A stretch of DNA of 34,429 bases from Paludibacteraceae bacterium (GTDB lineage: Bacteria > Bacteroidota > Bacteroidia > Bacteroidales > Paludibacteraceae): positions 1 to 34,429 of the forward strand of contig JAGBCD010000030.1 in the NCBI GenBank assembly GCA_017938155.1. The letters run 5' to 3'. A model generated the notes under the pieces. That model had not been told where the DNA came from, searched no databases, and saw nothing but the letters and a program-made list of their open reading frames with translations. Made by a program: the position numbers and the translations under genes. Below, piece after piece: positions 1 to 34,429 of this stretch. The stretch's first letter is position 1, and each line of letters begins with the position of its first letter.

Positions 1-32
1 TGGGGGTGACAGACCCCTCCGCCCTGCGGGCA

Positions 33-53
33 CCTCCCCTAACTTAGGGGAGG
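33..53. repeat. Palindrome at the outer edge of the left-end repeat
   Basis: CCTCCCCTAA is followed by a single C and then TTAGGGGAGG, a perfect 10-bp inverted repeat around one base. A smaller hairpin (CCGC, CCT, GCGG) lies just before it, around 18-29. The palindrome overlaps the start of the 96-bp inverted repeat. The right-end copy keeps only the inner arm (GGGGAGG) and then diverges, so the outer arm is not part of the shared unit. Confidence 0.7.
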
Positions 54-142
54 AGTTGTGAGTGATGAAACCTTGAAACAGCGAAGCGGTGAAACAAGCA
101 TCTCTGATGCGTGAAACTTTGAAACTTTGTAGCAATCGTTCG
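47..142 (+). repeat. Left copy of the 96-bp terminal inverted repeat
   Basis: Read base by base, this segment equals the reverse complement of 34323-34418 with no mismatch in 96 positions. It contains GAAAC repeats, the mini-hairpin GCGAAGC and the hairpin GCATC-TCT-GATGC, and runs into the first tandem module at 129. No ORF with coding character overlaps it: the short minus-strand ORFs here merely translate the periodic repeat. It is probably one copy of a multicopy intergenic element. If the window is a whole contig, such a repeat would explain why it ends here. Confidence 0.9.
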
Positions 143-251
143 ACCCAAAGGGGAGATAAGTAGCAATTGTTCGAGCGAATGCGAGATAAGTAGTAATCGT
201 TCGACCCAAAGGGGAGATAAGTAGCAATCGTTCGAACCGAAGGTGAGATAA
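129..251 (+). repeat. Four tandem 30-31 nt mini-hairpin modules
   Basis: There are four head-to-tail units at 129-159, 160-189, 190-220 and 221-251. Each starts GTAGCAATCGTTCG (one substitution in units 2 and 3) and ends GAGATAA. The middle varies, but always forms a short stem-loop inside a GA...GA frame: CCC-AAA-GGG, GC-GAAT-GC, CCC-AAA-GGG and ACC-GAA-GGT. The stems change on both sides together, so pairing is kept. There is no unique spacer, so this is not CRISPR. Two more modules, inverted, lie at 34276-34336. Confidence 0.9.
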
Positions 252-381
252 GAATTAAGAAAAAAGCAATATTTGCATTGGATGCTATTTGAACAAGAAT
301 GAAATACTACCAAAGGTAATCAATTAAATAATGTACGTGATGAAATGCTGAGTAAAAAATAATGACAAAATAGTAAAAATA

Positions 382-413
382 TTTGTATGAATAAAAAAAA
401 AGTAGTATCTTTG
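382..413 (+). promoter_or_regulatory. Bacteroidota-type promoter of the 600-3293 gene
   Basis: A -33 element TTTG (382-385) is followed by 20 nt and a -7 element TATCTTTG (406-413), matching the Bacteroidota sigma-ABfr pattern TTTG/N19-21/TAnnTTTG in full. Transcription should start near 420, giving a leader of about 180 nt before the ATG at 600. The leader contains a small GAAC-GT-GTTC palindrome at 541-550 but no riboswitch that I recognise. The stretch 252-381 is AT-rich and shows nothing else. Confidence 0.8.
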
Positions 414-599
414 CGCCGATATTGATTTTGTGTATCTGTGTCGTAATGGTTTAACGGGATATTGATATTGCGATGAACTAATTAAGAACATTAAAACAAA
501 ACTAAATATTATTTTTATTTAACGGGAACAAATTCACGCGGAACGTGTTCTGCACGAAAGAGTTACCAATTATTAACCAAATTAATCATAAATACATTT

Positions 600-3293
600 A
601 TGAAAAAATTAACAGTTTTATTTGCGGCAGCGTTATTTGCAGTTTGCTCATTTGCATCTACTGTAACTTACGTTTACCCAGAAGGTGCCGTTACCAATGC
701 TTATGGTTGGTGCGACAAGAATGACATGTGGATGGATTGGTGTACAGATGTATGCGCACACTTTGGAAGAGATTTGTCTTTGGTAGTTCCATTGGATTCT
801 GCTAAAGCAGCTAGTGCCAATTATGTGGCAGATAAACTGACTCCATCAAACGTTGGTACAGGTTATAACGGTTTCTTTGAAAGTGAAACCTACAAAGCTA
901 AGTGGGGTGCACTTGGTGATTATGTTATCGCAGTTCAACATGGACAATTTCTTGAGGGTGTAATCAATCCTGGAAACGGTCAAGTAGTTCCTGATTTGGA
1001 TTATACAAAAGGTGATGCTTATTGGCGTATGGCATTGAACTCTTTCTGGTTGGAGTCTATTCGTTTGTCTTGGCCATATTCTGGTGATTTTTCCATCGCT
1101 GGTCAACCTGCTGCTTTCATGAAAGGTATGAAGATGGGTTTCTGTGCTACAACTAACTACACAGACACTACCGCGTTCATCCTTGGCGAGCCTTTCAAAG
1201 AGGGCGAGAGCTTCTTGGGTTGGTATGCTACTGCTGATTTCTCAGGTAAGAAACTTACTTATGATGAGATCGTTGCTTTGGCTAAAGCTGGTGACGTTAC
1301 CATTTATGCTAAGATGGGTGAATACATTCCTAACTGCGAAGAGTTGTGGGGAATGACTCCAGATACAGTTGACGTTAAGGTTGCTACCAAAGCTGCTGGT
1401 ACAGTTACTTATGTAAATGGTGGACAATTCTACATCCAAGATGCTTATGCAGGTATGTTGTGCTACACATCAAATCACGGATTGGTAGAAGGTGACGTTG
1501 TTACTCTCTCAGGTAACCTTGTTCTTTACAATGGTTATCCAGAATTGACAGACATCGATGTTGAAGGTATTGTTAAGGATGGTAATAATCCTGTTGCTGC
1601 TCCTGTTTTGAACCTTTCAGATCTTTCTGCTTCAATGAAGGGCCGCTTGTTCCAAATCGTTACTTTGCAAGGTTTGAAACTTGAGTCTGCTCAAGATACT
1701 AAGTTGTTCTTCGTTTCTTCTGGTGACACTGTTCAATATTACAACAAAGCTATCAAGGCTGCTGACTACACTGTAGGTAAAACTTATGACGTAACAGCTG
1801 TTGTTACCCAATATAAGGGTGAAGTTCAATTGGCTGGTGATCCTGCTAAGATTACACGTTCTGCTACTGCTGGTGTTGATCCTTCTGTTTACGCAGTTAT
1901 CAAGGCTGAGAACGAGAACAATCCTGGTGACACTATCACTTATACTATCACAAGTGATTGGTTGTATTCAGTTAACATGAATAACTGGAATGCTAACAAA
2001 CCTAACCCAGTTGCTGAGCAATGCCGTGGTATGGTTGTTAAAGATGGTATCCTTTACTTGACCTATCGTTCAAACAATACTCCTGCTATCGGTGACTTGA
2101 AGCTCGTTCGTTACGATGCTGCGACTGGTGTGAAGATGGACGACCTCATGCTCAAAGAGTATATCTTTAGAGAGGTAGCTGATGGTTCAGATAGTGCTAA
2201 AGCAACTCGCGTTGACACAGACGAATCAACAGGTATTGCATACCTCAAGGAGGATTATAAGTGGAACTATGCTGAGTTTACAAGTGATGCTTATATATTT
2301 GGTCCTAATACTGATATGCGTATGGACGATGCTGGTAACATCCTCGTTGCTAACCTTCCTACAGAAGGTCACGTATATCAAATCTGGAAGATTGATGAGA
2401 AGACTGGTGAAGGTGAATTGGTAGTTTACATGGGTGGTAACTCAGGTGTAACTGACTTCGCAGCTCGCTTCCCAGATGATCCAGCTATTCGTCTTGACCG
2501 TTTCGACGTAGTAGGTGACGTTACTGCTGATGCTGTTATTATGGCTCCATCACAAAACTCAAGCAACGTTTACCAAATGGATATTTTTGATGGTAAATGG
2601 GATGGTGAAGGATGGCACATCATTTGCAACAATGGTGATCCTGCAGTTGCTTTCTCATACAGCCCACGTATTGAGGTTGTTGACGATGGTGAAGCATTCT
2701 ATGTTGACGGTTTCGCAACTTTCCCTGAGTTGTTCGATATCGAAGGTAACTTGCTCGAGAGCTTCAACGGTACATTTGATGAGGCTGGTGAATCTATCAA
2801 CCCAAGTTGCTTAGAGCTCCTCTACTCAAAGAATGCTATTTCTTCTGGTACTGGTGTTTGTGGTGTACATGAGTTCATGTGCGGTGGTGCTTACTTCTTC
2901 GCAATGGCTGGTAATAGCTACGAAGGTAGCGATACCTCTATCCCAAGTTCAACCAAAGTGTTCCGTTTCAAAGATGGCAACCGTCACTTCTATGAGATGA
3001 TGTTGGCATGGGAACTTGCAGACAATGGTTTTGGTAATGTTAAGAATGCTCAATTCAACTATGTACAAGCTTCTGTAGTAGTTGACGAATTGACAACTGA
3101 GTTGTATGTATATGCTGCTGAGAATGGTATTGGTAAATATACTATCAAGGCTTCTAAATCAGTAGAGGAAGAAACTGCTTTGGATAAAGTAGGTGCTGAG
3201 AACAACGACGTTATGAAAGTGGTTCGTGATGGTAAAGTTTATATCGTTCGCAACGGTGTAGTTTATACTATCATGGGTCAAATGGCTGAATAA
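600..3293 (+). CDS. Exported propeller-like surface protein with short C-terminal tail
   Basis: Function unknown; 897 residues. Residues 1-19 (MKKLTVLFAAALFAVCSFA) are a clear signal peptide. About 20-190 is an unrecognised Cys/Trp-rich domain, and about 190-240 resembles an InlB-type repeat (GESFLGWY...). About 255-420 looks like an OB-fold or DUF5689-like beta domain (GQFYIQD, EGDVVTLSG). About 430-860 contains RGMVVKDGILYLTYR and repeated beta blades, as in DUF4623-like propeller proteins of Bacteroidota. The last 26 residues (K-x3-DGKVYIVRNGVVYTIMGQ) match the tail of the next two proteins. Codons are strongly biased (GGT, GCT, GTT, AAC, CGT), the promoter is perfect and an intrinsic terminator follows, which together suggest high expression as a single-gene unit. 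The gene call is sure; the role is not. Confidence 0.93.
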   Translation: MKKLTVLFAAALFAVCSFASTVTYVYPEGAVTNAYGWCDKNDMWMDWCTDVCAHFGRDLSLVVPLDSAKAASANYVADKLTPSNVGTGYNGFFESETYKAKWGALGDYVIAVQHGQFLEGVINPGNGQVVPDLDYTKGDAYWRMALNSFWLESIRLSWPYSGDFSIAGQPAAFMKGMKMGFCATTNYTDTTAFILGEPFKEGESFLGWYATADFSGKKLTYDEIVALAKAGDVTIYAKMGEYIPNCEELWGMTPDTVDVKVATKAAGTVTYVNGGQFYIQDAYAGMLCYTSNHGLVEGDVVTLSGNLVLYNGYPELTDIDVEGIVKDGNNPVAAPVLNLSDLSASMKGRLFQIVTLQGLKLESAQDTKLFFVSSGDTVQYYNKAIKAADYTVGKTYDVTAVVTQYKGEVQLAGDPAKITRSATAGVDPSVYAVIKAENENNPGDTITYTITSDWLYSVNMNNWNANKPNPVAEQCRGMVVKDGILYLTYRSNNTPAIGDLKLVRYDAATGVKMDDLMLKEYIFREVADGSDSAKATRVDTDESTGIAYLKEDYKWNYAEFTSDAYIFGPNTDMRMDDAGNILVANLPTEGHVYQIWKIDEKTGEGELVVYMGGNSGVTDFAARFPDDPAIRLDRFDVVGDVTADAVIMAPSQNSSNVYQMDIFDGKWDGEGWHIICNNGDPAVAFSYSPRIEVVDDGEAFYVDGFATFPELFDIEGNLLESFNGTFDEAGESINPSCLELLYSKNAISSGTGVCGVHEFMCGGAYFFAMAGNSYEGSDTSIPSSTKVFRFKDGNRHFYEMMLAWELADNGFGNVKNAQFNYVQASVVVDELTTELYVYAAENGIGKYTIKASKSVEEETALDKVGAENNDVMKVVRDGKVYIVRNGVVYTIMGQMAE

Positions 3294-3305
3294 TAGTCTA
3301 TCCTT

Positions 3306-3340
3306 AGAGGTGGGGCAGGTTTGCTCCACCTCTTTTTTTT
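3306..3340 (+). terminator. Intrinsic terminator after the 600-3293 gene
   Basis: AGAGGTGG pairs with CCACCTCT, with further inner pairing of GCA with TGC, and eight T residues follow (3333-3340). It begins about a dozen bases after the stop codon. This is a textbook stem plus T-run and closes the first transcription unit. Confidence 0.88.
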
Positions 3341-3371
3341 ATTTTATATACTGATTATACCTTATATATAT

Positions 3372-3406
3372 AGTGCCTTAACTATCTTTTGGAGTGCCTT
3401 AACTAT
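3372..3406 (+). promoter_or_regulatory. Direct repeat with 21-bp period, candidate operator
   Basis: AGTGCCTTAACTAT occurs twice, at 3372-3385 and 3393-3406, with the same face of the helix presented every 21 bp (two turns). It lies 78-112 nt before the amidase-fusion gene. No perfect TAnnTTTG element is present. The nearest candidates are TATCTTTT at 3383-3390 and TTTG (3388-3391) followed by TAAGATTTG. The arrangement suits an activator or response-regulator site that compensates for a weak promoter, which is inference. Confidence 0.45.
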
Positions 3407-3483
3407 GATAAGATTTGTTTGCATGTTGAGAAAGTCAATGACATTCTCCCTTGAGAAGATAATAATGTAACAATATATATAAT

Positions 3484-6471
3484 ATGAAAAACACAATTTT
3501 TACTATTCTTTTTTGTGCACTTTCTTTGAGTGCTTTTGCTCAAATCCGTGTGATTAGTGACCAACGAATATGCGATGGTTTTTATCCACAGATTTCCGAA
3601 GATGGAACCAAGATCGCTTATTTGCAAGCCGAAGATCAGTCTTATTATCAACCTACGAAGGGTGATTTGTATGTAGATAATGATGAACTCAAACTTAATC
3701 TGTATCGCAATGGTGTCAAAACTATTTTGACCCCTGACGGAGCAGATGAAAAATATATTTGGGCATCTCTTTCACCCGACAAAACAAAGATTTTGTATCA
3801 CTCACGCAGAGGTACCTCTATATGTGACTTGCAAGGCAAGCATCTTCAGTACCTTGGTCATCTCAATGCACCTGTATGGTACGGAAATGATTATGTGGTA
3901 GGTATGCATGATGAGAGTGATGGACACGTTTATCTTTCTTCTATTCTGGCTATTTACGAATTGTCAACGGGTATTGAGACCGTGCTTACGGAGCCTCAAT
4001 CGATGGCGATGTATCCTTCTGTATCCAGCAAGCATGGACGTATTGCGTACAACACCTTGGACGGAGAGGTTCGTATGTTGCAACTCAACTTGTCTGAGGA
4101 ACCTATTTCAAAGGTATTACCTAAGGCTGTATTGGGTGTTGAAGAGAGAACAATGCCAGAGAGCGTAAAGCGTATCGTAAAAGGCAATCGCCAACCTTCA
4201 AGCGTGAAAATCTATATCAATCCTGGACACGGTGGACATGATTCAGACGACCGTCCAATGCATATCTATCCATTTGCATCGGGTGATCCTAATAGTTTCT
4301 GGGAGTCCAACTCCAATTTGGATAAGGGTCTTGCATTGGATACGATGCTTACCAAGTTAGGTTTTCAAACAACGATGTCTCGTAAGACCAATACTACTGC
4401 GGATGACTTAAGTTTGAGCGTTATCGTTGCCGAAGCCAATGCATTCAAGGCAGACTTCATGCTATCTATTCATAGTAATGCGGGCGGACCAAGCAACTAT
4501 ATTTTACAATTGTATGCGGGTGTTGATGTGGGAGATACGCATGTCTATCCTACCGCTACTCCTTGTTCAGATGAAAGCCGTATCATATCAACAGTGATTG
4601 CCAACAATCAATATCTAAATACCATTACCCCTTGGACCAACAATCCTACTATTCGTGGTGATAAGACATTTGCTAGAACAGCCATGGGATGGAGCAATGG
4701 TTATGGTGTATTGCGTGGTTTGAAAGTGCCAGGAACCATTTCTGAAGGCTCAATGCACGACTATATTCCTCAAACTTATCGTTTGATGAACTTTGACTTC
4801 AAGAAACAAGAAGCGTGGTACTTTGCACGTTCATTCTATTCCTATTTCTGTGGCAAGACCATGCCAAATGGTGTGATAGGTGGACAAGTCCGTGATGCTA
4901 ACCTCAAACAATTGTTCCCTGACAAAGCAGGTACGAAGGCTGTCATCCGTATTAGAAACTCGCACGATGAGCGTGAACCTATTATGGGTGCTAAGGTTTC
5001 TTTGATACAAGGAGACAAGGTCTTGAAAACATATATAACAGACTCATTATACAATGGTGTATTCTTCTTCTGGGATTTAACACCAGGTACATACAAAGTA
5101 AGAGCGGAGAAGGAGCATTATTATGCATTGGAACGTGAAATTGTTGTTTCAAACGACTCATTGCATTGCGAGACGATGCTTGTTTCTTTGTGTCGTGAGA
5201 CCAGACCCGAGGTGGTTACGTATTCACCTTGTCCAAAAGACATCACCGACTCTGTGGAGGTAAGTGAGAAAGTGATATTGGACTTCAACTGGGATATGCT
5301 TGAAGAACCTACAAAAGCTGCGTTCTCTATCAGTCCAGCTATAGAAGGTACGTTGACGTTCGAGAACTCACAACGCAGATTGGTATTTACACCAGCCAAA
5401 GCATTTGAGCCTGGAGTGGAGTACACTGTTACTTTGGCTAAGACTGCTTGTCATCCAGATGCTAACTATCCTAACACGTTGGCAGAAGATTTTGTTATCA
5501 AGTTTAGAACCAAGAATAGATCAGGCTTGCAATTGGTTCAAGCTTATCCTGCTAATGGAGCTACCAACGTATCGCTCAATCCTACGATCATGCTTGTCTT
5601 CGATGCTCCTCTTGCATCTACTGCCAAGACGCAAGCTAGCAAGGAGTTTGAGATAACAGATGATAATGGATTCTCTTATGCTCCTACTTCCAGACAGTTT
5701 ACAGGTAATACTGTTCCAGAGCCTTATGGTTCTGCCAACTTTGAAGTGAGTGAGACACTCAAACCCAATACCGAATATACTTTGACCATCAAGACGCTTT
5801 TGATGGACCTCAACGAAGTACATATTCTTAATCCTATCAAGATTAAGTTTACTACAGGTTCAGGAGAAGCTGAAAATATCGAAGGTGCTATCATCAACCC
5901 GCTTGACTCTTTGTTCTTCTTGCAGAATGTAGAGAAGTCAACTGCAGTTGCTAAGAAAACCATTACATTGGCCAAGTCCACAATGATTCAAGGCAAGGGT
6001 AGTAACAAGGTCGTTTATAAGTTTGGTGAGAGTGAGGATACTCCTGCTATCTTCTTGTCTCCAAAAGACTTGACTTATATCTATACTTCCAATCATGCTT
6101 TTGGTATAGATATCTATGGTGACTTGAGTTACAATAATGTGTATGCAGAGTTTGCAACGGATGGTGATATTCACCTTATCAAAATAGGAGAGATGGACTT
6201 TGTAGGATGGAAACATTTCTCCGTTGCATTGACTGAACTTCCCAAGGATGTAGAATTCCAATTCATGGGACTTAAGATAGAGCATTCGGGCAATATCTTG
6301 TCTTCAACGGGTGAACTTTACTTTGATGCAATTCGTCGAGTAGATAATCCACAAACGGGATTGGAACATATCAACCTACTGCCAAAAGAAGACAACAAGT
6401 TTATACACAATGGTAGGTTGTATATCCGCCACGAAGGACAACTATATGATGCACAGGGTAATGCCCAATAA
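3484..6471 (+). CDS. Exported N-acetylmuramoyl-L-alanine amidase with propeller and Ig-like domains
   Basis: Predicted to cut the bond between muramic acid and the stem peptide in peptidoglycan. Residues 1-19 are a signal peptide. About 20-205 is a TolB/WD40-like propeller (IRVISDQRICDGFYPQISED). About 240-458 is an Amidase_3 domain with all expected residues: His249 (PGHGGHD), Glu274 (FWESNSNL) and His330 (SIHSNA) as zinc ligands, and Glu421 (GTISEGS) as the catalytic Glu. Then follow a carboxypeptidase-regulatory-like domain (about 460-575), two Big_5/SbsA-type Ig domains (about 580-800), a beta-rich domain, and a short tail (K-FIHNGRLYIRHEGQLYDAQG). At 995 residues it is far larger than plain amidases. 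It is probably co-transcribed with the next gene, 91 nt away. The tail suggests it acts outside the cell, not in its own division. Confidence 0.9.
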   Translation: MKNTIFTILFCALSLSAFAQIRVISDQRICDGFYPQISEDGTKIAYLQAEDQSYYQPTKGDLYVDNDELKLNLYRNGVKTILTPDGADEKYIWASLSPDKTKILYHSRRGTSICDLQGKHLQYLGHLNAPVWYGNDYVVGMHDESDGHVYLSSILAIYELSTGIETVLTEPQSMAMYPSVSSKHGRIAYNTLDGEVRMLQLNLSEEPISKVLPKAVLGVEERTMPESVKRIVKGNRQPSSVKIYINPGHGGHDSDDRPMHIYPFASGDPNSFWESNSNLDKGLALDTMLTKLGFQTTMSRKTNTTADDLSLSVIVAEANAFKADFMLSIHSNAGGPSNYILQLYAGVDVGDTHVYPTATPCSDESRIISTVIANNQYLNTITPWTNNPTIRGDKTFARTAMGWSNGYGVLRGLKVPGTISEGSMHDYIPQTYRLMNFDFKKQEAWYFARSFYSYFCGKTMPNGVIGGQVRDANLKQLFPDKAGTKAVIRIRNSHDEREPIMGAKVSLIQGDKVLKTYITDSLYNGVFFFWDLTPGTYKVRAEKEHYYALEREIVVSNDSLHCETMLVSLCRETRPEVVTYSPCPKDITDSVEVSEKVILDFNWDMLEEPTKAAFSISPAIEGTLTFENSQRRLVFTPAKAFEPGVEYTVTLAKTACHPDANYPNTLAEDFVIKFRTKNRSGLQLVQAYPANGATNVSLNPTIMLVFDAPLASTAKTQASKEFEITDDNGFSYAPTSRQFTGNTVPEPYGSANFEVSETLKPNTEYTLTIKTLLMDLNEVHILNPIKIKFTTGSGEAENIEGAIINPLDSLFFLQNVEKSTAVAKKTITLAKSTMIQGKGSNKVVYKFGESEDTPAIFLSPKDLTYIYTSNHAFGIDIYGDLSYNNVYAEFATDGDIHLIKIGEMDFVGWKHFSVALTELPKDVEFQFMGLKIEHSGNILSSTGELYFDAIRRVDNPQTGLEHINLLPKEDNKFIHNGRLYIRHEGQLYDAQGNAQ

Positions 6472-6495
6472 TACATCTGGCTTACGAAACATACT

Positions 6496-6533
6496 ATTCC
6501 TAATCCGCAGGTATTGTTCTGCGGGTTGGGAAT
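6496..6533 (+). terminator. Strong hairpin between amidase and phosphodiester glycosidase genes
   Basis: ATTCCTAATCCGCAG (6496-6510) pairs along its full length with CTGCGGGTTGGGAAT (6519-6533), including two G-T wobbles, around an 8-nt loop. No T-run follows and no promoter element is visible before the next ATG. It may be a partial terminator, a processing site or an RNA stabiliser within a two-gene transcript. Which of these is not decided by sequence. Confidence 0.5.
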
Positions 6534-6562
6534 AAATATAAAAAACTTAATTCTTTATAACA

Positions 6563-8767
6563 ATGAAAAAAAAATTACTTTCTCTTTTTGTTCTTACACT
6601 TTCTATTAGCCTTTATGCTGCAGGTACTATTGAGTTGGGTGGTGTGTTGCATACCATTGATACGGTTAGTGCTATCAAGGCGGGTCCTGGTACGATGCAA
6701 TATTTCCTGCAGTTGAAGAAAACGACTAACCAAAATCCTCTTGAAGTGTTTGTATTGCAAGTTGACACAAAGAATCCTTATATTTCCGTTGAGCAAGTAT
6801 TGGGTAAGGACTTACGTGTGGGTACCGAGAGACCTACAGTTATGGCAGAACGCAAGACTACGCCTACCAAGATTTACTTTGCAGGTGTGAATGGTGACTT
6901 CTATGCCAATTTGGCACCTGTTGGTTATACGATTTGCAACAACGAGTATGTGTATGCTCCTGCTACTACCAATCGTCGAATAGGAGCAGTGGATGAACAA
7001 TACAAAGGCAAGGTGGCTACGACGCCTGCTTTCACTGGAGAAGTTACGTTGAAAGATGGCCAAAAAGTAGCTATCAAACATGTCAACCGTGCACGTGAAG
7101 AGAACGACTTGATATTGTATAACCACTACGAAGGTTCTACTACGGGTACCAATGCGTATGGTACAGAGTTGTTGTGCGAGCTTCCAGAGGGAGAGGCTTG
7201 GCATACGACAACGACCTTGCACCCTGTAGTATTGAAAAACGAATACCATGTAGGTAGCATGGTGATGACAGGTAATCAATTTGTGTTGTCTGCTCATGGT
7301 ACTTCCGAAGCTATTTTGAAGAATGCACAAATAGGTGATACCCTTACCATGCAATTGCAATTGACTTTTGATGGTGAGCCTGTTAACATCAGCCATGCGA
7401 TAGGTGGGGATGATTTTGCACTTATCGTACACAATGGTAAATCTACAACGGAAAATTTCTGGAACGAACTCCACCCACGTACTGCTTATGGACACTCTGT
7501 AACGGGTGATACGATTATCATGATGGTAGTAGATGGTCGCAATTCTAAACGCTCGGTAGGTGTTACCACACAAGTTTTGGGACAATTGATGAAACATTAT
7601 GGTGCATACGAAGCGCTTAACTGGGACGGTGGTGGATCATCCAACTTGTATGTTCGTCATTTAGGACAAGTGAATAATGGTAGTGATGGTTCCGAGAGAC
7701 CTGTTACCAATGCTATGTTTGCTGTGGCTAATCTCCCAGAAGCGGATGAGGTGGTTGCTGAATTGATTCCATATCATACTTCTGAGTTTATGCCTAAGTA
7801 TGGTGTTGTAACCTTGCATTGCTATGGGTATAACAAGTATGGTGTGATGGTGTCCAACGATGTGGAGGGTATGGAACTTTCATGTGATCCTGCTACAGGA
7901 TATGTAAATGAGAAAGGTGACCTTGTGGCTGTACAAAGTGGTGAAGTGACCATCAAGAAGGGTGGGGCAACCACTAAGGTGAATATCGAAGTTGCCAATA
8001 GTCCTATCGCATTGCGTTTGGATAGTGTGCTCCTCGGTGTTGGAAGACCTTATAATGCGGAGGTAGTAGCTTATGTAGGTGAAGTGATGATGCCTGCGTA
8101 TGCGCCTGCTTTTGAGTGGGGCTCAGAGGATGAAAGTATAGCAACAGTTAAGGCGGGTACCATCACTGGTGTAGCCAATGGTGTCACCAAGGTATGGTGC
8201 AAGATAGGCGAGTTTACCGATTCGATACAAGTAAGGGTAGAGGCGCCTACTAAGTCGTTATTGTTGTTGGACTATCAACAAGACACTACCGTTAGTTTCA
8301 AGTCAACCAGAAACGCAACGATAGAGTTTGAAACTGCTCTTCAACTATATGGAGTGCCTGATTCTATTTTGTTAACGATTAATACAGATGCTCCGATTGC
8401 TTCGTTTGACCTTTATATGAAGGCCAACAATGCTGAAGCTCCTATATCCAGAAAAACGGCGCAAGCTGTACCACAGTCAGAGAATCATACATATAGAATG
8501 GCTATTCAAGATTTCTTCCCAGAACTTGATCCTGCTATCTATCCTTTGACTATAACGGAGTTTAAGTGGACTTTGAAAGACCCAAAGAAGAATACTCCTT
8601 ACAGCATGCAAATCAAACGAGTAGAATTGTTGTACAATGATATTATTCAGACAGGATTAGAAGGAGTGCAAACTTCGGATGGAACTAAGAAAGTGCTTAC
8701 TCCTCAAGGTGTTTTTATTCGTACCTCATCCACTCAATATGACCTATTGGGAAGAGAGAGAATGTAA
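6563..8767 (+). CDS. Exported phosphodiester glycosidase (NAGPA/DUF2233 family) with Ig-like domain
   Basis: The family cleaves sugar-1-phosphodiesters, as in the mammalian uncovering enzyme NAGPA; bacterial members act on cell-surface or wall polymers. Residues 1-19 are a signal peptide. The catalytic domain spans about 80-390 and shows GVNGDFY (108-114), HPRTAYGHS (Arg306), VVDGRN (Asp324-Arg326) and NWDGGGSSNL (353-362), all typical of the family. About 400-560 holds Big_2-like Ig domains (SIATVKAGTITGVANG), about 560-695 a beta-sandwich-like domain, and the end (KKVLTPQGVFIRTSSTQYDLLG) is the short tail shared with both upstream proteins. It follows the amidase gene on the same strand, and the pair suggests joint attack on, or remodelling of, a wall with phosphodiester-linked glycans. 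The substrate is not known. Confidence 0.9.
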   Translation: MKKKLLSLFVLTLSISLYAAGTIELGGVLHTIDTVSAIKAGPGTMQYFLQLKKTTNQNPLEVFVLQVDTKNPYISVEQVLGKDLRVGTERPTVMAERKTTPTKIYFAGVNGDFYANLAPVGYTICNNEYVYAPATTNRRIGAVDEQYKGKVATTPAFTGEVTLKDGQKVAIKHVNRAREENDLILYNHYEGSTTGTNAYGTELLCELPEGEAWHTTTTLHPVVLKNEYHVGSMVMTGNQFVLSAHGTSEAILKNAQIGDTLTMQLQLTFDGEPVNISHAIGGDDFALIVHNGKSTTENFWNELHPRTAYGHSVTGDTIIMMVVDGRNSKRSVGVTTQVLGQLMKHYGAYEALNWDGGGSSNLYVRHLGQVNNGSDGSERPVTNAMFAVANLPEADEVVAELIPYHTSEFMPKYGVVTLHCYGYNKYGVMVSNDVEGMELSCDPATGYVNEKGDLVAVQSGEVTIKKGGATTKVNIEVANSPIALRLDSVLLGVGRPYNAEVVAYVGEVMMPAYAPAFEWGSEDESIATVKAGTITGVANGVTKVWCKIGEFTDSIQVRVEAPTKSLLLLDYQQDTTVSFKSTRNATIEFETALQLYGVPDSILLTINTDAPIASFDLYMKANNAEAPISRKTAQAVPQSENHTYRMAIQDFFPELDPAIYPLTITEFKWTLKDPKKNTPYSMQIKRVELLYNDIIQTGLEGVQTSDGTKKVLTPQGVFIRTSSTQYDLLGRERM

Positions 8768-8803
8768 TAGATACTCTTGGTACAATAGTTGATAATAATG
8801 ACT

Positions 8804-8840
8804 CAACACCCCAAAATGCGTATCGCATTTTGGGGTGTTG
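8804..8840 (+). terminator. Perfect 17-bp hairpin after the phosphodiester glycosidase gene
   Basis: CAACACCCCAAAATGCG (8804-8820) and CGCATTTTGGGGTGTTG (8824-8840) pair without mismatch around the loop TAT. It lies 37 nt after the stop codon. No clean T-run follows, so it may stop transcription in a factor-assisted way or simply protect the 3' end. Confidence 0.7.
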
Positions 8841-8912
8841 GGTATTCATTGCTTTTGTTTTGATGTAGGGCAGTTTGGAAAGTGGAGAGGGATTGTGCTC
8901 TGTTGTTTCTTG

Positions 8913-8962
8913 AGTGCCGTATGATACTAAGATACGAGATAGAGGATTCTATCTATGGCACT
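8913..8962. other. Possible three-way-junction fold in intergenic DNA
   Basis: An outer helix AGTGCC (8913-8918) pairs with GGCACT (8957-8962). Inside it, GTAT (8919-8922) pairs with ATAC (8932-8935), and AGATAGA (8937-8943) pairs with TCTATCT (8948-8954) around the loop GGAT. Both inner hairpins fit side by side inside the outer helix. No ORF covers it. Strand and function are unknown, and short AT-rich stems can arise by chance. The rest of 8841-9040 shows nothing recognisable. Confidence 0.35.
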
Positions 8963-9041
8963 ATTTGTTTATGATAACTGTTAAGAAGTTTTTCTGCTTT
9001 TGCAGGGCATGGATAAGATAAATAAAGAATGTGGCAAAATG

Positions 9042-9075
9042 TTTCAAAAGGTATCGCAACAAGGTTTTATCTTTG
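9042..9075 (+). promoter_or_regulatory. Promoter-like element in the 8.8-9.7 kb gene-poor region
   Basis: TATCTTTG at 9068-9075 is a perfect Bacteroidota -7 element. A near-match TTTC lies at 9042-9045, a spacing of 22 nt, slightly long. Transcription would start near 9081, about 40 nt before the small ORF at 9123. It indicates that something is transcribed here, either the small ORF or a non-coding RNA. Confidence 0.55.
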
Positions 9076-9122
9076 CGCATAGATAAGACGTGAACAAACG
9101 ATTCAATGGGAGGTAGCTGCCT

Positions 9123-9350
9123 ATGAGGCAATACATCAAAATGTGTCGTGTCATGGGATTCCTTTCTCGGAATATTGCTATCTTTTTTTGTGTGTTTATC
9201 CTACGGTCACCCTACGGTCTGGTCCGCGATGCGAACGAGATGCTAATGACATGGGCTGCAAAACGTCTCGAAAATGTCTTGAAAACGCCCCGATATAGTA
9301 ATGAATTCATGCTATATAATTATTATGGAAATACTTCCCTTTATCAGTAG
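9123..9350 (+). CDS. Doubtful small ORF, 75 residues
   Basis: I do not recognise this protein. It has a hydrophobic stretch at about residues 17-27 (NIAIFFCVFIL) preceded by basic residues, then a mixed tail rich in Asn and Tyr. In favour: a good -7 element sits about 50 nt upstream. The ATG lies exactly in the loop of the hairpin TGCCT-ATG-AGGCA (9118-9130), which could modulate initiation or be accidental. Against: no family resemblance, and internal short direct repeats (CCTACGGTC twice, 11 nt apart, near 9200). It could be a decayed gene or the body of a non-coding transcript. Confidence 0.25.
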   Translation: MRQYIKMCRVMGFLSRNIAIFFCVFILRSPYGLVRDANEMLMTWAAKRLENVLKTPRYSNEFMLYNYYGNTSLYQ

Positions 9351-9610
9351 GCAATTTGTGCTATTCTTTCGTCAGTAGGAACTTTTTGTTGTTTTCTCAA
9401 TAGTAGGTGCTTTGTTTTGTTTAGTAAACAGAGAGTTTACGATTATTAAGATTTGTATTAAATTTTATAATCCATTTGTTTATGTGTGGAGGAGAATAGT
9501 GAAAGTGTACGTTTTTTAATATTAATATATGAATTATTTTGTTGTTTTGTGATGTATAGTGTGATTTTTTAAGATTGAGTATGCGTGCATTTTGAAAAAT
9601 ATGGGATTAG

Positions 9611-9641
9611 TTGTGGGATTGAATAATTTACTGTATTTTTG
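9611..9641 (+). promoter_or_regulatory. Promoter of the 9709-18900 unit
   Basis: TTG (9611-9613), 20 nt, then TATTTTTG (9634-9641) fits the Bacteroidota consensus. Transcription should start near 9648, giving a leader of about 60 nt before the GTG at 9709. The preceding stretch 9351-9610 is very AT-rich and holds no gene or other recognisable element. Confidence 0.75.
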
Positions 9642-9708
9642 CATTATCCAAATTTTGCGATGAAGTTTTATTTGTTTAGTTGTTGATTTTTATTAATTAG
9701 ACAAGATT

Positions 9709-10656
9709 GTGGATAATAGACTACGAATACTATCAATCATTATAATCCTTTTTATTTGTATCATTCCCTGTTCGGCAGGGCTGGTTTCTGATCCGGCAGC
9801 GCGTATGCGCTCTACATCTGTATTGTTGCAACCTACGGAAGTGGTAACAGCGGATGAGTGGTTGAATGCAGCTAATTCACCTTTTACAGCGGATTACAAC
9901 AAACCGAACCATGTGCCCCGTATCAATATGCGCAAGGCAGCTTGGAAGAGAGATAGAATGACGCATTCTACATGGAGGTATGATTATGGTTATCATTGGT
10001 ACGATGGAAGATGGAGTGATGTGTATAGAAGCAATGTAAGAAAAGGTAGTTATGCTTCTACATACAACTCCAACTTCTCATCTATAGCCAATGCTTATCA
10101 ACAGGTAGCATACAGAGGTAAGAAGTCAGTATCTATTTCTACCACGACTCCTACCACGAATAATGGTTCGTATGATATGAAGGATAGGAACCTTCATACT
10201 ACTTTCTCCAAAGACCAGCGTTTTTATCAAGTCAAGGGTGGGCAAATGATTGCCAACCATGGTTATGAGGCGGCAGCAAGGCATATTGAGCAGATTGCAA
10301 CTTCTTTTGCCAAGGCGCCAGGTGCTGGTATAGGTTCTGTAGATTATCTCTACCACACTTGGCTTATCAACGATGGTGCGTTGGCTTATATCTATTCGGA
10401 CGATCAAGGTATCAAATACTACGACATGGCCAAACTCAAAGAACTATACGATGCTTACGTACAACAGGCGGGACATACTCCCGTAGGTTCGTGGGAAGAT
10501 TTTCTTGATTGGCTCAACAACCGACAACAAACTACCCTTGGTAGCATACAACACGCCATGCCTATCGCGCAACCATCTATCTACTTTTGGATTGTCATGG
10601 TTACTCTTGTCGTGTATAGAAGATATAGAAAAAGTAAAGTGGTAGTTGAATGCTGA
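9709..10656 (+). CDS. Unknown exported protein with C-terminal membrane anchor
   Basis: Not recognised. The product has 315 residues. GTG is the chosen start because an in-frame TAA lies at 9694-9696 and no ATG comes before the signal sequence. Residues 1-23 (VDNRLRILSIIIILFICI...) form a signal peptide. The body is rich in Tyr, Arg, Trp, Ser and Asn (RYDYGYHWYDGRWSDVYRSN). Residues about 285-310 are a single C-terminal transmembrane helix preceded by MPIAQP and followed by YRRYRKSK. This three-part tail (Pro-Ile motif, helix, basic cluster) recalls PID-CTERM-type sorting tails of Bacteroidota, but the motif is imperfect. It has its own promoter, and the DUF4105 gene follows after 29 nt, so it is the first gene of an operon ending in a giant surface protein. 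Confidence 0.85.
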   Translation: MDNRLRILSIIIILFICIIPCSAGLVSDPAARMRSTSVLLQPTEVVTADEWLNAANSPFTADYNKPNHVPRINMRKAAWKRDRMTHSTWRYDYGYHWYDGRWSDVYRSNVRKGSYASTYNSNFSSIANAYQQVAYRGKKSVSISTTTPTTNNGSYDMKDRNLHTTFSKDQRFYQVKGGQMIANHGYEAAARHIEQIATSFAKAPGAGIGSVDYLYHTWLINDGALAYIYSDDQGIKYYDMAKLKELYDAYVQQAGHTPVGSWEDFLDWLNNRQQTTLGSIQHAMPIAQPSIYFWIVMVTLVVYRRYRKSKVVVEC

Positions 10657-10685
10657 TGTTTATTTATCATTGAATTATTTGTTAG

Positions 10686-11885
10686 TTGAAAAATATAATA
10701 AATAAAATATTGATATTATCCTTTGTATTTTCCTTGATGGTAGCAAAGGTCTTTGGACAAAGTGATTTGTCTGGTATGCATGATGAAGAAAATGTTAATA
10801 AACATTCAGTGGTTATACCAGATAGTAATTTTGTGATAGCATCTCTTCTAATAGCCGATCCTGGAGATTTTATGTATTCTACGTTGGGGCATGCGGCAAT
10901 TCGTTTGCAATGTCCTACATATAATTTGGATTATTGCTATACATACGAGAGCGAGTTTTCTTCTAATAGAATGCTTGATTTCTTTGCTGGAAATCTTAAA
11001 ATGGGCATGTTTGCATTAACATTAGATGAATATTGCGAATCGTATAAAAGTGAAGGGAGAGGTATTACAGAATACCTTTTCAATCTGCCTATAGAAGTTA
11101 AGCAAGAATTATGGCGTGTATTGGATGAGCGTCTCATGGAGGGAGCATCTCTCCCATACGATTACTATCATAGAGGATGTGCTGTTTCGTGTGTTAATAA
11201 TATAGAGCAAGCTTTGGGCAATATAACAATTCAATATGACTCAATGTTTTTAGAGCAGAACTATACGGTAAAAGAACTATGGAAAGAATATACACAAAAA
11301 GCACCGTGGATTAGTTTCTTTCTTTATTTTATTAGTGGAGGTAATGAGGTTGATTTGCCGCAAACGCGAAGAGAGAGATTAATTGTACCAATAGTATTGG
11401 CAGAGGAGTGGCAAAAAGCAACGATTGATGGAAGGCCACTATTGGCATCTACTCCGACTATATTGTTAGAAGGAGAACCAAAATATTTTGAAGGATGGTT
11501 TACTCCTATGCTGTTGGCAATTCTATTATTGTTAATATCCATAGTAAACATTTTTATCAAACCCTCATACATTACATATTTTATGCTTGCTATACAAACA
11601 ATAGTAGGTATAGGAATGTTTTATTTGATTTTTATCTCTGATCTATGCTGTACTACATGGAATTGGTTATTTGTTTTATTTAATCCTTTTCCTATGTTAT
11701 TTTGGTACTGGAGAAAATATTGGATGTTACCTTATGCAGCCCTTTTATCCGTATGGCTGATTTGGATGCTTTGTGTACCGCATATGATTATAGACGTACC
11801 GCATATTATTATAACGTTAGCATATATTTTGATATATATAAAACCTAGTTTAGTAAATATAGTTGAATGTAAGATTAGAAAGTAA
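10686..11885 (+). CDS. DUF4105 (Lnb N-terminal domain) membrane protein
   Basis: The product has 399 residues. The TTG start gives an immediate signal peptide (MKNIINKILILSFVFSLMVA). Residues about 45-235 match the DUF4105/Lnb N-terminal periplasmic domain: PGDFMYSTLGHAAIRL and YDYYHRGCAVSC correspond to its conserved Gly-His and Asn-Cys motifs, except that Gly replaces the usual Asn before Cys. These His and Cys residues would suit a papain-like hydrolase, which is inference. About 270-395 holds several membrane helices, giving a periplasmic domain on a membrane base as in other Bacteroidota members. It lies between an anchored unknown protein and a giant surface protein, 4 nt before the latter, so probably serves the surface system. 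The gene is clearly AT-richer than its neighbours on the far side. Confidence 0.87.
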   Translation: MKNIINKILILSFVFSLMVAKVFGQSDLSGMHDEENVNKHSVVIPDSNFVIASLLIADPGDFMYSTLGHAAIRLQCPTYNLDYCYTYESEFSSNRMLDFFAGNLKMGMFALTLDEYCESYKSEGRGITEYLFNLPIEVKQELWRVLDERLMEGASLPYDYYHRGCAVSCVNNIEQALGNITIQYDSMFLEQNYTVKELWKEYTQKAPWISFFLYFISGGNEVDLPQTRRERLIVPIVLAEEWQKATIDGRPLLASTPTILLEGEPKYFEGWFTPMLLAILLLLISIVNIFIKPSYITYFMLAIQTIVGIGMFYLIFISDLCCTTWNWLFVLFNPFPMLFWYWRKYWMLPYAALLSVWLIWMLCVPHMIIDVPHIIITLAYILIYIKPSLVNIVECKIRK

Positions 11886-11889
11886 TTTT

Positions 11890-14800
11890 ATGAAAATAAG
11901 AAATATAACAAATATAAGAGTATTATTGACCCTATGTATATTGGTGTGTATTGCATCAAAAGCATATGGAGATAAGTATAGATCTTCTTTAACTGTGACT
12001 CCATCACCTAAAGGTGCAGGTTTGGTGTATGTAGGTAAAAGTTCTGGTACGCCAATAAGTGGAGAAGAGCAAAAAGTATCACAAGAGAAAGAAGATGACA
12101 GCTCAAACCATATATACTATGTAAATGCCAAAGCAACGAAGAGTGGTTATATTTTTTTAGGATGGAGTGAAAAAAACGATGCTATAGAGTTACATACTCC
12201 AGCACAAACAAAGTTTAGTTTAGAATCCGGTAAAAATAAAACTATTGATTATAAAAGATACGCTATCTTCGCCCGTATGACAGGAGAGCCTGCTTCTAAT
12301 AGTACGATTGATTTTGGTGAGGCTGTAGAAGGAATAGGAGGTACTAAAGAAATAACAATCACTCATGCACATGCGGGAACTATAAGCCTCACAACAACGG
12401 GGGACTTTTCTGTATCTTCTGCATCTATAGCATCTACAGCTTCGGAAACTGCTACACCTATTACCATTACTTTTTCTCCGCAAGGACAAGGCCCTAAAAC
12501 GGGAACACTAACCGTTTCAAGTAATAATAGTTTGTCAAACTTGACATACACATTACAAGGAGTGGGATATGCTAAACCATCTGTTCAATGGAATACTAAT
12601 TTTAGAGGAACTATCTCATCGGGCGCAGCGACCTTATCCGTAGGAGATACCCTGCGAGCATCTTGTGTGAGTGGACAAACGATTACGTATAGTGATTATA
12701 ACACAGATTACTTCTCTTCTGCCATAGACGATAATGGAGATCCTGTGTTGGTAGTTAAGGAATCAATCTCAGGAACGATATCCAATGTTTCGGTAAAGGT
12801 AAACTTGGAAAAAAGAGAAGATACCTACTGGGCAGCACATAGTGAGACTTTTACTCTTGGACTAACCAATCTTATCCCCCAAACAATCGTTTGGAACGAT
12901 AAGATTTCCGACTTGACCAATAAGAATCTACCTTATACCATAAATCTAACGGCAGTTGCATACAATAGCAAAACGAACCAACTTTCGGGACTTCCGATAA
13001 CCTATACAGTAGATAAAACAGATTATGTGTCTGTTAGTGGTAATACCTTAACCGTCAAGGCAGTGGGTGGTCCTACTACTATTACGGCTTCAGTAGCAGG
13101 AAACGCAAGCTATGCACCTGCATCTGTTTCTAAGATTGTTAAAGTAATTGATGCAACCAAGCTTTGTGATACGGTGGATGACCATAGTGATGGGAGTTTT
13201 AATAAAAACAACACCCATACCATATCTCCAACCCTGCCTGATAAATTAACATTTAATGCAAGAAGGGGATCGGTGTTCTTACGGAATCCTTTGTATGTCG
13301 AAGAATATAATGGTTTAACAAAAATATACGAAACTGTGTATGAACATTCAGATATATCTTCTAGTAATGCAGGAACAAACAAAGAAATAACATTACAACC
13401 GACTACCACTAGAATTGTCTTCAAAACAACCGCAAATAATACTTATTATATCACCGATATCAAGACTACTCGTCGTACATTATGTGAAATAGATAAGACA
13501 TCCTTGCATTATGCATCTTATCCTGGACAAGCAATTACTCAAACAGTTAAGTGTACCTATGCCAATACGATGATTTTCCTTTCGCTCCAGTCGGGAAGTC
13601 ATTGGACGGTTAATCCGGAAAGCTTTGGCGAATGTGGAGGAGAAGGGGAGCAAGCTATTCAAGTGACTTTTTCATCTCAGACCAAAGGAGAGTTTTCAGA
13701 TGTGCTATACATCAAGAATAATGTAGGTGAGACTCTTAAGGAAATTCCTCTTACAGCCTCGGTTACAACGCAAGAACAATTGTTGGAGTCTTGGAATATA
13801 CAAGAGACTTATACCGTAGCAGATAAGGTAACGCTGCAAGCTAAGACCAACATCGGAAAGACGGACTTTACGTTCTCTGTTGAATCCTCTACTCCTGCTG
13901 ATATTGTGCAAATAGATGGAAGTACTATGACCTTCAAGGGCACAGGTACGGCTACAATAAAAGCTTACCAAGCGGGCGGAGGTTTGTACGATGCGTTTAC
14001 TACGACCAAAACAATAACAATCAACAAAGCAACGCCTACGATTATCACTCCTCCAACGGCTTCCAATATCAGTTATACGCAAACGTTAGGTATGAGTAAC
14101 TTGTCGGGTGGGGTAGTAACGATAGATTGGCAAGGAAATGAAAATACACCTGTAGAGGGACATTTCCAATGGAAAGAAATTATGCTTGTTCCATCGGCGA
14201 ACCATGGCAATCCACAGCAACAAACCCTCGTTTTTGTTCCTACCCGTGAGGATCTCTACAATCGAGTTGAGTGTCAAACAACGTTGACCGTTGCTCAAAT
14301 CAACCAAACGCTAACATGGAACCAAGACCTACCAACGACAGTTGTAGAGGACGAATTGATACCTCTTACTACTACCGTTACCAGTGGCAGACCGATATCT
14401 TACACTTTCTCTCCAGATTATTTAGGTGAGCAAGCTACTAAGGTGGTTGCAACCAACCCCGATACATTGATTGCCCTTCAACGTGGCAAGGGTACTGTGA
14501 CAGCCGTTTGCCCAGGAGATGCTGATTACAAAGCGTCGAATGCTATCACCAAAAACATATACATATTGGGACAACCACGCATCACTTGGAACTTGCCCGA
14601 TATGGTGATGTTCAATCAACAGTACAATGACATCTATACCATTACCAACGGTGACCCAGCCTTACTTACCATTACCAACCATCATCCTAATATTGCCTAT
14701 ATAGAAAACAATCAGCTTACGGTTCTAAACAAGAAAGGTACTGCTACCATTACTTTCACTTTTGCAGGCAATGACGAATGGGCAGCATGGGAAACAGAAC

Positions 14801-17800
14801 TCAATATCACTCCTCAGTCAGCATTGGACCATGTGGCATTTACCTACAACGAAGCAATGTTCAATGCCAATACCATCACCATCCAAAAATCGAAAGCAAG
14901 TTGGGATAACAATACGCTCAAGTTGAATAATGGTACCACTAATTGGGATGATGTATATGTGGTTATTAACTTCAAAGGTATTCCAAAGGATTTGTCTTTT
15001 GAATACAGGGCGGGTAACGGAACGGCTTCGACTGGATGGACGGATTGGAGTGCTCCACCTTGGTATATACACGAGAGTGCTGATGGCACCAATTGGTCAT
15101 CTATATGGAACATAGAAAGCAAAAGTACTGATTGGAAAACGGTTTCTAACCTTCCACTCAAACCCGATACGCGTTATCTCAAGTTATGCTATTCAGGTAA
15201 CTTCGATGGTTATTTCCGCAACGTGACTGTATCGGAGCGAAACGAACTGCAAGCTAACCCTACATCATTAGACTTTGGCAATACTGCTAAGGTGGGAGAT
15301 GAACCTACTACACAAACCCTTGCACTCAATTGGTACAATGTATTTGGTTTGGATGTCTATGTGGAAGGTACGAATGCCAACGTATTCAAAGCCATTACTA
15401 CCTCTGTATCTGCTTCGCCAGACAACTACCAAGAGAATGTACAAGTCACAGTACAGTATCTTCATACTGAGGGCGGTACTGCGAATGCAGAACTATGCAT
15501 CAGCGACGTTAAACAGGGTGGTACACAGACCCTCCGAATACCGATGACGGGTACTACGCAGAAACTCCAACAGACCTTGTCATGGTTACCTAATTATGCA
15601 GATGCTGAGCCTGTTCTCCCTATATCAAACGAACCCATTACAGTGGCTACGGCAAGTAGTGGATTGGAAGTTACCTATACTTCATCCAATCCAGCAGTTA
15701 TTGAAGTGGTCAACGATGGCAAAGCACTCAAAGTGGTAGGCAGTGGTGAGACACTGATTACGGCTACACAAGCAGGTAATAGTACTTGGGCTGAGGCTAC
15801 CAGTATTCAAAAGACTTTCAAGGTAACAGAGAAGAACATTACCCGTATTCAACTGACACAAGACCTAACCCGCCTCAAAACAACGGATGAAGACTTTACA
15901 CTCATAGCCAAACTGCAAAAACAATTGTCCGACGGTTCGTGGGAAGAGGTACCAGAGCAAGCTGCCAATATCCGCTTCTCTACCCAAACCAACAACGTTG
16001 TGACGGTTGTCAATACCAATCAGTTGCATATCGTTGCAGAGGGTACTGATATGCTTTATGCTTATTTCGACGAGACACCGCAATACGAGGCTGCTCAATG
16101 TGCTGTTTCGGTTCGTGTACGCGTACCATCTGTAGGATGCGACCATCCGATTATCCCTACCGACCTAACAGAAGAATACACATTCTTCCAAATGGATTTG
16201 AATGAGATAAACAAAGTGATTGCCATCGACCGAACCTATGGCACTCCTGCTTCCTTTACCTTCAAACATGCGGGTGGGCAATGGTCTATATTGGGAACGA
16301 ATTATTATCAAGGTCCCCTTACTGTACAAGAGTCCACAGATGGTGGTAGTACTTGGTCGAGCAACCTATACGAGGTGACCCCAACCCTTAACCAATACAA
16401 CGAGACCGAGGCTATTGAACTGAGTCGAAACGCTACACATATTCGTATCACACGACCCAAAAATGGACAAGGTTATCACTATATCAAGGACGTAGTGGTA
16501 CTGATGGCGGACTATGTAGAGTCTGTGCCCAATGCAGTGGACTTTGGTAACGTATCGGTTGGCTCTACGGTTACGAAAGAGATTACCATTGACTATTCCT
16601 ATATACGTGATGTATTGGAATTGAGCAAAACAACCAACGAACTCTCTTTGTCGCACGATGCTATCGGAGATGATTGTGGTGACTTTGGCAAACAAATAGT
16701 GCAAGTCACTTTCCATCCACAAATAGGAAGTACTGCAATGGGTGCGTACAACGATGTCATTACCCTTACCGAGTCCGTTCGAGGCGAAGTGCTACAAATA
16801 CCTGTCACAGCCAATGTGACCAAGAGTGGACAACAAATCGTATGGGACCAAGCAACCGATGTGCAAGCTTTGGACGACCTAACCATCAATGCTCATGCTA
16901 CATCCGAGTTGCCTCTTACTTATCAAACCTCTGACCCTACCATTGCTACTGTGGATAATAACGGACATGTGACCATCCTACAAGCTGGTACTGTGACGTT
17001 CACTGTGTCACAAGAAGGAAATATCTACTACAATCCTGCTACTCCAATATCAAAAGAGTTTACCATTCACAAAGTGGTGCCTACTATTGCTACTTATCCT
17101 ACGGCTTCTACCATTCATTATGGTCAGGCTCTCATGCATGCTACCCTCACTGGTGGAGCGGCACAAGATGATATGCCAGGTACTTTTGCATGGACCAACG
17201 AACTGGCATTGCCGGGCAATGTGGGAATTCAGCAAGTATCAGTCACCTTCCACCCACAAGGACAACATGCTTTGTTCTACGACGTGGCAGTGTTTACAAT
17301 ACCTATCGAAGTGCTCCCTGCCGAACAGCGCATCACGATGCTGCAAGCCCTACCTATTCAAGCAAGGCTCAATACAGCAGCACCTATCAACGCATGCGTA
17401 CAGATTCGCAATAGCGTAACGAACGAATGGGAATGTAGCAATAGAACCTTCACAGTCCTATCCTCCGACCCTGCAATAGTCTCGGTAGCAGGCAGGTATA
17501 TCACGGGACTTCAAAAAGGACAAACGACCACCTTGCAACTATCAGTGGCAGAGGATGCGAACTATTTGACTATCGCTCCATTAGAAGTGGATGTGGTAGT
17601 GTACGAACAAGACCAATGGTTGGCCGTGATGCCTGATGATGAAGATAAGTCGGCTAATAGTGGCGAAAACGAAGGCTCGTTCAATATGGTGTTTGCTCAG
17701 ATAGACCAAGCTACGTTGGATGCCTTTGGAGGTGTGGTAAACAAGACCTATACCAATGTGCTCAATGCGGAACCTTATTTTGTGGCGAATCAAATGTGCT

Positions 17801-18900
17801 ACATGCAAATGGTGAAGGCTGATATATGGCTACCTTTTGTGGCACCGTTTGACATCCAGTCTCTCTCTGTACTTGAGACGATGGATGAGGCACTATTGCA
17901 AAATGCCGCTACCAAACAAGAGGCTATCACCTTGCAAGCACAAGCCAATAAGACTTTTGTGGATTTGATGCAAACGCAACTTCAGGAAGATGCCCTTGGT
18001 TCTATCACGGCTACGGACTTGCAAGGTATCATCGATCAGTTTGTCAACCAATCGACTACCGATAGAGGAGTCTTCCCATTGGTGCATTACGATGGTACCA
18101 ATGGTAATACAGCCTCCTATTACCTTTACGAAACGACTGGTACATGGGAACTATTGAACGACAAAGTGGATATCACATGGCAACCTGTGACCAAGGATGC
18201 TGATGGTATCATCATGAAAAAAGGACATGCTTATATGTTGCAATTCCCTTATTGTCCTTTCTGCGTGAACCATGATAGATGGGACTACTGGACAGGTAAG
18301 ATTATTTTGTTCCAAGGGGTAGGTACCCAAACGATAGATGGTACGAATCAACATTCACAGATTAAGGAACAACAAAGCAATTTGCTCACCAACCAACTCA
18401 CCTATACAGGTAATGCCACTTTGCACGATATGTATGCGGATGCGGGAGAGGTGTTTGTGTTTGATGATAATCCACAAAACGAGACCTACAACTATTTTGT
18501 ACGCAACGAAACAACATGCGTGCTCAAACCTACTCAGGCCTTTGTGTATGCCAATATCTTGCCAGAGAAGGAAGATGTGATGTATCCTTCGCGAGTGGTA
18601 GCTGCTAATGAGAATGCACCTATACAGTCTTATGAGCAATATGAGTATTATCCAAAGGCTGTGTCAAGAACAGGAGAGATTATTTGGGAGAGAAGACCTA
18701 TCAAGAATGAAGGTGTGACAACCCTTATCGAACGCATCGAAGCAACCGACCCAGTGAATGTATATACCCTCACAGGACAATTCCTTACCCATACCACTTT
18801 GGGACAAATCCAAAACACCTTGCCTAATGGTGTGTACATGGTGCGTAACCAACAAGGATGTACACAAAAGGTAGTGTTGAATAATGGTATGGTATATTGA
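11890..18900 (+). CDS. Giant multidomain surface protein with Ig-like modules and T9SS-type tail
   Basis: The product has 2336 residues. The ATG at 11890, 4 nt after the DUF4105 stop, gives a signal peptide (MKIRNITNIRVLLTLCILVC); a TTG at 11863 would spoil it. In nucleotide order: an InlB-like repeat (about 12115-12280), a HYDIN-like domain (DFGEAVEG, 12300-12570), Big-type Ig (12880-13150), a second beta domain (13480-13765), MBG/YDG (14020-14290), two Ig (14300-14815), a jelly-roll (14820-15240), HYDIN-like (15250-15560), Ig (15570-15830), a jelly-roll (16180-16520), HYDIN-like (16525-16815), Ig (16830-17070), MBG (17075-17310), then a mixed domain and a tail (VYTLTGQFLT...LPNGVYMV, 18760-18890) of T9SS sorting type. 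The recurring order jelly-roll, HYDIN, Ig suggests module duplication. A role in adhesion or in binding sugars is plausible; no catalytic motif is seen. The N-terminal third is AT-richer than the rest. Confidence 0.93.
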   Translation: MKIRNITNIRVLLTLCILVCIASKAYGDKYRSSLTVTPSPKGAGLVYVGKSSGTPISGEEQKVSQEKEDDSSNHIYYVNAKATKSGYIFLGWSEKNDAIELHTPAQTKFSLESGKNKTIDYKRYAIFARMTGEPASNSTIDFGEAVEGIGGTKEITITHAHAGTISLTTTGDFSVSSASIASTASETATPITITFSPQGQGPKTGTLTVSSNNSLSNLTYTLQGVGYAKPSVQWNTNFRGTISSGAATLSVGDTLRASCVSGQTITYSDYNTDYFSSAIDDNGDPVLVVKESISGTISNVSVKVNLEKREDTYWAAHSETFTLGLTNLIPQTIVWNDKISDLTNKNLPYTINLTAVAYNSKTNQLSGLPITYTVDKTDYVSVSGNTLTVKAVGGPTTITASVAGNASYAPASVSKIVKVIDATKLCDTVDDHSDGSFNKNNTHTISPTLPDKLTFNARRGSVFLRNPLYVEEYNGLTKIYETVYEHSDISSSNAGTNKEITLQPTTTRIVFKTTANNTYYITDIKTTRRTLCEIDKTSLHYASYPGQAITQTVKCTYANTMIFLSLQSGSHWTVNPESFGECGGEGEQAIQVTFSSQTKGEFSDVLYIKNNVGETLKEIPLTASVTTQEQLLESWNIQETYTVADKVTLQAKTNIGKTDFTFSVESSTPADIVQIDGSTMTFKGTGTATIKAYQAGGGLYDAFTTTKTITINKATPTIITPPTASNISYTQTLGMSNLSGGVVTIDWQGNENTPVEGHFQWKEIMLVPSANHGNPQQQTLVFVPTREDLYNRVECQTTLTVAQINQTLTWNQDLPTTVVEDELIPLTTTVTSGRPISYTFSPDYLGEQATKVVATNPDTLIALQRGKGTVTAVCPGDADYKASNAITKNIYILGQPRITWNLPDMVMFNQQYNDIYTITNGDPALLTITNHHPNIAYIENNQLTVLNKKGTATITFTFAGNDEWAAWETELNITPQSALDHVAFTYNEAMFNANTITIQKSKASWDNNTLKLNNGTTNWDDVYVVINFKGIPKDLSFEYRAGNGTASTGWTDWSAPPWYIHESADGTNWSSIWNIESKSTDWKTVSNLPLKPDTRYLKLCYSGNFDGYFRNVTVSERNELQANPTSLDFGNTAKVGDEPTTQTLALNWYNVFGLDVYVEGTNANVFKAITTSVSASPDNYQENVQVTVQYLHTEGGTANAELCISDVKQGGTQTLRIPMTGTTQKLQQTLSWLPNYADAEPVLPISNEPITVATASSGLEVTYTSSNPAVIEVVNDGKALKVVGSGETLITATQAGNSTWAEATSIQKTFKVTEKNITRIQLTQDLTRLKTTDEDFTLIAKLQKQLSDGSWEEVPEQAANIRFSTQTNNVVTVVNTNQLHIVAEGTDMLYAYFDETPQYEAAQCAVSVRVRVPSVGCDHPIIPTDLTEEYTFFQMDLNEINKVIAIDRTYGTPASFTFKHAGGQWSILGTNYYQGPLTVQESTDGGSTWSSNLYEVTPTLNQYNETEAIELSRNATHIRITRPKNGQGYHYIKDVVVLMADYVESVPNAVDFGNVSVGSTVTKEITIDYSYIRDVLELSKTTNELSLSHDAIGDDCGDFGKQIVQVTFHPQIGSTAMGAYNDVITLTESVRGEVLQIPVTANVTKSGQQIVWDQATDVQALDDLTINAHATSELPLTYQTSDPTIATVDNNGHVTILQAGTVTFTVSQEGNIYYNPATPISKEFTIHKVVPTIATYPTASTIHYGQALMHATLTGGAAQDDMPGTFAWTNELALPGNVGIQQVSVTFHPQGQHALFYDVAVFTIPIEVLPAEQRITMLQALPIQARLNTAAPINACVQIRNSVTNEWECSNRTFTVLSSDPAIVSVAGRYITGLQKGQTTTLQLSVAEDANYLTIAPLEVDVVVYEQDQWLAVMPDDEDKSANSGENEGSFNMVFAQIDQATLDAFGGVVNKTYTNVLNAEPYFVANQMCYMQMVKADIWLPFVAPFDIQSLSVLETMDEALLQNAATKQEAITLQAQANKTFVDLMQTQLQEDALGSITATDLQGIIDQFVNQSTTDRGVFPLVHYDGTNGNTASYYLYETTGTWELLNDKVDITWQPVTKDADGIIMKKGHAYMLQFPYCPFCVNHDRWDYWTGKIILFQGVGTQTIDGTNQHSQIKEQQSNLLTNQLTYTGNATLHDMYADAGEVFVFDDNPQNETYNYFVRNETTCVLKPTQAFVYANILPEKEDVMYPSRVVAANENAPIQSYEQYEYYPKAVSRTGEIIWERRPIKNEGVTTLIERIEATDPVNVYTLTGQFLTHTTLGQIQNTLPNGVYMVRNQQGCTQKVVLNNGMVY

Positions 18901-18930
18901 ATAAATATTGAATAACTATTCAAATATTCA
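18898..18930 (+). promoter_or_regulatory. ARG-box-like operator upstream of argR
   Basis: TGAATAACTATTCA at 18909-18922 has the ten core bases of the ArgR box (TGAAT-N4-ATTCA) with no mismatch. A further TGAAT half-site lies at 18898-18902 (TGAATAAATATTGA, one mismatch to the box) and a further ATTCA at 18926-18930, so four half-sites are packed into 33 bp. It sits 60-90 bp before the argR promoter and at the very stop codon of the giant gene. An imperfect box (GGAATAAACATTCA) occurs at 19516-19529, at the argR stop codon. Autoregulation by ArgR is the natural reading. Confidence 0.65.
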
Positions 18931-18991
18931 ATGTTTAATTGGTTGTGCTTCATTTGAATAAGGGTAAATGTATAAAAAATATACAGTACTC

Positions 18992-19022
18992 TTGCATATT
19001 TCAAGTTTTCATCGTACCTTTG
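18992..19022 (+). promoter_or_regulatory. argR promoter
   Basis: TTG (18992-18994), 20 nt, then TACCTTTG (19015-19022) fits the Bacteroidota pattern. Transcription would start near 19028. That rules out an ATG at 18968 as the protein start and supports 19064. Confidence 0.75.
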
Positions 19023-19063
19023 TCTCGACCATAAGGTTAGAAACCCATAATATTGATAGCATT

Positions 19064-19522
19064 ATGAATGTACGAATGAGACGCTTGCGTGTGATCGTGA
19101 ATATCCTCACTGCGCAGATTATCAACAATCAAGAACAATTGATTCAGTCGCTCAAGCAGCAAGGCATTGAGGTTACTCAAGCTACGTTAAGTCGTGATTT
19201 GCGAGATTTGCGCGCGCAAAAGAAGGTGCTTCCTGATGGGTCTTTCAAGTATATTGTCCCAGCCAATCCTGTCGTGGAGAAGAAGGTGTTGGGTATGGAT
19301 TCGGACTTGATGCAGTTGGCTATCCGTAGTGTGGATTTCTGTGGCAATTTTGCAGTGGTTAAGACCAAACCGGGTTATGCTAATGCTGTGGCATACGACA
19401 TAGATGGAAGAGGTGCTTCTATCATTTTGGGTACGATAGCGGGTGATGATACGATACTCATTATTCCTAAAGAGACCACTACCCGTGAGCAGATGTATGA
19501 CTTCTTGTATGGATTGGAATAA
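19064..19522 (+). CDS. argR: Arginine repressor ArgR
   Basis: A transcription factor that binds L-arginine and ARG-box DNA as a hexamer. The product has 152 residues from the ATG at 19064, the usual family length; a longer frame begins at 18968 but would start upstream of the promoter. The N-terminal winged helix-turn-helix shows IEVTQATLSRDLRDL, the recognition-helix region. The C-terminal arginine-binding and oligomerisation domain shows GTIAGDDTILII, the characteristic Gly-Thr-Ile-Ala-Gly-Asp-Asp loop. It stands alone, with no arginine biosynthesis gene in the window, so its targets are elsewhere. An ARG-box-like operator at 18898-18930 points to self-control. Confidence 0.95.
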   Translation: MNVRMRRLRVIVNILTAQIINNQEQLIQSLKQQGIEVTQATLSRDLRDLRAQKKVLPDGSFKYIVPANPVVEKKVLGMDSDLMQLAIRSVDFCGNFAVVKTKPGYANAVAYDIDGRGASIILGTIAGDDTILIIPKETTTREQMYDFLYGLE

Positions 19523-19563
19523 ACATTCATATACCACAATTTGTAAAAATCTATCTTTGCCTA

Positions 19564-19594
19564 TTGTGTAATATTAAAAAATGTTGTAACTTTG
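19564..19594 (+). promoter_or_regulatory. Promoter of the DUF349 gene
   Basis: TTG (19564-19566), 20 nt, then TAACTTTG (19587-19594) is a good Bacteroidota promoter. A second TATCTTTG at 19552-19559 lacks a partner at the right distance. Confidence 0.75.
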
Positions 19595-19602
19595 CGGCCA
19601 AT

Positions 19603-19688
19603 AGTCGTGAAGTTACTTTTTTATTTAACGACTTTTGTAATTAACCCTAATAGCCAATTGGTATTAACGAAACTCCGCCTTAAGGGCG
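19603..19688 (+). other. Structured leader before the DUF349 gene
   Basis: The roughly 95-nt leader has two inverted repeats. AGTCGT (19603-19608) pairs with ACGACT (19628-19633), and CGCC (19676-19679) pairs with GGCG (19685-19688) around TTAAG. The second hairpin ends 7 nt before the ATG at 19696, so it could affect ribosome access. No known riboswitch or leader peptide is evident. Confidence 0.35.
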
Positions 19689-19695
19689 TAACACT

Positions 19696-21192
19696 ATGAC
19701 AAACGAAAAACAATCACTCGTTGACGAGTTGAAAGCTCTACTTGAGCAAGACCTAAAGGACATCAAAGAACAAGTCGAATCACTGAAGACACAGTTTTAT
19801 CGCATGTATCATGAGGAACAAGCTGCTCTCAAAAAAGCTGCTGAGCAAGCGGCACAGGAGGCTGGTGAGGTCCTTGAGAACTGGCAACCTGCGATGGATG
19901 AGATTGAATGTCAATTTCGTGAAATGTTGAATGTTTACAAGCAAAGAAAGGCTGAGGCTGCTAAGCAATTGGAGTTGGAATTGCAACAGAACTTGTTGCG
20001 TAAGGAGAATATCATAGCACAAATGAAGGTAATGGCAGAGGCAGAGACTGCGGATGTGATGGATAACCTCAAGAAAGTGCGTGAATTGCAAGCCGAATGG
20101 AAAACCATTGGTTCTGTACCTGCCAACAAGTCACAAGAGATTTGGAAGAGTTATAACCAATACCTTGAGCAATACTACGATTTGGTTAAGATAAATATTG
20201 AGCTCCGTGACCTTGATTTCAAGAAAAACCTTGAGATGAAGACCCTTATTTGCGAGGCTGCAGAGAAATTGAAAGAAAACCCTAATATAGTAGAAGCCAG
20301 CAGAGCACTACAACAGTTACACGATGAGTGGGCTGAGATAGGTCCTGTAGCACGTGAATTGAGAGAAGATATTTGGAATCGATTCAAAGAGGCAAGTACC
20401 TACATCAACAAGAAACATCAAGCATACTTTGATGAACTTCATGCCAAAGAGGGTGAGAACCTTGTGAAAAAACAAGCTATCATTGAGCAATTGAAGACTA
20501 TCAATTTTGCTGAGTTTAAGAATAATAAGCAATGGGACGAAGCCAGTGAATTGATTCAAAAATTGCAAGGTGAGTGGAGAGAAATAGGGTTTGCTCCTAA
20601 GAAACAAAATCAACAAATATACGAAGAGTACCGTTCTTTGTGTGATGCTTTCTTCAAAGCCAAAACTGCATTCTATAAAGGTTTGCGTGATACCTTTAGC
20701 GAGAATCTTAAACTCAAGAGAGAACTTATCAAGAAGGCAGAAGAGTTGGTAAGCAGTGAAGACTGGAAGAATACGGCAGAAGCCTTTATTGCATTGCAAA
20801 AAGAATGGAAAACAATAGGCCCTGTAGCACGTAAGTATAGTGACGAACTATGGAAGAAGTTCACAGAGGTGTGTGACAGTTTCTTCAACAAAAAACGTGA
20901 GGCAGATAAGGATGCTCGTGAGGCTTACAAACAAAGAAGAAACGAAGCTAAGCAAAAATGGGCAAAGAACTTGGAAAATACCAGTGACCGTGCTAAGTTG
21001 GTACGTATCTACGAGAACTTGCAACAAGAAATAAAGACCGCAGAGAATAATATCTTGTTCTTCACAAGCAAATCTAAGACCGCTAATAAGTTGGTACAAG
21101 ATATGCAAAAGAAAATAGATGATCTCAAGCAACAATTGCTTGACATTGAGAACAAGATCAATGCAATGGACGCAGAAAATGGAGTTGATTAA
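19696..21192 (+). CDS. DUF349 repeat protein, cytoplasmic coiled-coil
   Basis: The molecular role is unknown. The product has 498 residues, very rich in Lys, Glu and Gln, without signal peptide or membrane segment. The DUF349 unit, W-x-x-I-G-x-[VA] followed by a helical stretch, appears four times: WKTIGSVP (about 134), WAEIGPVA (about 212), WREIGFAP (about 293) and WKTIGPVA (about 371). The N-terminal (1-130) and C-terminal (about 425-498) parts are long helices likely to form coiled coils. Similar stand-alone proteins occur widely in Bacteroidota. Its 3' end overlaps the start of the FtsE-type ATPase gene by 14 nt in another frame, so the two are probably translationally coupled and may act together. 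Confidence 0.93.
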   Translation: MTNEKQSLVDELKALLEQDLKDIKEQVESLKTQFYRMYHEEQAALKKAAEQAAQEAGEVLENWQPAMDEIECQFREMLNVYKQRKAEAAKQLELELQQNLLRKENIIAQMKVMAEAETADVMDNLKKVRELQAEWKTIGSVPANKSQEIWKSYNQYLEQYYDLVKINIELRDLDFKKNLEMKTLICEAAEKLKENPNIVEASRALQQLHDEWAEIGPVARELREDIWNRFKEASTYINKKHQAYFDELHAKEGENLVKKQAIIEQLKTINFAEFKNNKQWDEASELIQKLQGEWREIGFAPKKQNQQIYEEYRSLCDAFFKAKTAFYKGLRDTFSENLKLKRELIKKAEELVSSEDWKNTAEAFIALQKEWKTIGPVARKYSDELWKKFTEVCDSFFNKKREADKDAREAYKQRRNEAKQKWAKNLENTSDRAKLVRIYENLQQEIKTAENNILFFTSKSKTANKLVQDMQKKIDDLKQQLLDIENKINAMDAENGVD

Positions 21193-21841
21193 TTATCAGT
21201 CAGTAGAGGTAAGACAAGACGAACTGATCGTTCTCAAGGATGTAAATCTTAGCATCCAATCAGGTGAGTTTGTTTACTTGTTGGGTAGAGTAGGCTCGGG
21301 TAAGTCTTCTCTAATGAAGACTTTCTATGCAGAGATACCTATCTATGCGGGTAGTGCTCAATTCTTGGGATATGACTTGACCAAATTGCGCAAGTCGCAA
21401 ATACCATATTTGAGAAGAAAAATAGGGGTGGTGTTCCAAGATTTTCAACTTCTTCCTGATCGAAACGTAGAGGAAAATCTCATGTTCGTTCTGCATGCTA
21501 CGGGATGGAAAGATAAGAAAGTGATGGCCAATCATGTGCAGGATATTCTCAAGCAAGTAGGCATGGAGAACAAACGTTACAAGATGCCTTATCACTTGTC
21601 AGGGGGAGAACAACAGCGTGTTGTGATTGCAAGGGCATTGCTCAACTCTCCTGAGATAATCTTGGCAGACGAACCTACGGGTAACTTGGATTATAATACT
21701 GGACAAGAAATCATGGAACTATTGCATGGCATTTGCAAAGCTGGTATGACGGTAATCATGTCCACCCACAATACCCATTGGCCTGAGCAGTATCCCGGAC
21801 GGAAATTGGAATTCCACGATGCGAGAATATCAGAAAATTGA
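21179..21841 (+). CDS. ftsE: FtsE-type ABC transporter ATPase
   Basis: The product has 220 residues. In the FtsEX complex this ATPase drives periplasmic peptidoglycan hydrolases at the division site. Walker A is GRVGSGKSS (about residues 37-45), followed by the Q-loop ([18 protein letters not shown]), signature LSGGEQQRV, Walker [13 protein letters not shown] and a switch His in [13 protein letters not shown] is typical of FtsE and LolD relatives. The ATG at 21179 lies inside the end of the DUF349 gene; a longer frame from 21119 would add residues foreign to the family. No ftsX follows: the next gene is on the opposite strand. Assignment to FtsE rather than LolD rests on overall resemblance and is moderately certain. 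Confidence 0.85.
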
Positions 21842-21851
21842 CTCTTCATAT

Positions 21852-21890
21852 ACAAAAAGTGGCAGCCCTGATGGTGCTGCCACTTTTTGT
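21852..21890. terminator. Bidirectional terminator between ftsE and sufE
   Basis: ACAAAAAGTGGCAGC (21852-21866) pairs perfectly with GCTGCCACTTTTTGT (21876-21890) around a 9-nt loop. It carries T-runs on both strands, and the genes on either side converge. It lies 10 nt after the + strand stop and about 110 nt after the - strand stop. Confidence 0.85.
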
Positions 21891-21930
21891 AGTTATGAGT
21901 TATGAGTTATGAGTTATGAGCTATGAGTTC
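21891..21930 (+). repeat. Heptanucleotide tandem repeat AGTTATG
   Basis: Four perfect AGTTATG units are followed by one variant (AGCTATG) and a partial unit, directly after the terminator hairpin and outside genes. It is a simple sequence repeat whose copy number could vary. No gene start is close enough for phase variation to be suggested. Confidence 0.85.
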
Positions 21931-21998
21931 GCCAAGGAAATCCGGTAGAGAAACTCGGCGAACAACTGCAGAGCACTGAACCAGTGGATGTCAACGTC

Positions 21999-22439
21999 TC
22001 AAGGTTTCTTCACTTGCTTCAATGTCAATGCGTAGAGAAGCATTTGCTTGAGCATTGATGCTAAGCCATTGCTGCGTGTCGGAGAAAGGTGCTCACGCAA
22101 GTGAATATCGTCTATAAAGTGAAGATTGGCTTCTAATATCTCTTCGGGTGTGTGTCCCGAAAGTACTCGTATGAGAAGTGCGACTATTCCCTTAACCAAA
22201 ATAGCATCGCTATCACCTTTATATATAATAATAGATTCTCCTGATGGAGAAGTGGACAATTCGGCAGTAAACCAAACTTTGCTTTGGCAACCATCAATGA
22301 GGTTTGTATCTGTTTTTTGAGAAGGATCCAGCCCTGGTAAACTATTGCCAATCTCAATGAGTAAACTATATCGATCCATCCAATCTTCTAATAGACTGAA
22401 CTCTTCAATTATTTCTTGTTGAATAGCTTCTATAGACAT
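21999..22439 (-). CDS. sufE: SufE-like cysteine desulfuration protein
   Basis: SufE accepts sulfur from the cysteine desulfurase SufS for iron-sulfur cluster assembly in the cytoplasm. The product has 146 residues, normal for the family. The acceptor cysteine is Cys51 in LIDGCQSKVW, the same position as in E. coli. The conserved C-terminal half (KGIVALLIRVLSGHTPEEI, SPTRSNGLASML) is also present. It is the last gene of the long - strand run, 13 nt after aroK. The partner sufS is not in the window. Confidence 0.95.
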   Translation of the reverse strand: MSIEAIQQEIIEEFSLLEDWMDRYSLLIEIGNSLPGLDPSQKTDTNLIDGCQSKVWFTAELSTSPSGESIIIYKGDSDAILVKGIVALLIRVLSGHTPEEILEANLHFIDDIHLREHLSPTRSNGLASMLKQMLLYALTLKQVKKP

Positions 22440-22452
22440 GTCTTTGTTTGTT

Positions 22453-22998
22453 TTAATGGTTTTGTATCATAGTGTATAGGTATTGCGCAATCTTTTCGTC
22501 GTCTTGTTCGCAAATGGCTCCCAATGGAGCCTCTATTACATAGTCGGCTTGTAGGTAATATGGTTCGCGTGCAGTTAACTGGGGAGCAATGAAGTCCATC
22601 AGTTCTTCTTTGGTACGTCCTTGCAGTACTGGACGACTATCCAAATCGGTTAGCATAAGTCGGGTTGCTAAATGCTCCACCGACCAACGTAGGTAGATAC
22701 TGGTACCCAATTCCTTGAGACAGTCCATGTTATCTTCCCAACAAGGATACCCTCCCCCCGTTGCATAAATTACTTTTTCAATGGGTAGCTCAGCCAAATC
22801 TTCAAGTACGTATTTCTCTTTGATTCTAAACTCCTCGATGCCGTAGGTGCGAATATAGTCAGCAGGTGTGAGTCCATGTATCTCATGGAATGCTTCATCC
22901 AAATCCACAAATTTCCATCCCAGACGATTGGCCAATAGTTGACCCACGGTACTTTTACCTGCCCCCATGTAACCGATTAGATATATAGGCATCTGCAT
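22453..22998 (-). CDS. aroK: Shikimate kinase
   Basis: Phosphorylates shikimate with ATP, step five of chorismate synthesis. The product has 181 residues. The P-loop GYMGAGKST lies near the N-terminus. FVDLD matches the shikimate-binding Asp region, ATGGGYPC the Gly-Gly-Gly substrate loop, and DSRPVLQGRTKEEL the lid with its Arg. The start is either residue 1 (MQMPIYL) or Met3; the family usually begins two to four residues before the first beta strand. The start lies 3 nt after the stop of the small DUF3256-like gene. Confidence 0.94.
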   Translation of the reverse strand: MQMPIYLIGYMGAGKSTVGQLLANRLGWKFVDLDEAFHEIHGLTPADYIRTYGIEEFRIKEKYVLEDLAELPIEKVIYATGGGYPCWEDNMDCLKELGTSIYLRWSVEHLATRLMLTDLDSRPVLQGRTKEELMDFIAPQLTAREPYYLQADYVIEAPLGAICEQDDEKIAQYLYTMIQNH

Positions 22999-23001
22999 CT
23001 A

Positions 23002-23307
23002 TCAATCCTCCTTTTTTTCTTCTTCATCCAATATCATGTACGTATTGTCGCGCCATAGAAGGCGATCGTCTGCGATATATGCCTCTGCAAAAACGGCCTT
23101 GAAAGGTGGGTACAAACGCGAAACAAATACTCCTGTATTCAAATAGATGTGTACCACCGATGAACAGATGGGTGCACATGCAGTTTGAATAACGTATAAT
23201 GTGTCTTGATGTTGTAGTGTATCAAACGTTACATAGGCTTCTTGGCTATGCGTATCAATGCATAACCCGAAGATAAGTATAATGATCAGATAGAGACACT
23301 TTTTCAT
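23002..23307 (-). CDS. Small exported protein resembling the C-terminal half of DUF3256
   Basis: The product has 101 residues. MKKCLYLIIILIFGLCIDTHS is a signal peptide; a lipoprotein reading is weaker. The stretch YVIQTACAPICSSVVHIYL resembles the conserved core of DUF3256 (V-x-T-x-C-A-P-x-C-x-S), a Bacteroidales periplasmic family of about 200 residues, judged from memory. If so, this is about half the usual length and lacks the N-terminal part. It begins 19 nt after ispF and ends 3 nt before aroK. The highly acidic and basic end (DEEEKKED) is unlike the rest. Function unknown. Confidence 0.75.
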   Translation of the reverse strand: MKKCLYLIIILIFGLCIDTHSQEAYVTFDTLQHQDTLYVIQTACAPICSSVVHIYLNTGVFVSRLYPPFKAVFAEAYIADDRLLWRDNTYMILDEEEKKED

Positions 23308-23326
23308 AGTGTATGAATGGTGTGTA

Positions 23327-23806
23327 TTAGTCTATGGGTTGTATTAGTACCACAGCATAGGCACTCATGCCTTCTTCACGTCCTACAAATCCTAAATGTT
23401 CGGTAGTAGTCGCTTTGATGGAAACGCAATCGGTAGTCACCTGTAGTAGTTGGCTAAGGCATGCTTGCATTTGGGGTATATATGGGTTCAGTTTGGGTGT
23501 TTGTGCGCATACGGTGATGTCGCAGTTTCCCAAACGATAACCTTTGTCGTGTAGCATTTCTACTACGCGTGCCAAAAGGATTTTGGAATCAATGCCTTGA
23601 TACTCATTACCCGGTGTATCGGGGAAATGATACCCTATATCTCGCATTCCTGCAGCTCCGAGCAAGGCATCGCACAAGGCATGTATGAGTACGTCTGCAT
23701 CAGAATGTCCCAATAGTCCTTTAGGAGAAGGTACTTCAATACCCCCTAACCATAATGGTCGGTTAGGGGTGTATTGATGTACGTCATAGCCAAATCCAAT
23801 GCGCAT
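23327..23806 (-). CDS. ispF: 2-C-methyl-D-erythritol 2,4-cyclodiphosphate synthase
   Basis: Cyclises CDP-methylerythritol phosphate in the MEP route to isoprenoids. The product has 159 residues from the ATG at 23806, one base after the porV stop; a longer frame to 23851 overlaps porV and adds non-family residues. Zinc ligands Asp8 and His10 (GYDVHQY) and His42 (DVLIHALCDALLG) are in their standard places, as are GHSDAD and the C-terminal IKATTTEHLGFVGR. The genome must therefore use the MEP pathway. Confidence 0.96.
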   Translation of the reverse strand: MRIGFGYDVHQYTPNRPLWLGGIEVPSPKGLLGHSDADVLIHALCDALLGAAGMRDIGYHFPDTPGNEYQGIDSKILLARVVEMLHDKGYRLGNCDITVCAQTPKLNPYIPQMQACLSQLLQVTTDCVSIKATTTEHLGFVGREEGMSAYAVVLIQPID

Positions 23807-23807
23807 A

Positions 23808-25025
23808 TTAACGAGCGTTATTAACAAGGTCTTTGATTCCGTAGAGGTCAAAACCTAATGTGAAGCGCATGGTTTGGTCAAGTGGGTTGCTCTTGTGGGT
23901 AGCAATACAGTATGCCACATCCAAACGAACGATACTTAGTTTGAAGCCAGCTCCCAAGGTGAAGTAACGACGGTTGCCTTTGTAATAGTTTTCGTGACTA
24001 TAACCCAAGCGGCCGAAGAATTGGCGGTTGTAACTATATTCCAAACCAAAGCCCCATTGTACTTCTTGGAACTCTTCTAATGTGGCACCAATCTTTTTGC
24101 CAGTATCGTCTATTACATAACCTGGAGCATCGCAGAAGGATTGCCACCATCCTTTAGGGGAAGATACTTGGCTATATTCCTCTTGCATGTATTCGCCTTT
24201 GCCTGTTTGAGGGTCGTAGTTAGGAGCGAACTTGGATGACATGGTAGGAACCAACATCTTGTTGCAATCCACGGCGAACATCAATCGGTTGTAGTCGTCA
24301 AATGGCAACTCATAGCTTACACCCAAACGTAGGTTGGCAGGGATGAAGTTTTGTGTGTTTCCTTTGTCGTATGACATTTTACCACCCAAGTTGCTTAGGT
24401 TCATACCCAAGGCAAAATGACTTGTTCCCATTGGCAACTCAATAGGTTGTTTGTAGTACAACGATACGTCAGCTGCCATCGTCCATGCTGGATAAAGTTC
24501 AATAGCGCTGCTTGATACAGAAGAGTTGACACCATTGTTCAAGTCGCTGTACATGAAACGAAGCGTAGCAGCCATACTTACATACTCATGGAGTTTGCGT
24601 GAATACGCAACGTCCAATGCCCATTCATTGGGGTGTGCTTCTTGGAAAGCTGTTCCGCTGAAGTCGGTCAACTGAACAGAACCCATAGAGAAGTACGTGA
24701 AGGATGCTGAGATGGCTTGTTTGTCATCAAAACGATAAAAACCAGCTAAGTATGCCAAGTCAATATCGTTAACCAACTTACGCAACCATGGTGTATAGCT
24801 GGCTGTGATACCGCCTTGCTCTTCAATGAAAGCGTACTTGGCTGCATTCCAATGTTGGGAGTTCATGTCAGGTGTAGTAGCGGCACCTATATCACCCATA
24901 CCCGCAGCATGAGCATCTGGGGCAATCGTGAGGGATGGCATACCTGTGATAACAGGGTTGGTGGCCATGGTAGGCATGGCCAAAGTAGCAAGTGCTACGG
25001 TGATTAAAAATAATTGTTTTTTCAT
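23808..25025 (-). CDS. porV: Type IX secretion outer-membrane shuttle PorV
   Basis: PorV (LptO) is a 14-strand outer-membrane barrel that takes cargo from the T9SS translocon to the PorU sortase. The product has 405 residues from the ATG at 25025 (MKKQLFLITVALATLAM, signal peptide); the longer frame to 25085 adds a charged N-terminus. The family start SLTIAPDAHAAGMGDIGAAT and the segment WNAAKYAF...YTPWLRKLVNDIDLAYLAG are diagnostic, and the C-terminus has barrel strands (FTLGAGFKLSIVRLDVAY). It lies next to porU, as in other Bacteroidales. The 152 bp between them are AT-rich and show no convincing promoter. Confidence 0.95.
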   Translation of the reverse strand: MKKQLFLITVALATLAMPTMATNPVITGMPSLTIAPDAHAAGMGDIGAATTPDMNSQHWNAAKYAFIEEQGGITASYTPWLRKLVNDIDLAYLAGFYRFDDKQAISASFTYFSMGSVQLTDFSGTAFQEAHPNEWALDVAYSRKLHEYVSMAATLRFMYSDLNNGVNSSVSSSAIELYPAWTMAADVSLYYKQPIELPMGTSHFALGMNLSNLGGKMSYDKGNTQNFIPANLRLGVSYELPFDDYNRLMFAVDCNKMLVPTMSSKFAPNYDPQTGKGEYMQEEYSQVSSPKGWWQSFCDAPGYVIDDTGKKIGATLEEFQEVQWGFGLEYSYNRQFFGRLGYSHENYYKGNRRYFTLGAGFKLSIVRLDVAYCIATHKSNPLDQTMRFTLGFDLYGIKDLVNNAR

Positions 25026-25177
25026 TGTAGTGTATGTTTTATTTTTTTTTGTTTTTACTACGTAATGTTTTTTTCTTTCAATCAAACTAAATTAGGACTA
25101 ACAATCTTTTTCTAAATATGTTTCATAGGCTATAATTATATTGTTGAGTTAATATAAAATAGGTAGTTATTTTCATT

Positions 25178-28100
25178 TTACAGTACGATGATTTTGCTTG
25201 CATAGTTTGAGTAGCCCGACTTGGAAGAACGGATACTTAACTGATACAAATAGATACCAGGACTGATGCCTATCTCTCCTAAAGGAAGGTAGATGTTGTC
25301 TGTATATGTCTCTGTCTGACTATGTACCAGACGTCCACTCATGTCGTAAAGCATGAGTGTAGCTTCCATCAAATCATCAGGTTTGTCGTATTCGATATGT
25401 ATCGTTATTGTACTGGATTGAGGAGCAGGGTTAGGATAGGTGACTACCGAATAGATGGTAGGTAGCAATCCTTTGACCACTTCAAAGTCTAATGTAGCGG
25501 TGCTACTATTGTTATGCAAGTCCCATGCTCTAAACTTCAATTTGTGCATACCTTCGCTCATTTCTGACAAGCGGTATGATACTTGTCCGTGCTGATAACT
25601 ATTGTTTTGTGTATTGAAATAGTCATTGAGTATATAGGACTGTTTGTCGTCTTGATCAATTACCAATAGCAAGTCATGTCCGATGCCACTACCAACCATG
25701 TTTATACCATTTTCGTCGTATATATCGGCGTAGAAATGTGGAAACTCATGGGTTTTTCCTCCATTGACGAAGGCAGGATTGTTCAAGTAGATATGTAGTT
25801 CAGGACCGATACTATCTTTTTTGATAAGTGGACTACTACCGCCTACCACAAACTGATGGTAATGTCCTACCGCTTCTTCTCCGTAGTTGGTGTCGTACGC
25901 GTAATATACAAAGCGTGCATTGCCGTAGTTGTAGCGTATGTCCTTGGGAAGCATAAAAGTAAATGAGAATTTTCCATTCACGACATCCGTCTCTCCGCTA
26001 AATAGTCGATTGGCATAATCATTGAATGTGTAGTTTACTTTTTTCTGTGCATCAGGTTCGTCGTTGTCTTGTGTAGTCGTTTGTTGCATCTTGTCATACA
26101 CATTGATTTGCAATTTTCCGTTGAACCAATATGCTGTATCGTTGTCGTTTTCCTGCACTTGGTCGGTTCGTATGTATCCTTGCATGGTATGTTTGGATAG
26201 CGCATGTAGGGTGTCAGGTGTGCTTGTCATCACTACTTGGTGGTGTGTGGGATAGTTGAGACGAAGAGCAGGGTCACCTAATAAAACGTATGACATTTTG
26301 TTTTCGTCGTTACCCGTCATGTTTTTGGCTTTGTATGTAGCTTCTCCTATGGTCATGTTGTAGTGATAAGGAGACTGATGACTAAATAAGGTGTCACAGA
26401 AATACTTATTGATCCAACTGTTGGCACTTGCATAGACCGTCCTACAAGCACTCAATACGCCAATTGCTCCTCCATGTGGATTCAAAACTGCTTCTTCTGC
26501 GCTACTGGTCTCAGCCCGGTCAAAGTGTGAGTAGTTGCAGGTAGCTAACATCCAAAAACCTTGATTTTCGTTGGTCATGTCTTGTACATCTTTCAAAGAT
26601 AGAAACATCTCACTGCAGATGTTGCCACTACTACCATGCCCCGAATAGTTCATAAATAACGTGCCAGAGTGAAGCAAGTTAGTAAATTGGTTGTAAGCCA
26701 AAGGATAGCGTTCGGTGGATGCAGTTACTTCTTGTGTATATGCATCCAAGTATATCTTGTTCACAATGAAATCAGGGTTCTTTACTCGCACCAACTCAGC
26801 AGCTTCATCACTGATTTTGGTATGCAGGTTATGATCGCCATCATCAGCCAAGAAACATAGTTGTTGTTTCCATTTGCCGAGATTGGTGTTATTCATATAT
26901 TTGATGATTTTGTCCACTACGGCTTCTGCTTGTTCAGTGGAACGAACAGGTAGTCTTCCTACACCAAGTCTCATCTTAGCCCTTGGGTCATAGAAGAAAC
27001 TACCGCTGATGCCATCGTTATCCTCCAAGAACCCAAAATAATCATCGGTGGCATATGCTTTGGTCTCGTTGGTAGAGTTAGCTGCTTGGTAAGTAATCAT
27101 GAAGGCTTCGCCTGATTTGGCACTGAGTTTGCGGTTGTCATACGTACCGTCTCCCATTAGTAAGAGGTTTTTGGGCTTTTCTTGATTCGTTGTAGCACGG
27201 TCATAAAGCATTTTTGCAAACCATCGTATAGCACTCGCATCGGGTGTTCCAGATGAGAATTCGTTATATACCTGCTGGTCAGTAACTACAGCGTAACTCA
27301 TACCATCAATGGTCTCATGTGCTTTGGCCAATCGTAGGGAGGCATTCCAAAAAGCTTCATTGGTTACGATGATGTAGTCAGCTTGTTGTATGCTGTGTAG
27401 ATTTTGATTGGGCACTTTGCCTACGATGGTTGGTTTGAGCCACTCTCGTGATAAGGTATTTACGGCGATGAAGTTCCCTATCTGTTTGTTGTCAGCAACG
27501 AAGTGTATCGTGCCATTGGCATCGTATCGTATTTGTTTGCGAATGATGTTTTGTGGGTTTGTGATGTCCCATACTTCTGTAGAAGGGGTAGCTCCTGTGA
27601 GTATATATTCGCTGTTTTGTCCGCTCAGATAGTGCGAAGGGTTGCTAAATGCGAGCCATGGACCATGCAAATGCAAGTCGCATACGGCTGTGATTTCAAT
27701 ATAGTTCAAGTAAGCTTTGGAGGCAGAGTTGTTGTTGGAGAATTGTAGTGTTACTTTGACTTCATTATCCAATGCAGGTATATTGTTCATCGCTATTTCT
27801 ACTGGATATGCTTTGGTAAAGAAATCCTGTGGATTGATGCCACCAGCCAACATTGCTCTGTCGGTATTGTTGATTTGCAATGTCAAGGTCGATATATCTC
27901 GGCTTGATGCTGCGGCAGTTGCTCTACACATCATAGGGTAGTTGGTGTTGATGCTTTGGAAGCGGAAAGGAACTTGTATGGATGTATTGGGTAGGATTGT
28001 CTCTCCGTACCATTCTCGTCCACCTCCTTCAAGTGCCTCGGCAGGATTGGTTGCGATGAGGTTCAATTTTTCTTCTTCGTGCAACTGATAAGAGTAGTAT

Positions 28101-28627
28101 GTATTGACTGCGAGAGCGTTGGTAGATGGGATGGCTTCTTTCTCGGTAGTTATGATGTGTTGTTCTCCTGCGTTGTCTGTCAAGAAATAGTATCCATATC
28201 TGGAGTAGGGGTTGGTAGTGTGTGTGTAATAACCATTGTTGTATTCCCAACTGATATTACCTTGTCCATAGAACAATATATAATCTCCCTTGCCGAAGAC
28301 AGCATCATCTCCTGTGTGCATATAGAAAGCAACAGGTGGTAAATCATCCACTTTGGGTAGGGTGAAGTTTTCCTTGAGCATTGCGCCCCCATATCCATAT
28401 ATGCGTACTTCTTGTGGGTTCAAGCCTGCGTTGGCCAGTTCTTCATAGGTGAGGCAATAGATGCCATTTTGCTCTACTTGGATTTTGACCCAATTGCCGT
28501 TGGCTAATACAGATTGATTGGCATAGTTATGTACCCCTGCGTGTAGTGCAAGTGTGCATAGTGTAGCTATCAAGATACAACCTATACGATTGACTATTGA
28601 ATATGTACTATTTCGCATGTGTTTCAT
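25178..28627 (-). CDS. porU: Type IX secretion C-terminal signal peptidase (sortase) PorU
   Basis: PorU is a surface C25 (gingipain-type) cysteine peptidase that removes the C-terminal signal of T9SS cargo and joins cargo to A-LPS in P. gingivalis. The product has 1149 residues with an N-terminal signal segment at about 1-29. The family N-terminal domain reads GNWVKIQVEQNGIYCLTYEE. The peptidase core has His664 (NYSGHGSSG) and Cys697 (LATCNYSH), the catalytic pair. The C-terminus carries its own sorting-type domain (YPNPAPQSS, YDMSGRLV, SPGIYLYQL), which is also known for PorU. The ATG overlaps the stop of the FAH-like gene (TAATG), which implies translational coupling. Confidence 0.96.
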   Translation of the reverse strand: MKHMRNSTYSIVNRIGCILIATLCTLALHAGVHNYANQSVLANGNWVKIQVEQNGIYCLTYEELANAGLNPQEVRIYGYGGAMLKENFTLPKVDDLPPVAFYMHTGDDAVFGKGDYILFYGQGNISWEYNNGYYTHTTNPYSRYGYYFLTDNAGEQHIITTEKEAIPSTNALAVNTYYSYQLHEEEKLNLIATNPAEALEGGGREWYGETILPNTSIQVPFRFQSINTNYPMMCRATAAASSRDISTLTLQINNTDRAMLAGGINPQDFFTKAYPVEIAMNNIPALDNEVKVTLQFSNNNSASKAYLNYIEITAVCDLHLHGPWLAFSNPSHYLSGQNSEYILTGATPSTEVWDITNPQNIIRKQIRYDANGTIHFVADNKQIGNFIAVNTLSREWLKPTIVGKVPNQNLHSIQQADYIIVTNEAFWNASLRLAKAHETIDGMSYAVVTDQQVYNEFSSGTPDASAIRWFAKMLYDRATTNQEKPKNLLLMGDGTYDNRKLSAKSGEAFMITYQAANSTNETKAYATDDYFGFLEDNDGISGSFFYDPRAKMRLGVGRLPVRSTEQAEAVVDKIIKYMNNTNLGKWKQQLCFLADDGDHNLHTKISDEAAELVRVKNPDFIVNKIYLDAYTQEVTASTERYPLAYNQFTNLLHSGTLFMNYSGHGSSGNICSEMFLSLKDVQDMTNENQGFWMLATCNYSHFDRAETSSAEEAVLNPHGGAIGVLSACRTVYASANSWINKYFCDTLFSHQSPYHYNMTIGEATYKAKNMTGNDENKMSYVLLGDPALRLNYPTHHQVVMTSTPDTLHALSKHTMQGYIRTDQVQENDNDTAYWFNGKLQINVYDKMQQTTTQDNDEPDAQKKVNYTFNDYANRLFSGETDVVNGKFSFTFMLPKDIRYNYGNARFVYYAYDTNYGEEAVGHYHQFVVGGSSPLIKKDSIGPELHIYLNNPAFVNGGKTHEFPHFYADIYDENGINMVGSGIGHDLLLVIDQDDKQSYILNDYFNTQNNSYQHGQVSYRLSEMSEGMHKLKFRAWDLHNNSSTATLDFEVVKGLLPTIYSVVTYPNPAPQSSTITIHIEYDKPDDLMEATLMLYDMSGRLVHSQTETYTDNIYLPLGEIGISPGIYLYQLSIRSSKSGYSNYASKIIVL

Positions 28628-29139
28628 TACTTAATTTTGCAATACAACAGTTCATTTTTCGACACATCTCCGGTGCGACTCATGATGGTATCTGGCACGG
28701 CTTTTACGGGTGTGTGTAGGCTGTCAATAAAAATGAAGTCTCCTTGTCTGAGTGTCACAATCTCACTGGCTTGTGCTATGGCATGCTCTATCGTCAGGAT
28801 AGGTTGGATCGTGATGTCTTGCATCGCTTCCTCTGGGGTCATCCAGTTACCTACTATCAGTGAACTATCAAAGGCGCATGCTTGTGCAGGGTTGGTCTCC
28901 AGCCAATCGTGTGCACATGCATCAATGCCCCAAGCAATAGCATCGTAATAGCGGTCCGCAAATTTAGGTCGGATGCATTTGCCCAAGCGGCTGATACGTA
29001 CCACTAAACAGTCGCGCATGAGCACGTCATGGCTCCAATCGGGAATGAAAAATGGTTTCCGATTGTTCAGTAGGGAAGAGTCACATTTCATTGTAAATCG
29101 TGGCGTCCCTTGATGGTTAATGTATCCGAGTATCTTCAT
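28627..29139 (-). CDS. Degenerate FAH-family-like protein, probably non-catalytic
   Basis: The product has 170 residues, cytoplasmic. PDWSHD...LVVRISRLGK, FADRYYDAIAWGIDACAHD and FDSSLIVGNW line up with the fumarylacetoacetate hydrolase family of Bacteroidales (about 200 residues), recalled from memory. FAH enzymes bind a divalent metal through a Glu-x-Glu pair and an Asp. Here the pair is replaced by Arg-Asp-Cys (VLMRDCLVV). The Asp of GID is kept. The usual Gly-Thr-Pro-x-Gly-Val-Gly near the end is lost (SLHTPVKA). The N-terminal start region is also shortened. Catalysis is therefore unlikely. It is tightly placed between der (7 nt) and porU (1-nt overlap) with an intact frame, which suggests that it is retained. 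Confidence 0.85.
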   Translation of the reverse strand: MKILGYINHQGTPRFTMKCDSSLLNNRKPFFIPDWSHDVLMRDCLVVRISRLGKCIRPKFADRYYDAIAWGIDACAHDWLETNPAQACAFDSSLIVGNWMTPEEAMQDITIQPILTIEHAIAQASEIVTLRQGDFIFIDSLHTPVKAVPDTIMSRTGDVSKNELLYCKIK

Positions 29140-29146
29140 AATCTAT

Positions 29147-30460
29147 TTACTTGGCGCGTATGAATAGTTGCACTGGAGTTCCCTTGAAATCCCACCATTC
29201 ACGCAGTTTGTTCTCGAGGAATCTGCGATAAGGTTCTTTCACATACTGAGGTAGGTTGGCAAAGAAGACGAACGTAGGTATTTGTGTATTAGGCAACTGG
29301 GTGCAATATTTGATTTTGATGTATTTGCCTTTGGTTGCAGGTGGAGGGTAGTTTTCTATCAATGGAAGAAAACGCTCGTTCAGCTGTGCAGTAGGGATTT
29401 TCTTTTGTTTGTTTTCGTACACTTGTAGTGCAGTTTCCATCACCTTGTAGATGCGTTGTTTGGTTAGCGCGGATGTAAAGATGATAGGAAAATCGGTAAA
29501 GGGAGCAATGCGTTCTCTAACAGCATGTTCAAATGCCTTGATGTCTGCATTGCTTTTGTTCTCAATCAAATCCCATTTATTGATGCACACCACCAATCCC
29601 TTTTTATTCTTTTGTATCAATGAATAGATATTGAGGTCTTGGCTTTCGATACCCCGTGTGGCATCAATCATGAGAATGCACACGTCTGAATTTTCTATAG
29701 CGCGGATAGAGCGTACTACAGAGTAGTATTCGAGGTCTTCATTTACCTTGGCTTTTTTGCGGATACCAGCGGTATCTACCAAGTAGAAGTCTTTGCCAAA
29801 CTTGTTGTAACGTGTGTAGATACTATCGCGAGTGGTGCCAGGGATATTGGTTACGATGGTACGCTCTTCTCCGATAAAGGCATTTATGATACTTGATTTA
29901 CCTGCATTAGGTCTTCCTACTATGGCAAAGCGTGGGAGGTCCTCAATCTCTTCTCCCGTTTCATCTTTTTTGAATCGTGAGCATATTTCGTCCAGCAAGT
30001 CCCCTGTACCTAAACCATTTTCGGCACTTAGGATATAAGGTTCGCCTAAGCCCAATTTGTAAAACTCTGGTGCTCCATATTGTTGATCGAATGCATCCAC
30101 TTTATTGACAGCCAGCACGGTTTCTTTTTTGGACTGACGCAACAAATGTGCCACTTCCATATCAAATTGGGTTACTCCCTCGTTCACATCCACTACGAGC
30201 AAGACCACATCTGCCTCTTTGATTGCCAAATCTACTTGGCGATTGATTTCACTCTCGAATGTGTCATCCGAGTTGACAACCCATCCTCCTGTATCAATCA
30301 CAGAAAACTCTTTGCCGCACCACTCCGATTTGCCATATTGTCTATCTCGAGTGGTACCAGCTTCATCCATTACGATGGCTCGTTTGGATTTGGTCAGGCG
30401 ATTGAATAGGGTGGATTTGCCTACATTTGGTCGTCCTACTATTGCTAATATGTTAGCCAT
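29147..30460 (-). CDS. der: Ribosome-assembly GTPase Der (EngA)
   Basis: An essential double GTPase that helps mature the 50S subunit. The product has 437 residues, normal length. The first G domain starts [14 protein letters not shown], with DTGGW and NKVD. The second starts near residue 183 with [14 protein letters not shown], then DTAGIRKK and NKWD. The C-terminal KH-like domain includes TPVQLFIR. It lies between the SlyD-type isomerase (32 nt upstream) and the FAH-like gene. Confidence 0.97.
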
Positions 30461-30492
30461 ATCAAAATCGTATTAGTTAATCAAATCTTAAA

Positions 30493-31083
30493 TTAATGTT
30501 CACAATGGCAATCCCCGCCGCATGTGTGTTCTCCATTGCATGAATCTGATCCTCCGCAGTCGCCACAGTTGCCTTTGCATCCTCCGCAGCGATGAGGATT
30601 GCGGATGGCATCCAATTCTGCCTCGGTGGCAATACGTGTGTCAAGAATTTGTCCTACGAAATGTAAGTTTTCTCCTGCGAGTGGGTGATTGAGGTCAATG
30701 GTTACAGTATCGCTGGTTATTTCCACCACTTGTGCATTGATGATTTGGCCATCTACGGTAGTCATAGGAATGATGTTACCAACGAAAACTCGTGATTCAT
30801 CAAACTCTCCATCGCCATTGTAAAACATTCTTTTTGGTAGGTCTTTCAATCCTTCGGAGTCATATTCTCCGTAAGCATCTTCGCATGCAATGGTAAAGTC
30901 AAAATGATCGTCTTTGCTCTTGCCTTCCAAGGCGGCTTCAAAAGCGGGGAGCATCATGCCCTCGCCGTGGCAATAAACCAATGGGTGTTGGATGGTTGCT
31001 TTTTCCATCAATTCTTCTTTGCCATTCTCTCCATCTACATACAAATCGTAGATGCATGTTACTACTGTTTGATTTGTTATCAT
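30493..31083 (-). CDS. slyD: SlyD-type FKBP peptidyl-prolyl isomerase with metal-binding tail
   Basis: Speeds prolyl isomerisation during folding; SlyD also handles nickel. The product has 196 residues without a signal peptide. The FKBP core shows HPLVYCHGEGMMLPAFEAAL and ACEDAYGEYD, with the inserted chaperone flap between about 75 and 125, then DLNHPLAGENLHF. The last 35 residues hold eight Cys and several His (CGGCKGNCGDC, HTCGGDCHCEH), like the metal-binding tail of E. coli SlyD but denser in Cys. It lies 29 nt downstream of lptD. Confidence 0.93.
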   Translation of the reverse strand: MITNQTVVTCIYDLYVDGENGKEELMEKATIQHPLVYCHGEGMMLPAFEAALEGKSKDDHFDFTIACEDAYGEYDSEGLKDLPKRMFYNGDGEFDESRVFVGNIIPMTTVDGQIINAQVVEITSDTVTIDLNHPLAGENLHFVGQILDTRIATEAELDAIRNPHRCGGCKGNCGDCGGSDSCNGEHTCGGDCHCEH

Positions 31084-31112
31084 AATAAATTCGTTTTTAT
31101 TTTCTATTTATA

Positions 31113-33977
31113 TTACCACCATGTCACGCGTTTGTTGGTTGAGTCGGTGGAACTCTTGTCGTATTTGAGGTCTTTGAGCATGCTTGCATTGACGCCAATG
31201 TGGAACGTATAGCTTTTGTATGGACCAAATGGTACAAAACTAGCGGACATGTTCCAGCAGTGCAAGTCTCGGCTTATGTTGAAACTGGTAGTTGCCCATT
31301 TTTTGTTTGTAATGTCGAAACTGGTGCTGGTGCTCACTTTCCATCCACCACCAAAACCAATAGAGCCACTCAAACTTAAGTTTTGGGTAAACTGCATCTT
31401 ATAATACATTTTTTCATAGTCAAATTCACGTCCTTGAGCATATCGAACGTTGTAGCTTACGGTCAAACTCCAAGGTATCTCTGTCTTGACAAAGCCGTCT
31501 TGTGATACCTTTTTTTCTTGTTCCCCTCTACGCAGTTTGCCGTTGCTTACACTACCATCGGCGTTGACTTCGATGTCCTCCATATTGGTATTATTCTCCT
31601 TATCCGTTTCGTCGGAGGATTTGTTTTTGTCTTTTTTATTAAACCACTTTTTGATTACTTCGTTATTGAATGTATAGCTCAAGCTGGTTCCTGTACCCAA
31701 GAATAGTGGGAACTTGCCGTGATGCCAATACTGTTTGTTGGTTCGCATCGGTTGTCCAAAAGCATTCAGTTCGTACATGTATGGGTCAAACTGTCCCGTG
31801 AGGTTCAAGGTATAATTGACTACGGGAATCTTGATACGTAGGTTGACGGTGAAATTGCTCCAATTCATGGAGTCGGCAGCGAAGTTGTATGCTCCTGATA
31901 TGCCCAAGTTGTCAATCAAACTAATTACTTTGAATGGTTCATTGCCGGTGGTATCCTTGTCGTTGCGAATTTTCATTTCAATATTGTTTTGCAAGGAGAA
32001 GCCAAGGTTGGCTGCCAATCCTCGGGTCGCATTTCCATACATTCCATTAGGGAATCGTGAATAGTTCTGTTGTATAAACATGGGTTGCCCCATGGCATCC
32101 AGTTTGGGTGTGCGTTTACCTGTTTCTGGGTCAATAGAATCGGTCAGTACTGGCTGATTGAACTGTCCATAATATCCCCATCCACTTGCTCCAAAATCAG
32201 GATGGTAGCTAAAACTCAAGCTGGGAGTCATCACGTGTCTTACTTTTTCTACTTTTCCTTTTGGGAATAGTTTGCGTATAGGGGTGTAGAATCCGTACAG
32301 TTTGGTTTGCATTGAAACGCCTACATTGAAATCAAACACGTTGTAAAAACCATTGGTTGTATCTCGTTGAATCACTTGGTTGGCTTCGTCCCAACTTTGG
32401 TCTATTCGTTGGAAATACATTCGGTCTTTCAGGCTTATATTGGGGGTGATATTGATATACTTGAATGCAGTCCATGTGGCAGAGATAGGAATAGAATGTT
32501 GCATACCTGTTTGCCAATCTCGCAAGAAATTAGATTTGAATAGTTGGTCCTCTTTCACGCGATTGATAGCTATCTTGGCATTAGCAGAATAGGACAAACG
32601 TATTTTTTCGTACCATTTCTCTTTGCCCACCCCATGTTTGCGTTTGAAGGGATAGACACTACTCATATTGATGCTTAGGTCAGGCAGTGTGAGTGACAGC
32701 GTAGAGTCTTTGGTCTGCTGGCTAATCAATGCACTCATGCTTAGGCTCCAAGGGCTATTGGGGAAGCGTTGTGTATAGCTGATACTACTTGATTTGGTGT
32801 TCTCGGAGTTGAGTTGTGGGTTGTAGTAACTATTGATATTGCTTCTATTGTAACCAGAAGTGGAGAAGTTGACACTGGCCGAAAAATTACTATATGGGTT
32901 AGCCTTGGCGTCTTGTTGGTGTGTCCATACTACGCTTAAGTTTCTTGCTTGACTGTAGTCAGGCAACCCTTTTTCTCCAGTCACGTCACTACGGTAGTTG
33001 ATGCTTAGGTTACCTCTAAAACGGTATCGTTTAACGTAGCGTGAAGTGGCATAAATGGCCCATGTACCTTTGGTATAGATGTCACCTGTAATCTCCATGT
33101 CTATATAGTCGTTGATGGCGAAATAGTATCCGATGCCTCGTAGGTACATACCGCGTGAATAGTCGTCACCGAATGTAGGCATGATTAGTCCGCTGGAGTA
33201 GGTGTCGGTGAATGGAAAGAATCCAAAAGGAATAGCCAGGGGTACGGGAACATCTCCCAATACCATGTAAGCGGGTCCTGTCGCGATGTTCTTGCCTGGA
33301 CGCACTTTGGCTTTGGTCATCTTGAGGTAGAAGTGTGGATGGTCATGGTTGTCACATGTGGTGTAGCGTCCTCCTGCCATCATCATCTCTCCCGTGTCGG
33401 TCTTTTTGGCCTTTTCAGCTACGACATATCCTTCGCCTTGTTCGGAGATAACGCCTCGTATAAATCCTTTTTGTGTTTTGAGGTTGTATGTCAGTTCGTT
33501 GGATTCGTAACTATCTTTGGCATCTTTGAAGACGGGTTTGCCTATCCATTCTTCGTTGATGGAGTCATATACGCCATATGCGTGTAGTGTGCTACTATCC
33601 ATGCATATTCTGATGCGTTCGCTGGTCAACTCCATGCCGCTATATTTGACATCGCTGGAACCATACATATAGGCGGTGCCATCGTTGAAAAGAACGAGCG
33701 AATCTTCTGCTACGTAATCAACGGGTGCATCCAATGTGGTTTGGCTGCTTTGTGAAGTAGGTTTGACACTGTCGCTTGATAGCGCTTGAGCCTTCAGTGG
33801 GTCTTGTTCTGGATCGGGTATATGAAGGCTATCTTGGGGCATCAGTATGGGTGCATTGGTTAAGGTCTGCGCGGTCATCGCCATACCGAAACACCCCAAG
33901 CAATAGAGGCAAACCAAACATAGCAAACGTTTGGATGCGTGTAGGGCAGATGTATATGTAATGCGATTTCCGTTCAT
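31113..33977 (-). CDS. lptD: LPS-assembly outer-membrane protein LptD
   Basis: The terminal barrel of the Lpt bridge; with LptE it inserts LPS in the outer leaflet. The product has 954 residues. Residues about 1-36 are a signal peptide with a long n-region. About 65-220 is the beta-jellyroll OstA/LptA-like domain (VYDSINEEWIGKPVFKD, GRYTTCDNHDHPHFYL). From about 230 on is the barrel, with PVPLAIPFGFFPFT, GLIMPTFGDD and many alternating strands. There is an acidic, Lys-rich insertion near 795-840. This is the first gene of the - strand run and has its own promoter. Together with porU/porV downstream it suggests coordinated synthesis of LPS export and LPS-linked T9SS anchoring. Confidence 0.95.
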   Translation of the reverse strand: MNGNRITYTSALHASKRLLCLVCLYCLGCFGMAMTAQTLTNAPILMPQDSLHIPDPEQDPLKAQALSSDSVKPTSQSSQTTLDAPVDYVAEDSLVLFNDGTAYMYGSSDVKYSGMELTSERIRICMDSSTLHAYGVYDSINEEWIGKPVFKDAKDSYESNELTYNLKTQKGFIRGVISEQGEGYVVAEKAKKTDTGEMMMAGGRYTTCDNHDHPHFYLKMTKAKVRPGKNIATGPAYMVLGDVPVPLAIPFGFFPFTDTYSSGLIMPTFGDDYSRGMYLRGIGYYFAINDYIDMEITGDIYTKGTWAIYATSRYVKRYRFRGNLSINYRSDVTGEKGLPDYSQARNLSVVWTHQQDAKANPYSNFSASVNFSTSGYNRSNINSYYNPQLNSENTKSSSISYTQRFPNSPWSLSMSALISQQTKDSTLSLTLPDLSINMSSVYPFKRKHGVGKEKWYEKIRLSYSANAKIAINRVKEDQLFKSNFLRDWQTGMQHSIPISATWTAFKYINITPNISLKDRMYFQRIDQSWDEANQVIQRDTTNGFYNVFDFNVGVSMQTKLYGFYTPIRKLFPKGKVEKVRHVMTPSLSFSYHPDFGASGWGYYGQFNQPVLTDSIDPETGKRTPKLDAMGQPMFIQQNYSRFPNGMYGNATRGLAANLGFSLQNNIEMKIRNDKDTTGNEPFKVISLIDNLGISGAYNFAADSMNWSNFTVNLRIKIPVVNYTLNLTGQFDPYMYELNAFGQPMRTNKQYWHHGKFPLFLGTGTSLSYTFNNEVIKKWFNKKDKNKSSDETDKENNTNMEDIEVNADGSVSNGKLRRGEQEKKVSQDGFVKTEIPWSLTVSYNVRYAQGREFDYEKMYYKMQFTQNLSLSGSIGFGGGWKVSTSTSFDITNKKWATTSFNISRDLHCWNMSASFVPFGPYKSYTFHIGVNASMLKDLKYDKSSTDSTNKRVTWW

Positions 33978-34033
33978 GCGTTTGTGTTTTTGTACGTGCG
34001 TGCGTGTATGCGCACATTACGCAAAATATCGTG

Positions 34034-34065
34034 CAAAGATAGTACTTTTCTTTGAGATACACAAA
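34034..34065 (-). promoter_or_regulatory. Promoter of the lptD-to-sufE gene run
   Basis: On the - strand, TTTG (34065-34062), 20 nt, then TATCTTTG (34041-34034) is a full Bacteroidota promoter match. The expected start near 34028 gives a leader of about 50 nt before the lptD ATG. The stretch 34066-34206 beyond it is AT-rich, then carries loose AACCTTT/AGAACC-type repeats, and holds no gene. Confidence 0.8.
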
Positions 34066-34206
34066 TCTAACTTTTGCTAAAGGGGTAAATATAATGTTTT
34101 TTATAAAATTGTGTAATTTTCTCTTAAAAGTAATGCGACTGTGGGGATGTGACTACGTCGCGGGGGGCTAAGAGTTCTAAAGGTTCTAAGGGTTCAAAGG
34201 TTAAAC

Positions 34207-34256
34207 GTTTCACGCACCTGCGGTGCTTGTTTCATCGCTTCGCTGTTTCATGGTTT
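34207..34256 (-). repeat. Diverged partial copy of the end repeat
   Basis: These 50 nt match 34349-34398 at 44 positions. Four of the six differences fall in the hairpin: two in its loop (TGC versus AGA) and two as a compensatory pair in its stem (GCACC/GGTGC here, GCATC/GATGC there). The GCTTCGC mini-hairpin is unchanged. It is a second, older-looking copy of the same element in the same orientation. Confidence 0.8.
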
Positions 34257-34275
34257 AAGGAGAGTGTTTGAATTC

Positions 34276-34336
34276 TTATCTCGCTTCGCTCAAACGATTG
34301 CTACTTATCTCGGCTTACGCCCCGAACGATTGCTAC
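34276..34336 (-). repeat. Two inverted mini-hairpin modules at the right end
   Basis: On the - strand these are GTAGCAATCGTTCG...GAGATAA units of 32 nt (34336-34305) and 29 nt (34304-34276), followed by GAATT as in the left array. Their inner hairpins are GGC-GTAA-GCC and GC-GAA-GC, different from all left-end stems except one GC/GC stem. Confidence 0.88.
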
Positions 34337-34418
34337 AAAGTTTCAAAGTTTCACGCATCAGAGATGCTTGTTTCACCGCTTCGCTGTTTCAAGGTTTCAT
34401 CACTCACAACTCCTCCCC
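34323..34418 (-). repeat. Right copy of the 96-bp terminal inverted repeat
   Basis: This is the exact reverse complement of 47-142. It overlaps the first right-end mini-hairpin module. The next bases toward the window edge (ATAGCAAACCA) do not match the left copy. Confidence 0.9.
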
Positions 34419-34429
34419 ATAGCAAACCA

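Follow-up and report, generated by a model that had tools for sequence, protein, structure and literature searches.

Repeat modules and neighbouring features of the contig

The window analysed here, the whole stretch of 34,429 nucleotides, is an entire contig (C25) of a Paludibacteraceae genome of 1.96 Mb in 45 contigs (93% complete). Near its ends lie short repeat modules, four of them head to tail on the forward strand at 129-251 and two on the reverse strand at 34276-34336, and direct reading bore out both the positions and the hairpin centres that the original prediction had given them. On the forward strand, module 1 (129-159) consists of the leader GTAGC, the core AATCGTTCGA (134-143), the hairpin CCC-AAA-GGG (144-152) and GAGATAA (153-159); module 2 (160-189) of GTAGC, AATTGTTCGA (165-174), GC-GAAT-GC (175-182) and GAGATAA (183-189); module 3 (190-220) of GTAGT, AATCGTTCGA (195-204), again CCC-AAA-GGG (205-213) and GAGATAA (214-220); and module 4 (221-251) of GTAGC, AATCGTTCGA (226-235), ACC-GAA-GGT (236-244) and GAGATAA (245-251), after which comes the heptamer-like GAATTAAGAA. 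On the reverse strand, module 5 (34305-34336) reads GTAGC, AATCGTTCGG (34331-34322), GGC-GTAA-GCC (34321-34312) and GAGATAA (34311-34305), and module 6 (34276-34304) reads GTAGC, AATCGTTTGA (34299-34290), GC-GAA-GC (34289-34283) and GAGATAA (34282-34276), then GAATTC. The constant frame attributed to the modules holds in general but is slightly less constant than supposed, with one occurrence each of GTAGT, AATTG, TTTGA and TTCGG. When up to three mismatches are allowed, the window has 12 matches to the 14-mer of the modules, where 1.9 (sd 1.45) would be expected; none of 100 shuffles reached that number. The window has no match in Rfam at gathering scores.

The modules adjoin a composite repeat block with variable hairpins of its own, GTGAAACAAGCA-[TC TCT GA]-TGCGTGAAAC, which lies at 61-128 on the forward strand and, inverted, at 34337-34404 on the reverse strand at the other contig end. 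The frame of this block has 18 copies in the same genome and none in the 60 relatives searched. It appears as a species-specific GTGAAACAAGC-[hairpin]-GCGTGAAAC with covarying centres (TC/GA, CC/GG), found also on contigs C18, C21, C29, C31, C32 and C42. Yet another block, GACCCCTCYG-[hairpin]-CACCTCCCCTAA, with a constant frame and changing hairpins, occupies window positions 1-60 and recurs in locus L017 near 2238; the contig ends fall within or beside these repeats. With respect to the genes of the window, that at 25178-28627 matches Peptidase_C25, with a sub-threshold match to a Por secretion tail, and that at 31113-33977 matches LptD; no tie of either gene to the repeats was found.

Distribution in the genome and in the genus

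The repeat extends far beyond the two places first seen. In the genome of the window, the exact form GTAGYAATYGTTYG occurs 20 times (0 for the reversed-pattern control) and the looser frame TTATCTC-N(4-22)-AACRATT 38 times (5 for the control); by inspection, both outer Watson-Crick pairs are present in 36 of these 38 matches, the exceptions being C17:39729 and C31:106158. Hairpins of the window arrays recur elsewhere in this genome: CCCAAAGGG on C7, C17, C29, C31 and C45, and ACCGAAGGT on C3, C5, C8 and C37, with arrays on C5 and C8. Since its hairpins occur at these other places, the array at 129-251 looks as though it had been assembled from several elements and not from one diverged duplicate.

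Of the 121 genomes of the genus examined, 99 contain the frame AATCGTTCGA-N(5-16)-GAGATAAGA of this family, hereafter F1 (41 of the 51 of high quality), and its reversed control gave zero in every genome. In a sample of 295 genomes of the order, it was found in both members of the genus and in none of the 293 others, among which are two genera of the same family. Within the sample searched, the element family is restricted to one genus, whose members are gut bacteria. A scan of named genomes for the GTAG form returned 11 loci, 10 in Bacteroidales or Paludibacteraceae metagenome-assembled genomes (MAGs), of which four are named from goat rumen, cattle reticulum or red deer, and one archaeal; the latter, a Heimdallarchaeota match (L039), has an unpaired hairpin and was judged to be due to chance. 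One of the named loci, L030 from goat rumen, has a ybjQ sequence identical to that of L168 from genus member G008. We found no earlier description of these repeats in the literature searched, from which most subscription papers were out of reach.

Pairing and covariation of the hairpins

The original prediction held that both arms of the hairpin change together, so that pairing is kept while the sequence changes, and this holds well beyond the window. Here, and in the counts of flanks, gene context and tRNA proximity given below, identical or near-identical copies were counted once; the covariation sets include copies from the window's own genome. Among 57 distinct hairpins from 10 genomes and the named loci, 95 of the 114 outer pairs are formed, as against 56.3 (sd 3.9) when arms are shuffled (0 of 10,000 shuffles as high). 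In a set of 100 distinct hairpins drawn from 24 genomes, one viral contig and the named loci, 26 sources in all, 175 of the 200 outer pairs are Watson-Crick, the shuffled mean being 96.8 (sd 5.5) and the maximum of 20,000 shuffles 121. The stems thus do not break as often as they are kept. The 37 distinct seven-base hairpins, aligned without gaps, gave a similar picture: 85.1% of cells pair (68.7% when shuffled, 0 of 500 as high), there are 17 double-change cells against 5.9 (sd 1.8), again reached in 0 of 500 shuffles, and sliding the partner by one to three columns drops pairing from 85% to 5-50% of cells. Two of the five measures applied to this set were not above the shuffles, namely pairs changed on both sides (2 against 1.9) and further pair types (5 against 4.1, with 92 of 500 shuffles as high). 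It also counts against the general rule that in 25 of the 100 distinct hairpins the outer Watson-Crick pairs do not amount to two in a row.

Stems have also changed in place. Beside tRNA-Ser in two species (L248 and L263), an additional upstream hairpin, described below as hairpin 1, has the arms ATGCAG..CTGCAT in one and ATGCAA..TTGCAT in the other; and GC-GCAA-GC in L129 and L278 corresponds to GGG-TTTAT-CCC in L242, the left flanks being 76-77% identical over 185 nt. A contrary homologous pair is that of L050 (GCCCATTGGGC) and L101 (GCCCATTGGAC), which differ by one broken pair.

The suggestion that these are very stable tiny hairpins fared less well. Stems of the core hairpin (hairpin 2) span 0-6 bp, with 72 of the 100 distinct ones at 2-4 bp, and single modules fold no better than usual (z from -1.17 to +0.04 as RNA and from -0.95 to +0.40 as DNA, five modules). 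The predicted best fold is the expected hairpin in three of the five modules as RNA and, in a shifted register, in one of five as DNA.

Element anatomy and related families

The F1 element opens with a first hairpin, which is optional, or with a short leader that often reads G-N-A-R-T, followed by the constant linker AATCGTTCGA, a mini-hairpin with a freely varying, mostly paired stem, and the constant tail GAGATAAG. The counts of flanks, of hairpin 1 and of tRNA proximity given here and below leave out copies from the window's own genome. In the 163 remaining copies, GAGATAA is followed by G in 162 and then by A in all 163; the tail joins the target immediately before this A, with AA in 134. 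The insertion junction is consequently N^AA in most copies, the base before it usually being G. Upstream of the core, A stands at position -3 in 153 copies, T at -1 in 133 and G at -5 in 120. In 55 of 159 copies the core is directly preceded by a further stem of 5 bp or longer (26 distinct stems), as compared with 3.4% in controls; the remainder have no such second hairpin. The short form measures 29-30 bp (the insert in ybjQ is 29 bp); for the long form, with two hairpins, L130, L143 and L089 gave 41-48 bp. F1 elements are thereby among the smallest mobile elements known.

Left boundaries vary between copies. The ends AATAATCG and GATAAG are not inverted repeats of each other, and at most 1-3 ambiguous nucleotides are shared at the junctions examined; a MITE was rejected on the lack of terminal inverted repeats and on these minimal shared junctions. 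The 5' GTAG is a feature of the window's species and is not genus-wide: GTAGT precedes the core in 9 and GTAGC in 1 of the 163 copies, GACG follows the tail in 19 of them, and the GTAG 14-mer was not enriched over control in the 36 same-genus genomes searched.

Reading the loci for ATAATCG brought out further families with the same ends. F2, AATAATCGT-[GCC..GGC and others]-TAAG|AA, shares with F1 the 5' AATAATCG and the 3' AAG|AA; it occurs in 22 of 37 genomes of the genus and in none of 24 others, and is absent from the window's own genome. By inspection, its hairpins vary yet stay paired in most cases, and its insert in L036 is 25 bp. F3, AATAATCGACAGA-[hairpin]-GGCGRAG, has at least four copies. 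Shared ends around different middles are what would be expected if one machinery moves all of the families.

Filled and empty sites

That the element moves is seen from sites that are filled in one sequence and empty in another, with a precise insertion as the difference. This evidence comes from comparisons between species or between paralogous copies, with no movement seen within one strain. The clearest case is ybjQ, where the site is empty in L145 of genome G007 (ATG|AAC) and filled in L037 with exactly 29 extra bases, 307 of the other 321 positions being identical. The same site is also filled in L030 (= L168), L036 and L040, and it is empty in 24 of 31 aligned regions, the filled copies having come from the pattern scan and not from random sampling. 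On a tree of 22 rows, nine of the 31 regions (one duplicate, the others partial or distant) having been left out, the filled state needs four changes, and a tree that unites the filled copies in one clade is rejected (p-AU 0.00026). The pattern could have arisen by insertion more than once, by precise loss more than once, or by recombination of short tracts between species.

Other comparisons include L123 (filled) against L276 (empty), between species; L240 (filled) against a paralogous stretch in L245 that is empty (GTG^AATTTGTG); and an F2 nested inside an F1 hairpin at ATG^AAAC in L036. Within tandem repeats the insertion point is visible even without a relative, as in L094 of genome G035, which lies in GAATACT repeats. 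Some copies are set within heptameric tandem repeats (L094 and the flanks of L049 and L133) and some are nested (L036, L252). A search for orthologues with L131 yielded no clean empty site, most of its matches being to tRNA and other repeats.

The empty sites analysed for structure are those of short-leader F1 copies and of F2 copies whose flanks hold no second element, own-genome copies being included where the leader fitted. Stems of at least 6 bp (G-T allowed) are present at 30 of these 87 sites, compared with 23% of 615 nearby controls (stem lengths, p=0.001), and there is no excess of folding energy (p=0.38). Such a modest excess of stems, with none in folding energy, lends weak support to an insertion targeted to structure.

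Genomic context of the copies

Most copies are intergenic: 151 of 184 positions, own-genome copies included, lie outside open reading frames (ORFs) of at least 100 aa. The other 33 are inside such ORFs; ten of these were scanned against Pfam, six matched, and three carry the element in frame within a conserved protein, namely a MATE transporter gene (L203), ispE (L215), whose IspE product has about 27 residues more than PDB 1uek at that point, and a glycosyltransferase 2 gene, in which the insert is composite (L264). The insertion in ybjQ is out of frame. On either side of the ispE insert stands a direct repeat (GAATTTTCAAATCT) of about 13-14 nt, which exceeds what is seen at the other sites looked at. 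Between codirectional genes, 49 of 71 copies are in the sense orientation (p=0.002) and 22 are antisense.

Copies are also concentrated near tRNA and tmRNA genes, with 21 of 162 within 160 nt of one as compared with 2.7% of random positions in the same loci. The sixteen tRNA/tmRNA and related loci that were inspected (tRNA-Thr, Glu, Met, Pro, Asp, Ser and Lys, and tmRNA) have a common anatomy: the gene, a terminator-like hairpin, an intermediate stretch, an antisense element and a second copy of the RNA 3' end. This second copy begins in the T-loop (TT^CGA) and reaches the acceptor end in 13 of the 16, being shorter in the three tRNA-Ser loci. In several of the sixteen, the stretch before the element is partly an inverted copy of the T-arm, and in L120 the anticodon hairpin of tRNA-Met is present inverted. 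At the T-loop site occupied by F1 in L120, L297 has F2 instead, with both flanks matching, and so does L289, with a match on the right flank only. Loci with the tRNA/tmRNA arrangement include L230, L248, L252, L266, L275, L120, L121, L131, L143, L220 and L224, along with L263, which entered the proximity count and is not among the sixteen whose anatomy was inspected. We tentatively read this arrangement as hairpin-mediated template switching; it is possibly a distinct template-switch or integration phenomenon.

In viral sequences, 5 F1 and 7 F2 stretches were matched, and only those on the phage-like contig IMGVR_UViG_3300038345_000065 (L195, L302) look genuine by eye; L196-L199, L300, L301 and L303-L305 were judged by eye to be chance matches. 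This contig has eight F2 matches and one F1 match, and among its frames DNA-methyltransferase-like proteins were recognised by eye. At homologous spots of L302 and L195 it has a single F2 unit in the former and a tandem pair in the latter.

Nature of the element and means of its spread

The modules of the window are best explained as copies of a mobile element that is non-autonomous, confined to the genus and about 25-50 nt long; to this explanation as a whole we give a probability of about 0.78. The original prediction of a structured repeat family is borne out by the covarying stems, the wide spread and the mobility with precise empty sites; its proposed REP/BIME-style, RAYT-linked membership is not. 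The observations point to mobility, and none of them to a host function. Most likely the elements are selfish, with occasional side effects such as the supply of stop codons or the addition of in-frame peptides. As to mechanism, we favour a model in which a cellular enzyme acting in trans would recognise the shared ends and the fold on a single-stranded intermediate, DNA or RNA, in which the linker AATCGTTCGA would be single-stranded, and the folded intermediate would then be inserted at N^AA sites. Recognition by fold would leave the stems free to change, and foldback copying in the course of the move may rewrite some of them. The element's own end, AAG together with target sequence, could itself serve as a target, and arrays such as that at 129-251 would then form by insertion of new copies beside existing ones. 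It counts against such mobilisation in trans that no mobilising enzyme was identified.

The spread might instead be mediated by RNA: the element would enter transcripts, at tRNA T-loops or in mRNAs, and a reverse transcriptase would copy it back into DNA. The conservation of fold rather than sequence, the sense bias, and the T-loops of tRNA and tmRNA hit beside duplicated tRNA 3' ends, with inverted hairpins in some such as L120, would all fit. However, the antisense copies do not, and an RVT_1 match was found in only 6 of the 23 genus genomes searched, so that a reverse transcriptase of this kind is not required as far as tested; genomes G014 and G009 carry 9 and 7 copies yet have no RVT_1 match. 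We regard this route as possible, though somewhat unlikely. A more doubtful proposal is that the elements belong to a transposase-independent class of mobile DNA, 25-50 nt long and defined only by short constant ends and foldability, with single-stranded (possibly tRNA-associated RNA) intermediates. Their stems would be rewritten by foldback template switching each time, the hairpin sequences turning over and the pairing being automatically renewed, and the inverted hairpins and duplicated tRNA 3' ends around T-loop copies would be by-products.

REP/REPIN-type repeats, moved on lagging-strand single-stranded DNA by RAYT or another IS200/IS605-like Y1 transposase, are also small intergenic hairpins that insert beside a short motif without clear target duplication, and the window's species does have the 5' GTAG. 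In REP sub-families, too, stem residues come in alternative complementary versions, and targets that are palindromic have been reported (PMC3733652). Nevertheless, this identity is improbable here. The RAYT-like gene that the original prediction suggested seeking was not matched in the window's own genome (G000, 93% complete), where Y1_Tnp (PF01797) has 0 matches; among 37 genus genomes it matched in 15, of which one match is strong (G027, 90 bits) and the other 14 are at or below 35 bits, most with partial cover of the profile. Moreover, the GTAG is not conserved across the genus and the stems, mostly 2-4 bp, are too short. On these three points, F1 is most probably not a RAYT-driven REP. In all six own-genome contigs with at least two separate sites, copies occur in both orientations, and a lagging-strand lock was thus not seen in this genome.

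That the repeat is not mobile at all, but a conserved regulatory, protein-binding or mRNA-end-protecting hairpin spread by recombination and slippage, is very improbable. The mostly intergenic positions and the sense bias would suit such a role, and slippage could make tandem arrays, as in the one F2 unit of L302 against two in L195, but there are precise empty sites in unrelated contexts, nesting, copies on a phage-like contig, and insertions inside ybjQ, ispE, the MATE gene and the glycosyltransferase gene. Least credible is a bypassing or frameshift element that the ribosome skips in genes such as ybjQ, of the kind known from T4 gene 60 and Magnusiomyces mitochondria (PMC5009743): in L030 and L037 the frame is intact after the insert, though TAG directly follows the last upstream codon, and the hairpin loop GCTATGC supplies an ATG in frame with the downstream ybjQ, but the ybjQ of L040 and L036 carry further frame-breaking changes, the ATG and the codon before the landing site mismatch, most copies are intergenic, the three other genic copies examined are simply in frame, and it is simpler to suppose a restart at the ATG or a recent pseudogene. 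In L030 and L037, a truncated YbjQ could restart at the ATG that the hairpin supplies.

Comparison with known small elements

Returning to a small mobile element as the preferred reading, we have filed F1 and its relatives, provisionally, as a probable new Bacteroidota variant of the very-small-mobile-element kind, closest to the cyanobacterial small dispersed repeats (SDR). Elhai et al. in 2008 are said to have described the SDR of Nostoc and relatives as 21-27 nt long, with compensatory stems, and as forming families with shared structure and little shared sequence; they are reportedly embedded in heptamer repeats, nested in each other and confined to one subgroup. They are not known to have an enzyme. 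The likenesses are that F1 stems are supported by compensatory changes and that some F1 and F2 copies lie in heptameric tandem repeats or are nested in each other. In size, the F1 insert of ybjQ (29 bp), the F2 insert of L036 (25 bp) and the long F1 forms (41-48 bp) overlap the range of the SDR but are larger. On the other hand, SDRs belong to another phylum and the ends AATAATCG...AAG|AA probably differ from theirs; the optional second hairpin, the T-loop hotspots and the in-frame gene insertions are features of F1.

Rickettsia palindromic elements, of about 100-150 bp, insert in frame in conserved protein genes; the genic in-frame copies of F1 resemble them, although the Rickettsia elements are longer. 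Mitochondrial double-hairpin elements have two hairpins joined by a linker. With these and with GC clusters, F1 shares tiny size, presence/absence polymorphism, merging and short AG/ACT flanks, whereas it resides on a bacterial chromosome, its hairpin 1 is optional, and GC clusters are more constant in sequence (PMC4478555, PMC2800124). REPs and REPINs (PMC3733652, PMC3116915) resemble F1 in being small, intergenic hairpins that form arrays and have sub-families with alternative complementary stems; F1 differs in that no RAYT was found, in having no conserved GTAG/CGTC tag and in its much shorter stems, those of most GTAG REPs being 6-9 bp (PMC3733652). It differs further in the constant linker beside its hairpin and in the several families that share ends in one genus.

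The SDRs and the mitochondrial hairpin elements leave the question of how an element can move when it has no room to encode anything and conserves only its fold. A single genus here offers 99 carrier genomes among 121 and at least two families with shared ends; its copies show dozens of stems, have empty counterparts that differ precisely by the insert, and join their targets at a defined junction. A comparison of carriers with non-carriers can now seek the mover, and the turnover of the stems can be traced site by site.
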